Assembly (NCBI RefSeq): GCF_030499515.1
Contig: NZ_JASTWJ010000001.1
Coordinates: 8,474,001-8,538,000, forward strand
Direction of reading: 5' to 3'
Origin: Streptomyces sp. DT2A-34
GTDB taxonomy: Bacteria > Actinomycetota > Actinomycetes > Streptomycetales > Streptomycetaceae
Length of the DNA: 64,000 bases
Both the position numbers and the translations under genes were made by a program. Every line of letters begins with the position of its first letter. Positions within the stretch are counted from its first letter, which is position 1. The notes below the pieces were generated by a model. That model made no database searches. It saw only the letters and a program-made list of their open reading frames with translations, and was not told the origin of the DNA. Shown in pieces: positions 1 through 64,000 of the stretch.

Positions 1-2286
<2,286 letters not shown>

Positions 2287-3219
2287 ATGAAGCTTGTCTT
2301 CGCCGGTACCCCCGAGGTCGCCGTTCCCGCTCTGGACGCTCTGATCGCCTCCGGGCGGCACGAGGTGGCCGCCGTCGTCACGCGGCCCGACGCGCCGGCC
2401 GGGCGCGGGCGCAGGCTGGTGGCGAGCCCGGTGGCCGAGCGGGCCGCGGATGCCGGTATCGAGGTGCTCAAGCCCGCCAAGCCGCGCGACCCCGAGTTCC
2501 TGGAGCGGCTCAGGGAGATCGCCCCCGACTGCTGTCCCGTCGTCGCCTACGGCGCCCTGCTGCCGCGCGTCGCCCTCGACATCCCGGCCCACGGCTGGGT
2601 CAACCTGCACTTCTCGCTGCTGCCCGCCTGGCGTGGGGCCGCTCCCGTGCAGCACGCCATCATGGCGGGCGACGAGATCACCGGCGCCTCCACCTTCCTC
2701 ATCGAGGAAGGGCTCGACTCCGGGCCCGTCTACGGCACCGTCACTGAGGAGGTCCGGGCCACCGACACCAGCGGCGACCTGCTGACCCGCCTTGCCTTCG
2801 CGGGCGCCGGGCTGCTCGCCGCGACCATGGACGGGATCGAGGACGGCACGCTGAAGGCCGTACCGCAGCCGTCCGAGGGGATCACCCTCGCACCCAAGGT
2901 CAATGTCGAGGACGCCCACATCGACTGGACCGCTCCCTCCCTGCGCGTCGACCGTGTCGTGCGCGGGTGCACCCCTGCCCCCGGTGCCTGGACCGTCTTC
3001 CGCGGCGAGCGGCTCAAGCTCATCCAGGTGCAGCCGGTGCCCGGGCGGGACGATCTCGCCCCCGGGGCGCTGTCCGTCGGGAAGAACAATGTGTACGTCG
3101 GGACCGGGTCGTACGCCGTCGAGTTGCTGTGGGTGCAGGCTCAGGGCAAGAAGCCGATGCGGGCCGCGGACTGGGCGCGGGGCGTGCGGATCGGGGACGG
3201 GGAGAGCCTCGGCGCCTGA
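2287..3219 (+). CDS. fmt: Methionyl-tRNA formyltransferase
   Basis: Formylates initiator Met-tRNA with 10-formyl-tetrahydrofolate in the cytoplasm. 310 residues, usual family length. Catalytic Asn106, His108 and Asp144 are at the same numbers as in the E. coli enzyme, with the SLLPAWRG motif following and EEGLDSGP around Asp144; the C-terminal tRNA-binding OB domain follows from about residue 205. Start ATG at 2287 has GAGAGG upstream and begins the conserved [10 protein letters not shown]; an in-frame start 42 bp earlier is less likely. A short tandem repeat begins at its stop codon, and rsmB follows 142 bp downstream. Confidence 0.97.
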
Positions 3220-3267
3220 CCGATGGGGTCTGACCGGCGGGGTCTGAGCGGCGGGGTTTGACCGGCG
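3215..3267 (+). repeat. 14-bp tandem repeat overlapping the fmt stop
   Basis: Four consecutive degenerate 14-bp units (CCTGACCGATGGGG, TCTGACCGGCGGGG, TCTGAGCGGCGGGG, then a partial TTTGACCGGCG). The first contains the fmt stop codon. Probably replication slippage; no function implied. Confidence 0.7.
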
Positions 3268-3361
3268 TGATGGCCTCGGGGCGTAACCAGCCGTACGGCG
3301 TGCAAGCGGTGCGACGTAGGCTGGTCGTACATCTCATCCAGCAATCCGGAGCACCTTTTTC

Positions 3362-4798
3362 GTGAGCGACACCTCCCGTCGGCCCCGCAAACCCGGCAAG
3401 CCCTACCGACGGCCCAAGAAGGACCCCGTCCGCGTCCTCGCCTTCGAGGCGCTGCGTGCCGTGGACGAGCGGGACGCGTACGCCAACCTCGTGCTGCCGC
3501 CGCTGCTGCGGAAGGCGCGGGAGAAGGGCGACTTCGACGGGCGGGACGCCGCGCTCGCCACCGAGCTCGTGTACGGGACGCTGCGGTGGCAGGGGACGTA
3601 CGACGCCGTCATCTCCGCTTGCGTGGATCGGCCGCTGCGTGAGGTCGATCCGCCGGTGCTCGATGTGCTGAGCCTGGGTGTGCACCAGCTGCTGGGGACG
3701 CGGATTCCGCCGCATGCCGCCGTTTCCGCGTCTGTGGAGCTCGCGCGAGTCGTGCTGGGGGACGGGCGGGCCAAGTTCGTCAACGCCGTGCTGAGGAAAG
3801 TCACGCAGCACGATCTCGACGGGTGGATCCAGCGGGTCGCACCGCCCTACGACGAGGATCCCGAGGACCACCTCTCCGTCGTGCACTCGCACCCCCGGTG
3901 GGTCGTCTCGGCGCTGTGGGACTCGCTCGGTGGCGGGCGGGCCGGGATCGAGCGGTTGCTGCAGGCCGACAACGAGCGGCCCGAGGTGACGCTGGTCGCG
4001 CGGCCGGGGCGGGCGACGACCGCGGAACTGCTCGGCGAGGAGGCCGCCGTGCCGGGGCGTTGGTCGCCGTATGCCGTGCGGCTGGCCGAGGGTGGCGAGC
4101 CCGGGGCGATCGAGGCCGTACGGGAAGGGCGTGCGGGGGTGCAGGACGAGGGGAGTCAGCTGGTTGCGCTCGCCCTTGCCAACGCGCCACTGGAGGGGGC
4201 CGACAAGAAGTGGCTCGACGGGTGTGCCGGGCCCGGTGGCAAGGCGGCGCTGCTCGGGGCGTTGGCCGCCGAGCGGGGGGCCATGCTGCTCGCCTCCGAG
4301 AAGCAGCCGCATCGGGCGGGGCTCGTGTCCAAGGCTCTGGAGGGCAATCCGGGGCCGTATCAGGTGATCGCTGCGGATGGGACGCGGCCGCCGTGGCGGG
4401 CCGGGAGTTTTGACCGGGTGCTGATGGATGTTCCGTGCACCGGGCTGGGGGCCCTGCGGCGGCGGCCGGAGGCGCGGTGGCGGCGGCGGCCGGAGGACCT
4501 GGAGGGGTTTGCGCCTCTGCAGCGGGGTCTGTTGCAGGTCGCTCTTGATTCTGTGCGGGTGGGTGGGGTGGTCGGGTACGCCACGTGTTCGCCGCATCTT
4601 GCCGAGACGCGGGCGGTTGTCGATGACGTGTTGAAGCAGCGGGCCGATGGGGAGCTGATCGATGCTCGGGGGCTGTTCCCCGGGGTGCCGGAGTTGGGGG
4701 AGGGGCCCGATGTGCAGTTGTGGCCTCATCTGCATGGGACGGATGCGATGTATTTGGCGCTGATTCGGAAGGTGGGGGAGGCGGGCCAGGAGGGCTGA
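3362..4798 (+). CDS. rsmB: 16S rRNA (cytosine-967-C5) methyltransferase
   Basis: SAM-dependent m5C967 methyltransferase of 16S rRNA (Fmu/Sun family), 478 residues. N-terminal NusB-like RNA-binding domain (about residues 25-155), then a Rossmann methyltransferase domain. SAM motif GCAGPGGKA at about 287-295; the two cysteines of the family mechanism are in DVPCTG (Cys359) and TCSP (Cys409). Start GTG at 3362; an N-terminal Lys/Arg/Pro-rich tail of about 20 residues is typical of actinobacterial members. A TAGGCT box at 3317-3322 suggests its own promoter with a leader of about 35 nt, so it need not depend on fmt transcription. Confidence 0.95.
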   Translation: MSDTSRRPRKPGKPYRRPKKDPVRVLAFEALRAVDERDAYANLVLPPLLRKAREKGDFDGRDAALATELVYGTLRWQGTYDAVISACVDRPLREVDPPVLDVLSLGVHQLLGTRIPPHAAVSASVELARVVLGDGRAKFVNAVLRKVTQHDLDGWIQRVAPPYDEDPEDHLSVVHSHPRWVVSALWDSLGGGRAGIERLLQADNERPEVTLVARPGRATTAELLGEEAAVPGRWSPYAVRLAEGGEPGAIEAVREGRAGVQDEGSQLVALALANAPLEGADKKWLDGCAGPGGKAALLGALAAERGAMLLASEKQPHRAGLVSKALEGNPGPYQVIAADGTRPPWRAGSFDRVLMDVPCTGLGALRRRPEARWRRRPEDLEGFAPLQRGLLQVALDSVRVGGVVGYATCSPHLAETRAVVDDVLKQRADGELIDARGLFPGVPELGEGPDVQLWPHLHGTDAMYLALIRKVGEAGQEG

Positions 4799-4899
4799 GG
4801 CGGGGTGTACGGCGCGGCGTCGGTTGTTCGTCGGCCGGTGTCGGTGCGGGCCGTGGATGTTTCCTCGCCGATGTTTCCTCGCCCCCGCCGCCCATACCC

Positions 4900-5030
4900 G
4901 TCCCATCCCCAGGGGCGCTGCCCCTTCGACCCCGCCAGGTGCTCCGCCCCTGGACCCCCCTGGGGCTGCCGCCCCAGACCCCGCTTCGGCCCTGAAGGGG
5001 CCTCGTCCTCAAACGCCGGACGGGCTGGGT
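4900..5030. repeat. Common streptomycete intergenic repeat with terminator hairpin
   Basis: Stretch of G/C-run sequence of a kind seen dispersed between genes in many Streptomyces genomes. It includes the perfect hairpin CTGGGGC-TGCC-GCCCCAG (4960-4977) and the tail around 5003-5030. It lies between convergent rsmB and the MMPL gene and supplies the last codons and the stop of the MMPL gene (stop at 5009-5011). Likely acts as a bidirectional terminator. The claim of genome-wide dispersal is from memory. Confidence 0.55.
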
Positions 5031-7228
5031 GGTGTCGGCCGGTGCTGGGGAGGGGCACCGTCATCAGGCTCCCCGGCCCCGTCCTCCCGCGCCAGCCGAT
5101 GCGGCCACCACACCCTCGGGCCCGCGTCCAGGAACAGGGCCGTCACCAGGACCGAGCGCACGATGAACGTGTCCAGAAGGACCCCTAGTGCGACCGCGAA
5201 GCCGATTTCGGCGAAGGCGACCATGGGGAGGGTGCCCAGGGCGGCGAAGGTGCCGGCGAGGACCAGGCCGGCCGAGGTGATGACGGCGCCGGTGGCGGCG
5301 AGGCCGGTGACGACGCCGGGGCGGGTGCCCTGGTGGGTGGCCTCCTCGCGGATGCGGGTCGTGAGGAAGATGTTGTAGTCGATGCCCAGCGCCACGAGGA
5401 AGACGAAGACGAACAGCGGGAAGTCGGTCGACTCGCCGGCGTAGTCGAAGAGGTGGCGGAAGGCCAGGGCGCTGATGCCCAGCGCGGCGGCGAACGACAG
5501 GATCACCGTGCCGATCAGCAGGAGTGGGGCGATCAGTGCGCGGAGCAGGGCGCAGAGGATCAGCAGGACCACAAGCAGGACCAGCGGGATGATCAGTATG
5601 TTGTCGTGGGTTGTTGCCTTGTCCATGTCCAGCAGGGCTGCCGTGCCGCCGCCCGCCTGAGCGTCCGCGTCCGGCACGGCGTGGACGGCGTCGCGGACCC
5701 GGTCGACGGTCTGTTTCGCGGCCTCGCTGTCGGCGGGGGCCGTCATCGTCGCCTCGAAGAGCACCTTGCCGTCGTACGACGGTTTCGTGCCCGGCGGCAG
5801 GCCCAGCGAGTCGGGGACGACGCCTCGTGTCTCGGCGACCGCGCGGCCCACCTGTACGGCCTGTGCCTGGTTGCTGACGATGACCAGCGGGTCGCCGCTG
5901 CCGGCCGGGAAGTACCGTGCGGAGACCTCCTGGCCGGTGATCGAGTCCGGCTTGTCGGTGAACGCGTCGGCGTTGCTCAGCCCCTCGGCGCGCAGTTGGA
6001 TCAGGCCGAGGGAGCAGATCGCCAGGGCGATGGCCGTGACGGCCCAGACCATGCGCGGGCGGTGGGTGATACGGCGGCCCATGCGGGCCCAGACGCCACG
6101 CTTGTCCGGGTTCTCCGTACCCAGGTGCGGGATCACCGGCCAGAAGATCCAGCGGCCGGATACGACGAGGAGAACGGGGAACAGGGTCAGCATGGCCAGG
6201 AGGCCTACCGCCACGCCGATCGCGGCTACCGGGCCGAGGCCGCTCGTCGAGTTCATCTCCGCCGCCAGCAGCACCAGCATGCTCAGGACGACGGTCGCGC
6301 CCGAGGCGATCACCGCAGGGCCCGCGCGGTGCAGGGCCAGGGCCATCGCCTCGTGGCGGTCCTCGTGGCGGCGCAGTTCCTCCCGGTAGCGGGCCACGAG
6401 GAGGAGGGCGTAGTCCGTGCCTGCTCCGAAGACCAGGACCGTGAGGATGCCCGCGCTCTGGCCGTTGACCGTCAGGCCCCCGTGTTCCGCCAGGAGGTAG
6501 ATGAAGGCCTGCGCTGTGAACAGGGCGACGATCACGGCGATGAGGGGGACCAGGAGCAGGGTCGGGCTGCGGTAGGTCAGCAGGAGCATGACGATGACTA
6601 CCGTCATCGCCGACAGCAGCAGCGTGGAGTCGATGCCCTCGAAGGCCTCCGCGAAGTCCGCGGACGTGCCGCCCGGGCCCGTGATGTGCACGGCCAGTGC
6701 GCCGCCGCCCTCGCCGACGACGTCCCGGATGGAGTCGACGGCGGGCGCGATGCGCTCCCAGCCCTGCTCGTCCATGGTGATCGGGACCTGGACCCGGGCC
6801 GCGCGCGGGTCCGCCTCGCGGTCGAAGACCGGCCCCCGGGTCTCGGCGCCCCGTATGCCGTGGTCGGTCAGCCGCTTGAGCTCGGCCACGTCCTCGGTGA
6901 TCGCCGACCGGTCCGGTGCCGTCAGGCCGCTGTCGCGGGCGTAGATGACGACCGCGGGGATCTGCTCGGGCCTGAAGTTCTCTGAGATTTCCAGGACTTG
7001 AGTGGATTCCGCCGACCCCGGCAGCCAGGAGGCCGCGTCGTTGTCCTGCGCGTCGGTCAGCTTCTGGGCGAACGGCGCCGTCAGGAACAGCACCGCCAGC
7101 CACAGGACGAGCACCATCCACTTGGCGCGTCGGCCGCAGACCAGATGCGCGATGCCCCGCCGGCCCGACCGTGACTGCCGCCTCTCCTGGTTCTCCGGGT
7201 TCTCCGGGTTCCCCTGGATCCCTGTCAT
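5009..7228 (-). CDS. MMPL/RND-family membrane transporter
   Basis: 739-residue RND-superfamily (MMPL) protein, probably a proton-driven exporter of a lipid or hydrophobic metabolite. One N-terminal membrane segment (about residues 36-55), an external domain, five clustered segments in the middle, a second external loop and a second cluster of segments: the duplicated 6+6 layout of the family. The start ATG at 7228 is preceded by GGGGGTGG; a longer in-frame start at 7348 would overlap the rpe promoter and lacks support. The extreme C-terminus (PPSPSGV) is encoded by the intergenic repeat. Divergent from rpe. Substrate not inferable. Confidence 0.9.
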   Translation of the reverse strand: MTGIQGNPENPENQERRQSRSGRRGIAHLVCGRRAKWMVLVLWLAVLFLTAPFAQKLTDAQDNDAASWLPGSAESTQVLEISENFRPEQIPAVVIYARDSGLTAPDRSAITEDVAELKRLTDHGIRGAETRGPVFDREADPRAARVQVPITMDEQGWERIAPAVDSIRDVVGEGGGALAVHITGPGGTSADFAEAFEGIDSTLLLSAMTVVIVMLLLTYRSPTLLLVPLIAVIVALFTAQAFIYLLAEHGGLTVNGQSAGILTVLVFGAGTDYALLLVARYREELRRHEDRHEAMALALHRAGPAVIASGATVVLSMLVLLAAEMNSTSGLGPVAAIGVAVGLLAMLTLFPVLLVVSGRWIFWPVIPHLGTENPDKRGVWARMGRRITHRPRMVWAVTAIALAICSLGLIQLRAEGLSNADAFTDKPDSITGQEVSARYFPAGSGDPLVIVSNQAQAVQVGRAVAETRGVVPDSLGLPPGTKPSYDGKVLFEATMTAPADSEAAKQTVDRVRDAVHAVPDADAQAGGGTAALLDMDKATTHDNILIIPLVLLVVLLILCALLRALIAPLLLIGTVILSFAAALGISALAFRHLFDYAGESTDFPLFVFVFLVALGIDYNIFLTTRIREEATHQGTRPGVVTGLAATGAVITSAGLVLAGTFAALGTLPMVAFAEIGFAVALGVLLDTFIVRSVLVTALFLDAGPRVWWPHRLAREDGAGEPDDGAPPQHRPTPPSPSGV

Positions 7229-7362
7229 GGCCACCCCCGCAGCCGTATGCGGAGCCGGCCGGCCGCCCGGCACGGCGCGCGCGAACCGGACACAACATCC
7301 GATGAACGTCTCAGGTCTGTACCGGCGCGAACATTCGTGCTCCGGCATGGCAGTCTTGGGTC

Positions 7363-8049
7363 ATGGCCCCGCAGATCAACCCCAGCATCCTGTCCGCCGA
7401 CTTCGCCCGCCTCGCGGACGAGGCCAAGGCGGTCGAGGGAGCCGACTGGCTCCACGTAGACGTCATGGACAACCATTTCGTCCCGAACCTCACGCTCGGC
7501 GTGCCGGTCGTAGAGTCGCTGGCCCGTGCGACGGACACTCCGCTGGACTGCCATCTGATGATCGAGGCCCCCGATCGGTGGGCGCCCCAGTACGTGGAAG
7601 CGGGGGCCTCTTCCGTCACCTTCCACGTCGAGGCCGCCGCGGCACCCGTGCGGCTGGCCCGGGAGATCCGGGCCAAGGGCGCGCGTGCCTCCATGGCGCT
7701 CAAGCCGGCGACGCCCATCGAGCCGTACGAGGATCTGCTCCCCGAGCTCGACATGCTGCTGATCATGACGGTCGAGCCGGGCTTCGGTGGTCAGGCGTTT
7801 CTCGACATCATGCTTCCGAAGATCCGCCGCACCCGCGAGTTGATCAGCAAGCACGGCCTTCAGCTGTGGCTCCAGGTGGACGGCGGGGTCTCCGCCTCGA
7901 CCATCGAGCGGTGCGCCGAGGCGGGTGCCGATGTGTTCGTCGCCGGGTCGGCGGTGTACGGGGCCGAGGACCCCGCCGAGGCGGTCCGTGCGTTGCGCGC
8001 TCAGGCGGATGCGGTCACGAAGACCGCAGCCTGGGCATGCGACCACTGA
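7363..8049 (+). CDS. rpe: Ribulose-phosphate 3-epimerase
   Basis: Interconverts ribulose 5-phosphate and xylulose 5-phosphate in the pentose phosphate pathway. 228 residues, a single TIM barrel. Family motifs: NPSILSAD (Ser8), HVDVMDNHF with metal ligands His31 and Asp33, CHLMI, the phosphate-covering loop [10 protein letters not shown], and DGGV. Start ATG at 7363. It shares an intergenic region of 134 bp with the divergent MMPL gene. The SorC-type regulator follows 78 bp downstream, an arrangement that may link the regulator to sugar phosphate sensing. Confidence 0.97.
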
Positions 8050-8127
8050 GCCAAGGGAACGTGAACGGCCGCCATCAGGGCGGATCAAGAGCGCCGGATC
8101 TGCAAGGATGAACGGCGAATCCAGAGT

Positions 8128-9171
8128 GTGAACAGCAGTGAGGAGATCGCCGTGTCGGGTATGTCGGCGGGCCGGTCAGCCATGCGGATGGGACCCGCTG
8201 AGCTGGTGCAGGCGGCGGCCATGGCCCGCCGCTTCTACCTCGAGGGCAAGTCCAAGATCCAGATCGCGGAGGAGTTCGGCGTCAGCCGCTTCAAGGTGGC
8301 CCGGGTCCTGGAGACCGCTCTCGAACGGGATCTGGTGCGTATCGAGATCCGTGTGCCGGCCGAGCTGGACGCGGAGCGCTCCGACGCGCTGCGCGCCCGC
8401 TACGGCCTCAGGCATGCCGTCGTGGTCGAGTCCCCGGCCGAGGCCGAGGAATCGCCCGACCCGGAGAACCTGGGGGAAGTGGCCGCCGACCTGCTCGGCG
8501 AACTGGTGAACGAGGGGGATGTGCTGGGTCTGGCCTGGGGCCGGTCCACGATCCACATGGCGGCCGCCCTCGACCGGCTGCCGCCCTGCACGGTGGTGCA
8601 GCTGACCGGTGTGTACGACGCCGGGACCGCCGAGCGCGGTTCGGTCGAGGCGGTACGCCGCGCCGCCCAGGTGTCGGGCGGCGACGCGCACCCCATCTAC
8701 GCGCCGATGCTGCTGCCGGACGCGGCCACCGCGGTGGCGCTGCGCCACCAGACCGGGATCGCCCGGGCCTTCGAGTACTTCGACAAGGTCACGGTCGCCT
8801 GCGTCTCCATCGGCTCCTGGGAGCCCGGCATCTCGACGGTGCACGACATGCTCAGCGACGAGGAGCGGGCGCACTACGCCTCCCTCGGCGTCGCCGCCGA
8901 GATGTCCGCGCACCTCTTCGACGCCGAGGGGCGCCGGGTCGGACGGGACCTGGGGGAGCGGTGCATCACGGTCAAGGCCGACCAGCTCCGCCGTATCCCC
9001 GAGGTCGTCGCGATCGCGGGCGGGCAGCGCAAGGCGGCCGCGATCGACGCGGTGCTGCGGTCGGGACTCGTCACCAGCCTGGTGACGGACACGGCGGCGG
9101 CGGACGTGCTGATGGCGGCGGGGCAGACGCCGAAGCCCGCGCTCAACAGGGCGGACCCGGACGGACACTGA
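8128..9171 (+). CDS. SorC/DeoR-type sugar-binding transcriptional regulator
   Basis: 347 residues: an N-terminal HTH (about residues 30-75, QIAEEFGVSRFKVARVL) and a C-terminal SorC-like sugar-phosphate-binding domain (about 85-340) with conserved patches LGLAWGRST and QLTGVYDAG. Such proteins are tetrameric regulators whose effector is usually a phosphorylated sugar. GTG start at 8128 gives the full N-terminus; ATGs at 8161 and 8182 are alternatives. No target gene is evident except possibly the neighbouring rpe. A hairpin terminator follows at 9194. Confidence 0.9.
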   Translation: MNSSEEIAVSGMSAGRSAMRMGPAELVQAAAMARRFYLEGKSKIQIAEEFGVSRFKVARVLETALERDLVRIEIRVPAELDAERSDALRARYGLRHAVVVESPAEAEESPDPENLGEVAADLLGELVNEGDVLGLAWGRSTIHMAAALDRLPPCTVVQLTGVYDAGTAERGSVEAVRRAAQVSGGDAHPIYAPMLLPDAATAVALRHQTGIARAFEYFDKVTVACVSIGSWEPGISTVHDMLSDEERAHYASLGVAAEMSAHLFDAEGRRVGRDLGERCITVKADQLRRIPEVVAIAGGQRKAAAIDAVLRSGLVTSLVTDTAAADVLMAAGQTPKPALNRADPDGH

Positions 9172-9193
9172 CGGGGCGTCAGGAAAGAAGAGG

Positions 9194-9218
9194 GGGGCGG
9201 TCCGTCCGGGGCCGCCCC
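9194..9218 (+). terminator. Hairpin terminator after the SorC-type gene
   Basis: GGGGCGG (9194-9200) pairs with CCGCCCC (9212-9218), followed by TTCGTT, 23 bp after the stop codon. Confidence 0.65.
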
Positions 9219-9221
9219 TTC

Positions 9222-9260
9222 GTTCATCGATGATGTTCATCGACGATGTTCGTCGACGAT
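9222..9260 (+). repeat. Three 13-bp tandem repeats before the barstar-like gene
   Basis: GTTCATCGATGAT, GTTCATCGACGAT and GTTCGTCGACGAT in direct succession. Each unit is itself partly palindromic (ATCGAT, TCGACGA). They lie just upstream of, or in, the 5' end of the barstar-like gene and could be regulatory or simple slippage. Confidence 0.75.
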
Positions 9261-9284
9261 CACTACGACCTTGGCGGTACTGAG

Positions 9285-9599
9285 ATGACGCAGCTCGTGG
9301 TCACGCTGGACCTCGACGGGGTCACGGACAAGGCGGGCCTGATGGACCGCTGCGCCCGCGCCCTGGACCTGCCCGACTGGTTCGGCCGCAACTGGGACGC
9401 CCTCGCCGACTCCCTGCGCGACCACACCGTATGGCCCGAGGGCGCCGTCGAGCAGGGGCTGCTGATCGTCGTACGGAACTGGCGGCCCTACGCGAAGGCG
9501 CGGCCCGACGAGTGGGAGACCGCTCAGGAGGTCTTCTCCGAAGCGGTGGACCGCACGCCGGCACTCTCCGTGACGGTCGCTCTCGGAGGATCCTCCTAA
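9285..9599 (+). CDS. Barstar-family protein (ribonuclease inhibitor fold)
   Basis: 104 residues from ATG 9285 (MTQLVVTLDLDGV). The segment LPDWFGRNWDALADSL matches the barstar core (helix carrying the YGxNxDALxD pattern), and the rest fits the small alpha/beta fold. Known barstars bind and inhibit the secreted RNase barnase; related proteins without a linked RNase are common in actinobacteria, and no ribonuclease gene is seen next to this one. An in-frame ATG at 9246 would begin inside the 13-bp repeats; neither start has a strong ribosome site. Cytoplasmic. Confidence 0.85.
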   Translation: MTQLVVTLDLDGVTDKAGLMDRCARALDLPDWFGRNWDALADSLRDHTVWPEGAVEQGLLIVVRNWRPYAKARPDEWETAQEVFSEAVDRTPALSVTVALGGSS

Positions 9600-9688
9600 G
9601 GCCCCTCTGACCTGCTTGGATGATGCGACCGTGCATCACGTTCCGGTCAGCATGGGACAATGAGGTACGTGCTCTTCCCCCTGGCTGA

Positions 9689-11173
<1,485 letters not shown>

Positions 11174-11192
11174 TGCCCCAACGCCCTTTCGT

Positions 11193-11234
11193 ACGGCCCC
11201 CGTTGACCTGTCCGCCGGGAAAATCGGGGGCCGT
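11193..11234 (+). terminator. Terminator after guaB1
   Basis: ACGGCCCCCG (11193-11202) and CGGGGGCCGT (11225-11234) form a perfect 10-bp stem, followed by TTCGT, 19 bp after the guaB1 stop. Confidence 0.8.
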
Positions 11235-11263
11235 TTCGTATGCCCGGGCCCTAGGGTCGGTGC

Positions 11264-11758
11264 ATGGAGATCGCCGCCTGCCGGGCCGAGGACATCGAGG
11301 TGCTGGATCGCGTCATGCCGTCGCGCAGCGTCGACGGCAACCATGCTGCCCGCTTCGCACGGCAGGAGGCCGGGGGCAGCACTTATCTGATCCCGTGGCT
11401 GGACGGCAGGCCCGTGGGCCACGCGCAGGTGCGCTGGACCGGGTGCGCGGCGCCGGAGGTGCGGGCCGCGCAGCCGGGCTGCCCGGAGATCAACGGCCTC
11501 TTCGCCTGGCCCGAGTCGCTCCGCTCCCAGGGCATCGGCACCGCTGTGGTGAGCGCTGCCGAGCGGCTGGCGCGGGAGCGCGGCGTCGGCGTCATGGGCC
11601 TCGGCGTCGGCGACGACAACCCGCGCGCGGCGGCGCTCTACGCACGGCTCGGGTACCTGCCCACGGTGGCCTACGTCGACCGCTGGGCCCACCTCGACGA
11701 CCACGGTGTACAGCATGAGCAGGCCGACGCCTGCGTGTTCCTGGTGAAGGCCCTCTGA
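11264..11758 (+). CDS. GNAT-family N-acetyltransferase
   Basis: 164 residues with a GNAT fold. The acetyl-CoA pyrophosphate loop is represented by RSQGIGTAV at about residues 87-95, and NPRAAALYARLGY near 126-138 is the usual last helix and strand. Substrate unknown. A TAGGGT -10 box at 11252-11257 is only 6 bp before the ATG at 11264, so the mRNA is probably leaderless. Located between guaB1 and the permease, in the same orientation but separated from guaB1 by a terminator. Confidence 0.85.
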   Translation: MEIAACRAEDIEVLDRVMPSRSVDGNHAARFARQEAGGSTYLIPWLDGRPVGHAQVRWTGCAAPEVRAAQPGCPEINGLFAWPESLRSQGIGTAVVSAAERLARERGVGVMGLGVGDDNPRAAALYARLGYLPTVAYVDRWAHLDDHGVQHEQADACVFLVKAL

Positions 11759-11764
11759 GAGCCC

Positions 11765-11884
11765 TCGCGCAACGGTCGAAAGCCATCGCGCAACGAACAC
11801 CCACCCAACCCCCAGGAACGCAATGATCTTGCGGGCATGCGCAAGGTTGCTGCATTACAACGGCAACGCCGCTCCTCATAGGCT
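11765..11884 (+). promoter_or_regulatory. Promoter region of the permease with repeated GCGCAACG boxes
   Basis: TCGCGCAACG occurs at 11765-11774 and again at 11786-11795, exactly 21 bp (two turns) apart. Further on are AACGCAAT (11818-11825), the palindrome TTGCG-N6-CGCAA (11829-11844) and GTTGC...GCAAC. A candidate promoter is TTACAA (11855-11860), 18 bp, TAGGCT (11879-11884). The same GCGCAACG word recurs upstream of the amidase gene at 16482-16542. The regulator is inferred to be the Lrp/AsnC protein encoded just after the permease. Confidence 0.5.
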
Positions 11885-11991
11885 GTCGCCTCGTACGTGG
11901 CGTGGCAGGGACCCCGCTCGGTGGGTTCCTGCTGTCGCAGGGTGCCGCCGGTCCCCGCCGCCCTGAGAGGCAGCGACGAAGGAGTCAGCGC

Positions 11992-13461
11992 GTGCTCGAT
12001 CAAGGCGCACCCCCGCAGAACCGCCCCCAGTCAGGCCCACCGTCCCCGGGTGTCGGCGCGCGCCTGATGCGTCGCAAGCCCGTGGAACACCTGGTCGCAG
12101 AGGGTGGTCAGGGTGAGGGAGGGTCCCTGCGGCGCTCCCTGGGGCTGTGGCAGCTCACCATGATCAGCATCGGTGCCACCCTCGGCACCGGCATCTTCGT
12201 CGTCCTCGGCGACGCCGTCCCCGAGGCCGGTCCCGCGGTCACCCTGGCCTTCGTGATCGCCGGTCTGACGGCGCTGTTCTCGGCCCTGTCGTACGCCGAG
12301 CTGGCGGGCAGCATCCCGGTCGCGGGCTCCTCGTACTCATACGCATACGCAACGATGGGCGAGCTGGTCGCCTGGGTCTGCGGCTGGTGCCTGGTGCTGG
12401 AGTACGGCGTGTCGGTGGCCGCCGTCGCCGTCGGCTGGGGCGAGTACCTCAACGAGCTTCTCGACGGGACGATCGGGGTCACCATCCCGGCCGTGCTGTC
12501 CTCGGCGCCCGGCGAGGGCGGGATCATCAACCTGCCCGCGCTGATCGTCGTGCTGCTGGCGATGGTGTTCCTGCTCGGCGGCGTCCGCGAGTCCGCCCGC
12601 GCCAACACGATCATGGTCGCCGTCAAGATCGCCGCGCTGGTGCTGTTCTGCGCGGTCGGCTTCATGGGCTTCAAGTCCGGCAACTACGCCGACTTCATGC
12701 CGCTCGGCATGGCGGGCGTGAGCGCCGCCGGTGCCACGCTCTTCTTCTCCTACATCGGCTTCGACGCCGCCTCCACCGCCGGTGAGGAGGCCAAGGACCC
12801 CAAGCGGGACCTGCCGCGCGCGATCATGCTGTCGCTGATCATCGTCACCGCGCTGTACGTGCTCGTCGCGGGCGTCGCCGTCGGCGCCTGGAACTGGACC
12901 AAGTTCGAGGGTTCGGAAGCCTCCCTCGCCGCGATCATGAACGACGTCAGCGGCCAGTCCTTCTGGGGCACGCTGCTCGCCCTCGGCGCGGTCATCTCCA
13001 TCGCGAGCGTGGTCCTGACCGTGCTCTACGGCCAGACCCGCATCCTCTTCGCGATGTCCCGCGACGGCCTGGTGCCCAAGGCGCTCGGCAAGGTCCACCA
13101 CAAGACGGGCGCACCCCGCCTCAACACGGTCATCGTGTCCCTGTTCTGCGGTGCGCTCGCCGCACTCATACCGCTGGGCAAGCTCGTCGACGCCACCAGC
13201 ATCGGCACGCTGTTCGCCTTCGGCCTGGTCAACATCGCGGTGATCGTGCTGCGTTACCGGCGGCCGGAGCTCGAGCGCACGTTCAGGGTGCCGTTCGGGC
13301 CGGTGCTGCCGGTGCTGGGGTTCCTGTTCTGCGCGTACAACATGTTCAGCCTGGACACCGTGACCTGGGTCGTCTTCGGGTGCTGGATGGCCGCGGGTCT
13401 CGTGTTCTACTTCCTGTACGGCTATCGCCGTTCCCGTCTTGCAACACCAGAAGTGAAGTGA
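11992..13461 (+). CDS. APC-superfamily amino acid permease, cationic amino acid transporter type
   Basis: 489-residue inner-membrane permease with about 12-14 hydrophobic segments. N-terminal ISIGATLGTGIFVVLGDAV at TM1 is the APC signature, and overall spacing resembles the CAT subfamily that carries cationic amino acids. GTG start at 11992 with AAGGAG 7 nt upstream; the longer frame upstream is not needed. Its stop is only 10 bp before the Lrp/AsnC gene, so the two are cotranscribed. Sharing operator-like motifs with the amidase/monooxygenase pair about 4.7 kb downstream suggests it imports their substrate (lysine or arginine); that link is inference. Confidence 0.9.
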   Translation: MLDQGAPPQNRPQSGPPSPGVGARLMRRKPVEHLVAEGGQGEGGSLRRSLGLWQLTMISIGATLGTGIFVVLGDAVPEAGPAVTLAFVIAGLTALFSALSYAELAGSIPVAGSSYSYAYATMGELVAWVCGWCLVLEYGVSVAAVAVGWGEYLNELLDGTIGVTIPAVLSSAPGEGGIINLPALIVVLLAMVFLLGGVRESARANTIMVAVKIAALVLFCAVGFMGFKSGNYADFMPLGMAGVSAAGATLFFSYIGFDAASTAGEEAKDPKRDLPRAIMLSLIIVTALYVLVAGVAVGAWNWTKFEGSEASLAAIMNDVSGQSFWGTLLALGAVISIASVVLTVLYGQTRILFAMSRDGLVPKALGKVHHKTGAPRLNTVIVSLFCGALAALIPLGKLVDATSIGTLFAFGLVNIAVIVLRYRRPELERTFRVPFGPVLPVLGFLFCAYNMFSLDTVTWVVFGCWMAAGLVFYFLYGYRRSRLATPEVK

Positions 13462-13471
13462 ACCACCCGCA

Positions 13472-13924
13472 GTGCTGAACGATCTCGACGAACGCATCGT
13501 GCACGCCCTCGCCGAGGACGCCCGCCGCTCCTACGCGGACATCGGGCAGCTCGTCGGCCTGTCCGCGCCCGCCGTGAAGCGGCGCGTGGACCGGCTGCGC
13601 GCCACCGGAGCCATCACCGGGTTCACCGTCCGGGTGGATCCGGCGGCGCTCGGCTGGGAGACCGAGGGGTTCGTCGAGATCTACTGCCGGCGCAACACCT
13701 CGCCGGAGACGATCCAGCGGGGGCTGGAGCGGTATCAGGAGGTCGTGGCCGCGTCCACCGTCACCGGTGAGGCGGATGCGGTCGTGCAGGTCTTCGCCTC
13801 CGACATGCGGCACTTCGAGCGGGTGCTGGAGCGGATCGCGGGGGAGCCGTTCGTGGAGCGGACCAAGTCGGTGTTGGTGTTGTCGCCGTTGCTGCGGCGG
13901 TTCTCTTCGGGGTCACCTGCGTAG
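13472..13924 (+). CDS. Lrp/AsnC-family transcriptional regulator
   Basis: 150 residues: N-terminal winged HTH (LDERIVHALAEDARRSYADI, then LSAPAVKRRVDRL) and a C-terminal RAM/AsnC ligand-binding domain (about 65-145). Such proteins form octamers that wrap DNA and respond to an amino acid. GTG start at 13472, 10 bp after the permease stop, so it is in one operon with the permease and is the best candidate to bind the phased GCGCAACG boxes at 11765 and 16482. Confidence 0.92.
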   Translation: MLNDLDERIVHALAEDARRSYADIGQLVGLSAPAVKRRVDRLRATGAITGFTVRVDPAALGWETEGFVEIYCRRNTSPETIQRGLERYQEVVAASTVTGEADAVVQVFASDMRHFERVLERIAGEPFVERTKSVLVLSPLLRRFSSGSPA

Positions 13925-13935
13925 TGTCTTTTCCG

Positions 13936-14009
13936 CGGGGCGGTGGGGGCTTGTCGCGCCCACGCGGCGGAGCCGCACATCTATACAGCCCCGCGCCCCT
14001 GAAGGGCGC
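13936..14009. repeat. Common streptomycete intergenic repeat with hairpins
   Basis: G/C-rich element recognised from many Streptomyces intergenic regions (recalled, not searched). Contains GCGGCGGAGCCGC and the hairpin GCGCCC-CTGAA-GGGCGC (13993-14009). It lies between convergent genes and encodes the last residues (RALQGRGAV) and the TAG stop (13981-13983) of the minus-strand gene. Confidence 0.5.
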
Positions 14010-14358
14010 GTTTGCGCACCGTCCTCAGCATGCGCCGTACGGCCACCTTGTGCCCGCGGGTCCCGATCACGAGGAGCCGGTAGAGGCGGCCGGCCGGGCC
14101 CGGGAACGTGGCCCTGCTCTCGGCACGCACCCGGGTGTGCCCCGTGGCAGCCTCCTCCAAGCGGAAGACCAAGGCGTACGTCGAGAAGCGATGGCTTCCG
14201 GCGAGCGCCAGCTCCTTCCCCGGGACCGCGGTGACGACGTGGAACAAGGGGTGGTCCACGGTGTCGGCGATGGCCTGCCAGACGGCGTCCGGCGCCGCGG
14301 CGACGACCGACGTGTGCGCGTCGACGAACGGCAGGTCGTGGATCTCGGTGGCGTCCAT
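13981..14358 (-). CDS. DUF2867/SRPBCC-like small protein
   Basis: 125 residues from ATG 14358. The order of elements (VDAHTSVVAAAPDAVWQAI, then GSHRFSTYALVFRLEE, then RLYRLLVIGTRGHKVAV) fits the helix-grip SRPBCC fold, closest to DUF2867. Such proteins bind small hydrophobic ligands, but none can be named here. The frame is open upstream to 14535 without a better start. Its 3' end lies in an intergenic repeat and it converges on the Lrp/AsnC gene. Confidence 0.65.
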   Translation of the reverse strand: MDATEIHDLPFVDAHTSVVAAAPDAVWQAIADTVDHPLFHVVTAVPGKELALAGSHRFSTYALVFRLEEAATGHTRVRAESRATFPGPAGRLYRLLVIGTRGHKVAVRRMLRTVRKRALQGRGAV

Positions 14359-14615
14359 GCCGGCAGTCTCGCGCGCCGCCTCGCGCACCGGCGTCCTCCC
14401 GCGGGCCGACGTCCGTCGCCGCGCGGCGGAGGTGTCCGGCGCCCGCCTCCTCCTGGGGAAGGGCACCCGGCACCGCATTCCCGCTGCGCTCGCGCGCCCC
14501 GCCCGCCTACCATCGATGCCATGACCTGGCGACATTGATCCACCAGCCGTGCCTCCCGAGGGCCGCCTCGGACGCCGTACCCCCGGTGTCCGAACAGTCC
14601 CTTCGGGAAGGCCTC

Positions 14616-15812
14616 ATGACACTCTCACCTGCGCGTGTGCCCGCCACCGGTGCCCGGCGGCTCACGGCCACGCTGTACGGCTACTCGTTCCTCGACGACT
14701 TCGTCCTGCTCTACCCGGTGTACGCGCTGCTGTTCGCCGACACCGGCCTGTCGCTCTGGCAGATCTCCTCCCTGTTCGCCCTGTGGTCGATCACCGCCGT
14801 CCTGCTGGAGGTCCCCTCCGGCGCCTGGGCCGACGCCGTCTCGCGGCGGCTGTTGCTGTGGCTCGGCCCGCTGCTCACGGCCGTCGGCTTCGGGCTGTGG
14901 GTGCTGGTGCCGTCGTACGGGGCCTTCGCGCTCGGCTTCGTCCTGTGGGGCGCCGGCGGAGCGCTCGGCTCCGGTGCGCTGGAGGCGCTGGTGTACGACG
15001 AGCTGGACCGGCTGGGTGCCGCCGACCGGTATGCGCGGGTCACGGGCCGGGCCAGGGCCGCGCGACTGGTGGGCACGATGGCCTCCGTCGGCCTTGCGGG
15101 GCCCGCCTTCGCCCTGGGCGGCTATGCGGCCGTCGGCGCGGCGAGCGTCCTGGCCTGTCTGCTGACCGCCGCGACGGCGACCCGGTTCCCGGAGCACCGG
15201 GTGCCGCCGGAGACCGGGGGCGACAGCTGGGCGACGACTTTGCGGACCGGACTCGCCGAGATCCGCAGGGACCGTTCCGTGCGCGGTGCGCTGCTGCTGA
15301 TCCCCGCCGTCGCGGCCGTGTGGGGGGCGCTCGACGAGTACACCCCGCTGCTGGTCCGGGACATCGGCGTCGCCGAGGCGACCGTCCCCTGGCTGATCCT
15401 GCTGATCTGGGCGGGCGTCACCGCCGGAAGCCTGCTGACCGGGCCGGCCGAACGCCTCGGCACGAGAGGGCTCGCGGCGCTGCTGGCGGGCGCCGCGCTC
15501 GCCCTGGCCGTGGGAGCCGCGGCCGGCACAGTGGCCGGCATCGCCCTCGTCGGCCTCGCCTTCGGCGGGTTCCAGCTGGCGGAGGTGCTGGCCGACGTCC
15601 GTCTCCAGCACCGGATCGACGAGTCCCGCCGGGCCACCCTCACCTCGGTGGCGAGTCTGGGCACCGAACTGGCCACGGTCGCCACGTTCGGCGTGTACGC
15701 GCTGCTCGGTACAAGGGCGGCGCACAGCACGGTGTTCGCGGTACTCGCGGTTCCCTACCTGGTGACGGCGTTGGCCCTGGCTAGAAATCGGGCTGCCACG
15801 GCACGACCGTGA
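14616..15812 (+). CDS. MFS transporter
   Basis: 398-residue major facilitator with about 12 membrane segments. Family signs: PSGAWADAVSRR (motif A loop between TM2 and TM3) and a second-half repeat around SLLTGPAERLGTRG. Start ATG at 14616 with GGGAAGG close upstream; earlier in-frame codons to 14535 are charged and unlikely. Probably a drug or metabolite exporter. Its last 32 bp overlap, tail to tail, the 3' end of the secreted protein gene on the other strand. Confidence 0.85.
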   Translation: MTLSPARVPATGARRLTATLYGYSFLDDFVLLYPVYALLFADTGLSLWQISSLFALWSITAVLLEVPSGAWADAVSRRLLLWLGPLLTAVGFGLWVLVPSYGAFALGFVLWGAGGALGSGALEALVYDELDRLGAADRYARVTGRARAARLVGTMASVGLAGPAFALGGYAAVGAASVLACLLTAATATRFPEHRVPPETGGDSWATTLRTGLAEIRRDRSVRGALLLIPAVAAVWGALDEYTPLLVRDIGVAEATVPWLILLIWAGVTAGSLLTGPAERLGTRGLAALLAGAALALAVGAAAGTVAGIALVGLAFGGFQLAEVLADVRLQHRIDESRRATLTSVASLGTELATVATFGVYALLGTRAAHSTVFAVLAVPYLVTALALARNRAATARP

Positions 15813-16326
15813 AATCGCCGGTGCCCTGCCTGACCTTCTCGAAGGGCGCCGAGCTCACGCACTTGGGCAGGTCCTTCGGGCCCAGGTCCTCGGTCGTCGC
15901 CCAGCTGTAGCCGAGCCGGTCGTGGCGGCCGAGGTCGTGCACCGTGATGCCCACCCGCTTGCCCTTCTCGCCCGGCAGGTCCGTGTCGGTGACCACGCCG
16001 GAGACGACGGCCACCTTGCCCCCGGTGACGAGGCAGTCGACCTTCGCCTTCGCCCAGGCGCCCTCGCCGTTCAGGTAGTGGCTCCACTCGAAGGTGCCGG
16101 TCGCCTTCATCGGGTCGGCCTGGTCCGCGCCGGCGAGGTGCGCGTCGAACGAGAACGTGATGTCGTCCCCGGCCGAGCGGTAGAGCTTGGCGGTGCCGGT
16201 GAGCGCGGCGGCCTCTCGCTGCGCCGACGCGTCCGATGCGGTGGTGGTGGCGGTCGCGGCGGTGGCCGCTCCGGCGGTGCGCAGCAGTGCGGAGCCGAGC
16301 ACGACGATCTTCGTACGGCGCTTCAT
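15781..16326 (-). CDS. Secreted hypothetical protein (signal peptide, two conserved Cys)
   Basis: 181 residues. KRR followed by a hydrophobic, Ala-rich stretch is a Sec-type signal peptide ending near residue 35. The mature part is beta-rich: GTAKLYRSAGDDITFSFDAH, then a stretch with Cys98, then GVVTDTDLPGEKGKRVGITV and a second Cys near residue 156, so one disulfide is likely. Streptomycete genomes carry similar proteins sometimes labelled repetin; no activity is known to me. ATG at 16326. Its promoter region also faces the amidase operon. Confidence 0.8.
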   Translation of the reverse strand: MKRRTKIVVLGSALLRTAGAATAATATTTASDASAQREAAALTGTAKLYRSAGDDITFSFDAHLAGADQADPMKATGTFEWSHYLNGEGAWAKAKVDCLVTGGKVAVVSGVVTDTDLPGEKGKRVGITVHDLGRHDRLGYSWATTEDLGPKDLPKCVSSAPFEKVRQGTGDFTVVPWQPDF

Positions 16327-16481
16327 GGCGGTCCTTTCCGCAGGTCAAGTGGACAGTCCCCACTCTCCCGGCGCCGCGCCCGCACCACATCGCGCCGGGG
16401 ACGGGACCTCGCCTCGGCCGTCCGGCGGGGGAGGCCGGTCGGGCGTGCGCCTCGAGGAGGACCGGGGCTACGACGGAGGGC

Positions 16482-16580
16482 GCGCAACGAATCGCCGTCG
16501 ACGCCTTGGCGCACGCAACAAACCGCTCACCGGCGCGCAACGGCTCCTTCTTGTCCGCCCTGCTCAGCCGCCCGTACCGT
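16482..16580 (+). promoter_or_regulatory. Amidase operon promoter with phased GCGCAACG boxes
   Basis: Within the 310-bp gap 16327-16636. GCGCAACG at 16482-16489, a variant ACGCAACA at 16513-16520 and GCGCAACG at 16535-16542 are spaced 31 and 22 bp, i.e. three and two helical turns, on one face of the DNA. The last lies 8 bp upstream of a promoter TTGTCC (16551-16556), 18 bp, TACCGT (16575-16580). The motif is shared with the permease promoter at 11765-11795. Phasing fits an Lrp-type multimer. Confidence 0.5.
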
Positions 16581-16636
16581 CTACATGGCCCCTACACGGC
16601 CCTCCTGCCCCCCCTTCCGCCCGGTGAGGAACACGC

Positions 16637-17425
16637 ATGCGCACCGCCCTGCTCCAGAGCTCCGGCCGACCCGGCTCGACCGTCGAGAACCTCAAGGTGC
16701 TCGACGACGCCGCGGGCCGTGCCGCCGCCGCGGGCGCCGGGCTGCTGGTCGCGCCGGAGATGTTCCTGACCGGGTACGCGATCGGCGACGACATCGCCCG
16801 CCTCGCCGAACCGGCCGACGGCGACTGCGCGGACGCGATCGCCGAGACCGCGACACGGCACGGCCTGGCGATCGCCTACGGCTACCCCGAGCGGGCCGGC
16901 GACGCCGTCTTCAACTCCGCCCAGCTGATCTCCGCCGACGGCACCCGGCTCGCGAACCACCGCAAGACCCACCTCTTCGGCTGCTTCGAGCGCGACCACT
17001 TCACGCCGGGGGACCAGCCGGTCGTCCAGGCCGAGCTCGACGGCCTCCGCGTCGGCATCCTGATCTGCTACGACGTCGAGTTCCCGGAGAACGTCCGCGC
17101 CCACGCCCTCGCCGGCACCGACCTCCTGGTCGTGCCGACGGCGCAGATGCACCCGTTCCAGTTCGTCGCCGAGTCGATGATCCCGGTGCGGGCCTTCGAG
17201 AACCAGATGTACGTCGCCTACGTCAACCGGGTCGGCCAGGAAGGGGAGTTCGAGTTCGTCGGCCTCTCCACCCTCGCCGGCCCCGACGGCGTCGCGCGCA
17301 CCCGCGCCGGCCGCGGTGAGGAGCTCGTGCTCGCCGACGTCGACCCCGTCTTCCTCGCCGCCTCCCGCGAGGCGAACCCGTATCTGAGGGACCGCCGCCC
17401 CGGTCTCTACGGCTCCCTGATCTGA
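16637..17425 (+). CDS. Carbon-nitrogen hydrolase, DavA-like omega-amino/guanidino amide amidase
   Basis: 262 residues of the nitrilase superfamily with the full catalytic triad Glu41 (APEMF), Lys110 (HRKTHLFG) and Cys144 (LICYDVEFPEN). The sequence pattern, including PEMFLTGY, YGYPER and the spacing, is very like Pseudomonas DavA (5-aminovaleramidase), which hydrolyses the amide formed by lysine 2-monooxygenase. In Streptomyces the parallel arginine route makes 4-guanidinobutyramide, so either amide may be the substrate. ATG 16637 with GAGGAA upstream. The FAD monooxygenase gene follows 52 bp downstream in the same operon, which strongly supports a two-step pathway. Confidence 0.9.
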   Translation: MRTALLQSSGRPGSTVENLKVLDDAAGRAAAAGAGLLVAPEMFLTGYAIGDDIARLAEPADGDCADAIAETATRHGLAIAYGYPERAGDAVFNSAQLISADGTRLANHRKTHLFGCFERDHFTPGDQPVVQAELDGLRVGILICYDVEFPENVRAHALAGTDLLVVPTAQMHPFQFVAESMIPVRAFENQMYVAYVNRVGQEGEFEFVGLSTLAGPDGVARTRAGRGEELVLADVDPVFLAASREANPYLRDRRPGLYGSLI

Positions 17426-17477
17426 GCCTCGATCCCCTCCTCCCGCAGTCCCTGTTTGTGCAAGGAGTCCGCACCCC

Positions 17478-19193
17478 ATGACGTCCACGGTGCCCAACGC
17501 CGTCCAGCACGCCGACGAGCAGCAGCCGCCGATCACCATGTTCGGCCCGGACTTCCCGTACGCGTACGACGACTTCCTCGCCCACCCGGCGGGGCTCGGC
17601 CAGATACCCGCGACCGAGCACGGCACCGAGGTCGCGGTCATCGGCGGCGGGCTCTCCGGCATCGTGGCCGCGTACGAGCTGATGAAGATGGGCCTCAAGC
17701 CGGTCGTGTACGAGGCCGACCAGATCGGCGGGCGGCTGCGGACCGTGGGCTTCGACGGCCCGGGCACCGAGGGCCTGACCGCCGAGATGGGCGCGATGCG
17801 GTTCCCGCCGTCCTCCACGGCGCTCCAGCACTACATCGACCTGGTGGGCCTGGAGACCCGGCCCTTCCCCAACCCCCTTGCCGAGTCGACCCCTTCGACG
17901 GTCGTCGACCTCAAGGGCGAGTCGCACTACGCCGAGACGATCGAGGACCTCCCGCAGGTCTACCGGGACGTCGCCGAGGCCTGGAACAAGTGCCTCGAAG
18001 AGGGCGCCGACTTCTCCGACATGAACCGGGCGATGCGCGAGCGGGACGTGCCGCGCATCCGTGAGATCTGGGCGAAGCTCGTCGAGAAGCTCGACAACCA
18101 GACCTTCTACGGCTTCCTCTGCGACTCCGAGGCCTTCAAGTCCTTCCGGCACCGCGAGATCTTCGGCCAGGTCGGCTTCGGCACCGGCGGCTGGGACACC
18201 GACTTCCCCAACTCCATCCTGGAGATCCTGCGCGTCGTCTACACCGAGGCCGACGACCACCACCGCGGCATCGTCGGCGGCTCCCAGCAGCTGCCGCTGC
18301 GCCTGTGGGAGCGCGAGCCGGAGAAGATCGTCCACTGGACCTACGGCACCTCGCTGGCGAGCCTGCACGAGAACGGCGCGCCCCGCCCGGCCGTGACCCG
18401 GCTGCACCGCACCGCGGGCAACCGCATCACCGTGACCGACGCGAACGGCGACATCCGTACCTACCAGGCGGCCGTCTTCACCGCCCAGTCCTGGATGCTG
18501 CTGTCGAAGATCGCCTGCGACGACTCGCTCTTCCCGATCGACCACTGGACCGCCATCGAGCGCACCCACTACATGGAGAGCTCCAAGCTCTTCGTGCCGG
18601 TCGACCGGCCCTTCTGGCTCGACAAGGCCGTCGACGACAGGGGAAATCCGACCGGCCGGGACGTCATGTCGATGACGCTCACCGACCGCATGACCCGCGG
18701 GACCTACCTGCTGGACGACGGTCCGGACAAGCCGGCCGTCATCTGCCTGTCGTACACCTGGTGCGACGACAGCCTGAAGTGGCTGCCGCTGTCCGCGAAC
18801 GAGCGGATGGAGGTCATGCTGAAGTCGCTCGGCGAGATCTACCCGAAGGTCGACATCCGCAAGCACATCATCGGCAACCCGGTGACGGTGTCGTGGGAGA
18901 ACGAGCCCTACTTCATGGGCGCGTTCAAGGCCAACCTGCCGGGCCACTACCGCTACCAGCGGCGCCTGTTCACGCACTTCATGCAGGACCGGCTGGCCGA
19001 GGACAAGCGGGGCATCTTCCTCGCCGGTGACGACATCTCCTGGACGGCCGGCTGGGCCGAGGGCGCGATCCAGACCGCGCTGAACGCGGTCTGGGGCGTC
19101 ATGCACCACTTCGGCGGGGCCACCGACCCGGGCAACCCGGGGCCGGGCGACGTGTACGACGAGATCGCGCCGGTCGAGCTGCCCGAGGACTGA
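17478..19193 (+). CDS. FAD amine oxidase family amino acid 2-monooxygenase (DavB/IaaM-like)
   Basis: 571 residues. FAD-binding GGGLSG at 56-61 with the Glu-containing YEADQIGGR segment, and C-terminal GDDISWTAGWAEGAIQTA closing the FAD site. The segment AEMGAMRFPP contains Arg108, equivalent to the arginine that binds the substrate carboxylate in tryptophan 2-monooxygenase. Enzymes of this branch convert an amino acid by oxidative decarboxylation to an amide with one carbon less. Together with the adjacent DavA-like amidase, the likely substrate is lysine or arginine, not a simple amine. Start ATG 17478 with AAGGAG 10 nt upstream. Cytoplasmic. Confidence 0.9.
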   Translation: MTSTVPNAVQHADEQQPPITMFGPDFPYAYDDFLAHPAGLGQIPATEHGTEVAVIGGGLSGIVAAYELMKMGLKPVVYEADQIGGRLRTVGFDGPGTEGLTAEMGAMRFPPSSTALQHYIDLVGLETRPFPNPLAESTPSTVVDLKGESHYAETIEDLPQVYRDVAEAWNKCLEEGADFSDMNRAMRERDVPRIREIWAKLVEKLDNQTFYGFLCDSEAFKSFRHREIFGQVGFGTGGWDTDFPNSILEILRVVYTEADDHHRGIVGGSQQLPLRLWEREPEKIVHWTYGTSLASLHENGAPRPAVTRLHRTAGNRITVTDANGDIRTYQAAVFTAQSWMLLSKIACDDSLFPIDHWTAIERTHYMESSKLFVPVDRPFWLDKAVDDRGNPTGRDVMSMTLTDRMTRGTYLLDDGPDKPAVICLSYTWCDDSLKWLPLSANERMEVMLKSLGEIYPKVDIRKHIIGNPVTVSWENEPYFMGAFKANLPGHYRYQRRLFTHFMQDRLAEDKRGIFLAGDDISWTAGWAEGAIQTALNAVWGVMHHFGGATDPGNPGPGDVYDEIAPVELPED

Positions 19194-19217
19194 GCGCGTA
19201 GCCCGTAGCGAAGAGGA

Positions 19218-20145
19218 TCAGATCCCGGCGGCCCGCGCCTTCTCGTACACCTCCGCGGCGACGTCCTTGAGCTCCTGGGCGTCGCGCACGGTGCTCTGGA
19301 GGTCGACGAAGATCTCGTCCAGGCCGACCTCGGCGTACGCGGCCAGGTCCTCCACGATCTGGTCGACACTGCCGTGGAAGGGCGGGCGGTCGGAGCCCTC
19401 GTATCCCTTGGCGGAATAGCGCGCGTTGGTGCGCACGACCGTCTGGATCGGTTCCGTGCGACCCCGCTCGGCGGCCAGCTCCCGCAGCTCCTGCCACTGC
19501 TCGGCCAGCGACTCGGCGCTCAGGGCGACGGGCATCCACCCGTCGGCGTGGTCCACGAGCCGGCGGCGCGCCTTGGGGGTGGCGGCGGCAAGCAGGATCG
19601 GGATGGGCCGGGCGGGCTTGGGGCCGACCACGGAGGGGGCGATCTTCGTGATCCGGCCGTCGTACGACACCGGGTCCGGGCCCCACACCGCGCGGCAGAC
19701 CTCGAGCACCTCGTCCAGGACCTGGCCGCGCTCCTCGAAGGGACGGACGGAGGCGGCCGCGTACTCGTCGTGCGACCAGCCGGTGCCGAGGCCCGCGACG
19801 AGGCGGCCGCCGCTCGCCGCGTCCAGGGTGGCGAGCGACTTGGCGAGCTGGAAGGGCACGTGCAGCGGGGCCACCAGCACGCTGGTGCCGAGCCGGGCCC
19901 GCTCGGTCGCCGCGGCCGCCAGCGTGAGCGTGACCAGCGGGGGCGACCCCGCGGTAGTCGTCCGGCCAGGGCAGGCCCTCGATGCCGTACAGGCCCTGGG
20001 TGGCGGGCTCGGGGAACAGGGCCCGCTCGTAGACCCACAGGCTCTCGTAGCCGACCGCCTCGGCGGCGCGTGCCACGTCCGGGACGTCCCTGCCGAGGTC
20101 GTACTGCCTGTTCTGGGGGAGTGCGAGTCCGAGCCGAGTCGCCAT
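19218..20145 (-). pseudogene. LLM-class F420-dependent oxidoreductase, frameshifted
   Basis: Starts at ATG 20145 (MATRLGLALPQNRQYDLG) and runs in one frame to about 19945, then continues in another frame (PLVTLTLAAAATERARLG) to the stop at 19218. Removing one base from the G5 run at 19939-19943 (or the adjacent C4 run) restores a 308-residue luciferase-like monooxygenase. Such enzymes use F420 (or FMN) with an unknown substrate. The intact remainder shows no other defect, so a sequencing error is quite possible. It converges on the amine oxidase gene, 24 bp apart. Confidence 0.8.
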
Positions 20146-20233
20146 GCCTGTGCTCCTTTGCAAGAGGTCCAGTCATGTCGAACGTACAACGTTCATCTAG
20201 TGGTTGAGGGGCCTCGGCGCAGGAGTGGCCGGA

Positions 20234-20920
20234 TCAGACCGGCAGTGGCGTGAGCAGCATGCGTCCCGCGAACCCCACCGCCCCGTCCAGCCGCTCGGTG
20301 AACTCCTCGGCGACGTCCGGCAGTCGGCGCAGCGCCCACAGGGCACGGGCCGCCGACCAGGTGGCGTCCCGGGCCCGCTCCAGGCTCCAGGAGCCGAGCA
20401 GATGGGTGAGCGGGTCGGCGATCTGAAGCAGGTCGGGACCCGGCATCAGATCTTCGCGGATGTGCTCCTCCAGCGAGACGAGGAGATCACCCACGCGGTC
20501 GAACTCGTCCTCCAGCTCGGCGGGTTCGCAGTCGAGGCTACGACAGGCGTCCACCACGGCGAGCGCCAGGTCGTGCCCGATGTGCGCATTGATGCCCGCG
20601 AGCGCGAACTGCAGCGGTCGTACGCCGGGATGGCGGCGCATCTGGAACAGGGGCCGCCAGCAGGCCGGTGGGCGCTGCTCGTCCTCGGCCGCCTCCACCG
20701 CTGCGAGAAACCGCTCCGCGAACCGCACGTCCAGCGTGATCGCGGCCCGCGCGTCCGTGAACCGGCCGCCGTCGATGTGCCGGTCGAACGCCTCCGTGAC
20801 GGTGAGGTAGACGCGGTTGAAGACCGCGATTCCGTCGGCTTCGGGCAGGGCCGCGTCGAGGGCGCGCATACGGGAGATGACCGCGTCCACAGGTGTGGTG
20901 AATTGTTCGCATTGCGCCAT
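20234..20920 (-). CDS. DUF5995-family protein
   Basis: 228 residues, mostly helical. The segment FALAGINAHIGHDLALAV near residues 105-122 is typical of DUF5995, proteins of unknown function common in actinobacteria; the conserved His and Asn/Asp might bind a metal, by analogy only. ATG 20920. Divergent from the GH6 gene, with 105 bp between them. No signal peptide, so probably cytoplasmic. Confidence 0.8.
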   Translation of the reverse strand: MAQCEQFTTPVDAVISRMRALDAALPEADGIAVFNRVYLTVTEAFDRHIDGGRFTDARAAITLDVRFAERFLAAVEAAEDEQRPPACWRPLFQMRRHPGVRPLQFALAGINAHIGHDLALAVVDACRSLDCEPAELEDEFDRVGDLLVSLEEHIREDLMPGPDLLQIADPLTHLLGSWSLERARDATWSAARALWALRRLPDVAEEFTERLDGAVGFAGRMLLTPLPV

Positions 20921-21025
20921 GGGGGCAGAGTCCCAGCTTTAGGCTGGCGGGAGTGTCGGCGGGCCCGGCGCTTCCCCAGAACGGGGGAACGCGCGCTCGC
21001 TGTTGGGGGGAGGGGGAGCAGGACC

Positions 21026-22246
21026 GTGCCAGGCTTACGTGCCCAGCGACTGGCCGCACGCAGGTCCGAGCGCAGGAGGGCGGCCCGGCGCCATGCCATG
21101 GCCGTGGCGGCGTCTGTCGTGGTGGCCGTCGGTACCGCGACCGGCATGATCTCCGCGCTCGACGACAGGGGGCGCTCCGACGAGGCCAGGCCGGCCGAGA
21201 CGACGCGCTCACCGAGCTTTCAGTCCCTGCCGCCCGTGCACTCGGCCTACCCGTCGGTCACGAAGTCCCCTTCGCCGATGGCCACTTCACCGACTCCGAA
21301 GAAGCAGGCGAGCCCCGCGAGCCCCGCGAGCCCCATGCCCTCGCCGACCAGGACCGAGCGAAAGCAGCAGCCGGCCGTGGTGTCCGCCCGCCTCTACCGC
21401 CATCCCGACTCCCAGGTCCTGGAGTGGGTCCGCGACAACGCGGGCGACCCGCGCCACGCCGTCATAGAGTCCCGGATCGCCGCCCAGCCGGCCGCCGTGT
21501 GGTTCGCCGACTTCACGCCGGACACCGTCACCGCCCGGGTCCGCGCGGTCACTTCGGGCGGGGCGGCGCTGGGGCGGGTGCCGGTGGTCGTGCCGTACGC
21601 GATACCGGACCGTGACTGCGGCGGGTACTCCGAGGGCGGGGCGCCCGACCTCGACGCGTACGACGCCTGGATCGACAGGTTCGCCGCGGGGCTGGGCTCC
21701 GGCGACGTCATCGTGATCCTGGAGCCCGACTCCATCGCCCAGTCCGAGTGCCTGTCCGCCGGGGAACGCGCCGACCGCTTCGCCTCGTTGGCCCGCGCGG
21801 GCCGCGCCTTCAAGGCCGCGAACCCGAAGGCACGCGTGTACTACGACGCCGGGCACTCCGGCTGGAACACGCCCGCGAAGCAGGCGGAGCGGCTGAAGCA
21901 GGCCGGCGCCGCCTCGGCCGCCTCCTCCGACGGCATCTTCAGCAACGTCTCCAACTTCCACGCCACGAGCGACGAGATCGCCTACGACCGACAGGTCCTC
22001 GACGCCCTCGGCGGCCCGGCGAGCCTGGGCGCCGTCATCGACACCAGCCGCAACGGCGCCGGGGCTCCGGCCGACGGCGAGTGGTGCGATCCGGCGGGCC
22101 GCAGGCTGGGCCGGGCGCCGACGCTCAGCACCGGCGAGGCGCGGATCGACGCCTACCTGTGGGTGAAGCTGCCGGGGGAGTCGGACGGGTGCAAGGGGAG
22201 GCCGGGGACCTTCACGGCGTCGTACGCCTATGACTTGGCGCGCTGA
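21026..22246 (+). CDS. Secreted or anchored GH6-family glycoside hydrolase (endoglucanase/cellobiohydrolase)
   Basis: 406 residues. Arg-rich N-terminus and one hydrophobic segment (about residues 25-45, a signal peptide or anchor), then a Pro/Ser/Thr-rich linker to about residue 115, then the GH6 catalytic domain. GH6 landmarks: IPDRDCGGYS (with the general acid Asp), VILEPDSIAQ, NVSNFHATSDE, VIDTSRNGAG and the Trp-Cys-Asp near the end. GH6 enzymes cleave beta-1,4-glucan with inversion. No carbohydrate-binding module. GTG 21026 follows GGGGGAG by 7 nt; a TAGGCT box at 20940-20945 may be the -10. The stop overlaps the 3' end of the GlxA/AraC remnant. Confidence 0.88.
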   Translation: MPGLRAQRLAARRSERRRAARRHAMAVAASVVVAVGTATGMISALDDRGRSDEARPAETTRSPSFQSLPPVHSAYPSVTKSPSPMATSPTPKKQASPASPASPMPSPTRTERKQQPAVVSARLYRHPDSQVLEWVRDNAGDPRHAVIESRIAAQPAAVWFADFTPDTVTARVRAVTSGGAALGRVPVVVPYAIPDRDCGGYSEGGAPDLDAYDAWIDRFAAGLGSGDVIVILEPDSIAQSECLSAGERADRFASLARAGRAFKAANPKARVYYDAGHSGWNTPAKQAERLKQAGAASAASSDGIFSNVSNFHATSDEIAYDRQVLDALGGPASLGAVIDTSRNGAGAPADGEWCDPAGRRLGRAPTLSTGEARIDAYLWVKLPGESDGCKGRPGTFTASYAYDLAR

Positions 22247-22758
22247 GAGAACGCGCTCTGCGTCGTGTGCCGGACCGGGGTGGCGCGGAACCGGGCCCGG
22301 TACTCGCTCGGCGTCGTGGCGAGGCGGCGGCGGAATGCCCGGATCAGGGTGTCGACGGTGCCGAACCCGCAGCGGGAGGCGACCCGTTCGAGTGTGTCGT
22401 CGGTGGTCTCCAGCAGGTTGCCGGCCATCTCGACCCGGGCCGACTCGATGTAGGCGTGCGGCGTCGTGCCGAGTTCGGTCTTGAAGATCCGGGTGAGCTG
22501 CCGGTCGCTGACATGCGCGTACGCGGCCAGGTCCGGGACGGTCAGGCGCCGGTCGATGTTGTTCAGGATGTGGTGCCGGAGGTCTTCGATGCGGCGCGTC
22601 GTGGACACCTGCTCCAACGGCACGCTGAACTGCGACTGCCCGCCGGGTCGCTTCAGGTACATCACGAGCTGGCGGGCGACGCGCAGCGCGACCGCCTCGC
22701 CGAAGTCCTCCGCGACCAGCGCGAGGGACAGGTCCAGCACGACGGCGGCGAGGGTTCG
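22228..22758 (-). pseudogene. GlxA/AraC-type regulator, C-terminal fragment
   Basis: The C-terminal about 170 residues of a GlxA-like regulator (DJ-1/PfpI domain plus two HTH motifs). Visible: the end of the DJ-1-like domain (VARQLVMYLKRPGGQSQF) and the complete AraC DNA-binding domain (VPDLAAYAHVSDRQLTRIF; RVASRCGFGTVDTLIRAFRR). Beyond about 22758 the similarity ends and the frame runs antisense to an isochorismatase remnant, so the N-terminal two thirds and start are gone. In Streptomyces this regulator type often sits divergent from an isochorismatase-type gene; a deletion has apparently joined the two genes head to head. Confidence 0.8.
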
Positions 22759-23099
22759 CCCTACGACATCCGCGCGGAGATCGGCGCGATCCACCCCGAT
22801 GTGGCGCCGATCGACGGCGAGTCCGTGGTCGTCAAGCAGGCCCCGGACGCCTTCCACGGCACCGAACTCGGCAAGCTCGTGGACGAGACCGTGATCGTCG
22901 CCGGGTTCATGACCCACATGTGCATCGCGTACACGTCGGCGTCGGCGGCCTGCGCGGCAACAAGCCCACCGTGCCGGCGGACGCGTGCGCCACCCGGTCG
23001 ATCGTGGACGTGTTCGCCGACGAGCTGCACCGCAGTGCGCTGGCGGCCATCGCCGACGCGTACGGCGTGGTCGTCGCCTCCGGCGAAGAGCTGGCCTGA
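22741..23099 (+). pseudogene. Isochorismatase-family cysteine hydrolase, 5'-truncated and frameshifted
   Basis: Starts abruptly at a DGGEGSPYDIR segment, continues through VVVKQAPDAFHGTELGKLVDE and VIVAGFMTHMCIAYT (the catalytic Cys is present), appears to lack about four codons after VDE, then shifts frame near 22945 into GNKPTVPADACATR and ends at TGA 23097 (GVVVASGEELA). No start codon or N-terminal Asp motif remains. Nonfunctional. It is a paralogue of the next gene, which begins one base after its stop. Confidence 0.8.
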
Positions 23100-23100
23100 C

Positions 23101-23786
23101 ATGGCGTCCCGCCGCGGGTTCCTGAAGGTCGGCGGTGCGGCCGTCGTCGGCGGCGCCGGGGTGTTCGGCGCCACCCGGCTGGGCGACAGCCCCGCGCAGG
23201 CGGCGGACGCGGACACGTCGGGCACGACGACGCTGCGCAAGCTCAACGGCCTGGCCGACAAGCCGGCTTCGCTCGCCTCCGCCACTTTGATCATGGTCGA
23301 CTACCAGAACACCTACACCCGGGGTGTCATGGAACTGACCCGCTGGCAGGCGGCCCTGGACGCCGCGGCCGAGCTGCTGAGCGCGGCCCGCGAGGCGGGC
23401 GGGAAGGTCATCCACATCGTCAATGACGGCGGGGAGAACACCCCGTACGACATCCGTCGGCCGATCGGCGAGATCCACGACCGGGTCAAGCCCGCGAAGG
23501 GCGAGCGGACCGTGGTGAAGAAGGCCCCCGACGCCTTCGTGAACACCGACCTCGGCAGGTCGACGAGGCGGGGAACGAGAACCTGGTCATCGCCGGGTTC
23601 ATGACGCACATGTGCGTGACGTTCACCGCCGAGGGTGCGTTCCTTCGCGGGAACAAGCCCACCGTGGTCGCGGACGCCTGCGCCACCCGGCCGCTGCCGT
23701 CGGTCGGGGGCGGACTGTCCGCCGAGCAGATCCACCAGAGCGCGCTGGCGACGATCGCCGACCTGTACGGCGTCGTCGTTTACGCT
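23101..23786 (+). pseudogene. Tat-exported isochorismatase-family hydrolase, frameshifted and 3'-truncated
   Basis: ATG 23101 begins a twin-arginine signal (SRRGFLK, hydrophobic stretch, AQA near residue 38), then the isochorismatase fold with ATLIMVDYQNTY (catalytic Asp) and VVKKAPDAFVNTDLG. The frame breaks near 23560; homology goes on in another frame (VDEAGNENLVIAGFMTHMC, then GNKPTVVADACATR and LATIADLYGVVV) to about 23780, where it runs into an unrelated transporter fragment. The first frame ends at 23604. The catalytic Cys is in the shifted part, so the product as written would be inactive. Confidence 0.8.
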
Positions 23787-24072
23787 GCTCGGGCTGCGCA
23801 CGGACGGCCCGCGGGCCGCCGCCGAGCTCTCGGGGATGGCGCAGACCGTCGGCTACCTGCTGGCCGGCCTCGGCCCGCTGGCCATGGGGGTACTCCACAA
23901 CGCCACCGGCGGCTGGCAGGTGCCGCTCACCGCCCTGATCGCTCTGGTGGTACCGGAGGCGATCGCAGGACTCCTCGCCGCCCGCCCCGGCCACGTACGC
24001 CCTGGCGACGGCGAGGACAACCCGGCGAAGCGCACGGCTTCGCGCGCTGACGGTCAGCTCGTCCGGCTGTAG
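23781..24072 (+). pseudogene. MFS transporter (CynX/NimT-like), C-terminal fragment
   Basis: About 97 codons matching the last membrane segments of a CynX/NimT-type MFS protein: FTLLGLRTDGPRAAAELSG, then AQTVGYLLAGLGPLAMGVLH, then a final hydrophobic segment and a charged tail ending at TAG 24070. It joins the isochorismatase remnant directly, without a start, so it is the end product of a deletion. Confidence 0.75.
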
Positions 24073-24336
24073 CCGAGCCAGGCGTCGAAGGTGACGTGAT
24101 GCCACCTATCGCGCCGGGCCGCCGACGGCTAGGGTCCGGGCGCGACGAGTCATCCACGAGGAGCTGAGACATGGTCGGTTTCCCGAGCGCGCGTTGACGT
24201 TGTAGGCCCTGACCGGCCTGTCATCGCGTGCTGCCCTTGATGTTGCGGCACAGCGAGCCTCTCCCTGCCCTGATCTGCCGGTGCACCTGTGGTGCGCCGG
24301 TGACGGGCCTCGTTGTCGGCAACCCGAGGGATCCCC
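24073..24336. other. Intergenic region with an abandoned gene start
   Basis: A TAGGGT box (24131-24136), a good ribosome site GAGGAG and an ATG at 24171 lead to only eight codons before TGA (24195-24197), which looks like the promoter and start of a gene whose body was lost. The following about 140 bp have no recognisable coding content and form the leader of the next MFS gene. Confidence 0.4.
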
Positions 24337-25665
24337 GTGCCGTCCGCTTCCTCCGCTGTATCCGGTTCCGATCGGCCTGTTCCGCCGAGCCTGTGGCGCG
24401 ACGCCGACTTCCGCAGTCTCTGGTGGGGGCAGACAGCCTCCCAACTCGGTGAACACGCAAGTCTCGTGGTTCTGCCGCTTCTCGCCGTCCTGACGCTCGA
24501 CGCCAGTGCCGGCCAGCTGGGTGCCCTTCGCGCGGTGGGGCAGGCGCCGATCCTGTTGCTGTCGCTCTTCGCCGGCGCGTGGGTGGACAGGTGGCGGACC
24601 CGCACGACGATGGTGCTCACGGACGCCGGTCGCGCCCTGGCCCTGGGTGCCGCAGCCATGGCCGGCCTCCTCGGCTGGCTCGGCCTGCCCGGCCTGCTCG
24701 CGCTCGCCTTCGCCGTCGGGGCCCTGTCCGTGTTCTTCGACGTGGCATACCAGGCGTCTCTCGTACGACTGGTGCGACGCGACCAACTGGTGCGAGGCAA
24801 CAGCGCACTCGAGGGCAGCCGGTCCGCGGCCCAGATCGGCGGCCCCGCCCTCGGCGGCGCGTTGGTGTCCCTGCTGTCGGCGCCGATCGCTGCCGCCTCC
24901 AGCGCGCTGTTCTTCGCGCTGTCGTTCCTGTCGATCCGGCGGATCCGCCGAGCCGAATCGCTCCCGGAGCGCCCGGAACACCCCCCTCGGGTCTGGCGGC
25001 GGATTCATGAGGGCCTGCGTTTCGTCGCCTGCGACACCGCGCTTCGGACCGTGTGCCTCGCCTCGGCCGCCTTCCAGTTCTCCTTCGCGGCCACGATGAC
25101 CGTCTACCTGCTCTTCCTGCCGCGGGAACTGCACCTGTCGGGCACCGTCGTAGGGCTGGCGCTCGCGGCGGCGGGACCGGGCGCGCTCCTGGGCTCACTG
25201 CTGGCCGCCCGTCTGCCGAGCCGGTTCGGTCATGGCGCGGTGCTCGTGTGCGCGGCGGCACTCGGCGACGGCGCGTTCCTGTGTGTGCCCGCGCTGCACG
25301 GCTCCTCCGCGGTGACGGTTCCCGCGCTCCTCGCGGTCGGCTTCGTGTTCGGGTTCGGCGGCCAGTTGGTGAATGTCACGGTCATGGCCGTCCGGCAGGC
25401 CGTCACTCCGCACCGGATGCAGGGCCGGGCCGCCGCGACGATCACGTTTGTCGGCATGGGGTCGACCCCGCTCGGTTCTCTGGTCGGCGGATTTCTCGCG
25501 GAGGAGTGGGGGCTGCGCACCAGTCTCCTGGTGACGGCCGCAGGCATGATGCTGTCCCCGGTGGTGATGGCCTTGTCCCCGCTCGCACGTCTGGGACGGG
25601 AGCTCCCGGCCTCGCACGACGCGCCGCACGGGCCGCCGCCTGAAGCCGGACGGCCGCCCGCCTGA
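24337..25665 (+). CDS. MFS transporter, EntS/MFS_3 type
   Basis: 442-residue 12-segment transporter. Family signs: LWRDADFRSLWWGQTASQLG at the start (MFS_3/EntS pattern), DRWRTRTTMVLTDAGRA (loop 2-3 motif A) and GNSALEGSRSAAQIGGPALGG. Such proteins export siderophores, macrolides or other drugs. GTG start at 24337 with GAGGG 6 nt upstream; a TTG at 24313 is possible. The stop codon lies in the second copy of a 17-bp direct repeat (25637-25653 and 25659-25675). Converges on another MFS gene. Confidence 0.88.
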   Translation: MPSASSAVSGSDRPVPPSLWRDADFRSLWWGQTASQLGEHASLVVLPLLAVLTLDASAGQLGALRAVGQAPILLLSLFAGAWVDRWRTRTTMVLTDAGRALALGAAAMAGLLGWLGLPGLLALAFAVGALSVFFDVAYQASLVRLVRRDQLVRGNSALEGSRSAAQIGGPALGGALVSLLSAPIAAASSALFFALSFLSIRRIRRAESLPERPEHPPRVWRRIHEGLRFVACDTALRTVCLASAAFQFSFAATMTVYLLFLPRELHLSGTVVGLALAAAGPGALLGSLLAARLPSRFGHGAVLVCAAALGDGAFLCVPALHGSSAVTVPALLAVGFVFGFGGQLVNVTVMAVRQAVTPHRMQGRAAATITFVGMGSTPLGSLVGGFLAEEWGLRTSLLVTAAGMMLSPVVMALSPLARLGRELPASHDAPHGPPPEAGRPPA

Positions 25666-25715
25666 AGCCGGACGGGCCGCGTATCAGCTCGTTCGCGATG
25701 CCGCGGTCGCGGCCC

Positions 25716-26927
25716 TCAGGGGCGTGGGTCGGGAACCGCCGCCTCCGGGCGGCTGACCTTCGGGCGGTCGCGGTCGCCGGCGCGCAGGACGCCCGCGAAC
25801 ACGGCGAGGCCGGAGGCCAGGACGGTGACCACGCAGAACGACACCATCAGACTGGTCGCCTGGGCGAGACCGCCGATCGCGCCCGGGGCGACGAGACCCG
25901 AGGTGTACGTGATCGTCGCGACGCCCGCGATGGCCTGACTGGGGTTGGGGCCGCTGCGGCCCGCCGCCGCGAAGCACAGCGGGACGACCACCGCGATGCC
26001 CAGGCCCAGCAGCGCGAACCCGGCCATCGCCACCGCCGGATGGTCGGACACGACGATGAGCAGGCCGCCGAGCGTGGCGAGGACGCCGCCGAACCGGACC
26101 GTGCGCACGGCGCCGTAGCGGTCCACCACCTTGTCGCCGGCGATCCGGGCGAGCGCCATCGTGAGCGTGAAGCCGGTGGTGCACGCCGCCGCGAGACCGG
26201 CCGAGGCGTCCAGCTGGTCCCGCAGATAGACCGCCGACCAGTCCAGGCTCGCGCCCTCCGCGAAGACCGCGCAGAACCCGACCGCGCCGATCAGCAGCGC
26301 CGAGCGGGGCGGCAGCGCGAACCGGGGCGGCGGCTCCTCGTCCTCGGCGGGCTGCAGGTCGAGCACCCACCGGCAGGCCAGGACGCCGAGGAAGGTGAGG
26401 GTGGCCGCGGCGAGCGCGTGGTGCAGCCGGGCGTCGGTGCCCAGGTGCGCCGCGAGCGTGCCGGCCGCCGAGCCGATCAGGGCGCCCGCGCTCCACATGC
26501 CGTGCAGCCCGGACATGATCGACCGGTCGAGGCGGTTCTCGACCTCGACGCCGAGCGCGTTCATCGCCACGTCCGCCATACCCGCCGTGGCGCCGAAGGT
26601 GAACAGGGCCAGGCACAGGGTCAGCAGGTTGGGGGCGAGGGAGGGCAGGACGAGGGCGAGCGTCCACAGGGCGATCAGTCCGCGCAGGGCGTTCCGGGCG
26701 CCGAAGCGGTGGCTGACACTGCCCGCCAGCGGCATCGCCACGGAGGCGCCGAGCGCGGGGAAGGCGAGCGCCAGCCCCAGCTGGCCGGCGCTGACCCCGG
26801 CGTGGTCCTGGATCCACGGCACCCGTGTCGCGAACGAGCCCGTGACAGCGCCGTGCACGGCGAAGACGGCCGCCACGGCGTACCGGGCGCGCTTCACCTC
26901 GCGCTGCTCGTCAACCACTGCGCTCAT
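25716..26927 (-). CDS. MFS transporter divergent from a ROK regulator
   Basis: 403 residues, 12 membrane segments, with GSVSHRFGARNALRG as loop 2-3 motif. The N-terminal RVPWIQDHAGVSAGQLGLAL places it near the fucose/YbjJ-like MFS group often annotated as sugar or drug transporters. ATG 26927. It shares a 120-bp intergenic region holding a perfect 8-bp inverted repeat with the divergent ROK regulator, which probably controls it. Confidence 0.88.
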   Translation of the reverse strand: MSAVVDEQREVKRARYAVAAVFAVHGAVTGSFATRVPWIQDHAGVSAGQLGLALAFPALGASVAMPLAGSVSHRFGARNALRGLIALWTLALVLPSLAPNLLTLCLALFTFGATAGMADVAMNALGVEVENRLDRSIMSGLHGMWSAGALIGSAAGTLAAHLGTDARLHHALAAATLTFLGVLACRWVLDLQPAEDEEPPPRFALPPRSALLIGAVGFCAVFAEGASLDWSAVYLRDQLDASAGLAAACTTGFTLTMALARIAGDKVVDRYGAVRTVRFGGVLATLGGLLIVVSDHPAVAMAGFALLGLGIAVVVPLCFAAAGRSGPNPSQAIAGVATITYTSGLVAPGAIGGLAQATSLMVSFCVVTVLASGLAVFAGVLRAGDRDRPKVSRPEAAVPDPRP

Positions 26928-26990
26928 TCTGCGGCCCCTCCCTGCTTCTCGGCCCCCTGTCGGTCCCGGGCCTGCGGTCGCCGCCGTAAA

Positions 26991-27013
26991 CTATCAGGGA
27001 CCCTGCCTGATAG
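26991..27013. promoter_or_regulatory. Inverted repeat operator between MFS and ROK genes
   Basis: CTATCAGG (26991-26998), 7 bp, CCTGATAG (27006-27013), perfect dyad; an inner CAGGG-A-CCCTG dyad overlaps it. It is the only strong palindrome in the divergent promoter region and is the likely binding site of the ROK protein. Confidence 0.65.
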
Positions 27014-27047
27014 ATAGCGGATAAACCAGCCGTGGGAGGATCCCGGC

Positions 27048-28646
27048 ATGCCCGCATCCCCGAGCACCGCCCGGGCCATCAACGACCGGCTCGCCCTGCG
27101 CCTGCTCCAGCGGGAGGGCCCGTTGACGGCAGGGCAGTTGAAGCAGCTGACCGGCCTGTCCCGGCCGACCGTCGCCGACCTCGTCGAACGCCTCACCGCC
27201 GCCGGCCTGATCGGGGTCGTCGGCGAGGCGGGGGAACAGCGGCGCGGGCCGAACGCCAAGCTGTACGGCATCGTCGCCGACCGTGCCCATCTGGCGGCGC
27301 TGGACGTCCGTACCGAGGGCGTCTCGGTGGTCGTGTCCGACCTGGTCGGGGCCGTGCTCGCGGAGGCGTCGGTGCCGATCGGCGGTGACACGGGGACCGG
27401 GCCTGCCGTGGAACAGGCGGTGGCGCTGGTGGAGCGGGTCGTGAAGGAGGCGGGAGCGGACCGGCTCCATACGGTGGGCATCGGCGCCCCGGGCCTCATC
27501 GACCCGGCCGGCGGTGAACTGCGCGACTCAACCGGCCTCCCCGCATGGCACCGCCGCCTGGTGGCGGCGCTCCAGGAACGGTTCCCCGAGGCTCGGGTCA
27601 ACGTCGAGAACGAGACCAACCTCGCCGCTCTCGCGGAACAGCGCGACGGAGCGGCCCGGGACCGGGACACCTTCGTCCTGCTGTGGCTCGGCCACGGCAC
27701 CGGCGCGGCCGTGGTCCTCGACGGGGCCCTGCGCCGCGGGGCCTCCGGCGGGACCGGCGAGATCGGGTTCCTGCCGGTGCCGGGCACGGCGGGGCTGCCG
27801 TCGGCTGTGGACTGCGAGGGCGGATTCCACTCGCTGGCGGGGTCGGCGGCGGTGGTGGAGCTTGCCGGCGCGTACGGGCTGAGCCTTGAGGGCGCCGCTG
27901 TGCACGAGCCACTGGCGGCGGGGGTGGTGAGGGAAGCGGTGGCGCTGGTCGCCGGGGCCGGCGGCGGGGGAGCGGGGCACCGGCCTGCGGGGCGGGGAAG
28001 CCCGACGCCCGCCTCGGGCGGCTCGGAACGCGCCGAGCCGACCAGCCCCTCGGACATCGCGCCCCCTGCCTCGGTCGCCGGCGGCGCGCGGGCAGCGGCG
28101 ACGCAGGCGACCGACAGCGCGGACGGCACCGCCACAGCGCGCCCCTTGGACCACTCGATGCGAGCCGACCCGCATCCCACCACCGCGCCGCCTGCCGAAC
28201 CGTCCCGGGGCTACGACGCGCCCGCCGAGCCGTCCCATGCCTCCGCCCCCGTGGCGTACGCCGACCCACGCCACGCTGCGGCTCCTGCCGACGAGGCTGA
28301 CGGTCCGGCGTCCGCCGACGAGGCTCGCGGTCCGGCGTCCGCCGACCATCCTCACGGCCCGGCCTCCGCCGACCGTTTCCTCGACGCTCTCGCCGACCGC
28401 CTCGCCATCGGCGTCGCCTCTGTGGTCGCGATCCTCGACCCCGGTTGCGTGGTCCTCGGCGGAGAGGTCGGGCAGGCCGGCGGGGACGTGCTGGCCCGGC
28501 GGGTGGAGGAGCGGATCCGGCGGATGTCGCCGTTGGTGACGGTGGTCCGCCCCAGCGCTCTGGGCGGCGGCGCAGTGCTGCGCGGCGCGCTGCTCACCGC
28601 ACGGGACGCCGCCCAGGACGACCTGTTCGCACCGCCGGACCGGTAA
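27048..28646 (+). CDS. ROK-family transcriptional regulator with a long inserted linker
   Basis: 532 residues, much longer than the usual about 400. N-terminal winged HTH (about 10-70, LTAGQLKQLTGLSRPTVADLV), then the ROK/actin-like domain: GIGAPGLIDPAG, NVENETNLAALAEQ, LGHGTGAAVVLDG and the segment around SGGTGEIGFLP, where the canonical Cys-rich zinc motif is reduced to DCEGG. From about residue 304 to 440 a Ala/Pro/Gly/Asp-rich insertion with three 9-residue repeats splits the domain before its last part (ALADRLAIGVASVVAILDPG). ATG 27048 with GGGAGG upstream. Probably represses the divergent MFS gene in response to a sugar. Confidence 0.9.
   Translation: MPASPSTARAINDRLALRLLQREGPLTAGQLKQLTGLSRPTVADLVERLTAAGLIGVVGEAGEQRRGPNAKLYGIVADRAHLAALDVRTEGVSVVVSDLVGAVLAEASVPIGGDTGTGPAVEQAVALVERVVKEAGADRLHTVGIGAPGLIDPAGGELRDSTGLPAWHRRLVAALQERFPEARVNVENETNLAALAEQRDGAARDRDTFVLLWLGHGTGAAVVLDGALRRGASGGTGEIGFLPVPGTAGLPSAVDCEGGFHSLAGSAAVVELAGAYGLSLEGAAVHEPLAAGVVREAVALVAGAGGGGAGHRPAGRGSPTPASGGSERAEPTSPSDIAPPASVAGGARAAATQATDSADGTATARPLDHSMRADPHPTTAPPAEPSRGYDAPAEPSHASAPVAYADPRHAAAPADEADGPASADEARGPASADHPHGPASADRFLDALADRLAIGVASVVAILDPGCVVLGGEVGQAGGDVLARRVEERIRRMSPLVTVVRPSALGGGAVLRGALLTARDAAQDDLFAPPDR
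28287..28367 (+). repeat. Three in-frame 27-bp tandem repeats inside the ROK gene
   Basis: Units at 28287-28313, 28314-28340 and 28341-28367 encode ADEADGPAS, ADEARGPAS and ADHPHGPAS. They form the end of the low-complexity insertion and suggest it grew by slippage. Confidence 0.85.
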
Positions 28647-28663
28647 CCCGCCCGCCCGCTCCC

Positions 28664-28702
28664 GCCCTCCAAGTGCCCGGCGAGCACGGGCCCTTGGAGG
28701 GC
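28664..28702. terminator. Bidirectional terminator between ROK and NmrA-like genes
   Basis: GCCCTCCAAG (28664-28673) pairs with CTTGGAGGGC (28693-28702), and the inner GCCC pairs with GGGC, between convergent genes. Confidence 0.8.
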
Positions 28703-28757
28703 AGGCCGGCTTGCCCGGGGAGTTCCGTTCAGGCGTGGCCGTACCTGGAAGCGCCGG

Positions 28758-29507
28758 TCAGACCCGCCGCCCCCCAACCCGCCCCACGTACTCCTCGAAC
28801 GTCCCCTTGCCCACTCCCGGCCCCCGCGTCAGATGCCCGCCCGAGCGGAACCCCCGGTACCCCTTCCCCCACAGCGGCACGTTCGCCACGGCCCGCTTCC
28901 GTCCCGTCGCCTTGAGGTAGGCGCGGGCCAGTGAATCGAGGGTCCGTACCTCGGGGCCGCCCATGTCGGCGACCCGCCCCGCCGGAGCCGCGAGGGCCAG
29001 TTCGGCGAGGCGGTCCGCGACCTCCGTCACCTCTACGGGCTGGTCCTTCACGCCGGCCGGGAGGAGCATGACGGGCGGCTTGGACAGGATCACGAACAGC
29101 CGGACCAGGAGGTCGTGGAACTGCGTCGCCCGCAGCACGGTCCAGCCGAGCCCCGACTCCTCGATCAGCGTCTCCACGGCGAGCTTGGTCCGGTAGTAGC
29201 CGAAAGGCACCCGGTCGATGCCGACGATCGAGATGTAGACCAGGTGCTGTACGCCCGCCCTGCGCGCCGCCGCGATCAGATGCGCCGCCGCCTTTTCGTC
29301 GCCCCCACCCGGCGAGGTCGCGCAGTGCACGATCGTGTCCACGCCCGCCACCGCCGCGTCCAGGCCGGGGCCACCCTTGCGCAGATCGACGGCGTACGGC
29401 TGGGCGTGCCGACTCAGCACCCGTACGTCGTGCCCGTCCCCGCGCAGCCGCTCGGTGACGAGCCGGCCGAGCGTTCCGGTACCGCCGGTCACCAGGATCG
29501 TGGTCAT
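28758..29507 (-). CDS. NmrA/atypical-SDR NAD(P)-binding protein
   Basis: 249 residues. N-terminal Rossmann motif VTGGTGTLGRLV, then YRTKLAVE-like YYRTK at the active-site position of atypical short-chain dehydrogenases. It lacks a clear catalytic Ser-Tyr-Lys triad, so it may be a redox sensor or epimerase-like enzyme. ATG 29507. It lies just downstream of the SigJ-like ECF41 sigma factor; ECF41 genes are typically linked to a carboxymuconolactone decarboxylase, oxidoreductase or epimerase (COE) gene that they transcribe, and an ECF41-type -35 element precedes this gene. Confidence 0.85.
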   Translation of the reverse strand: MTTILVTGGTGTLGRLVTERLRGDGHDVRVLSRHAQPYAVDLRKGGPGLDAAVAGVDTIVHCATSPGGGDEKAAAHLIAAARRAGVQHLVYISIVGIDRVPFGYYRTKLAVETLIEESGLGWTVLRATQFHDLLVRLFVILSKPPVMLLPAGVKDQPVEVTEVADRLAELALAAPAGRVADMGGPEVRTLDSLARAYLKATGRKRAVANVPLWGKGYRGFRSGGHLTRGPGVGKGTFEEYVGRVGGRRV

Positions 29508-29566
29508 GCTGTTCAGCCCCTTCGGACGCCGGGCGCTCCCGGGTGGAGCGCCCCTCGTCAACTGGG

Positions 29567-29593
29567 ACCGAATACCCGGTGCGGAATGTGACA
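29567..29593 (-). promoter_or_regulatory. Candidate ECF41 promoter of the NmrA-like gene
   Basis: On the minus strand TGTCACA (29593-29587) is followed after 16 bp by CGGTC (29570-29566). TGTCACA is the published -35 element of ECF41 promoters, whose -10 is CGTC. It lies in the gap between the sigma gene and its neighbour, 60 bp upstream of the start. Confidence 0.6.
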
Positions 29594-29611
29594 GCCGGCC
29601 TCAGGGGTCTT

Positions 29612-30499
29612 CTACGCCCCGGTCAGCTGACGGCCCGCGAACGCCAGCTTGTCCGGGTTCACCACGGCTCGGGCATGCACGACGAGACCGTCGCTCAGCT
29701 CCAGCGCGACGACGCCGAGGAGCGTGTCGCCCGCCCAGGCGGCCACCGCCGGCTCGCCGTTGACCTCGGCCGTCGTGAAGTGCACGCCCTCCATGAACCG
29801 CTCGACCAGGCCCACCAGGAAACGGGACACCTTCTCCCGGCCCTCGACCGGCCGCCGGGCCGACGAGACCTTGCCACCACCGTCGCTCGACCAGATCACG
29901 TCGGCCGCCAGCAGCTTCTCCAGCCGGGCCAGATCGCCGTCCCGGGCCGCGGCCACGAAGGACGCGACGAGCTCCTCCTGTCGCTCCGGGGCCGGCTCGA
30001 ACCGCGACCGCGCCTCACCCACCCGCTGGACCGCGCGCCGGTAGAGCTGACGGCAGTTGGCCTCCGTCAGATCCAGCGCCTCGGCGATCTCCCGGTGGCC
30101 GTACGCGAACGCCTCCCGGAGGACGTACACGGCCCGCTCGGTCGGTGTGAGCCGCTCCAGCAGTACCAGCATCGCCATGGACACGGCGTCGCGCTGCTCG
30201 GCGGACTCCAGGGGGCCGAGTGTGCCGTCCGAGGTGATCACCGGCTCGGGCAGCCACGGCCCGGCGTACTGCTCGCGCCGGGCCCTGGCCGAAGTCAGCC
30301 GGGTGAGACAGAGGTTGGTGACGACCTTGGCGAGCCAGGCCGCGGGATGCTCGATCCGCGCACGGTCGGCGCCACTGAAACGCAGATAGGCGTCCTGGAC
30401 GGTGTCCTCGGCCTCCTCGGCGGAGCCCAGCATCCGATAGGCCAGGCCGAAGAGCCGGGGCCGGTGGGTCTCGAACTCGTCGGCGGTCGCGGTCGTCAT
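29612..30499 (-). CDS. sigJ: ECF41-type RNA polymerase sigma factor, SigJ-like
   Basis: 295 residues: sigma region 2 (residues about 5-75, FGLAYRMLGSAEEAEDTVQD), region 4 (about 110-165, LTPTERAVYVLREAFAYGHREIA) and a C-terminal SnoaL-like domain (about 175-285). The fused SnoaL domain, with NPDKLAF near the end, defines ECF41, in which it tunes activity in place of an anti-sigma factor. ATG 30499 (a GTG 9 bp earlier is possible). The likely target is the NmrA-like gene directly downstream. Confidence 0.9.
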   Translation of the reverse strand: MTTATADEFETHRPRLFGLAYRMLGSAEEAEDTVQDAYLRFSGADRARIEHPAAWLAKVVTNLCLTRLTSARARREQYAGPWLPEPVITSDGTLGPLESAEQRDAVSMAMLVLLERLTPTERAVYVLREAFAYGHREIAEALDLTEANCRQLYRRAVQRVGEARSRFEPAPERQEELVASFVAAARDGDLARLEKLLAADVIWSSDGGGKVSSARRPVEGREKVSRFLVGLVERFMEGVHFTTAEVNGEPAVAAWAGDTLLGVVALELSDGLVVHARAVVNPDKLAFAGRQLTGA

Positions 30500-30662
30500 G
30501 CCGTTCACCCTGCCAGAACCGCCGGAAGCGGGACTTGGGAGACCCGGCGGCGGGCAAGGGCCGTCGTCACCGCCGCCGGGTCGTCTGCGCGGCGTTCTGC
30601 GGACTCCGAGGTCTCCCGAACCCCAACGTCGTTCCTGTCCGCGGAAGTTGCGCCGACCCTAG

Positions 30663-30700
30663 AGAGGACTAGACCAGTGAGTCAATAGGTATGGACCAAT
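30663..30700 (+). promoter_or_regulatory. Tandem DasR (dre)/chitinase-promoter-like boxes without a chitinase
   Basis: AGAGGACTAGACCAGT (30663-30678) matches the DasR consensus A(C/G)TGGTCTAGACCA(C/G)T at 14 of 16 positions. A weaker copy ATAGGTATGGACCAAT (30685-30700) lies 22 bp on, in phase. Paired 12-bp direct repeats of this kind are the hallmark of Streptomyces chitinase promoters. No chitin-related gene is adjacent. Confidence 0.5.
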
Positions 30701-30803
30701 CCCGGATCAAAGAAATCCAGCCATGCAGCCTGTGAGGCACCCCACAGCATTCGCCCGCATGGACACCGATCAGGCGTGGCACACTGGCCCTGTACCAGAA
30801 GCA

Positions 30804-30930
30804 GCGCACTCCGGGGTCGGTGAAAGTCCGAACCGGCGGTTACAGTCCGCGACCCGGTCGCCTCCAGCGGCCGGTTGACCAGGTGAAATTCCTGGACCGA
30901 CGGTTAAAGTCCGGATGGGAGGCAGTGCGC
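30804..30930 (+). ncRNA. FMN riboswitch (RFN element)
   Basis: Closing stem GCGCACT (30804-30810) with AGTGCGC (30924-30930). Inside are the conserved RFN pieces: CGGGGTCGGTGAAAGTCCGA, ACCGGCGGTTACAGTCCGCG, a variable arm, GACCAGGTGAAATTCCTGGA, CCGACGGTTAAAGTCCGGAT and GGGAGG. It binds FMN and shuts off the rib operon that starts 148 nt downstream at 31079. Confidence 0.95.
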
Positions 30931-31078
30931 GGCGGGCGGGCATTCGTGCGCGCCGCCGTATTGGTTCGCCCCCGTGGCGAGCCCTGTTCGGCGTCGCCCC
31001 CGGTGTCCCTGCTCGTACATTCTGTCGTCATCGACAGCCCCGGAGTCCGTGCCCGAATGAGGCAGGAGGACCCGGGAA

Positions 31079-31696
31079 GTGTTCACCGGAATCGTCGAAG
31101 AGCTGGGCCAGGTCACGGCCGTCGAGACCCTCGACGACGCCTGTCGCTTCCGACTGTGCGGTCCCGTCGTCACCGACGGCGCGAAGCACGGAGACTCCAT
31201 CGCCGTCAACGGCGTCTGCCTCACGGTCGTCGACCACGAGGGCGACGAGTTCACCGCCGACGTCATGGCGGAGACGCTCGACCGCTCCAGCCTGGGCGCC
31301 CTCACCGTCGGCTCCCGCGTCAACCTGGAGCGCCCCACCGCCGTCGGCGCGCGCCTCGGCGGGCACATCGTGCAGGGGCACGTCGACGGCACCGGCGAGG
31401 TGCTGGAGCGCAAGCCCTCCGAGCACTGGGAGATCGTGAAGATCTCGCTCCCCGCGGACCTGTCCCGGTACGTCGTCGAGAAGGGCTCCATCACCGTCGA
31501 CGGCATCAGCCTCACCGTCGTCGACGCCGGGCCCGACTACTTCACCGTCAGCCTCATCCCGACCACCCTCGACCTGACCACGCTCGGCCTGAAGCAGCCC
31601 GGCGACCCGGTCAACCTCGAGGTCGACGTCATCGCCAAGTACGTCGAGCGGATGCTGGGCGACCGGCTCTCCTCCGAAGGGGCGACGGCCAAGTGA
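31079..31696 (+). CDS. ribE: Riboflavin synthase alpha subunit
   Basis: Dismutates two 6,7-dimethyl-8-ribityllumazine molecules into riboflavin plus the pyrimidine precursor. 205 residues with the two similar beta-barrel halves: [10 protein letters not shown], then VNGVCLTV in the first and VDGISLTV in the second. GTG start at 31079 with GGAGG upstream. It is the first gene of the FMN-riboswitch operon; its TGA overlaps the GTG of ribM by 4 nt, so translation is coupled. Confidence 0.96.
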
Positions 31697-32334
31697 ACTC
31701 GCTGAACTCCGAGGCCTTCGCCCTGTTCGGCCAGCACATCCTCTGGTCGGACATGATCGGCAACCTCTTCGGCCTGGCCGCCCTCGCCCTCGGCTGGCGG
31801 CGCTCCATATGGACCTGGCCCGTGCAGTTCCTGGCCGGCCTGATCCTCTTCGGCGCCTTCTTCGGCCACCTCACCGGCAGCGCGGGCAAGCAGGCGGTCG
31901 TCATGCTCGTCGCGCTGTACGGCTGGTGGCAGTGGCAGCGCGGCAAGGGGCAGACGGAGGACGGCCACATCGCCGTACGGTTCGCCACCTGGCGCGAGCG
32001 CGGCGCGATGGTCGCGGCGGCCGCCGCCGGCACCGTCGTGGTGGCGCTGCTCTTCAAGGCGTACCCGAGCCTGTCCTGGGACCCCTGGCCCGACGCGTAC
32101 ATCTTCGTCGGCACCGTCGTCGCCATGTACGCCCAGGCGCGCGGCATGGTCGAGTTCTGGTTCGCCTGGCTGCTCGTCGACCTGGTCGGCGTGCCCCTGA
32201 ACTTCGCCAACGGCTACGCCTTCTCCGGCTTCGTCTACGTCATCTACGGCGCACTCGTCCTGTGGGGCATGCGCGACTGGTGGCTGCGCTCCCGCGAGGA
32301 CGCGCGGCCCGTCCTGGAAGGAGCGCCGGCATGA
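31693..32334 (+). CDS. ribM: RibM/PnuX-type riboflavin transporter
   Basis: 213 residues with about seven membrane segments and PnuC-family features (Trp-rich GWWQWQRG after TM3, [10 protein letters not shown] in a late helix). PnuC relatives inside FMN-riboswitch operons are riboflavin importers (RibM in Corynebacterium, formerly PnuX), acting by facilitated diffusion. GTG 31693 overlaps the ribE stop (GTGA), and its own TGA overlaps the ribBA ATG (ATGA), so the three are tightly coupled. Confidence 0.9.
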
Positions 32335-33620
32335 CCACGGCACCGATCCTGTACAGCACCGACGGTTTCGAGGACCTCAGCCTCGACCCGATCGAGCGGG
32401 CCATCGCCGACATCGCCGCGGGCCGCCCCGTCGTGGTCGTCGACGACGAGGACCGCGAGAACGAGGGCGACCTCGTCATCGCCGCCGAACACGCGACACC
32501 CGAGATCGTCGCGTTCATGATGAGCGAGTGCCGCGGCCTGATCTGCGCCCCCATGGAGCCCGAGGAGCTCGACCGGCTGGGACTGCAGCAGATGGTCGAC
32601 GACAACACCGAGTCCATGAAGACCGCGTTCACCGTGTCCGTGGACGCCTCCGCCGCGCACGGTGTGACCACCGGCATCTCCGCCTCCGACCGGGCGACCA
32701 CCCTTCAGCTCCTCGCGAGCGGCAGGGCGGAGCCGTCGGACCTCGTCCGCCCCGGCCACATCTTCCCGCTGCGCGCCAGGTCCGGCGGCGTCCTCGTGCG
32801 CAACGGCCACACCGAGGCGGCCGTCGACCTCGCCCGCCTCGCGGGGCTGCGCCCGGCCGGCGCCATCGTCGAGATCGCCGGCGAGGACGGCGAGATGCTG
32901 CGGCTGCCCGAGCTGATCCCGTTCGCCCGCAAGCACGGCCTGACGATCATCTCCATCGAGGACCTCATCGCCTACCGCCGCTCCGCCGAGCCCACCGTCC
33001 GCCGCGAGGCCGAGACGCGGCTCCCCACCGCCCACGGCACCTTCACGGCGTACGGCTACCGCTCCACCGTCGACGGCGTCGAGCACGTCGCCCTCGTGCA
33101 CGGCGAGATCGGCGACGGCGAGGACGTCCTGGTCCGCGTCCACTCCGAGTGCCTCACCGGCGACGTGTTCAGCTCCCTGCGCTGCGACTGCGGCCCCCAG
33201 CTGGACGCCTCCCTGCAGCGCATCCAGGCCGAGGGCAGGGGAGTGGTGGTCTACCTGCGCGGACACGAGGGACGCGGCATCGGGCTGCTCTCCAAGCTGC
33301 GCGCGTACGAACTCCAGGAGAACGGCCGCGACACCCTCGACGCCAACCTCGAACTCGGCCTGCCCGCCGACGCCCGCGACTACGGCGCCGGCGCGCAGAT
33401 CCTGACGGATCTGGGAATCACGAGCGTCCGCCTGATGACCAACAACCCCGACAAGAGCGACGCCCTCGTCCGGCACGGCATCAAGGTCTCCGACCGCGAG
33501 CCGATGCCTGTACAGGCGGGCGAGCACAACCTCCGCTACCTGCGCACCAAGCGGGACCGGATGGGACACGACCTGCCCTGGCTGGACACGGCCCCCGTGT
33601 CCACCTGCAGCAACCAGTAG
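32331..33620 (+). CDS. ribBA: Bifunctional DHBP synthase / GTP cyclohydrolase II
   Basis: 429 residues. N-terminal half (about 15-220): 3,4-dihydroxy-2-butanone-4-phosphate synthase with [11 protein letters not shown] and the [11 protein letters not shown] segment. C-terminal half (about 225-415): GTP cyclohydrolase II with zinc ligands Cys274, Cys285 and Cys287 and [10 protein letters not shown]. It makes both precursors of lumazine, from ribulose 5-phosphate and GTP. The C-terminal [10 protein letters not shown] tail is unremarkable. ATG 32331 overlaps the ribM stop. Confidence 0.96.
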
Positions 33621-33642
33621 CACAACGAGGAGACACAAGAAC

Positions 33643-34131
33643 GTGAGCGGCAAGGGCGCAGCACCGGAACTGTCCGTACGCAACGTGGGCGACCTTCGGG
33701 TCGCGGTCATCGCGGCGCAGTGGCACGACAAGGTGATGGACGGTCTGGTCAACGGCGCCCTGCGCGCCCTGCACGACCTGGGGATCGACGAGCCGACCCT
33801 GCTCCGGGTCCCCGGCAGCTGGGAACTCCCGGTGGTCGCCAAGGTCCTCGCGGGCCGCGGCTACGACGCGATCGTCGCCCTCGGCGTCGTCATCCGCGGC
33901 GGCACCCCGCACTTCGAGTACGTGTGCCAGGGCGTGACCCAGGGCCTGACCCAGGTCTCGGTCGAGACCGGCGTCCCCGTCGGCTTCGGCGTGCTGACCT
34001 GCGACACCGAGGAACAGGCCCTGGACCGGGCGGGCATCGAGGGCTCCAGCGAGGACAAGGGACACGAGGCGGTGACGGCGGCCGTGGCGACCGCGGCCAC
34101 CCTCCGCTCAGTATCTGAACCCTGGCGCTGA
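33643..34131 (+). CDS. ribH: 6,7-dimethyl-8-ribityllumazine synthase
   Basis: Condenses the ribBA products into the riboflavin precursor. 162 residues of the icosahedral lumazine synthase family, with VPGSWELP, the catalytic His90 in GGTPHFEYV, and a final SSEDKGHEA segment. GTG 33643 after GAGGAG. Last gene of the rib operon; ribD/ribG is not in this window. Its stop codon overlaps the -35 box of hisE. Confidence 0.96.
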
Positions 34132-34155
34132 CGAAACCGATATGTGGCATAGGCT
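34128..34155 (+). promoter_or_regulatory. hisE promoter, probably near-leaderless
   Basis: CTGACG (34128-34133), 16 bp, TAGGCT (34150-34155). The hisE ATG at 34166 is 10 bp after the -10 box, so transcription starts within a few bases of it; there is no ribosome site. Confidence 0.65.
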
Positions 34156-34165
34156 GAGCGTCACC

Positions 34166-34438
34166 ATGTCCAAGAAGACGTTCGAGGAGCTCTTCACCGA
34201 GCTCCAGCAGAAGGCCGCCCACGGCGACCCAGCCACTTCCCGCACCGCCGAACTGGTCGGCAAGGGCGTCCATGCCATCGGCAAGAAGGTCGTCGAGGAG
34301 GCCGCCGAGGTCTGGATGGCCGCCGAGTACGAGGGCAAGGAAGCGGCCGCCGAGGAGATCTCGCAGCTGCTGTACCACGTCCAGGTGATGATGGTCGCCC
34401 GCGGCATCTCCCTGGACGACGTGTACGCCCACCTCTGA
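34166..34438 (+). CDS. hisE: Phosphoribosyl-ATP pyrophosphatase
   Basis: Second step of histidine synthesis: hydrolyses PR-ATP to PR-AMP. 90 residues, all helical MazG-like fold with the metal-binding [14 protein letters not shown] (EExxE) and [16 protein letters not shown] 34166 begins the typical [10 protein letters not shown]; the longer frame from GTG 34142 would include promoter sequence. Short leader, see promoter. Paired with hisG 50 bp downstream. Confidence 0.95.
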
Positions 34439-34488
34439 GTACCAGCACCCGCACCCCCATATAAGAGCGAACGAAGGAAGCCGACCTC

Positions 34489-35337
34489 ATGCTGCGCATC
34501 GCCGTCCCCAACAAGGGTTCACTGTCCGGCCCTGCGGCGGAGATGCTGCATGAGGCCGGCTACCAGCAGCGCCGCGAGTCCAAGGAACTGCGGATCGTCG
34601 ACCCGGTCAACGACGTCGAGTTCTTCTACCTCCGCCCCCGCGACATCGCGATCTACGTCTCCTCCGGGCAGCTCGACATCGGCATCACCGGCCGTGACCT
34701 GCTGATCGACTCCGGCGCCAACGCCGAGGAGATCCTGCCGCTGGGCTTCGCCCGCTCCACCTTCCGCTTCGCCTCCAAGCCGGGCGCGGCGAGGGGCGTC
34801 GAGGACCTCACGGGCAAGACGGTCGCCACCTCCTACGAGGGCATCGTCGCCAAGCACCTCGCCGACAGCGGCATCGACGCCTCCGTCGTCCACCTCGACG
34901 GTGCCGTCGAGACCGCCATCGAGCTGGGCGTCGCCGAGGTCATCGCGGATGTCGTCGAGACCGGCACCAGCCTGCGCAACGCCGGCCTGGAGGTCTTCGG
35001 CGACCCGATCATGAAGTCCGAGGCCGTCGTCATCCGCCGCACCGGCGCGGACGGCGAGGAGCCCAAGGTGCAGCAGTTCCTGCGCCGCCTGCAGGGCGTC
35101 CTGGTCGCACGGACGTACGTGATGATGGACTACGACTGCCGCGTCGAGCAGCTCGAGAAGGCCGTCGCCCTCACCCCGGGCCTGGAGTCCCCGACCGTCT
35201 CCCCGCTGCACAACGAGGGCTGGGTCGCCGTCCGGGCCATGGTTCCGGCCAAGGAGGCCCAGCGCATCATGGACGACCTGTACGACATCGGCGCCCGGGC
35301 CATCCTGACGACGGCCATCCACGCCTGCCGCCTCTGA
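34489..35337 (+). CDS. hisG: ATP phosphoribosyltransferase (long form)
   Basis: First and feedback-controlled step of histidine synthesis. 282 residues, the long HisG that works without HisZ and carries a C-terminal ACT-like histidine-binding domain (about 210-280). Visible motifs: AVPNKGSLS, GITGRDLLIDSG, and the PRPP loop ADVVETGTSLRNAG (Glu-Thr-Gly-Thr-Ser). ATG 34489 with GAAGGAAG upstream. Confidence 0.96.
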   Translation: MLRIAVPNKGSLSGPAAEMLHEAGYQQRRESKELRIVDPVNDVEFFYLRPRDIAIYVSSGQLDIGITGRDLLIDSGANAEEILPLGFARSTFRFASKPGAARGVEDLTGKTVATSYEGIVAKHLADSGIDASVVHLDGAVETAIELGVAEVIADVVETGTSLRNAGLEVFGDPIMKSEAVVIRRTGADGEEPKVQQFLRRLQGVLVARTYVMMDYDCRVEQLEKAVALTPGLESPTVSPLHNEGWVAVRAMVPAKEAQRIMDDLYDIGARAILTTAIHACRL

Positions 35338-35356
35338 GTCGAGGGGCCGTACACCG

Positions 35357-35815
35357 ATGTCCTCCGAACTGCCCACCCTGCCCGTCACCTTCCGGCCGGG
35401 CCGCACCCGGGTCGTCCTGCTCACGGCCGGCGTCGCGATCTTCGTCGTCATCACGACGGTCGCGCTGCTGCTGGAGAAGCTCGGCCCGGGCGAACGCCTC
35501 AGCTTCATCCTCACCGGCGCGCTCATGTTCGGCGTGCTGGCCATGCTGGCGCGCGTCAAGGTCGTCGCCGACGAGTCCGGCGTCACCGTGGTGAACATCG
35601 CCGGCAGGCGCCGTCTGGAGTGGGCCGAGATCGTCCAGGTGAACCTCCGCCCGGGTGATCCCTGGGTGTTCCTCAACCTCAGCGACGGCACCAGCCTGCC
35701 CGCGCTCGGCATCCAGCCGGGCATCGCCAAGCAGCGTGCTATCGCCGACGCCCGCGCTCTGCGGGCGCTCGTCGAGGCCCGCGCCGTCAGGGACCCCGAG
35801 GAGCATCAGGGCTGA
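35357..35815 (+). CDS. PH-domain membrane protein
   Basis: 152 residues: two membrane segments (about 20-42 and 50-68) and a cytoplasmic bacterial PH-like domain (VKVVADESGVTVVNIAGRR, then LEWAEIVQV). Found next to hisG in many actinobacteria; role unknown. ATG 35357, 20 bp after hisG, so likely cotranscribed with it. A strong hairpin follows at 35888. Confidence 0.85.
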   Translation: MSSELPTLPVTFRPGRTRVVLLTAGVAIFVVITTVALLLEKLGPGERLSFILTGALMFGVLAMLARVKVVADESGVTVVNIAGRRRLEWAEIVQVNLRPGDPWVFLNLSDGTSLPALGIQPGIAKQRAIADARALRALVEARAVRDPEEHQG

Positions 35816-35887
35816 GTCCGAGGGCCATCGGGGCTGACTCAGGGACGTTCACCCTGCCGTAAATCCCCATGTCTTGATTAATCTGTT

Positions 35888-35915
35888 GGCGGAGGCGTTT
35901 TCTGGCGCCTCCGCC
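35888..35915 (+). terminator. Terminator of the his/PH unit
   Basis: GGCGGAGGCG (35888-35897) pairs perfectly with CGCCTCCGCC (35906-35915) over an 8-nt loop TTTTCTGG. Confidence 0.8.
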
Positions 35916-36038
35916 CCTGATGTTCCATCCGGTCTTCAGAGGCCCCCGACTACCCGAGGAGTGATTCCCTCCAGCGATGGACGGATCGTCCTGTAGTACC
36001 TGCGCCGCCCCCTCCCGACATACCGGGGCGGCGGCATC

Positions 36039-37364
36039 ATGAGCACCCCCTTGCTGCTTCTGGCAGCCGCGTTCCTCCTGATCCTCGCCAACGGCTTCTT
36101 CGTGGCCGCCGAGTTCGGCCTGGTCACCGTCGAGGCCACGGACGCCGAGAAGGCCGCCGCCGAGGGCGACCGACGGGCCCGCAGGGTCGCCGAGTCGCTG
36201 AAGGAGCTGTCCTTCCAGCTCTCCGGCACCCAGCTCGGCATCACCATCACCTCCCTCGTCGTCGGCATGCTCGCCGAACCGGCGCTCGCGGAGCTGCTGG
36301 GCGTCCCCTTCACCGCGATCGGCGTCCCCGAGGGCGCGGTGCCCGGCGTCGCCGTGGTCGTCGGCATGCTGCTGGCCTCGGCCGTGCAGATGGTGATCGG
36401 CGAGCTCGTGCCCAAGAACTGGGCGGTGTCCCGGCCGATGCAGGTCGCGCGCTTCGTCGCCGGCCCGCAGCACGTCTTCGCACGTCTGTTCCGGCCGGTG
36501 ATCGCCGCGCTGAACTCCGTCGCCAACCGCCTCGTCCGCGCCATGGGCATCGAGCCCGCCGAGGAGCTGGCCTCCGCCCGTACCCCCGGCGAACTCGTCT
36601 CCCTGGCCCGGCACTCCGCCCAGGCCGGCGCCCTGGAGCAGGACACGGCGGATCTGTTCGTACGGACGCTTTCACTCGGCGAGCTGACCGCGCAGCACGT
36701 GATGACGCCGCGCGTGAAGGTCAGCGCGCTCCAGTCGTCGGCCACCGCCGAGGACGTCGTCAACCTGACCCGCGCCACGGGCCTGTCCCGCTTCCCGGTC
36801 TACCGGGAGAGGATCGACGAGATCGTCGGCATGGTCCATCTGAAGGACGCGCTGGCGATCCGTTCGAGTGATCGTCTGCGCACCCCGGTCGGGCGCATCG
36901 CCCGCCCGGCGCTGCTCGTCCCCGAGACCCTGCCGGTCCAGCCCCTCCTCGCCCAGCTGCGCAGCGAGCAGCCCATCGCCGTCGTCGTCGACGAGTACGG
37001 CGGTACGGCCGGGGTGGTCACGCTGGAGGACATCGTCGAGGAGATCGTCGGCGAGGTCCGCGACGAACACGACGGCCAGGACCTGCCCGAACTCGCCGCC
37101 GCTCCGCCGGAGGACGGCCGCCCCGCCTGGGACGCCGACGGCAGCTGCCGCGTCGACATCCTCCAGCGCATAGGACTCGATGTGCCCGAAGGGCCGTACG
37201 AGACCGTCGCCGGACTCGTCGCCGACCTGCTCGGGCGCATCCCGGCCGTCGGGGACAAGGCGGAACTGCCCGGCTGGCGGCTGTCGGTGCGCCGGGTCGG
37301 CCACTACCGCGCCGAGCGCGTCCGGCTGGTCCGGACGGGGTCCGTCGTGGAGGTCGCCCGATGA
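36039..37364 (+). CDS. CNNM/CorC-type membrane protein with CBS pair (HlyC/CorC family)
   Basis: 441 residues: N-terminal CNNM (DUF21) transmembrane domain with ILANGFFVAAEFGLV and a later PKNWAV motif, a CBS pair (about 210-335, containing VMTPRVKVSAL and VDEYGGTAGVVTLEDIVEEI), and a C-terminal CorC_HlyC/transporter-associated domain. Members are linked to magnesium or cobalt efflux. ATG 36039; its stop overlaps the next gene (ATGA), making a two-gene operon of paralogues. Confidence 0.92.
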   Translation: MSTPLLLLAAAFLLILANGFFVAAEFGLVTVEATDAEKAAAEGDRRARRVAESLKELSFQLSGTQLGITITSLVVGMLAEPALAELLGVPFTAIGVPEGAVPGVAVVVGMLLASAVQMVIGELVPKNWAVSRPMQVARFVAGPQHVFARLFRPVIAALNSVANRLVRAMGIEPAEELASARTPGELVSLARHSAQAGALEQDTADLFVRTLSLGELTAQHVMTPRVKVSALQSSATAEDVVNLTRATGLSRFPVYRERIDEIVGMVHLKDALAIRSSDRLRTPVGRIARPALLVPETLPVQPLLAQLRSEQPIAVVVDEYGGTAGVVTLEDIVEEIVGEVRDEHDGQDLPELAAAPPEDGRPAWDADGSCRVDILQRIGLDVPEGPYETVAGLVADLLGRIPAVGDKAELPGWRLSVRRVGHYRAERVRLVRTGSVVEVAR

Positions 37365-38449
37365 GCGTGCTCCAACTCCTCTTCGCCGCGCTGCTCGTGC
37401 TCGCCAACGGCTTCTTCGTCGGCGCCGAGTTCGCGCTGGTCTCCGTCCGGCGCAGCCAGATCGAACCGCTGGGCACCGCACGGGCCCGTCAGGTCCTGTA
37501 CGGCCTGGAGCGGCTGCCGCAGATGATGGCGGCGGCCCAGTTCGGCATCACCGTCTGCTCGCTGACGCTCGGCGCGGTCGCCGAACCGACGGTGGCGCAC
37601 CTGCTGGAGCCGGTGTTCGAATGGATCCACCTGCCGCACGGCATGATCCACCCGCTCACCTATGTCATCGCGCTCGCCGCGGTGGTCTTCTTCCACCTGG
37701 TCATCGGCGAGATGCTGCCGAAGAACCTGGCGATGGCGGCGCCGGAGAAGGTCGCGCTGTGGCTCAGCCCCGGCCTGGTCTGGTTCGCCCGCTTCTGCCG
37801 GCCGATCACCGTGGCCCTCGGCGCGGTCGCCCAGGCCATCCTGCGGCTCTTCCGCGTCGAGCCGAAGGACGAGGTCGAGGCGGTGTTCACCAGCGAGCAG
37901 CTCAACCGCCTCGTCGAGGACTCCGGTCAGGCCGGCCTGCTCGACCCCGAGGAGCAGGAACGTTTGGAGGATGCGCTGGAACTGGGCTCCCGCCCGGTGA
38001 CGGACGTGCTCCTCAAGCGCGAGTCCCTCGTCACGGTCAGCCCGTCGGTCACCCCCGGCCAGATCGTCGCGCTCACCGCCCGCACCGGGTACTCCCGTTT
38101 CCCGGTGGCGGCGGAGAACGGCGCCTTCATGGGCTACCTGCATGTGAAGGACGTACTGGATCTGGAGGAGTCGCAACGCGCGGTGCCGCAGCAGGTGTGG
38201 CACCCGATGACGACGCTGCGCTCGGAACTGCCGCTGGACGACGCCCTGACGGTGATGCGCCGCGCCGCGACCCACCTCGCCCAGGTGGCCGACGCCTCCG
38301 GCAAGGTCCTCGGCCTCGTCGCGCTGGAGGACGTACTGGAGCTGCTGGTCGGCGAGGTACGCGACCCGGCGCACCGGGAGCTGCCGGAGGTACGGGTCAC
38401 GGGGCCGCGGGTGAACAGCGGGGAGCCTGAGGAGGCCCTGGCGGGATAG
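37361..38449 (+). CDS. CNNM-domain protein with CBS pair, paralogue of the preceding gene
   Basis: 362 residues: the same CNNM layout (LANGFFVGAEFALVSVRRS, GEMLPKNLAM) and a CBS pair (about 205-330), but no C-terminal CorC_HlyC domain. Translationally coupled to the preceding gene by a 4-nt overlap, so the two probably form a heteromeric ion exporter; inferred, not shown. A hairpin at 38468-38495 ends the unit. Confidence 0.92.
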   Translation: MSVLQLLFAALLVLANGFFVGAEFALVSVRRSQIEPLGTARARQVLYGLERLPQMMAAAQFGITVCSLTLGAVAEPTVAHLLEPVFEWIHLPHGMIHPLTYVIALAAVVFFHLVIGEMLPKNLAMAAPEKVALWLSPGLVWFARFCRPITVALGAVAQAILRLFRVEPKDEVEAVFTSEQLNRLVEDSGQAGLLDPEEQERLEDALELGSRPVTDVLLKRESLVTVSPSVTPGQIVALTARTGYSRFPVAAENGAFMGYLHVKDVLDLEESQRAVPQQVWHPMTTLRSELPLDDALTVMRRAATHLAQVADASGKVLGLVALEDVLELLVGEVRDPAHRELPEVRVTGPRVNSGEPEEALAG

Positions 38450-38467
38450 CGAGTGCCCGGTGCTGGT

Positions 38468-38495
38468 GCGGGCGGGGGTTGGGTCGTCCGCCCGC
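38468..38495. terminator. Hairpin between CBS operon and AAA gene
   Basis: GCGGGCGG (38468-38475) pairs with CCGCCCGC (38488-38495), between convergent genes. Confidence 0.6.
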
Positions 38496-38566
38496 GCCGG
38501 CGGGGTGCGGCCTGCGCCCACCCGTGCCGCCCCAAGCGGCACGACTGCCCGCAGGCTGCGTCGGTC

Positions 38567-40432
38567 TCACATGGCCGACGGATCCTGCGGCCCTCTCCCC
38601 GACAGCACCTCTCCATACGCCTGCATCAGATCCGGCAACCGAAGCGTCGACAGGTCGTCCCTCGTCAAGGCCCCCGGATAGGTCGTCAACCGCAGATCCC
38701 GGTACGCACAGCTCTTCTCGTACAGCGTCCGCAGGAACCGCCCGTTGCCCAACTCGTCGATCCACCCCTGGTCGACCACATGCCCGGCGATGGACCGCAG
38801 CTCGTCCAGTGCCTCCTCGTCCCACACGTCCCCGTTCTCCGCGGCGAGCACCTCGCCGATCGAGGTGAGTTCGAGGGGGCGGTAGGAGGGAAAGTCGACG
38901 CGGGTCGTGAAGCGCGACGACAGTCCCGGATTGGCGGCCAGCAGACGGTCCATGCCCTCCGGATAGCCGGCCAGGATCACCACCAGGTGGTCCCGGTTGT
39001 CCTCCGCCCGCTTCAGCAGCACCTGGAGGGCCTCGTCGCCGTAGGCGTCGCCCTTGCCGTAACCGGTGTTGGAGAGGGAGTACGCCTCGTCCACGAACAG
39101 GACACCGCCGAGCGCGGAGTCGATGAGCTCGTTGGCCTTCACGGCCGTCTGGCCCAGATACTCGCCGACCAGATCGGCTCGCTGGGCCTCCACGAGATGG
39201 TCGCCGCCGAGGAGTCCGAGGGCGTAGAAGACACGGCCCAGGATGCGGGCGACCGTGGTCTTGCCGGTGCCGGAGGGGCCGGAGAAGACGAAGTGCCGTT
39301 TGGGCGGCTGCACCGGCAGGCCCTGCCCGGTGCGCAGCCGGGCCATGTTCAACTGGGCGGACAGCGCCTTGACCTGGCGCTTGACGGGCTCCAGCCCCAC
39401 CATGCGCTCGAGCTCGGCGAGCGCCTCCTCGAGTAACCCGGGGTCGGTGGGCCCGGCGGGGATCGGCTGCCCCGGTACGGCCGTCTTCTCGCGCACCGCC
39501 GGATCGGCCACCGACGGCAGCGGAACGGCCGGCGGCAGGTCCGGGTCCGGCAGCCTCAGGTCCCGTCCCTCGATGCCGAAGAGCGGATCGAGCCCGTCGG
39601 GACCGTCGGCCACGTCCTGTCCGACCCCGGTGAGCGTGATCGCCGCGAGGTCGGCGGTCTCGTCGTAGCCGTCGCCCTCGGCGATCGCCGCGAGCCGGGC
39701 CGAGGTGTCCATGAAGGCGGGGTCGACGCGGTGCACGGCACGGTAGAGCGGGAGGGCGGCCGCGGACCGGCCCGTGCCCTCATGCGCCCGGGCCAGCCAG
39801 TACCGCAGCTCCTTGCGCTGCGGCTGCTCGCTGCGGCAGCGCATCAGCGCGGCCGACAACAGCGGCTCGGCCTGTCCGTACGTCTCCAGCCGTACCCGCG
39901 CCATACCGCCGAACAGGCCGGCCTCGATGCCGAGCATCGGGTCGTCGAGCAGCGGGTCGGTGTGCCGGACGAGCTGCTCCCAGTCCTTGACCAGGTAGGC
40001 GCGACACGCGTGCAGGAAGCGGACCTGGTGGTCGGTGTCCACGGGCGGCAGCCCGGCCAGCGCGCGGTCCAGCTCCGGGACGTGCCGGCCGTCCAGCCAG
40101 TGCGAGGCGTGGGCCAGCAGCAGGTCGCGCGGACTCTCCAGGACCGGCTGCACCCACCAGCCCAGCCAGTACCAGGAGTTGAGCGTCCGCCGATGCCGGG
40201 CGCGCTGTTCCCCGAAGCGCTCCCGGTGCCGGAACATCCGCAGCAGCGCGGTCGTCGTGTCGACGCGCAGCGCGTGCAGCCCCAGCCAGCCGTCGGCCAT
40301 CCCGGGATCGATCCGCACCGCGGTACGGAACTCCTCCTCCGCCTGCGGATACGCCCCCATCGTGTAGGCATCCACACCTCGCAGCCAAGCGAGGTCGGCC
40401 GGGGCCTCGGGGCCCTGCGTGCCGAAGTCCAT
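38567..40432 (-). CDS. TPR-AAA+ ATPase, EccA/CbbX type
   Basis: 621 residues. N-terminal about 290 residues are helical TPR-like repeats (LRGVDAYTMGAYPQAEEEF is typical), an acidic/Pro-rich linker, then a AAA+ domain: Walker A GPSGTGKTT at about 385-393, Walker B GGVLFVDEAY near 445, and a sensor/arginine-finger region LSSRFTTRVDF. This is the architecture of EccA ATPases of type VII secretion and of CbbX, but no ESX or Rubisco gene is nearby. ATG 40432 after TGGGGGGA; a TTG at 40447 is less likely. Confidence 0.9.
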   Translation of the reverse strand: MDFGTQGPEAPADLAWLRGVDAYTMGAYPQAEEEFRTAVRIDPGMADGWLGLHALRVDTTTALLRMFRHRERFGEQRARHRRTLNSWYWLGWWVQPVLESPRDLLLAHASHWLDGRHVPELDRALAGLPPVDTDHQVRFLHACRAYLVKDWEQLVRHTDPLLDDPMLGIEAGLFGGMARVRLETYGQAEPLLSAALMRCRSEQPQRKELRYWLARAHEGTGRSAAALPLYRAVHRVDPAFMDTSARLAAIAEGDGYDETADLAAITLTGVGQDVADGPDGLDPLFGIEGRDLRLPDPDLPPAVPLPSVADPAVREKTAVPGQPIPAGPTDPGLLEEALAELERMVGLEPVKRQVKALSAQLNMARLRTGQGLPVQPPKRHFVFSGPSGTGKTTVARILGRVFYALGLLGGDHLVEAQRADLVGEYLGQTAVKANELIDSALGGVLFVDEAYSLSNTGYGKGDAYGDEALQVLLKRAEDNRDHLVVILAGYPEGMDRLLAANPGLSSRFTTRVDFPSYRPLELTSIGEVLAAENGDVWDEEALDELRSIAGHVVDQGWIDELGNGRFLRTLYEKSCAYRDLRLTTYPGALTRDDLSTLRLPDLMQAYGEVLSGRGPQDPSAM

Positions 40433-40863
40433 CACGTCCCCCCACAAACCGTGCCCCCGTCGGTTGGCCGACAGCTCGCGCGTCGACCGCCTTGATCGAA
40501 CCGCCGTACCGCGGACCGGAGTTGCAACGGTGCGCAGAGCAGCCGTCCGTAGGGCGCACCGAGGGCATCGTACCTGCGAGGGTGTGGCCCGCCCCAGGGT
40601 GCCGCACGGGCCGTTTGGCGAGGTGGGAGCAGATCGGGCCCACCGCGCTCGGTGACCGAGGGTGAGCGAATCGCGCCTCTCGGCGCCCGCGACAAGGGGG
40701 TGAGGACAGAACGAAGCCCCCGATCACGGGGGAACAACCGGGGGCTTCGCGTGTGTGGGCGGCTTCGAATGGCCGCACATTCAGAACGTAAGTCCTGTAC
40801 GGGCCCCCGGTCAAGCCGAGTTGAAGCACTCCGAGAAGTTCTCCCGCAAGACCCTTCACAAGT
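40433..40863. other. Intergenic region upstream of the AAA gene
   Basis: 431 bp. It holds the terminator at 40712-40749 for the minus-strand kinase gene and, between about 40433 and 40700, the AAA gene promoter region without a clear -10/-35 pair. No gene seen. Confidence 0.5.
40712..40749 (-). terminator. Terminator of the kinase gene, with alternative pairing
   Basis: CGAAGCCCCCG (40712-40722) and CGGGGGCTTCG (40739-40749) form an 11-bp perfect stem. The inner CCCCCG can instead pair with a nearer CGGGGG at 40727-40732, so two exclusive hairpins are possible. On the minus strand it is followed by TTCTGT. Confidence 0.75.
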
Positions 40864-41418
40864 TCAGCACATTGCCGATGGCCCGTCACCGTGCGTGATG
40901 AACTGGTCCGGTCCAACGGTCCCGGCAGGCCCAGGAACCACCTCATATCCCTTGCCGCACTGCCGAACCAGAAGGTCGGCGAACGGCCGGGACGAGTCAT
41001 CGGCGAAGTGACTGCGCTCCGCCTTGACCCACCGGTCCCAGAACTCCCGCTGCTCCTCCCCGTCCCGCGACCGTCCCCGCGTCCACGACTCCTCGTGCGC
41101 CAGTTCCATCCACAGCAGCCGGGCGAGATACGGACGTAGTGCGCGGCGGCCGGCGCCGACGCCCTCGATGACGATCACCGGGGCGGGCGGCAGGGCGACG
41201 GGCGCTCCGAACTGGCGGGCCCGCCAGTCGTAGGGGGCGTAGTGGGCGGTCTCGCCGTGGGCGAGCGGTTCGATCACCTGGGTCAGCAGGCGCTCGGTCC
41301 ACTCGAACAGCTCGTCGTGGCTGGCGATGTCGTCGAGGTGCAGCACCGGGGCGTCGCCGAGCGCGCGGGCCAACTGCCCGGCGAACGTGGACTTTCCGGA
41401 GCCGGCGTGCCCGTCCAC
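40864..41418 (-). CDS. Uridine kinase-like P-loop protein, start unclear
   Basis: 184 codons from GTG 41418, reading VDGHAGSGKSTFAGQLA (Walker A). Later motifs LHLDDIASHDELFEW, YDWRARQFG and VIEGVGAGRR fit the uridine kinase/phosphoribulokinase-like family seen in Streptomyces. A proper protein needs the strand before the P-loop: upstream in frame the codons read LHRLPPSCGPVRLVG, as in homologues, but no ATG, GTG or TTG exists before an in-frame TAG near 41533. Either an unusual start or a lost start codon. Likely phosphorylates a nucleoside or similar small molecule. Confidence 0.75.
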   Translation of the reverse strand: MDGHAGSGKSTFAGQLARALGDAPVLHLDDIASHDELFEWTERLLTQVIEPLAHGETAHYAPYDWRARQFGAPVALPPAPVIVIEGVGAGRRALRPYLARLLWMELAHEESWTRGRSRDGEEQREFWDRWVKAERSHFADDSSRPFADLLVRQCGKGYEVVPGPAGTVGPDQFITHGDGPSAMC

Positions 41419-41726
41419 GCCGACGAGGCGGACCGGGCCGCAGGACGGGGGGAGGCGGTGGAGCCGCGTGGCGAGGTCTTGAATCGTTTTTCCCGAGGGT
41501 GGCAGAGGGTGGGCATATTTCGTTGGAACATTCTAGTAGTGGGTGAAAGCGGGTGGCGGGGCGCGATGAGAAAAGGTGTCGCTTTGAACTAGCTGTCGAA
41601 GGTCCGCAATGCCACCGAAAAACTCCGGCCGTCACGGCGAAATGTGCGTTCCGGTTGAGTCCCCTGCTGAGTAAGGTGCCTGGTGCGCGACTGTGAGGCG
41701 CCGTAACGGGGGATGGGCTGGGACAG
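41419..41726. other. Intergenic, AT-richer divergent region
   Basis: About 308 bp between the kinase (-) and the next gene (+). It is clearly AT-richer than its surroundings around 41490-41680. The minus-strand part to about 41530 may encode the missing N-terminus of the kinase. A possible promoter TTGAAC near 41583 reads toward the plus-strand gene. Nothing else recognised. Confidence 0.4.
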
Positions 41727-42681
41727 ATGGCCGCGGGGTTATTCGAAGGGCAGTATGTGTGGCATCCGGCGGCCGACGACCGCTTGCTCGCGAGCGTGTG
41801 CGTCGATGTCCGCGCCGGCCGTTATCTGAGCGCCCGCGACGCGCTGGCCGAAACCCACGGCGACTTCGCCCTGCGCGCCCACCGCTCTCTCGTCCTCGCC
41901 TCCGAGGCCGCCGACTCCGACCTCGTCGAGCGCTGGCTGGCCGAGGAGCCCGGCCCCGAGGCGGCGCTGCTGTGGGCACGGGTGGCCGTGCTGCGGGCGC
42001 TGCGCGCGGCCGACGCGCGTGACAGCCGGGCCGAGGCGCTGGAGCGGATAGCGCTGGCCGCGTGCGAGCGGGCCGCGGCGGCGGACCCCGCCGACCCCAC
42101 GCCCTGGGTGGCCAAGCTGGCGATGGCCCGGATGCACCGGCTGCGCGACCAGGCGCCGCGCGGTCTGCTCACCGCGCCGCCCGGGCCATGGCGGCTGTTC
42201 GCGCACGTCCTTTCCCTCGACCCCTGGCACCGCGAGGCCCACCACCGCTTCCTGGCCTGCTTCTTCGCCCGGCACGGCGGCTCCGTGACCGCCGCCTGGG
42301 ACGTCGCCGCCTTCCTCGGTCAGCGGGCGCCCGACGACTCGCCGCTGCGCCTGCTCCCGCTGGTCGCCCTGGTGGCGAGCTACGACCCGAACCCAACTGC
42401 TCGCCGACCGCGTCTGGGAGCAGCCGCAGTGGCGCTCCACAGCCCTGGCGATCCAGCGGGACTGGCTGCCCACGGTGGCCGAATACCGCTTCACCCCGGT
42501 CCTCGACCTGGCCTACCTCGCACACGCCCTGGTCATGGCCCGGCGCGAGGAGGAGGCACGCGCCGTCTTCGCGGCGATGGGGCCGTACGCCTCCCGGATG
42601 CCCTGGTCCGTCTTCGGCGACCCGGCCGAGCAGCTCTCCCGGGCGCGCCGCGCCTGCGGACTGCCCGTGCCGGGCGCCTGA
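41727..42681 (+). pseudogene. TPR-like hypothetical protein, frameshifted
   Basis: ATG 41727 opens a helical, Ala-rich protein (LFEGQYVWHPAADDRLL, then repeated helical pairs like ARAAVLRALRAADARDSR). Near 42395 the frame breaks (after ASYDPNP); homology-like sequence goes on in the next frame as LLADRVWEQPQWRSTALAIQ to the stop at 42679. Deleting one base in AACCCAAC (42390-42396) restores a 317-residue protein. Probably a conserved streptomycete protein of unknown function hit by a one-base insertion, real or technical. The permease follows 37 bp downstream. Confidence 0.7.
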
Positions 42682-42718
42682 CGTACCGCAACCCCCCACC
42701 GAGAGAAAGGTCCGACCC

Positions 42719-44260
42719 GTGTCAGAACGGATATCGCCTCCGCGTGCCAAAGCGCGCGGGGGAGCGGTTCCGATCGCGCTCGACGACGATGCGACCCTGC
42801 ATGCGATGGGTTATCCGAGAAAACTCACGCGGCGCTTTCAGGCATTCGACAATTTCGCCATCTCATTCACCATCATCAACATCATCTCGGGTATCTTCTC
42901 GGGCTTCGGATTCGGTCTGAACGCGGGCGGCCCGAGCGTTCTCGTCTTCGGCTGGATCGGCGTCTCCGTCATGGTGCTCTTCGTGGGAGCAGCGATGGCG
43001 GAAGTCGCCTCGGCCTATCCGACGAGCGGCGCGCTGTATTTCTCCGCCGGAAAGCTCGCCAAACGGCACAAGGGCGCGTGGTCCTGGTACACGGGCTGGC
43101 TGAACTTCGTGGGCCAGGTCGGCGGCACGGCCGCCACCGGGTACGCCGCCGCCACCTTCCTCCAGGCCTTCATCGCCCTGCAGTGGCCCTCGTACGAGCC
43201 GACGCCGCACCGGACGGTGCTGATCACGGCCCTGATCATCGTGCTCCAGGGGCTCGCCAACACCTACACCGTGCACCTGGTGGCCGTACTGAACCGGATC
43301 TCCGTGTGGTGGCTGCTGAGCGGACTCGTGGTTATCGTGAGCGCCCTGATCGTCATGCCCGAACATCATCAGTCGGCCTCGTTCGTCACGCATTTCGCGA
43401 ACAACACCGGTTTCACGAGCGCGCTTTACGGCGGGATGCTCGGTCTGCTGGTCACCAGCTGGACCTTCACCGGCTTCGACGGCAGCTTCCACATGTCCGA
43501 GGAAACGGTCCGGGCGACGGTCAACGCGCCGAAGGGGATCACGCGGGCGATCGGATACTCGGCGATCGCGGGACTGCTGCTGATGCTCGCATTGGTCTAC
43601 AGCATTCGTGACTACGACCGTGTGGCGAGCGCCGACGCGCCTCCCGTGCAGATCCTGATCGACGGGCTCGGCCTGGGGACCGCCAAGGTGGTGCTGCTGA
43701 TCGTCATCGGCGCCATGCTCTTCTGCGGGCTCGCCAACCTCACCAGCAACACCCGGCAGATCTTCGCCTTCTCCCGGGACGGCGCGATGCCCGGCTCCCG
43801 CTGGTGGCACTCGGTCTCGCCGCGCACCCGCACGCCCGTCAAGGCGGTGTGGCTGGCGGTGGCCTGCTCGCTGGCGCTCGTGCTGCCCGGCTGGTGGTCG
43901 CACACGGCGTTCACCGCCATCGTCAGCGTCAACGTCGTCGGACTCTTCCTCGCGTACGCCGTGCCGATCCTGCTCCGGCTGCGACTGGGCGACGAGTTCC
44001 AGCCAGGGCCCTGGCACCTGGGCCGGTGGGGACGGCCGGTCGGGGTCGTCGCGGTGACCTGGATCCTGTTCAGCAGCGTCCTGTTCATGCTGCCGCAGGC
44101 CTCGCCGGTGACCGCCCACTCCTTCAACTACGCGCCGATCGCGCTGGGCGTGGTCCTGGCCGTGGCCACGGTGTGGTGGTTCGCCGCCGCTCGCCGCCGC
44201 TTCCACGGCCCGGTCAGTTACGGACGCCCCGACGAGGTCGCGGCCATGGACCTCGTCTGA
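42719..44260 (+). CDS. APC-family amino acid permease (ACT/GABA permease type)
   Basis: 513 residues, about 12 membrane segments. N-terminal YPRKLTRRFQAFDNFAISF and then INIISGIFSGFGFG (TM1) are typical of the amino acid/choline transporter group that includes GABA and choline permeases. GTG 42719 after GAGAGAAAGG. Substrate probably an amine or amino acid; not decided by sequence. A hairpin at 44295 follows. Confidence 0.9.
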   Translation: MSERISPPRAKARGGAVPIALDDDATLHAMGYPRKLTRRFQAFDNFAISFTIINIISGIFSGFGFGLNAGGPSVLVFGWIGVSVMVLFVGAAMAEVASAYPTSGALYFSAGKLAKRHKGAWSWYTGWLNFVGQVGGTAATGYAAATFLQAFIALQWPSYEPTPHRTVLITALIIVLQGLANTYTVHLVAVLNRISVWWLLSGLVVIVSALIVMPEHHQSASFVTHFANNTGFTSALYGGMLGLLVTSWTFTGFDGSFHMSEETVRATVNAPKGITRAIGYSAIAGLLLMLALVYSIRDYDRVASADAPPVQILIDGLGLGTAKVVLLIVIGAMLFCGLANLTSNTRQIFAFSRDGAMPGSRWWHSVSPRTRTPVKAVWLAVACSLALVLPGWWSHTAFTAIVSVNVVGLFLAYAVPILLRLRLGDEFQPGPWHLGRWGRPVGVVAVTWILFSSVLFMLPQASPVTAHSFNYAPIALGVVLAVATVWWFAAARRRFHGPVSYGRPDEVAAMDLV

Positions 44261-44294
44261 CAACCCGTCACCGATAGAGGCAGGTCACGGTCTC

Positions 44295-44322
44295 GGCGTA
44301 CGTCGCCACGGCGGCGTACGCC
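44295..44322 (+). terminator. Hairpin after the APC permease
   Basis: GGCGTACG (44295-44302) pairs with CGTACGCC (44315-44322), 35 bp after the stop. Confidence 0.55.
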
Positions 44323-44465
44323 CCGGGGCCTGCCAGCGGTCGACACCAATATTCGTAGACGCGCCAGGAACCGAAGTGCTGGTGGACGCTGCCGCCTGCG
44401 GCCATAGTTGGCGGACAGCCGTGCACTGGACCCGCCCGACTCGGACACCTGGGGGTCTTCCGCCC

Positions 44466-45836
44466 ATGAGCAGAGCCGAACAGCCGTCCCGCAGAACCGT
44501 CCTGGCCGCCGCGGTCGCCGCAGCCGTCGCCGGCGGTGGCAGTTCAGGTCCGGCGGCCGCCGCCGACACCACCGCCGATGGCGCGGAACCGGCGCAGGCC
44601 CCGGCCCGCACCGTCGACTACCGCGCCTGGACGACGTACACCGACTGGCGCGGCGGCGGCGCCGCGGGCACGCGCGCCGTCGCGGGCGCCCGCCCCGGCA
44701 TCGTGATCGCCACCCCCGTCGGCACCACCGACTACACGGACCCGCACACCGGCAGGAGCGCCCGCTGGGAGTACGCGACCTGGACCTCCCCCGTCCACCG
44801 GCTCTCCGTCCCCTCGACCGAGGCGATCGCCTCCTGGAACGCGCACACCCCGGCGGGCACCTGGCTCCAGATCGAACTCCGGGGGACGTACTCCGACGGC
44901 GCGGCCACCCCCTGGTACGTGCTGGGCCGCTGGGCCGCCGGTGACCAGGACATCCGGCGGACCTCGGTCGACGACCAGGGCGACGGCAGGAGCAGCGTCT
45001 GGACGGACACGCTCGCCATCGACGACCCGGCCACCGGGCTGCGCCTCACCTCGTACCGGCTGCGGCTGACCCTCTACCGCAAGCCCGGCACGAAGCTCAC
45101 CCCCACCGTCTGGCGGGTCGGCGCGATGGGCTCCGACGTCCCCGACCGCTTCACCGTCCCGGCCTCCGCCCCCGGCCTCGCCCACGAGCTGATCGTCCCG
45201 CGCTACTCGCAGGAGACCCACGTGGGCCAGTACCCGGAGTACGACAACGGTGGCGAGGCCTGGTGCAGCCCCACCTCCTCGCAGATGATCATCGAGTACT
45301 GGGGCGGGCGCCTCACCCCGGAGCAGCTGGCCTGGGTCGACCCGGCGTACGCCGACCCGCAGGTCTGCCACGCGGCCCGGTACACCTTTGACCACCAGTA
45401 CGACGGCTGCGGAAACTGGCCGTTCAACGCCGCCTACGCGGCCACCTTCAAGGGCCTCCAGGGCGTGGTCACTCGGCTCGGCTCGCTCACCGACCTGGCG
45501 ACGCTGATCGCGGCCGGCATCCCGGCCATAACGTCCCAGTCCTTCCTGGCGGGGGAGCTGACCGGGGCGGGGTACGGCACCGCCGGGCATCTGATGACCG
45601 TCATCGGCTTCACCGCCGAGGGCGACGTGATCGCCAACGACCCGAACTCACCGAGCAACGAGGCGGTGCGGCGCGTCTACAAGCGGCGCGAATGGGAGAA
45701 CATCTGGCTGCGGACCAAGCGGTACGACGCCAGCGGCAAGGTGGTCTCCGGCACGGGTGGCGTCTGTTACCTCTACTTCCCGGCGACTCCGACGCCGCGC
45801 CAGCGCGCCGCGCTCGCCGCGGTGGGCGTGCGCTGA
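44466..45836 (+). CDS. Tat-exported C39-like peptidase-fold protein
   Basis: 456 residues. Twin-arginine signal (SRRTVLAAAV, hydrophobic Ala-rich stretch, cleavage near AAA at about residue 34). A beta-rich N-terminal part (50-240), then a papain-like C39_2 domain: Cys267 in EAWCSPTSSQM, His375 in TAGHLMTVIGF and Asn/Asp in IANDPNSP form the expected catalytic set. Secreted; could be a peptidase or a cell-wall-acting hydrolase. ATG 44466. A terminator follows at 45852. Confidence 0.88.
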   Translation: MSRAEQPSRRTVLAAAVAAAVAGGGSSGPAAAADTTADGAEPAQAPARTVDYRAWTTYTDWRGGGAAGTRAVAGARPGIVIATPVGTTDYTDPHTGRSARWEYATWTSPVHRLSVPSTEAIASWNAHTPAGTWLQIELRGTYSDGAATPWYVLGRWAAGDQDIRRTSVDDQGDGRSSVWTDTLAIDDPATGLRLTSYRLRLTLYRKPGTKLTPTVWRVGAMGSDVPDRFTVPASAPGLAHELIVPRYSQETHVGQYPEYDNGGEAWCSPTSSQMIIEYWGGRLTPEQLAWVDPAYADPQVCHAARYTFDHQYDGCGNWPFNAAYAATFKGLQGVVTRLGSLTDLATLIAAGIPAITSQSFLAGELTGAGYGTAGHLMTVIGFTAEGDVIANDPNSPSNEAVRRVYKRREWENIWLRTKRYDASGKVVSGTGGVCYLYFPATPTPRQRAALAAVGVR

Positions 45837-45851
45837 GCGGCCGCCCGCACG

Positions 45852-45875
45852 GGCCCCGGGATACCGGGGCCTTTG
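45852..45875 (+). terminator. Terminator after the C39-like gene
   Basis: GGCCCCGG (45852-45859), GATA loop, CCGGGGCC (45864-45871), then TTTGT. Confidence 0.8.
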
Positions 45876-45929
45876 TGCTGTGAGCAACCTCTCTGCCGCA
45901 AAAGCCGTTCCCGATGGCAAGGTGGGCAT

Positions 45930-46070
45930 ATGACCGCGCACTCAGCCACCGCCCCCCGCGTCCGCACCGGCGGCCCCCAGGGAGACGGCCCGAAGGTCGT
46001 CGAGCACGTCATGGGCTGGATCCTCGTGGTGGTCGTCGCGATGCTGGTCACCCAGCTCGGGCTGCTGTGA
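45930..46070 (+). CDS. SCO1431-family small membrane protein
   Basis: 46 residues: a polar N-terminus (MTAHSATAPRVRTGGPQG), then VVEHVMGWILVVVVAMLVTQ, one membrane helix ending GLL. It matches the conserved streptomycete family named after SCO1431. ATG 45930 with AAGGTGG 5 nt upstream. Function unknown; its constant position in Streptomyces helps fix the synteny of this window. Confidence 0.85.
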   Translation: MTAHSATAPRVRTGGPQGDGPKVVEHVMGWILVVVVAMLVTQLGLL

Positions 46071-46116
46071 CCTGACGCACACCGGGCGCTTTGATCGGAC
46101 ATATATCGACCCCGGT

Positions 46117-46131
46117 GTGGAGCGGCTCCAC
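46117..46131. promoter_or_regulatory. 15-bp palindrome upstream of the TetR gene
   Basis: GTGGAGC-G-GCTCCAC is a perfect dyad about 90 bp before the TetR start; its 1-nt centre rules out a terminator. Candidate autoregulatory operator. Confidence 0.4.
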
Positions 46132-46218
46132 CAAAGTCGATCAGACTCGAACGGCCAGCTGGTGTACGTCTGCCATACTGCCGATGTCCCGCCGCCCGTC
46201 GGAAATCCAGGGTCTAAA

Positions 46219-46878
46219 TTGAATATTAGTCAACAGCGTGACGCGGCCCGTCCCCGGGCCCGCGGCACCGAGCGCTCGGTGGCGCGCCGTGCCGAACTCA
46301 TCGCCATCGGGCGGAAGTTGTTCGCCGACACGTCGTACGACGCGCTCTCCATGGACGACATCGCGCGGCAGGCCCGTGTCGCCAAGGGGCTCATCTACTA
46401 CTACTTCCAGTCCAAGCGCGGGTACTACCTGGCGATCATCCAGGACTCCGTCGCCGATCTGGTCACCTTCGCCGCGAGCGGGCTCGAACTCCAGCCGGTG
46501 GACCGGGTCCACCGCACCATCGACAGCTACCTGCGCTACGCCGAGCACAACCAGTCCGCCTACCGCACCATCGTCAGCGGCGGCGTCGGCTTCGACACCG
46601 AGGTGCACGCCATCCGGGACGGTGTGCGTGAGGCGATCGTGGCGACCCTCGCCGAGGGGGCGTACGGCCGCACCGACATCGCCCCGCTCGCCCGCATGGG
46701 CCTGCTCGCCTGGGTGTGCAGCGTCGAGGGTGCCACCCTGGACTGGATAGACCGCCCCGAGTTGAACCGCGACACCATGCGCGAGCTGCTGGTGAAGACG
46801 CTGGGCGGCGCCATGCGCGCCATCGAGGAGATGGACCCCTCCTACCCGGCCCCGCGGCCCGCGCGCCGGGAGGGCTGA
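46219..46878 (+). CDS. TetR-family transcriptional regulator
   Basis: 219 residues. HTH at about 18-65 (ARRAELIAIGRKLFADTSY, MDDIARQARVAKGLIYYYF), then an effector-binding domain of helices typical of lipid or acyl-CoA responsive TetR proteins. Start chosen at TTG 46219 (LNISQQRDAARPRARG), which has AGGG upstream; the frame is open to 46117. The acyl-CoA dehydrogenase starts 284 bp downstream, so fatty acid or amino acid degradation control is plausible. Confidence 0.85.
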   Translation: MNISQQRDAARPRARGTERSVARRAELIAIGRKLFADTSYDALSMDDIARQARVAKGLIYYYFQSKRGYYLAIIQDSVADLVTFAASGLELQPVDRVHRTIDSYLRYAEHNQSAYRTIVSGGVGFDTEVHAIRDGVREAIVATLAEGAYGRTDIAPLARMGLLAWVCSVEGATLDWIDRPELNRDTMRELLVKTLGGAMRAIEEMDPSYPAPRPARREG

Positions 46879-46922
46879 CGCGGCGAGGGGCGGAGGCTCG
46901 TGGTGCCCCGCCCCGGGGGGTT

Positions 46923-46954
46923 TCGACTGGACCGCCTGTCGGTGGTTCAGACCA
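46923..46954 (+). promoter_or_regulatory. Chitinase-promoter-like double box in the TetR-ACAD gap
   Basis: TGGTTCAGACCA (46943-46954) matches the chitinase direct-repeat word TGGTCCAGACCA at 11 of 12 positions. A weaker TCGACTGGACCG (46923-46934) lies 20 bp upstream. No chitinase is near; the acyl-CoA dehydrogenase start is about 210 bp away. See finding on ghost chitinase operators. Confidence 0.4.
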
Positions 46955-47162
46955 ATTCGGAAGGGTGTAAAGTTTCCTGGAGTAAGCGGTCGTTAACTAG
47001 TGACTCGATGTCCCCGATCGGGCATACTCACCGCAGAGCCGCTGGTCAGCAGCTTCCGCGACCCGGAGGCGGAGCACCGGCCGGCATCCGAGACACCAGG
47101 CGGAGCCGCCCCACCCAAGGCGTGCGACCGCCGACTTTCCCGAAAGGGAGGAGAGCGTCGCC

Positions 47163-48335
47163 ATGCCCGACCGCGCCCCGCAGCCGGTGGACCGTCAACT
47201 GCCCACGGACGAGGCCCGGGATCTGATCTCGCTCGTCCGCGACATCGCGCAGCGTGAGATCGCCCCGAAGGCGGCCGACGAGGAGGACGCCGGACGCTTC
47301 CCGCGCGAGGTCTTCACCCTGCTCTCCGAATCCGGCCTGCTCGGCCTGCCGTACGACTCCGAGTACGGCGGCGGCGACCAGCCGTACGAGGTCTACCTCC
47401 AGGTCCTCGAAGAGCTCGCCGCGGCTCGCCTCACCGTCGGCCTCGGCGTCAGCGTGCACTCCCTGGCCTGCTACTCCCTCGCCGCCTACGGCACCAAGCA
47501 GCAGCAGGTCGAGCACCTGCCCGCGATGCTCGGCGGCGGGCTGCTCGGCGCGTACTGCCTGTCCGAGCCGTCGTCGGGCTCGGACGCGGCATCGCTGCGG
47601 ACCAAGGCGGTGCGGGACGGCGACGGCTGGGTGATCACCGGCACCAAGGCCTGGATCACTCATGGCGGCATCGCCGACTTCTACACGGTCATGGCGCGTA
47701 CCGGCGAGGAGGGGCCGCGCGGGATCACCGCGTTCCTGGTCCCCGGTGACGCGGCGGGGCTGAGCGCGGCGGCGCCCGAGAAGAAGATGGGCATGAAGGG
47801 CTCGCCCACCGCCCAGGTCCACTTCGACGGTGTCCGGGTCGGCGACGAGCGGCGTATCGGCGACGAGGGCCAGGGCTTCGCGATCGCCCTGTCCGCGCTC
47901 GACTCCGGCCGGCTCGGCATCGCGGCCTGCGCGATCGGCGTGGCGCAGGCCGCGCTGGACGAGGCGGTGGCGTACGCCACCGAGCGACGGCAGTTCGGCA
48001 AGCCCATCGTCGACTTCCAGGGCCTGCGCTTCATGCTCGCCGACATGGCGACCCAGATCGAGGCGGGCCGCGCGCTGTATCTGGCGGCGGCACGGCTGCG
48101 CGACGCGGGCCGTCCGTTCGCCAAGCAGGCGGCGATGGCCAAGCTGCACTGCACCGACACGGCGATGAAGGTCACCACCGACGCCGTCCAGATCCTCGGC
48201 GGGTACGGCTACACCGCGGACTTCCCGGCCGAGCGCTTCATGCGGGAGGCCAAGGTCCTGCAGATCGTCGAGGGCACGAACCAGATTCAGCGGATGGTCA
48301 TCGCCCGTCACCTAGCAGGTCCCGAGGGACGCTGA
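47163..48335 (+). CDS. Acyl-CoA dehydrogenase
   Basis: 390 residues, the usual three-domain family length. Oxidises an acyl-CoA to the 2-enoyl form with FAD, passing electrons to ETF. CLSEPSSGSDAAS (FAD/substrate loop), GTKAWITHGG, and RRQFGKPI are present; the catalytic base Glu370 is in VEGTNQIQR, the position used by short- and medium-chain enzymes. Closest in character to short/branched-chain enzymes. ATG 47163 after GGGAGGAGAG. Confidence 0.95.
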   Translation: MPDRAPQPVDRQLPTDEARDLISLVRDIAQREIAPKAADEEDAGRFPREVFTLLSESGLLGLPYDSEYGGGDQPYEVYLQVLEELAAARLTVGLGVSVHSLACYSLAAYGTKQQQVEHLPAMLGGGLLGAYCLSEPSSGSDAASLRTKAVRDGDGWVITGTKAWITHGGIADFYTVMARTGEEGPRGITAFLVPGDAAGLSAAAPEKKMGMKGSPTAQVHFDGVRVGDERRIGDEGQGFAIALSALDSGRLGIAACAIGVAQAALDEAVAYATERRQFGKPIVDFQGLRFMLADMATQIEAGRALYLAAARLRDAGRPFAKQAAMAKLHCTDTAMKVTTDAVQILGGYGYTADFPAERFMREAKVLQIVEGTNQIQRMVIARHLAGPEGR

Positions 48336-48579
48336 ACTGACCGTGCTTGACCTGCGGCGCCGCGAGCCGGATCCACTCCGGGTCGTGGCGCCCCGGCAGG
48401 GTGCGGCCACGGTCGGCCCAGGTGCGCATCAGCTCGCGGTAGATGGGCGGATCCGGCTGCTGCGGCGGCGCCGGCGGAAGCGTCCCTGCGGGCCGTGGAA
48501 CGAAGATGCGGCGCTGAGGCCCGGTCGCCGAATACGTGGGGGGCATACCAGGGCAACGCGGAGCTGGGGGACAAGTCAC
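48298..48579 (-). CDS. Small hypothetical protein
   Basis: Open frame of 93 codons; the end (DPPIYRELMRTWADRGRTLP, then GRHDPEWIRLA) resembles short streptomycete proteins of unknown function with a Tyr-Arg-Glu-Leu and a PGRxDPEW motif. The start is uncertain (GTG 48579 or ATG 48546), and the last 38 bp overlap the dehydrogenase gene on the other strand. Plausible but not certain. Confidence 0.45.
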   Translation of the reverse strand: MTCPPAPRCPGMPPTYSATGPQRRIFVPRPAGTLPPAPPQQPDPPIYRELMRTWADRGRTLPGRHDPEWIRLAAPQVKHGQFSVPRDLLGDGR

Positions 48580-48684
48580 CGCCAGCCGGAATCGGGCGTG
48601 AGTTCACGGACGTCCGGCTCCCTCTCTGGTCACGTCACGCCGCCTGACGTACCGTCAGGCCACCCGCCTCCAGGGGGGTTTGCC

Positions 48685-49793
48685 GTGGCCGACGGCGACC
48701 GCCCGGTACCGCTTGACGAGTACCCGGTGCACCAGGTGCCCCTGTCCATGAAGTACGTCGCGACCAGCGACCGCAACGCCTACGACCGCTGCATCTTCCA
48801 CGTCCTCGACCATCAGGGGCGTGCCCTGCTGATCCTCGGCCTCGGGGTGTCCCCGAACGCCGGGGTGATCGACGCGTACGCGACGCCGCGGGTCGGGGAC
48901 ACCCTGCACGCGGTCCGGGCGTCGGACGCGCTCGGCGAGGACCGGATGCGGCTCGCCGTCGGGCCGTTGCGCATCGAGGCCGGGGAGCCGCTGCGGCGGC
49001 TGCGTCTGACGTGCGACGACGCGGAGTTGTCGTACGACATCACCTGGACCGCCGACTTCCCCGCCCTCTGGGAACCCCACCATCTGCAGCGACGCGGTGA
49101 CCGGCTCAGCCTCGAAGGGCGCCGCTTCGTGCAGGCGGGTGGCGTGGCGGGTGTCGTGCGCGCGGGTGGTGCGGAGTTCCGCGTCAACCCTGCCGAGTGG
49201 ACCGGCACCCGCGACCGCAGCTGGGGTGTGCGACCCATAACCGGGGAGGAGGGCGGGCGGTTCGCCGAGGAGCATCCGACCGAGGGCTTCCACTGGATCT
49301 GGTGCCCGGTGCGCTTCGAGGACCGGTTCCTGATGGTGATCGTCCAGGAGGACGCGGACGGATACCGCTCGCTCAGCGAGGCGACGCTGGTCCGCCCCGG
49401 CCACCGCGACCGCCAACTCGGCCGGCCCCAGGCCGAGATCGCCTACCGCTCCGGCACCCGCCACCCCGAACGCGCCCTCATCCACATCGGCGACGTACGC
49501 AAGCCGCAGGAACTGGAGGTGGAGGTCCTCACCTCGTCCCCCCTCGCCATCGGCGCCGGCTATCCGCCCGCCGACGACTGGCAGCACGGCACCTGGCGGG
49601 GGCGCGGCTGGACCGACCGCCGTACCTACGACCTCTCCGACCTCGCCGCCCACCCCCTCGCCGCATACGGAGTCACCGACCACGCCGCGCGCTTCCGGCT
49701 GGACGGCCGGGCGGTCACGGCATCTTCGAGCACGGCTCGTTCGGGCGGCACGACCCGAGCGGGTTCACGGACTTCAAGTCGGTTGCACCGTAG
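48685..49793 (+). pseudogene. DUF7064/DUF7065-like protein, frameshifted
   Basis: GTG 48685 with AGGGGGG 7 nt upstream. About 345 codons of a beta-rich protein (YPVHQVPLSMKYVATSDRN, GVIDAYATPRVGDT, EGFHWIWCPVRFED) as found beside phosphotransferases and acyl-CoA dehydrogenases in actinobacteria; enzymatic role unknown, possibly lipid or steroid related. Near 49710 the frame shifts; the end GHGIFEHGSFGRHDP...SVAP lies in another frame ending at 49793. Adding one G to the GGG at 49709-49711 repairs it. Followed 12 bp later by a phosphotransferase remnant. Confidence 0.75.
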
Positions 49794-49805
49794 GGGGTTT
49801 GCGAC

Positions 49806-50661
49806 ATGGCAGCCACGGCACCCCGCCCTCGCACGACCACCCGCGACCCGAAGGAGATCACCCGCCGCCTCACCGCCTGGCTCGGCACCCGGCTGCCGGG
49901 CGCCAAGGCGGTCGGCGTCACCACCCCCGAGTCGAACGGCATGTCCAGCGAGACCCTGCTCTTCGACATCGAGCACCCCGAACCGCCAGTGCGCGCATGC
50001 GCGTTGCGGCTCGCGGCGGATCCGGCGGCGTACACGGTGTTCCCGGTGTATGACATGGCCTGCCAGTACCGCACGATGCGACTGGTGGGCGACCGGTCCG
50101 ACCTCCCCGTGCCGAAGGTGCTGTGGCTGGAGGAGGACCCCGGTCCGTTGGGGGCGCCCTTCTTCGCCATGGAGCGAGTCGCGGGGCGCGTGCCGCCGGA
50201 CGTCATGCCGTACACCTACGCGGGCAACTGGCTGCACGCGGCGAGCGACGAGGAACGCGAGCACCTCGAAGCGGCGACGATCGGACTGCTGGCCCGGCTG
50301 CACGACCAAGTACCGGCGGGGGAAGCGCAGTTCCTCGCCCTCCCAGGTGAAGGTGACGCACTGCGTCGCCATGTCGCGGCACAACGCGCGTACTACGAAT
50401 GGGTGGTTGACGGACTCGCCCCGTTCACCGCTCATCGAGGACGCGTTCGCCCGCCTGGAGGAGCTCTGGCCCCTCGATCCGGGCATGCCGGTGCTCAACT
50501 GGGGCGACGCGCGCATCGGGAACGTCATCTACGACGGCTTCGAACCCGCGGCCGTCCTCGACTGGGAGATGGCGGGCCTGGCCCCGCGTGAGGTTGACCT
50601 CGCGCGGGGCCATCAGGTGCACCGCTTCTTTTGCTGTCCTGCACCACGGCAGCGTCTCTGA
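49806..50661 (+). pseudogene. Aminoglycoside phosphotransferase-like protein, frameshifted and truncated
   Basis: ATG 49806 starts an APH/choline kinase-type fold (ESNGMSSETLLFDIE, FAMERVAGRVPPD). The frame breaks near 50420 (one extra base in the C4 run at 50419-50422); the next frame carries the catalytic NWGDARIGN and DWEMA motifs. After PREVDLAR (about 50610) the expected C-terminal about 80 residues are missing and an unrelated tail ends at 50661. So, besides a possibly technical frameshift, the gene has truly lost its end. Similar genes may act on hydroxy-acyl or sterol substrates. Confidence 0.75.
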
Positions 50662-50676
50662 TTGGCTTGGTGGCAA

Positions 50677-50862
50677 GTGCCGAGTGAAGCCGATCGCCTT
50701 CGTGCCCTGGTGTCAGCGGTGGAAGCCGCTGGCCCGCGTGGCACGTCCCTCCGGACGCTGGCCAGCCAGACGCGTACGTACCCACTGGGGAGGGTGCCCG
50801 ACGTCGCCTGGGCGCCGGGCGTGCACGTCACGCTCTGCCACGGAATCACTACGGTTGGCTAA
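50677..50862 (+). CDS. Short ORF of unknown origin
   Basis: 61 codons from GTG 50677: PSEADRLRALVSAVEAAG, GTSLRTLASQTRTYPLG, then WAPGVHVTLCHGITTVG. It could be a fragment of a larger helix-turn-helix protein. It lies just after the point where the phosphotransferase gene is cut, so may have come with the sequence that replaced it. Not recognised. Confidence 0.3.
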   Translation: MPSEADRLRALVSAVEAAGPRGTSLRTLASQTRTYPLGRVPDVAWAPGVHVTLCHGITTVG

Positions 50863-50944
50863 TCGGATTGGCGAACCATGGTGCAGGGTGGCTACCGGGA
50901 TTGAGCGATGCGGCGGTGGTGCCGCCGCGCGGGGTGGCGCGCGC

Positions 50945-51382
50945 TCAGGCGGCCTGACGCCGCATGACCGGGACCCTGATGGGGCGCGAGCCCGGGCCGC
51001 CGACATGCGAGAAGGGCTGGGTCCGCCAGTCCAGTCCCTGAGGAAGGGTCAACAGGAGGGCGGTGTCCTGCTCCTGAGGTTCCGTCGACTCGTCCGCCGA
51101 GCGGGCCTCGGAGGCCGCACGACCCGTGCCGGCACAGACCGTGAGGCCGAACGGGTTCCACGGCGAGGCGCACAGCGCGTGCTCCGGCAGGACCTCCTCG
51201 TCCGCCAGCAGGGCGATGGGCTGCGCGCAGTCCGGGCAGATCACCCGGTACATCTCGAAGGTGTCGTACGCGTCGAGCTCCTCGTCGTCGAAGGCGTCGG
51301 GTTCGACGCCCTCCGGAGCGGGCTCGACGACCGGCTGGAGCCGCTTGGGTGCGGTATGACCAGGGCGCTTAAGACTCTGCAT
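50945..51382 (-). CDS. Conserved streptomycete hypothetical protein, possible zinc-binding
   Basis: 145 residues: basic N-terminus (MQSLKRPGHTAPKRL), acidic middle (DAFDDEELDAYDTFEMY), then ICPDCAQPIALL and CASPWNPFGLTVCAG, giving four Cys that may hold a metal, and a conserved tail TLPQGLDWRTQPFSH. No function known. ATG 51382 with GAGGGGGAG upstream; longer in-frame starts to 51469 unlikely. Divergent from the second Lrp/AsnC gene. Confidence 0.8.
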   Translation of the reverse strand: MQSLKRPGHTAPKRLQPVVEPAPEGVEPDAFDDEELDAYDTFEMYRVICPDCAQPIALLADEEVLPEHALCASPWNPFGLTVCAGTGRAASEARSADESTEPQEQDTALLLTLPQGLDWRTQPFSHVGGPGSRPIRVPVMRRQAA

Positions 51383-51650
51383 GGATTTTCTCCCCCTCGG
51401 GCTGGGCCGTGAAGGCGCTGCGGCCTCGACCACAGCAAGCACTTCCCGTCCGATCTCAGCGGTAATCACGAGAACATCACGGAGCCTGTTCGAGGCCTGT
51501 GGCGTTCGTCACATGCCGCCCGCAGGTGCCCGGCGCGGCCGGTTTGTCCCTCAGTCGGCCCACAGGCGGCTCTCGGCCACATCACAAACCGGGCATGACC
51601 TGGGCTGCTCAGGTATCCGAGGAGATCAACCGCACTGTAGGTTCTGCGTC

Positions 51651-52091
51651 ATGGAGGAGCTGGACCGGCAAATCGTGCAGCTGCTCGTCAAGGACGGGCG
51701 GATGAGTTACACCGACCTGGGCAAGGCCACGGGCCTGTCCACATCGGCCGTGCACCAGCGGGTGCGCCGGCTGGAGCAGCGCGGCGTCATCCGCGGTTAC
51801 GCCGCGGTCGTCGACCCCGAGGCGGTGGGGCTGCCCATGACCGCGTTCATCTCGGTGAAACCGTTCGACCCCAGCGCTCCCGACGACATCGCGGAGCGGC
51901 TGGCCGGGGTGCCGGAGATCGAGGCCTGCCACAGCGTCGCCGGGGACGAGAACTACATCCTCAAGGTCCGGGTGGCCACGCCGCACGAGCTGGAGGAGCT
52001 GCTGGCTCGGCTCCGGTCGCTGGCGGGGGTTTCGACTCGGACGACGGTGGTGTTGTCGACGCCGTACGAGGCACGGCCACCGCGGATCTGA
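51651..52091 (+). CDS. Lrp/AsnC-family transcriptional regulator
   Basis: 146 residues: winged HTH (MEELDRQIVQLLVKDGRMSY, LSTSAVHQRVRRLEQ) and a RAM domain ending in a short C-terminal tail. A TAGGTT -10 box at 51638-51643 is 7 bp from the ATG at 51651, so this mRNA is probably leaderless. Target unknown; the downstream amidohydrolase, 47 bp away, is a candidate. Confidence 0.9.
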   Translation: MEELDRQIVQLLVKDGRMSYTDLGKATGLSTSAVHQRVRRLEQRGVIRGYAAVVDPEAVGLPMTAFISVKPFDPSAPDDIAERLAGVPEIEACHSVAGDENYILKVRVATPHELEELLARLRSLAGVSTRTTVVLSTPYEARPPRI

Positions 52092-52138
52092 CCGACCTGC
52101 GTGCCGGGGGGCTCACGCCAGGCGCGAGACTGTTCCCC

Positions 52139-53752
52139 ATGAGTGAGTCCACCGCCCAGCCGAAGACCGTCCTGCTCCGCCGCGGAGAGGTGCACAGCCC
52201 CGCCGACCCCTTCGCCACCGCGATGGTCGTGGAGCGCGGCCAGGTCGCCTGGGTCGGGTCCGAGGGGGCCGCCGACGCCTTCGCGGACGGTGTGGACGAG
52301 GTCGTCGACCTGGACGGTGCCCTGGTCACGCCGGCGTTCACCGACGCGCATGTGCACACCACGGCCACGGGTCTCGCCCTGACCGGCCTCGACCTGTCCG
52401 ACGCCCCCTCCCTTCAGGCGGCTCTCGCTCTCGTACGGGACTTCGCCACCGCACGCCCGCACGACCGCGTCCTGCTCGGCCACGGCTGGGACTCCTCCCG
52501 CTGGCCCGGCGGCCGCCCCCCGACGCGCGCCGAACTCGACGAGGCCACGGGTGGGCGCCCTCTCTACCTCTCCCGTATCGACGTCCACTCGGCGGTCGTC
52601 ACCACGGCCCTGCTGGACATGACGCCGGGACACCTCGACGCCGGGGACGCCCCGCTCGTCGCCGACGCCCACCACGCCGTACGCGCCACCGCGCTGGACG
52701 CGATCACCCCCGCCCAGCGCACCGAGGCCCAGCGCGCCGCCCTCGCCCACGCCGCCTCCCTCGGCATCGGCACCGTCCACGAGTGCGGCGGGCCCGACAT
52801 CTCCTCCGAGGACGACTTCACCGGCCTGCTGCGGCTCGCCGCCGAGGAGGCCGGACCCCGGGTCGTCGGCTACTGGGCTGAGCAGGCCGAGGAGGGCATC
52901 GCCAAGGCGCGGGAGCTGGGCGCGATCGGCGCGGCCGGTGACCTCTTCGTCGACGGCGCTCTCGGCTCGCACACCGCCTGCCTGCACCAGCCGTACGCCG
53001 ACGCCCCCCATGCCGGCACCGCCTATCTGGAGGCCGCCGCCGTCGCCGCCCACGTCACCGCCTGCACCGAGGCCGGCCTCCAGGCGGGCTTCCACGCGAT
53101 CGGCGACGCCGCCGTGACCGCCGTCGTGGAGGGCGTGCGCGCCGCCGCCGACAAGCTCGGCCTCGCCCGCATCCGGGCCGCCCGGCATCGGGTCGAGCAC
53201 GCCGAGATGCTGACCCCCGAGACGATCGCGGCCTTCGCCGAGCTGGGCCTGACCGCCTCCGTCCAGCCCGCCTTCGACGCGCTGTGGGGCGGCGAGGACG
53301 GCATGTACGCCCAGCGCCTGGGTGCCGAGCGTGCTCGCTCCCTCAACCCCTTCGCGGCCCTCCTGCGCGCCGGTGTCCCGCTCGCCTTCGGCTCCGACAG
53401 CCCCGTCACGCCCCTCGATCCCTGGGGCACGGTCCGCGGCGCGGCCTTCCACCGCACGCCGGAGCACCGCGTGTCCGTGCGCGCCGCGTTCACGGCGCAC
53501 ACGCGGGGCGGCTGGCGGGCCATCGGACGCGACGACGCGGGCGTCCTGGCACCGGGAGCGCCCGCCGACTACGCGGTGTGGCGCACCGAAGAACTGGTGG
53601 TCCAGGCCCCCGACGACCGGGTCGCGCGCTGGTCCACCGACCCCCGCTCCGGCACCCCGGGCCTGCCCGACCTGACCCCGGGTCGAGCGCTTCCGGTCTG
53701 CCTGCGCACGGTGGTGGGCGGACGAACGGTCTTCGTACGGCCGGGCGAGTGA
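52139..53752 (+). CDS. YtcJ/NfdA-like metal-dependent amidohydrolase
   Basis: 537 residues of the amidohydrolase superfamily. N-terminal beta sandwich, then FTDAHVHTT (metal-binding HxH), GHGWDSSRWPGG, EHAEM (metal His), and FGSDSPVTPLDPW (catalytic Asp), with GVLAPGAPADYAVW near the end. YtcJ/NfdA-like enzymes cleave N-substituted formamides or similar amides. ATG 52139. Substrate unknown. Confidence 0.92.
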   Translation: MSESTAQPKTVLLRRGEVHSPADPFATAMVVERGQVAWVGSEGAADAFADGVDEVVDLDGALVTPAFTDAHVHTTATGLALTGLDLSDAPSLQAALALVRDFATARPHDRVLLGHGWDSSRWPGGRPPTRAELDEATGGRPLYLSRIDVHSAVVTTALLDMTPGHLDAGDAPLVADAHHAVRATALDAITPAQRTEAQRAALAHAASLGIGTVHECGGPDISSEDDFTGLLRLAAEEAGPRVVGYWAEQAEEGIAKARELGAIGAAGDLFVDGALGSHTACLHQPYADAPHAGTAYLEAAAVAAHVTACTEAGLQAGFHAIGDAAVTAVVEGVRAAADKLGLARIRAARHRVEHAEMLTPETIAAFAELGLTASVQPAFDALWGGEDGMYAQRLGAERARSLNPFAALLRAGVPLAFGSDSPVTPLDPWGTVRGAAFHRTPEHRVSVRAAFTAHTRGGWRAIGRDDAGVLAPGAPADYAVWRTEELVVQAPDDRVARWSTDPRSGTPGLPDLTPGRALPVCLRTVVGGRTVFVRPGE

Positions 53753-54312
53753 TCTCCCGGGGTGGCGCGAACCCGATCGGTCCGCACCACCCCGTCGTGC
53801 GACCTGCGCATCCTCCGCGCTGACCAGGGGATTGAGCGAAGAACCGCAGGTCAAACGGCTGTTGACAGGCGGAGGCCCGGGGCCGATAGGTTCGGCCGAG
53901 TCCACCACCGGACGCCCGACCGGGGAACCGCGGAACTTCCCCGAACCCGTCGCAACGCCGCTGGGTCAGGGACGGTGTGCCGCACCGGGGCACCGCCACT
54001 GGGAGCCAGGCTCAGCGCTCGCGCGGCGACGACGGAACGTTCCGGCCGGTCGGGGAGGTGTGACCCGGGTGGGGCCCGGGCGCTCAGTAGACAACGGCTT
54101 TCGGTCGACCCGCAGCCAGCGGGTCCCAGGTCGGCCCGAAGGGCGCCGGGCCCCCATCCGCAGCAGAAGGCGCGAGTCCCCGCACAGTCACACGAAAATC
54201 TGTACTTACCCCGCTCTTGTGGAATCGACACCGCCATTCGAACGTGCTGTCACGTCAGCGCAGGCCGCGACGACTATGGTGGACGTCTGCGTACGGACAT
54301 GAAGGGGCAGCA
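53753..54312 (+). promoter_or_regulatory. Long leader of ppm1 with strong promoter
   Basis: 560 bp. Promoter TTGACA (53862-53867) with TAGGTT (53887-53892) 19 bp on (or GATAGG at 17 bp). Transcription from there gives a leader of about 415 nt. It has hairpins CCCGGG-N5-CCCGGG (54064-54080) and GACCCGC-AGCCA-GCGGGTC (54107-54125). A second, weaker start may lie near TATGGT (54273-54278). A five-codon ORF (ATG 54299) ends overlapping the GTG of ppm1. No riboswitch class was recognised. Confidence 0.5.
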
Positions 54313-55122
54313 GTGAACGACGGCGACGGGACCCTCGCGGCACAGGACCGGGGGAGGCAGTTCGGGCCGCTCGGCACGGCGTTGGTGATCATTCCGACCT
54401 ACAACGAGGCGGAGAACATCAAGAGCATCGTCGGCCGGGTCCGCAAGGCGGTCCCCGAGGCGCACGTGCTCGTGGCCGACGACAACAGCCCCGACGGCAC
54501 CGGCAAGCTCGCCGACGAACTGGCCGTCGAGGACGACCACGTCCAGGTCCTGCACCGCATGGGCAAGGAGGGGCTCGGCGCCGCCTACCTCGCCGGTTTC
54601 CGCTGGGGCATCGAGAAGGGCTACGGCGTCCTGATCGAGATGGACGCCGACGGCTCCCACCAGCCCGAGGAACTGCCCCGCCTGCTGACCGCCCTCAAGG
54701 GCGCCGACCTGGTCCTCGGCTCCCGCTGGGTACCCGGCGGCCGGGTCGTGAACTGGCCCAAGTCCCGCGAGTTCATCTCCCGCGGTGGCAGCCTCTACTC
54801 CCGCCTCGCCCTGGACCTGCCCCTGCGCGACATCACCGGCGGCTACCGCGCCTTCCGCCGCGAGACCCTGGAGGGCCTCGGCCTGGACGACGTCGCCTCC
54901 CAGGGCTACTGCTTCCAGGTCGATCTAGCCCGCCGCGCCGTCAAGGCCGGCTTCCATGTCGTCGAGGTGCCGATCACCTTCGTCGAGCGCGAACTCGGTG
55001 ACTCGAAGATGAGCCGCGACATCCTGGTCGAGGCGCTGTGGCGGGTCACGTCGTGGGGAGCGCGGGAGCGGGTGGGCAAGCTGATGGGCCGCGCGAAGCC
55101 GTCGTCGCCGTCCCGGTCGTAA
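54313..55122 (+). CDS. ppm1: Polyprenol monophosphomannose synthase
   Basis: GT2 glycosyltransferase, 269 residues, moves mannose from GDP-mannose to polyprenyl phosphate. IIPTYNEAENI, VADDNSPDGTG and the metal-binding DAD in EMDADGSHQPE (Asp111, Asp113) are standard; no C-terminal membrane domain. In S. coelicolor the enzyme (SCO1423, recalled) feeds protein O-mannosylation, which phage phiC31 needs for infection. GTG 54313 after AAGGGGCAGCA. See its long leader. Confidence 0.93.
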   Translation: MNDGDGTLAAQDRGRQFGPLGTALVIIPTYNEAENIKSIVGRVRKAVPEAHVLVADDNSPDGTGKLADELAVEDDHVQVLHRMGKEGLGAAYLAGFRWGIEKGYGVLIEMDADGSHQPEELPRLLTALKGADLVLGSRWVPGGRVVNWPKSREFISRGGSLYSRLALDLPLRDITGGYRAFRRETLEGLGLDDVASQGYCFQVDLARRAVKAGFHVVEVPITFVERELGDSKMSRDILVEALWRVTSWGARERVGKLMGRAKPSSPSRS

Positions 55123-55285
55123 CCTGCGGCGCGGCGGTCACGGCGTCGACCCACGCCCGACGGTCCCGCTGTCGGCCCATGGCGCGGCGGCCGTCACGGT
55201 CGTCACAGTCGTCACCTACGACCGCACAGGCGCCGTCGGGCGTCCCCTTATCCCGCTCTGAGCCGGGCCCAGGCACACTGGACGC

Positions 55286-55840
55286 ATGACGACTGGCGCA
55301 CCGACCCCCACCTATCCCGCCCGGCCCCGGCGCTCCCGGCTGCGGACTTTTCTGCCGCTGGGCATCGCGGCGTGGCTGGTGCTGGAGATCTGGCTGCTGA
55401 CCGTGGTCGCGGACGCGGCGAGCGGGCTCTTGGTGTTCGTGCTGCTGCTCGCCGGCCTCGTGCTCGGCTCGGTGGTCATCAAGCGGGCGGGCCGACGCGC
55501 CTTCCAGGCCCTGAACGAGGCGCTGCAACGCGGCGGCGCCCCGGCGAGCGGCGGCGGCAACGGCCTGATGATGCTGGGCGGCCTGCTGATCATGCTGCCT
55601 GGCCTGATCTCGGACGCGGTGGGCCTGCTCCTGCTGATCCCGCCGGTCCAGAAGGCCCTGAGCGGCTATGCGGAGCGGACGTTCGACCGGAAGCTGCGTG
55701 AGGCGACCCCGGGTTCGTTCGGCGATGCCTTCCAGCAGGCTCGTATGCACCATCCTGATGGCAAGGTCGTGCAGGGTGAGGTCATCCGGGATGAACCGGG
55801 AGATGCGCCGGAGGGCCCGCGCCCGCCGCTGACCCGCTGA
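55286..55840 (+). CDS. fxsA: FxsA-family membrane protein
   Basis: 184 residues: basic N-terminus, three to four membrane segments (about 25-60 and 85-125, with MLGGLLIMLPGLISDAVGLL typical of FxsA), and a polar tail. In E. coli overexpressed FxsA relieves phage T7 exclusion by the F plasmid; true role unknown. ATG 55286; CACACT at 55274-55279 ends 6 bp before it, so the transcript is probably leaderless. Neighbour of ppm1, itself linked to phage sensitivity in Streptomyces. Strong terminator at 55853. Confidence 0.9.
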   Translation: MTTGAPTPTYPARPRRSRLRTFLPLGIAAWLVLEIWLLTVVADAASGLLVFVLLLAGLVLGSVVIKRAGRRAFQALNEALQRGGAPASGGGNGLMMLGGLLIMLPGLISDAVGLLLLIPPVQKALSGYAERTFDRKLREATPGSFGDAFQQARMHHPDGKVVQGEVIRDEPGDAPEGPRPPLTR

Positions 55841-55852
55841 CCGACAGAGAAA

Positions 55853-55885
55853 GAAGCCCGGCGCCACCGAGCGCCGGGCTTTTTT
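55853..55885 (+). terminator. Intrinsic terminator of fxsA
   Basis: GCCCGGCGC (55856-55864) and GCGCCGGGC (55871-55879) form a perfect 9-bp stem followed by TTTTTT, a textbook terminator. Confidence 0.95.
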
Positions 55886-55934
55886 GGGCACACCAGATTT
55901 TTCGGGCACCCCGAATGATCTTTGGGCACACCAA

Positions 55935-55977
55935 ACCGCGGGCGCCGTACGTCGACTTCACGTACGGCGCCCGCGGT
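55935..55977 (-). terminator. 18-bp perfect stem between fxsA and rbpA
   Basis: 55935-55952 pairs perfectly with 55960-55977 over the 7-nt loop CGACTTC (arm begins ACCGCGGGCGCCGTACGT). It lies 54 bp beyond the rbpA stop and probably ends rbpA transcription. A 13-bp word TTTGGGCACACCA occurs twice between the two terminators. Confidence 0.8.
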
Positions 55978-56030
55978 ACAGGTGTTGCCTGGTCGAACCC
56001 CCGCCCAAGCCCCGCAGGGCCTCGCAGGGG

Positions 56031-56405
56031 TTAAGCCGACTTGCGGCTGTCCCGGGGATGAACCGCGATGTTCATCGCCCCGGAGCGCAGAACAGCAAGG
56101 CGCTCCTCGAGGACCTCTTCGAGTTCCTCACGGGTACGCCGCTCCATCAGCATGTCCCAATGCGTACGCGCGGGCTTGGCCTTCTTCTCCTCAGGACCGT
56201 CGCCATCCACGAGGAGTGCCTGGGCCCCGCAGACCTTGCACTCCCACTCCGGCGGGATCTCCGCCTCTACCGAGAAGGGCATCTCGAACCGGTGCCCCTT
56301 CTCGCATGCGTACTCCACGGCCTGGCGCGGGGCCAGGTCGATGCCGCGGTCCGTCTCGTAGCTGGTCACCACGAGGCGCGTGCCGCGAAGAGCTCGCTCA
56401 CTCAT
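56031..56405 (-). CDS. rbpA: RNA polymerase-binding protein RbpA
   Basis: 124 residues. Binds RNA polymerase and group I/II sigma factors, stabilising the open complex. N-terminal RGTRLVVTSYETDRG, the central RbpA core fold with CEKGHRF and WECKVCG (Cys pairs), and the C-terminal sigma-interacting helix THWDMLMERRTREELEEV. ATG 56405. Its leader carries a near-perfect SigR promoter (GGGAAT-N18-GTT), in line with known oxidative control of S. coelicolor rbpA, and a perfect palindrome lies further upstream. Confidence 0.97.
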   Translation of the reverse strand: MSERALRGTRLVVTSYETDRGIDLAPRQAVEYACEKGHRFEMPFSVEAEIPPEWECKVCGAQALLVDGDGPEEKKAKPARTHWDMLMERRTREELEEVLEERLAVLRSGAMNIAVHPRDSRKSA

Positions 56406-56466
56406 GAATCGTGCCTCCCGGGCTTGTCGCCCACAGGACAGGTGTCGCTGTCGTCGTCATCCGGTC

Positions 56467-56493
56467 AACGTCCGGTCGGCGGTAAAGATTCCC
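56467..56493 (-). promoter_or_regulatory. SigR promoter of rbpA
   Basis: Minus strand GGGAAT (56493-56488), 18 bp, GTT (56469-56467), matching the SigR consensus GGAAT-N18-GTT; about 62 bp upstream of the start. SigR is the disulfide-stress sigma factor. Confidence 0.9.
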
Positions 56494-56576
56494 GTTCCGT
56501 GTCCCGTTCCGGGTGATGCGTCGCCGTCGTAGCCGCAGCCTTGCTGACCAATGTCGTACCCACCGGCGCCCGGTTT

Positions 56577-56600
56577 GTCACATCTGCTAGCAGATGTAAC
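56577..56600. promoter_or_regulatory. Palindrome upstream of rbpA
   Basis: ACATCTGCTAGCAGATGT (56580-56597) is a perfect 18-bp dyad, extended by GT/AC at both ends with one mismatched pair. With no loop it cannot be a terminator hairpin. It lies about 85 bp upstream of the SigR promoter. Unknown operator. Confidence 0.7.
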
Positions 56601-56683
56601 CCAGCGTTTCGGCATCTTTGACGCGCAGTAACGGTACGCCTGGCAGGCCAAACGCGTACACTACCGCCCTTTCACTCGGAACG

Positions 56684-58069
56684 CTAAATCGTGGTCGGCA
56701 CCGGATTGCCCGCGTCGCTGATCGCCCGGCGTACGGGAACCCTCGCGAGCAGGGCGAATCCGATGACGAAGAAGGCCACCAGGGAGATGATCGCGTCCCG
56801 ATAACTTCCGGTCAGCTGGTAGGTGAGCCCGAACAGGAGCGGGCCGAGCCAGCTCATGCCGCGGTCGCTCATCTCGTACGCCGCGAAGTATTCGGCCTCC
56901 TTCCCGGGCGGGACGAGGTGGGAGAACAGGGATCGGGACAGGGCCTGGCTGCCGCCGAGGACCAGCCCGATGCCGGCCGCCAGCACGAAGAACCACACCG
57001 GCGCCCCGGCCGGCAGGAAGTACCCGGCCGCCAGCGTCACCGTCCACGCGACCAGCGAGCCGAGGATCGTCCGCTTCGCGCCGTAGATCCGGGCCAGCCG
57101 CCCCATCGCCAGCGCGCCCGCCACCGCCAGCACCTGGACCAGCAGCACGGCGACGATGAGCGTCGACTGCTCCAGGCCCAGTTCCTCGGAGCCGTAGACC
57201 GACGCCTGGGAGATCACGGTCTGGATGCCGTCGTTGTAGACCAGGTAGGCGAGGAGGAAGGCGAGGGTCAGGGGGTGGCGGCGCATGTCGCGGACGGTCG
57301 CCGCGAGTTGCCGGAAGCCGGGGACGGTCGGTTTCCTCGCCGTCTCCTTGCCCGTGCCGCTCGCCTCGGCCATGTCCTTGGCGGACCTGCGGTCGCGCAG
57401 TCGTCGCAAGGGGATGAGCGCGAAGGCGCCCCACCACACGCCCGCCGACGCCAGACAGATGCGGACGGCCGTGCTCTCGGAGACGCCGAAGGAGTCGTGG
57501 GCCAGATACAGGACCAGGTTCACGATCAGCATCAGCGAGCCCGACGCGTAGCCGAAGGCCCAGCCCCGGGAGGAGACCGCGTCGCGTTCCTCGGGTGGGG
57601 CGATCTGCGGGAGGTAGGAGTTGTAGAGCATCATCGCGACCGACTGCGCCGCGTTCGCGACGATCAGCAGGACGCCGCCGAGCAGATAGCGGTCGCCGCC
57701 CAGGAAGAACATGGCCGTCGTGGCCGTGGCTCCCACATAGGCGGCGGCCCCGAGGAGGGGCTTCTTGCGGCCCGTGCGGTCGGCGGCCGCACCCACCAGG
57801 GGCATCACCAGGACGGCGACGATCACCGACAGGGACACCGAGTAGGCGAAGAAGGATCCCGCGCGCACCGGGATGCCCAAGGGGTGGACGAACCCGTCCG
57901 CGTCCGCCGCCTTCTCGGCGACCGACGTCAGATAGGGGCCCAGGAACACGGTGAGCACGCTCGTCGAATAGACGGAGCAGGCCCAGTCGTAGAAGTACCA
58001 GCCGCGCTGCTCGCGTCGCCGCCCGGCGGCGTCGTCGCCCGCCTCGGTCCGCACGGTATCGGTGCCCAC
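56684..58069 (-). CDS. UMF1/Atg22-type MFS transporter
   Basis: 461 residues. N-terminal GWYFYDWACSVYSTSVLTVF is the UMF1 (Atg22-like) signature; about 12 membrane segments with ADRTGRKKPLLG as loop motif and QALSRSLFSHLVPPGKEAE in the second half. Atg22 exports amino acids from the yeast vacuole; bacterial members are unstudied. GTG 58069. It follows the glycerophosphodiesterase gene by 55 bp in the same direction and is probably in one operon with it and yczE. Confidence 0.9.
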   Translation of the reverse strand: MGTDTVRTEAGDDAAGRRREQRGWYFYDWACSVYSTSVLTVFLGPYLTSVAEKAADADGFVHPLGIPVRAGSFFAYSVSLSVIVAVLVMPLVGAAADRTGRKKPLLGAAAYVGATATTAMFFLGGDRYLLGGVLLIVANAAQSVAMMLYNSYLPQIAPPEERDAVSSRGWAFGYASGSLMLIVNLVLYLAHDSFGVSESTAVRICLASAGVWWGAFALIPLRRLRDRRSAKDMAEASGTGKETARKPTVPGFRQLAATVRDMRRHPLTLAFLLAYLVYNDGIQTVISQASVYGSEELGLEQSTLIVAVLLVQVLAVAGALAMGRLARIYGAKRTILGSLVAWTVTLAAGYFLPAGAPVWFFVLAAGIGLVLGGSQALSRSLFSHLVPPGKEAEYFAAYEMSDRGMSWLGPLLFGLTYQLTGSYRDAIISLVAFFVIGFALLARVPVRRAISDAGNPVPTTI

Positions 58070-58124
58070 CCCGTGCCCTCGCTTCCCCGTGATGATCCCG
58101 CGCGCGGGTGGAGACGGGGCGGAG

Positions 58125-58895
58125 TCAGACCCAGACGCCGCGGTCCTCCATGACCTTGCGCAATGTGTCGATGTGATCGGTCATGATGCCATCGACTCCC
58201 AGATCCAGGAGCCGGTGCATCGCATCGGGATCGTTGATGGTCCACACGTGCACCTGGATCCCGCGCGCGTGGGCGGCCCGTACGAAGCGGTGGTCCACCA
58301 CCTGGATCCCCGACTGCGTCTCGGGAACCTGGGCGGCGACCGCCGAGCGGCGCAGCGCGGCCGGCACTCCCCAGGAGCGCAGCCGCAGATTGAGGACGCC
58401 CCGGGTGCCGTACGACGTGGCCAGGCGTGGTCCGGCCAGCCGCTGGGCGCGGATCACGCGGGCCTCGGAGAAGGAGCCGGCGCAGACGCGGTCCCAGGCG
58501 CCGGTGCGCTCGATCAGCTCCAGGAAGGGGTGGAGTGCCGGTTCCGCCTTGAGGTCGACGTTCCAGCGCACGTCGGGGAAGGTCTCCAGGAGCTCTTCGA
58601 AGAGGGGCACCGGCTCCTTGCCCGCCACGCGCGCGTGCCGTACGTCGTCCCAGGGCAGGTCGGCGATCCGGCCCGCCCCGTCCGTCACCCGGTCCAGCGT
58701 CGAGTCGTGGAAGGCGACGAGCTTGCCGTCGCGGGTGGTGTGGACGTCGGTCTCGATGTACCGGTAGCCCATCTCGACCGCGCGCCGGAACTGCAGCACG
58801 GTGTTCTCCAGGCCGTCCGCCGCCCCGCCCCGGTGGGCGAAGGGGATCGGGCCGGGGTGGTCGAGGTAGGGGTGGCGTATCCGCGTGGTGCTCAC
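58125..58895 (-). CDS. Glycerophosphodiester phosphodiesterase
   Basis: 256 residues, TIM-barrel GDPD: FAHRGGAADGLENT (catalytic His, Arg, Glu), YIETDVHTTRDG (metal ligands Glu and Asp), VAFHDSTLDRVTDG (catalytic His), and WNVDLKAEP. Cleaves glycerophosphodiesters such as those from phospholipids. No signal peptide, so cytoplasmic. GTG 58895 overlaps the TGA of yczE by 4 nt (GTGA). Confidence 0.93.
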   Translation of the reverse strand: MSTTRIRHPYLDHPGPIPFAHRGGAADGLENTVLQFRRAVEMGYRYIETDVHTTRDGKLVAFHDSTLDRVTDGAGRIADLPWDDVRHARVAGKEPVPLFEELLETFPDVRWNVDLKAEPALHPFLELIERTGAWDRVCAGSFSEARVIRAQRLAGPRLATSYGTRGVLNLRLRSWGVPAALRRSAVAAQVPETQSGIQVVDHRFVRAAHARGIQVHVWTINDPDAMHRLLDLGVDGIMTDHIDTLRKVMEDRGVWV

Positions 58896-59608
58896 GGACG
58901 CAGTATCGCGCGCCGGGGTTGCCCGGTGGCAACGACCGTGCTGCCGTCCGATGCCGAGGGAACGGCGAACACGCGCAGGAAGAGCTGGGCGAGGGGGCCG
59001 ATGGACACCGCGTAGAGGAGGGTGCCGATGCCGACGGTGCCGCCCAGGGCGAAGCCGGTCACGACGACCGCGATCTCGACGGCCGTGCGCATCAGGCGGA
59101 TCGAGCGGCCGGTGCGCCGGTGCAGGCCGGTCATGAGGCCGTCCCGGGGGCCGGGGCCGAAGCGGGCGGCGATGTAGAGGCCGGTGGCCACGCCGTTGAG
59201 CAGAATGCCGGCCAGGAGGAGGGGTATCCGTACGGCCAGGGTGTGGGCCTCGGGGAGCAGGGCGAGCGTGCCGTCCATGGCGATGCCGATCACGAAGACG
59301 TTGGAGACGGTGCCGAGGCCGGGACGCTGTCGCAGAGGTATCCACAGGAGCAGCACGGCCGCGCCGACGATGATCGACACGACGCCGATGGTCAGGCCGG
59401 TGCGTCCGGCGAGGCCCTGGTGCAACACCCCCCAGGGCTCCAGGCCCAGGCCCGCCTCGACGAGCAGCGCCGAGCTCGCGCCGTACAGCGCGAGCCCGAC
59501 GTAGAGCTGTGACAGCCGCCGTATGAGATGCCCCCGCGACCGGCTGCGTGCGGGATGCCCTTGCGTGGACAAGGCGTGCCCCCCTGTGGTGGTAGTGGAC
59601 TGATGCAT
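58892..59608 (-). CDS. yczE: YczE-like (DUF161) membrane protein
   Basis: 238 residues: after a basic N-terminus, five to six membrane segments with GLGLEPWGVLHQGLA and GPGPRDGLMTGLHRRTG, the repeated Gly-Pro/Asp patterns of the YczE/YitT (DUF161) family. Its divergent neighbour is a MocR-type regulator, the pair known as YczR-YczE; function of YczE unknown, possibly export. ATG 59608. Coupled to the GDPD gene by a 4-nt overlap. Confidence 0.85.
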   Translation of the reverse strand: MHQSTTTTGGHALSTQGHPARSRSRGHLIRRLSQLYVGLALYGASSALLVEAGLGLEPWGVLHQGLAGRTGLTIGVVSIIVGAAVLLLWIPLRQRPGLGTVSNVFVIGIAMDGTLALLPEAHTLAVRIPLLLAGILLNGVATGLYIAARFGPGPRDGLMTGLHRRTGRSIRLMRTAVEIAVVVTGFALGGTVGIGTLLYAVSIGPLAQLFLRVFAVPSASDGSTVVATGQPRRAILRP

Positions 59609-59620
59609 GACACCCTGTGG
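59582..59620. promoter_or_regulatory. Direct repeats at the yczE/yczR divergent promoter
   Basis: CCCTGTGG at 59582-59589 and 59613-59620, 31 bp (three turns) apart, flanking the yczE start. TGGAG...CTCCA follows at 59624-59642. MocR-type regulators bind phased direct repeats, so these may be YczR sites. Confidence 0.4.
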
Positions 59621-59672
59621 CTTGGAGAGCAACGCCCTCCATGGCCAATTCGGGGAAGGTGGACTGGAAATC

Positions 59673-61172
59673 ATGGCGCAGTGGACTTCTGCGGTGGGTG
59701 CCGCGCAGCTGGCCCGGCTCCTCACCTCCCAGCAGGACCGCCCCGCCGGCCCCGGCAGCAAGCGCCCGCCCGCGTACCGGGCGCTGGCCGACGGTGTCCG
59801 GCTGCTGGTCCTGGAGGGCCGCGTCCCGGTCGCCGCGCGGCTGCCCGCCGAGCGGGAACTGGCCCTCGCCCTGTCGGTGAGCCGTACGACCGTGGCCGCG
59901 GCCTACGAGGCGCTGCGCGGCGAGGGATTCCTGGAGTCGCGGCGCGGGGCCGGGAGCTGGACGGCCGTACCGGCCGGGAACCCGCTGCCCGCCCGGGGCC
60001 TGGAGCCCCTGCCGCCCGAGGCGCTGGGCTCGATGATCGACCTGGGCACCGCGGCGCTGCCCGCGCCCGAGCCGTGGCTGACGCGTGCCGTCCAGGGCGC
60101 TCTGGAGGAACTGCCGCCGTACGCCCACACCCATGGCGACTATCCGGCCGGGCTGCCCGCGCTGCGCGCGATGATCGCCGACCGGTACACGGCGCGCGGG
60201 ATTCCGACCATGCCCGAGCAGATCATGGTCACGACCGGGGCGATGGGTGCCATGGACGCGATCTGCCATCTGTTCGCGGGGCGCGGTGAGCGGATCGCGG
60301 TCGAGTCGCCGTCGTACGCCAACATCCTCCAGCTGATGCGGGAGGCGGGCGCCCGGCTGGTGCCCGTCGCCATGGCCGAGGGGCTGGCCGGCTGGGACGT
60401 GGACCGCTGGCGGCAGGTGTTGCGGGAGGCCGCGCCCCGGATCGCCTATGTCGTCGCCGACTTCCACAACCCGACCGGGGCGCTGGCCGACCAGGACCAG
60501 CGGCGGCGGCTGGTGGACGCGGCGCGGTCGGCGGGGACGGTGCTGGTCGCCGACGAGACGATGAGCGAGCTGTGGCTCGAACCGGATCTCGAGATGCCGC
60601 GGCCGGTGTGCGCCTTCGATCCCGCGGGGTCGACCGTCATCACCGTCGGGTCGGCCAGCAAGGCCTTCTGGGCCGGGATGCGGATCGGCTGGGTGCGGGC
60701 GGCCCCGGATGTGATCCGCAGTCTCGTGGCCGCGCGCGCGTACGCCGACCTGGGGACGCCTGTGCTGGAGCAGCTGGCCGTGAACTGGCTGTTCGGCACG
60801 GGGGGTTGGGAGCAGGCCGTGGAGCTGCGGCGCGGGCAGGCCCGGGAGAACCGGGACGCCCTTGTCACGGCCGTGCGGCGGGAGCTGCCCGAGTGGGAGT
60901 TCGAGGTGCCGAGGGGCGGGCTCACGCTGTGGGTGCGGACGGGGGGACTGTCGGGGTCCCGGCTCGCGGAAGCGGGGGAGCGGGTGGGGGTTCGGGTGCC
61001 GTCCGGGCCGCGGTTCGGGGTGGACGGGGCCTTCGAGGGGTATGTGCGATTGCCGTTCACCGTGGGCGGTGCGGTGGCCGAGGAGGCCGCGGTGAGGCTG
61101 GCGGCGGCGGCGCGGTTGGTGGAGAGCGGGGGGAGCGGGGCAATGGAGTCGATGCGGCCGTTCGTGGCCTGA
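59673..61172 (+). CDS. yczR: MocR-type (GntR-aminotransferase fusion) regulator, YczR-like
   Basis: 499 residues: N-terminal GntR HTH (about 35-100, LPAERELALALSVSRTTVAA), then a fold-type I aminotransferase-like domain (about 130-490) with GAMGAMDAI, VADFHNPTGAL and the PLP lysine Lys330 in SASKAFWAG. It most likely senses PLP or an amino-compound through an internal aldimine and controls the divergent yczE operon. ATG 59673; an earlier frame start at 59607 would overlap yczE. Confidence 0.92.
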   Translation: MAQWTSAVGAAQLARLLTSQQDRPAGPGSKRPPAYRALADGVRLLVLEGRVPVAARLPAERELALALSVSRTTVAAAYEALRGEGFLESRRGAGSWTAVPAGNPLPARGLEPLPPEALGSMIDLGTAALPAPEPWLTRAVQGALEELPPYAHTHGDYPAGLPALRAMIADRYTARGIPTMPEQIMVTTGAMGAMDAICHLFAGRGERIAVESPSYANILQLMREAGARLVPVAMAEGLAGWDVDRWRQVLREAAPRIAYVVADFHNPTGALADQDQRRRLVDAARSAGTVLVADETMSELWLEPDLEMPRPVCAFDPAGSTVITVGSASKAFWAGMRIGWVRAAPDVIRSLVAARAYADLGTPVLEQLAVNWLFGTGGWEQAVELRRGQARENRDALVTAVRRELPEWEFEVPRGGLTLWVRTGGLSGSRLAEAGERVGVRVPSGPRFGVDGAFEGYVRLPFTVGGAVAEEAAVRLAAAARLVESGGSGAMESMRPFVA

Positions 61173-61224
61173 GCGGCGTCGCTGCCGGCGCGCAGGACGA
61201 CCCGCCCGCAGCTGTGGCGGGCGA

Positions 61225-62871
61225 CTACGACGTCTCCGCCACCACAGCCTCCGCCGGCACCGGCTCCGGCTCCTGTTCCGGCTCCTGTTCCGTCTTCTCC
61301 AGCCTTCCCAGCGATTCCGCCTCCACCGGCGTCGTCCGCGCCGGCAACAGGTCCAGTACCGCCTGCCGGTGCGCCTCGCTGGTGGCGTCGTCGTAGGGGT
61401 CCGGGGTCGCCGGGACCTGGAGGCGATGGACCGGGCCCGTGCCCAGGCGGGCGTAGCCGCGGCCGGGTGGGACGTCGGCGACCGGGGTGGTGTGCGGGGG
61501 AGCGCCCAGCACGGTCTCCAGTTGCTGCGCCGTCGCGGGGCCGAGCACGACACGCGCGCGTGTGTGCTGCCGTACGGCGTCGCTCAGCGCGTCCAGGGCG
61601 TCCCACTGCTCGGCCACGACCACCGTGACGCCCACCGCGCGGCCGTGCCGGAGGGGCACTTGGAGCAGGGACTGCGGGTCCTTGCGGTCGTCCGCGACGG
61701 CGAGGTGGGAGAACGTGGTCGGCCGGTCCAGGAGGATCCACAGCGGGCGCTTGGTGTCCTCCGGCGGAGGGTTGCCCGACTGGCGGGCCCGGTTCGTGGC
61801 GATCAGGCGGCGCTCCGTCTCGGTGGCCGCCCACTCCAGGCTCGCCAGCGCGCCGGCCAGCCCGCACTCGACGGCCAGGACGCCGTCCCGTCCGATCAGG
61901 CAGGCGTACTCGCCGGTGCTGCCGCCCTCGACGATGACGATGTCGCCGTACTGCAGGGCCTGCAGGGCGATCGAGCGCAGCAGGGTCGAAGTGCCGCTGC
62001 CGGGCTGGCCGACGGCCAGCAGGTGGGGCTCGGTGGAGCGGATGCCGGTGCGCCAGACGACCGGCGGAACGTCGCGCTGCTGGTCGCCGTAGGTGAGGGG
62101 GAGCGTGCGCTGGACCTGGGTGGGGTCGGTGAAGCCGAGGACCGTTTCGCCGGGGCTCGTGACGAAGCGCTGGGCGGCGATGCCGGTGGGCAGCGGGGCG
62201 AGCACGGTGACCGTGAGCTCGTTGCCCTCCTCGTCCCAGGCGAAGTGGTACTCGCGGCCACGGCCGGACTTCGTGGTCAGCAGGTGCTCGATCCGCGCGC
62301 GGGCCTGGGCCTCGCCGTCGGTGAAGTAGGCCGGGTAGCGGATCAGGAGACTGCTGACGCGTCCCGTGCCGTCGAACTCGTACTCCGGGAAGGCCTTCTC
62401 CCACTCGCCGCCGTGGGCGTAGAGCGGTGCCGGGTCCTCGGCGGCGGAGAAGTACGGGACCAGCGCCTCGTACAGCGACCTCAGCCGCTCCGTCTGCGAC
62501 TCGTCGGGCCCGTCGGGTGTCGACGGCCCCCGGTCGCGGCCCTGCCAGGCTGCCGCCGCCATCAGGGTGATGACGGCGAGCAGCGGCCCGTACGGCACCA
62601 GTGCCACGACCAGGATCACCGAAGCCACCAGGAACAGCAGCGGTCCGCGCCTGTCCTTGGGGGTGTCGGCCCACCTGCGCCGCCCGGCCGAGGCCAGTCG
62701 GCGCAGTCCGCGGGTGATCGTGATCAACGGGTGGAGGACGTCGGAGGCGCTGTCGGCCGCCGTCCGGGCCAGCTCCCGGCTTCGGGCGATCTGCGCCCGG
62801 GCCAGCTCCCGGTTCCGGGCGATCTGCGCGCTGCCTGTGCTCAGGATGCGGGGGAGGGGGCGGCGGGCCAC
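61225..62871 (-). CDS. sffA: SffA-like FtsK/SpoIIIE-family ATPase of sporulation
   Basis: 548 residues. N-terminal about 60 basic residues with two RSRELAR-like repeats, one or two membrane segments (about 78-110), then an FtsK-like RecA domain. Walker A reads GQPGSGTST, lacking the usual lysine; Walker B is PLWILLDRP. The C-terminal tail is Glu-rich (TEQEPEQEPEPVPAE). In S. coelicolor SffA (SCO1416) is a septum-located translocase-like protein for sporulation septation, recruited by SmeA; the gene pair is the same here. Converges on yczR, 52 bp apart. Confidence 0.88.
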   Translation of the reverse strand: MARRPLPRILSTGSAQIARNRELARAQIARSRELARTAADSASDVLHPLITITRGLRRLASAGRRRWADTPKDRRGPLLFLVASVILVVALVPYGPLLAVITLMAAAAWQGRDRGPSTPDGPDESQTERLRSLYEALVPYFSAAEDPAPLYAHGGEWEKAFPEYEFDGTGRVSSLLIRYPAYFTDGEAQARARIEHLLTTKSGRGREYHFAWDEEGNELTVTVLAPLPTGIAAQRFVTSPGETVLGFTDPTQVQRTLPLTYGDQQRDVPPVVWRTGIRSTEPHLLAVGQPGSGTSTLLRSIALQALQYGDIVIVEGGSTGEYACLIGRDGVLAVECGLAGALASLEWAATETERRLIATNRARQSGNPPPEDTKRPLWILLDRPTTFSHLAVADDRKDPQSLLQVPLRHGRAVGVTVVVAEQWDALDALSDAVRQHTRARVVLGPATAQQLETVLGAPPHTTPVADVPPGRGYARLGTGPVHRLQVPATPDPYDDATSEAHRQAVLDLLPARTTPVEAESLGRLEKTEQEPEQEPEPVPAEAVVAETS

Positions 62872-62911
62872 TGCTGTCTCCTGGTGGTGCGTACGGGCGG
62901 GAAGGGCGGCG

Positions 62912-63106
62912 TCAGAACTGGATGCCGCCCAGGAGGCTTGCCAGGCTCTCGCCGCCGGCCTTGATGCTCGGGGCGATGGCCGTGCTTGCCAGATAGAAGC
63001 CGAACAGGGCCGAGATCAGGGCGTGCGACGCCTTCAGCCCGTCCTTGCGGAAGAAGATGAAGACGACGATGCCGAGCAGAACGACGCCTGAGATGGAGAG
63101 GATCAT
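62912..63106 (-). CDS. smeA: SmeA-like small sporulation membrane protein
   Basis: 64 residues: two hydrophobic helices (about 3-20 and 30-48, SGVVLLGIVVFIFFRKDG, ALISALFGFYLAST) joined by a basic turn. In S. coelicolor SmeA (SCO1415) targets the SffA ATPase to sporulation septa, and both are developmentally controlled. ATG 63106 with AGGAG upstream. sffA follows 40 bp downstream in one operon. Confidence 0.88.
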   Translation of the reverse strand: MILSISGVVLLGIVVFIFFRKDGLKASHALISALFGFYLASTAIAPSIKAGGESLASLLGGIQF

Positions 63107-63432
63107 GTGAGCGCTCCTGGTTGGTGGGGACAGTCACCATGAGTACTTCCAGGCTCACAGGATGTATCCATACGATAAAAGGTGCAACTGGGTGAAATTC
63201 GGCTGATTTCCTTCGAGTGGCGGAGTGTCGCGGTGCGGATGAGCAGGACTGTTGCGTCCGGCCGTGTCTGCGATGATCTTTGCCTCGGGCGGATCGGGTC
63301 ATGTGCGGCGCGAGCCAGTACCCTGGCGAATCACTCGTACGGCCGACACCGCTCGCCGGCCGTACCCGTGCTCCCCGCAGTTCCCGTAGTCCCCCGCAGT
63401 CCCCGTGTTTGTAGTGAGAGGCGGTCCGGCCG
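63107..63432. other. Divergent promoter region between smeA and the ankyrin gene
   Basis: 326 bp. Locally AT-richer at 63150-63240. A small inverted repeat TATC...GATA (63166-63178) and GACAGTC-like words (63129-63136) are present; no clear sigma WhiG or WhiA site could be assigned. No gene seen. Confidence 0.4.
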
Positions 63433-63825
63433 ATGACTGAAGCCCCCGACCCCGAGGTCGTGGAGCTGGCGACCAAGATCTTCGATCTGGCCCGGCAGGG
63501 GCAGACCGAGGCGCTCGTGGCGTATGTCGACGCGGGTGTCCCGGCCAACCTCACCAACGACCGCGGCGACTCCCTCGTGATGCTCGCCGCCTACCACGGC
63601 CACGCCGACGCGGTGCGCGCCCTGCTCGCCCGGGGTGCCGAGGCCGGCCGTGTCAACGACCTGGGCCAGACACCGCTCGCCGGTGCCGTCTTCAAGGGTG
63701 AGACGGAAGTGATCAAGGCACTGCTGGAGGCCGGTGCCGACCCGGCCGCGGGTACTCCGTCAGCCGTCGACACGGCCCGCATGTTCGACAAGCGGGAACT
63801 GCTCGAACTGTTCGGCGTGCACTGA
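63433..63825 (+). CDS. Ankyrin-repeat protein
   Basis: 130 residues with about three ankyrin repeats (LVAYVDAGVPANLTNDRGDS, AAYHGHADAVRALLARGA, GQTPLAGAVFKGETEVIKAL). Such small soluble proteins mediate protein contacts; partner unknown. ATG 63433 with GAGAGGCGG upstream. The remaining 175 bp to the window end show nothing recognisable. Confidence 0.9.
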   Translation: MTEAPDPEVVELATKIFDLARQGQTEALVAYVDAGVPANLTNDRGDSLVMLAAYHGHADAVRALLARGAEAGRVNDLGQTPLAGAVFKGETEVIKALLEAGADPAAGTPSAVDTARMFDKRELLELFGVH

Positions 63826-64000
63826 GCCGCCCTTTCTGACCAGCGAAAACACGGAAAACGGGGGAGGCGGTACAGGGCCGCCGAAATTTCGGTCGCGGCA
63901 GATGGAAGTGCCGAGTCATCATGACGTCGTGATTCACGGACGCGATGGCTGGGCAGGTGTTGCCGCACCGCGCGGGCCGTGATGCGGTCCGCATGGGCCA

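Follow-up and report, generated by a model that had tools for sequence, protein, structure and literature searches.

In Pseudomonas putida, DavB and DavA, a 2-monooxygenase and an amidase, convert lysine to 5-aminovalerate. The arginine route of Streptomyces griseus presumably corresponds to EC 1.13.12.1. The portion of the literature considered here attributes its conversion of arginine to 4-aminobutyrate to an oxidase/dehydrogenase pathway, describes the initial enzyme as uncharacterised and names no gene (PMC2242806). Azalomycin biosynthesis employs an arginine monooxygenase together with a 4-guanidinobutyramide hydrolase, and the same account, in the part used here, states that arginine monooxygenase is absent from S. 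lividans, which makes azalomycin only when supplied with 4-guanidinobutyramide (PMC5082578). For L-AAO/MOG (AIU 813; PDB 3we0, 5yb6-8), a structurally determined relative that prefers lysine, partial accounts assign Arg102 to binding of the alpha-amino/carboxyl end of the substrate and Asp238 to the side-chain amine, give an oxidase activity on arginine at 6% of the lysine level, and report that a change of position 254 to Ile abolishes monooxygenase activity.

Based on the analysis of a 64,000-nt stretch of Streptomyces DNA (the window) and comparisons to related loci, we propose that a permease, an Lrp/AsnC-family regulator, an amidase and a 2-monooxygenase probably constitute a catabolic arginine regulon.

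Results

Gene content and conservation

All four genes are present on the forward strand of the window with open frames, as the first-pass annotation had claimed. The APC-superfamily amino acid permease (11992..13461, 489 codons; PF13520, PF13906) starts at a conserved GTG downstream of AAGGAG and is CAT/GkApcT-like, scoring 429 bits against GkApcT, its nearest solved relative; with the top NCBIfam equivalog, BcaP, scoring under its cut-off, the earlier label of a cationic-type permease holds at the family level. Ten bp past the permease stop follows the regulator (13472..13924), in which the AsnC-type HTH (PF13404) and the RAM ligand domain (PF01037) are both found. Beyond three apparently unrelated genes lie the nitrilase-superfamily amidase (16637..17425; PF00795), the proposed 4-guanidinobutyramide amidase, with its Glu41-Lys110-Cys144 triad intact, and the FAD amine oxidase-type monooxygenase (17478..19193; PF01593), the proposed L-arginine 2-monooxygenase, which has the expected Arg108. 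Neither of these two enzymes reaches an NCBIfam equivalog cut-off.

The assignment of the latter two genes to an operon is borne out by their 52-bp spacing on one strand and by the adjacency of amidase and monooxygenase genes in 80 of 80 named loci, these being the best 80 of 592 matches. When 30 further loci are added, all 110 pairs lie on one strand, separated by 42-297 bp (median 56.5); as the window itself is among the additional 30, along with at least 10 probable duplicates, 80 is the safe count for the pairing. The monooxygenase has a match at E 1e-200 or better in 191 of the 199 sampled genomes of the genus, with one strong copy in the window's genome, and a search of the plasmid collection returned no match. 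Among the 73 loci having 9 kb of upstream DNA, an lrp gene with a product 93-100% identical lies within 9 kb of the amidase in 53 and was not found within that distance in 20, and the permease is present upstream in 38. The two halves are separated by apparently unrelated genes in the window, as previously noted, but not in the 12 of these 73 loci in which lrp lies less than 900 bp before the amidase gene. Eight loci have lrp behind guaB1, and no recognised permease gene intervenes. Within another family, f89, all four genes occur together in seven of nine loci, the remaining two being cut by contig ends.

Shared promoter repeats

The same DNA repeats precede both gene groups. Before the permease, an array on the forward strand (11766..11856), conserved in 33 loci and the window, contains CGCAAC-type cores near 11768, 11789, 11819 and 11840, spaced by 21, 30 and 21 bp; before the amidase, three repeats on the same strand (16481..16546), conserved in 109 loci and the window, have cores at 16483, 16514 and 16536 (spacings 31 and 22 bp). 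Both are candidate Lrp operators. Three or four GCAA[CT][GA] words within 250 bp were detected in 107 of 110 amidase-promoter rows, duplicates included. Past the amidase repeats, a conserved stretch on the forward strand (16550..16584; CTTGTCC ... TACCGTCTA) is promoter-like and may represent the promoter itself.

The word CGCGCAACGR is not enriched in the genome (79 copies versus 90 for the reversed control); only two pairs of copies lie less than 1.9 kb apart, one in the permease promoter region and the other in that of the amidase. Four copies were reached also in 2 of 100 window shuffles. With a matrix trained on the amidase-promoter sites alone, the permease-promoter sites rank 10, 4, 7 and 234 in the window. 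The matrix was further applied to eight of the nine f89 loci, leaving out L170, whose sequence breaks off ahead of the amidase gene. Here, amidase promoters reached p <=0.033 in five of eight (0.099, 0.219 and 0.338 in the others) and permease promoters p <=0.02 in six of seven (0.556 in the remaining one), none of the eight lrp promoters did so at 0.05, and two of eight control stretches before the monooxygenase gene passed at 0.033, so that the control is not clean. Joint control of both sites, as suggested earlier, thereby gains support in that the repeats point to one common factor, with the Lrp protein a candidate for the binder, and is directly testable because the repeats are shared.

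Paired cores 13-15 bases apart occur at four places in the genome, including the permease promoter, versus three in the reversed control; another of these places, L140, was considered as a further target and rejected, as no link is visible from its context. Two-mismatch matches to the longer site occur about as often as those to the reversed control (110 versus 105), and hence we claim no further target. The fuzzy pattern CGCAACGRNNCGC with one mismatch gives 9 matches against 12.2 expected, i.e. no excess over chance, and the tandem-repeat finder detected nothing in 11700-19300.

Substrate pocket of the monooxygenase

The monooxygenase scores 782 bits against L-AAO/MOG, compared to 194 for tryptophan monooxygenase and 45-48 for phenylalanine and glutamate oxidases, which led us to reject an identity as tryptophan or phenylalanine monooxygenase and, in combination with the retained side-chain-binding Asp242, supports the previously assigned 2-monooxygenase pathway for a basic amino acid. 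The two enzymes are 58% identical, and of the ten pocket residues named for L-AAO/MOG seven are retained, including Arg102 (Arg108 in the window enzyme), Asp238 (Asp242) and Trp516 (Trp526); Tyr416 corresponds to Tyr426. Cys254, Gln258 and Ala515 are replaced by Ala, His262 and Gly525, respectively. Neither Gln258 nor Ala515, letters that may define lysine use, is kept in the window enzyme. Gly is found at position 515 (MOG numbering) in all aligned enzymes linked to ureohydrolase or ligase genes, while L129, L159 and L169 have Ala. Gly515 therefore correlates with such linkage, but the tree cuts across the letters: L127, L128 and L156 join the MOG side (support 1.0) despite window-type pocket letters, and L130 falls within the MOG group yet carries Gly515.

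Candidate downstream steps

A putative guanidinobutyrase-type ureohydrolase gene lies near the enzyme in L128, L130, L157 and L173, i.e. in only 4 of 24 outside loci, or five when counting the ligase-linked L175, where it is 5.4 kb away. The ureohydrolase gene of the window's genome is located about 2 Mb away, with no repeats convincing by eye upstream of it or of two transaminase genes. Its product is 69% identical to that of L128 and scores 287 bits against guanidinobutyrase, 260 against proclavaminate amidinohydrolase and 227 against agmatinase in the PDB; the NCBIfam models that it passes carry the name agmatinase, as family models do for the ureohydrolases beside the enzyme, an activity that the bit scores make less likely than that of a guanidinobutyrase. 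A Streptomyces ureohydrolase cleaves 4-guanidinobutyrate in vitro, as far as the excerpted report goes (PMC5704753). The genome also encodes a GABA transaminase above the model cut-off, GabT-like genes are found near the enzyme in L128, L159, L160 and L169, and induction of S. coelicolor gabT by arginine is described in the consulted part of PMC9397018.

Discussion

We propose the following mechanism. The permease would import the basic amino acid, and the flavoenzyme would convert L-arginine to 4-guanidinobutyramide by oxidative decarboxylation. The amidase would then yield 4-guanidinobutyrate and ammonia, prior to cleavage into GABA and urea by the guanidinobutyrase-like enzyme and conversion of GABA to succinate semialdehyde by the GABA transaminase, both encoded elsewhere in the genome. 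The Lrp/AsnC protein, co-produced with the permease, would bind the CGCAACG repeats of the two promoter regions and respond to arginine or an arginine product; we infer its binding, its ligand and the direction of regulation, as well as the transport role of the permease and the substrate. The earlier interpretation is partly supported as a whole, with its alternative of lysine or arginine standing for a basic amino acid and tentatively narrowed towards arginine by the neighbouring genes and one pocket residue.

Arginine seems likelier than lysine because ureohydrolase genes flank the enzyme in four loci and because Ala515 is exchanged for Gly. A DavB-DavA-like pathway, in which L-lysine is converted via 5-aminovaleramide to 5-aminovalerate and then transaminated, under the same regulation with lysine as the signal, is a less probable though serious alternative. 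It is in agreement with the lysine preference of the closest solved and assayed relative and with the identical side-chain-binding Asp, the GabT-like genes would suit 5-aminovalerate equally well, and it would explain the S. lividans feeding result, as given in the cited part of PMC5082578. However, the ureohydrolase would have no role in it, and the Ala515 kept by L129, L159 and L169 is absent from the ureohydrolase-linked enzymes. It is unlikely that the flavoenzyme in practice operates as an oxidase, forming a 2-keto acid and peroxide from arginine or lysine, with a TPP enzyme performing the decarboxylation and the amidase acting elsewhere. Position 254, at which a change to Ile cost L-AAO/MOG its monooxygenase activity, is indeed Ala here, and a TPP enzyme gene follows the ureohydrolase gene, its product being related to 5-guanidino-2-oxopentanoate decarboxylase below the model cut-off. 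Nevertheless, an oxidase would need no amidase, so the pairing in all 80 named loci (best 80 of 592 matches) counts against it, and Ala254 is present also in ligase-linked enzymes, for which the available text of PMC5082578 gives a monooxygenase route.

A role in providing a polyketide with its guanidino starter, as in azalomycin biosynthesis, is very improbable. Homologues 62-64% identical adjoin an AMP-ligase gene in other genomes, accompanied in L116 by a VinK-like acyltransferase and a thioesterase; the single strong copy in the window's genome lacks such neighbours, no ligase match is found in the window, and Phe occupies position 516 in seven of seven aligned ligase-linked enzymes in place of the Trp of the window enzyme.

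Tentatively, though with some plausibility, we propose that the catabolic arginine regulon is near-universal in Streptomyces and reaches some other actinobacteria, that the monooxygenase gene underlies the old oxygen-dependent route, that a dedicated Lrp controls just two promoters in the whole 10-Mb genome, and that Ala/Gly at 515 could separate lysine from arginine use and Trp/Phe at 516 catabolic from polyketide-starter enzymes. If true, the genes, regulator and operator would be at hand, in most sampled species, for a Streptomyces arginine route so far described from its products in the accounts consulted, and a two-residue rule would predict substrate and purpose in related enzymes. The enzyme type is known, whereas the regulon is apparently undescribed: a full-text literature search, judged by titles and abstract openings and covering few subscription papers, retrieved no description of it. 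We note that the S. lividans statement, in the part of PMC5082578 cited, conflicts with a monooxygenase copy at 93% identity in G631, a presumed relative chosen by its 97% identical ActVA-Orf6 match that need not be S. lividans or S. coelicolor itself; the conflict bears on guanidino polyketide production in that host.

Compared to DavB-DavA of Pseudomonas putida, likened here by description, the locus shares the 2-monooxygenase/amidase pairing and differs in its proposed arginine substrate and its association with Lrp and a permease; from the lysine-preferring L-AAO/MOG, too, it differs in the proposed substrate. The permease retains Glu115 and Asp237 of GkApcT, with Met321 being Val here and Ser in human CATs, according to the consulted portion of PMC5803215; a cationic amino acid transporter would be expected to carry a small residue at 321 and an acidic one at 237. 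With the Streptomyces griseus route, as partially consulted, the locus has the conversion of arginine to 4-aminobutyrate in common, a pathway described there with an oxidase/dehydrogenase and proposed here with a monooxygenase. The azalomycin enzymes, of which the 62-64% identical proteins beside ligase genes are probable homologues, catalyze the same two reactions as proposed here, judging from the cited text; unlike them, the window enzymes have a catabolic setting, Trp rather than Phe at 516, and a near-universal distribution in the genus sample.

Results

The four genes named in the first-pass annotation, encoding a permease, an Lrp/AsnC regulator, an amidase and an FAD monooxygenase, are all found intact in the window (C1:8474001-8538000 of a 10.3 Mb genome). 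The permease gene probably starts at GTG 11992, behind a conserved AAGGAG, and ends at 13461; lrp lies at 13472-13924, the amidase gene at 16637-17425 and the monooxygenase gene at 17478-19193. Residues Glu41, Lys110 and Cys144 of the amidase and Arg108 of the monooxygenase had been correctly named. Elsewhere in the window, a barstar-type inhibitor gene (PF01337) is located at 9288-9599 and another Lrp/AsnC-like stretch, which shares 33% identity with the Lrp under study, at 51648-52058. An ORF with a glycosyl hydrolase family 6 domain in its later part (20204-22246) has beside it, on the opposite strand, a DUF5995 gene (20234-20920), which most related loci likewise keep close to the monooxygenase gene. 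The two ORFs at 22267-24050 both show partial matches to the isochorismatase domain, in two stretches in the case of the first, and look as if they were broken or duplicated hydrolase genes in tandem.

The monooxygenase gene is a nearly constant feature of the genus sample, with matches at E <= 1e-200 in 191 of 199 genomes including the window's own; G073 shows only a fragment, at the edge of a contig, six genomes (G037, G079, G120, G121, G156 and G186) have weak matches only, and G050 has no match. Among the best 80 of 592 matches, 79 loci are from Streptomyces and one from Microtetraspora. Outside the genus, occurrence is scattered (26 of 65 positive genomes in a class sample of 394; four positives, two of them new, in a phylum sample of 396). 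All 110 loci have the amidase gene next to the monooxygenase gene; 80 of them are named and distinct, and the other 30 include the window itself and at least 10 repeats of contigs among the 80. Where at least 9 kb upstream is available (73 named loci), lrp is present in 53 (93-100% identical) and absent from the stretch examined in 20, and the permease is present in 38. In 12 loci, the distance from lrp to the amidase gene downstream is below 900 bp, and 11 of these also have the permease. Eight loci have guaB1 followed by lrp and lack a recognised permease gene in the interval; in five of them (L055, L056, L091, L111 and L112), the sequence just 5' of the retained lrp resembles the 3' end of a permease gene that has been lost.

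Common control of the two gene groups, as previously suggested, is borne out as far as sequence can tell. An alignment of 109 loci and the window, duplicate loci among them, reveals three conserved GCAAC-core repeats upstream of the amidase gene, followed by a promoter-like stretch, and the same repeats precede the permease gene in 33 loci and the window. The word CGCGCAACGR occurs four times in the window, always before the permease or amidase gene (1.1 expected; four copies also in 2 of 100 shuffles). Genome-wide the word is not enriched as such (79 versus 90 for the reversed control), yet only two pairs lie less than 1,994 bp apart, those of the permease and amidase promoters (21 and 53 bp), where random placement would give about 0.04 pairs within 60 bp. 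When a matrix built from the amidase-promoter sites alone was scanned over both window strands, the three amidase-promoter sites there ranked 1-3 and the permease-promoter sites 4, 7 and 10, with the fourth permease repeat at 234. Spacings of 31 and 22 bp (amidase) and 21, 30 and 21 bp (permease) come close to integral numbers of helix turns, an arrangement that would fit binding by a multimeric Lrp.

Nine loci were read in another bacterial family (f89): seven carry all four genes, with an Lrp of 59-62% identity, and contig ends truncate the other two. With the Streptomyces-trained matrix, p <= 0.033 is reached by five of eight amidase promoters and six of seven permease promoters of this family and by none of eight lrp promoters, but also by two of the eight stretches preceding the monooxygenase gene; five further matches (G858, G955, G1010, G1065 and G1073) stand outside these counts.

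Among solved structures, the monooxygenase comes closest to L-AAO/MOG, a lysine oxidase/monooxygenase (782 bits, versus 194 for tryptophan monooxygenase). Ten pocket residues given in PMC5832979 were mapped onto the window's enzyme, every named letter being found at its stated number. Arg102, Trp235, Asp238, Tyr416, Trp418, Phe473 and Trp516 are kept, whereas Cys254, Gln258 and Ala515 are replaced by Ala258, His262 and Gly525 (window numbering). According to the same paper, a glycine at 515 together with a phenylalanine at 235 widens the pocket in the tryptophan and phenylalanine enzymes, and L-AAO/MOG has an oxidase activity on arginine of 6% of the lysine value. Across 38 sequences, in L-AAO/MOG numbering, Gln258 and Ala515 are shared by L-AAO/MOG, L129, L159 and L169, and Ala254, His258, Gly515 and Trp516 by the window's enzyme, nine homologues, nine f89 enzymes and those of L127, L128, L156, L157, L165 and L173. 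L130 (Phe254, Gln258, Gly515, Trp516) and L160 (Leu254, His258, Gly515, Trp516) are mixed, and Gly515 with Phe516 marks seven ligase-linked sequences (L116, L117, L118, L171, L172, L174 and L175). L174 is a distant relative (41-42% identical) with ligase-like and amidase-like genes alongside.

Second copies, 62-64% identical (66% over a partial one), occur in five of 40 large genomes selected by size from the 199 (G055, G096, G150, G165 and G180; in pieces in G150). They adjoin a gene identified in L116 as an AMP-ligase, near VinK-like acyltransferase, thioesterase and ABC-transporter genes, and are probably starter-unit enzymes of the azalomycin kind. Separately, one genus member (G1098, contigs C166 and C37) encodes the enzyme twice at full length, each copy sharing about 64-65% identity with that of L128.

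Discussion

Based on these comparisons, we propose a catabolic arginine regulon as the best explanation, and hold it to be rather probable. The earlier designation of the substrate as lysine or arginine stands insofar as the match to L-AAO/MOG indicates a basic-amino-acid enzyme; of the two, arginine appears the likelier. The neighbourhoods of 24 loci beyond the main set (L127-L130 and L156-L175, L175 being a second copy in a Streptomyces) bear on this choice. The enzyme has a ureohydrolase gene close by in L128, L130, L157 and L173, and one 5.4 kb off in L175; Gly515 is found in all aligned ureohydrolase- or ligase-linked enzymes. L128 combines, in a row, amidase, monooxygenase, regulator, ureohydrolase, a TPP enzyme, two semialdehyde-dehydrogenase-like genes and a GABA transaminase; the transaminase passes its model's cut-off, and the TPP enzyme (best model 5-guanidino-2-oxopentanoate decarboxylase) and the two dehydrogenase-like genes stay below theirs. 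A single strong ureohydrolase gene is present in the window's genome; it shares 69% identity with that of L128, has guanidinobutyrase as its nearest PDB entry and is followed by a TPP enzyme of the same decarboxylase type, again below cut-off. In L127 and L156, a PucR-like stretch between the amidase and permease genes is 32% identical to the PucR-type regulator beside this ureohydrolase gene. The nearest solved relative of the permease is GkApcT, in which, according to PMC5803215, the arginine IC50 fell from 6 mM to 11.4 uM on the Met321Ser exchange; the window's permease has Val at this position and keeps Glu115 and Asp237, a set of residues that would permit basic amino acid transport. L127, L156 and L173 also have a permease of 59-60% identity close to the enzyme.

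A lysine route, by contrast with the arginine route, we consider unlikely. GabT-like neighbours (L128, L159, L160 and L169) fit both alike. In the midpoint-rooted tree, L127, L128 and L156 join the MOG group (support 1.0) and L130 falls inside it; of the four ureohydrolase-linked loci, two therefore fall with the lysine enzyme, and the other two, L157 and L173, are placed with the window's enzyme. The tree speaks against a simple reading of the pocket letters, and Gly515 may be the older state. On account of this tree, we rate the lysine route higher, and the arginine explanation and the fuller reading lower, than we otherwise would, with slightly less than an even chance for the fuller reading, i.e. 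a near-universal catabolic arginine 2-monooxygenase regulon with Lrp at two promoters, position 515 as lysine/arginine switch and 516 as the mark of catabolic versus polyketide-starter enzymes.

Confidence in the arginine explanation is held at this level by a conflict with S. lividans, which PMC5082578 describes as without arginine monooxygenase, a transplanted azalomycin cluster being productive there only when fed 4-guanidinobutyramide. Genome G631 has this enzyme at 93% identity and, as its ActVA-Orf6 is 97% identical, is perhaps near S. coelicolor and S. lividans. The conflict could be explained if the core enzyme does not use arginine, is uninduced, has its amide consumed by its own amidase, or was lost in S. 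lividans.

Full-text literature searches, with most subscription papers outside their reach, returned no description of the regulon, its promoter repeats or the pocket subtypes. In comparison with known systems, this is not a new kind of system.
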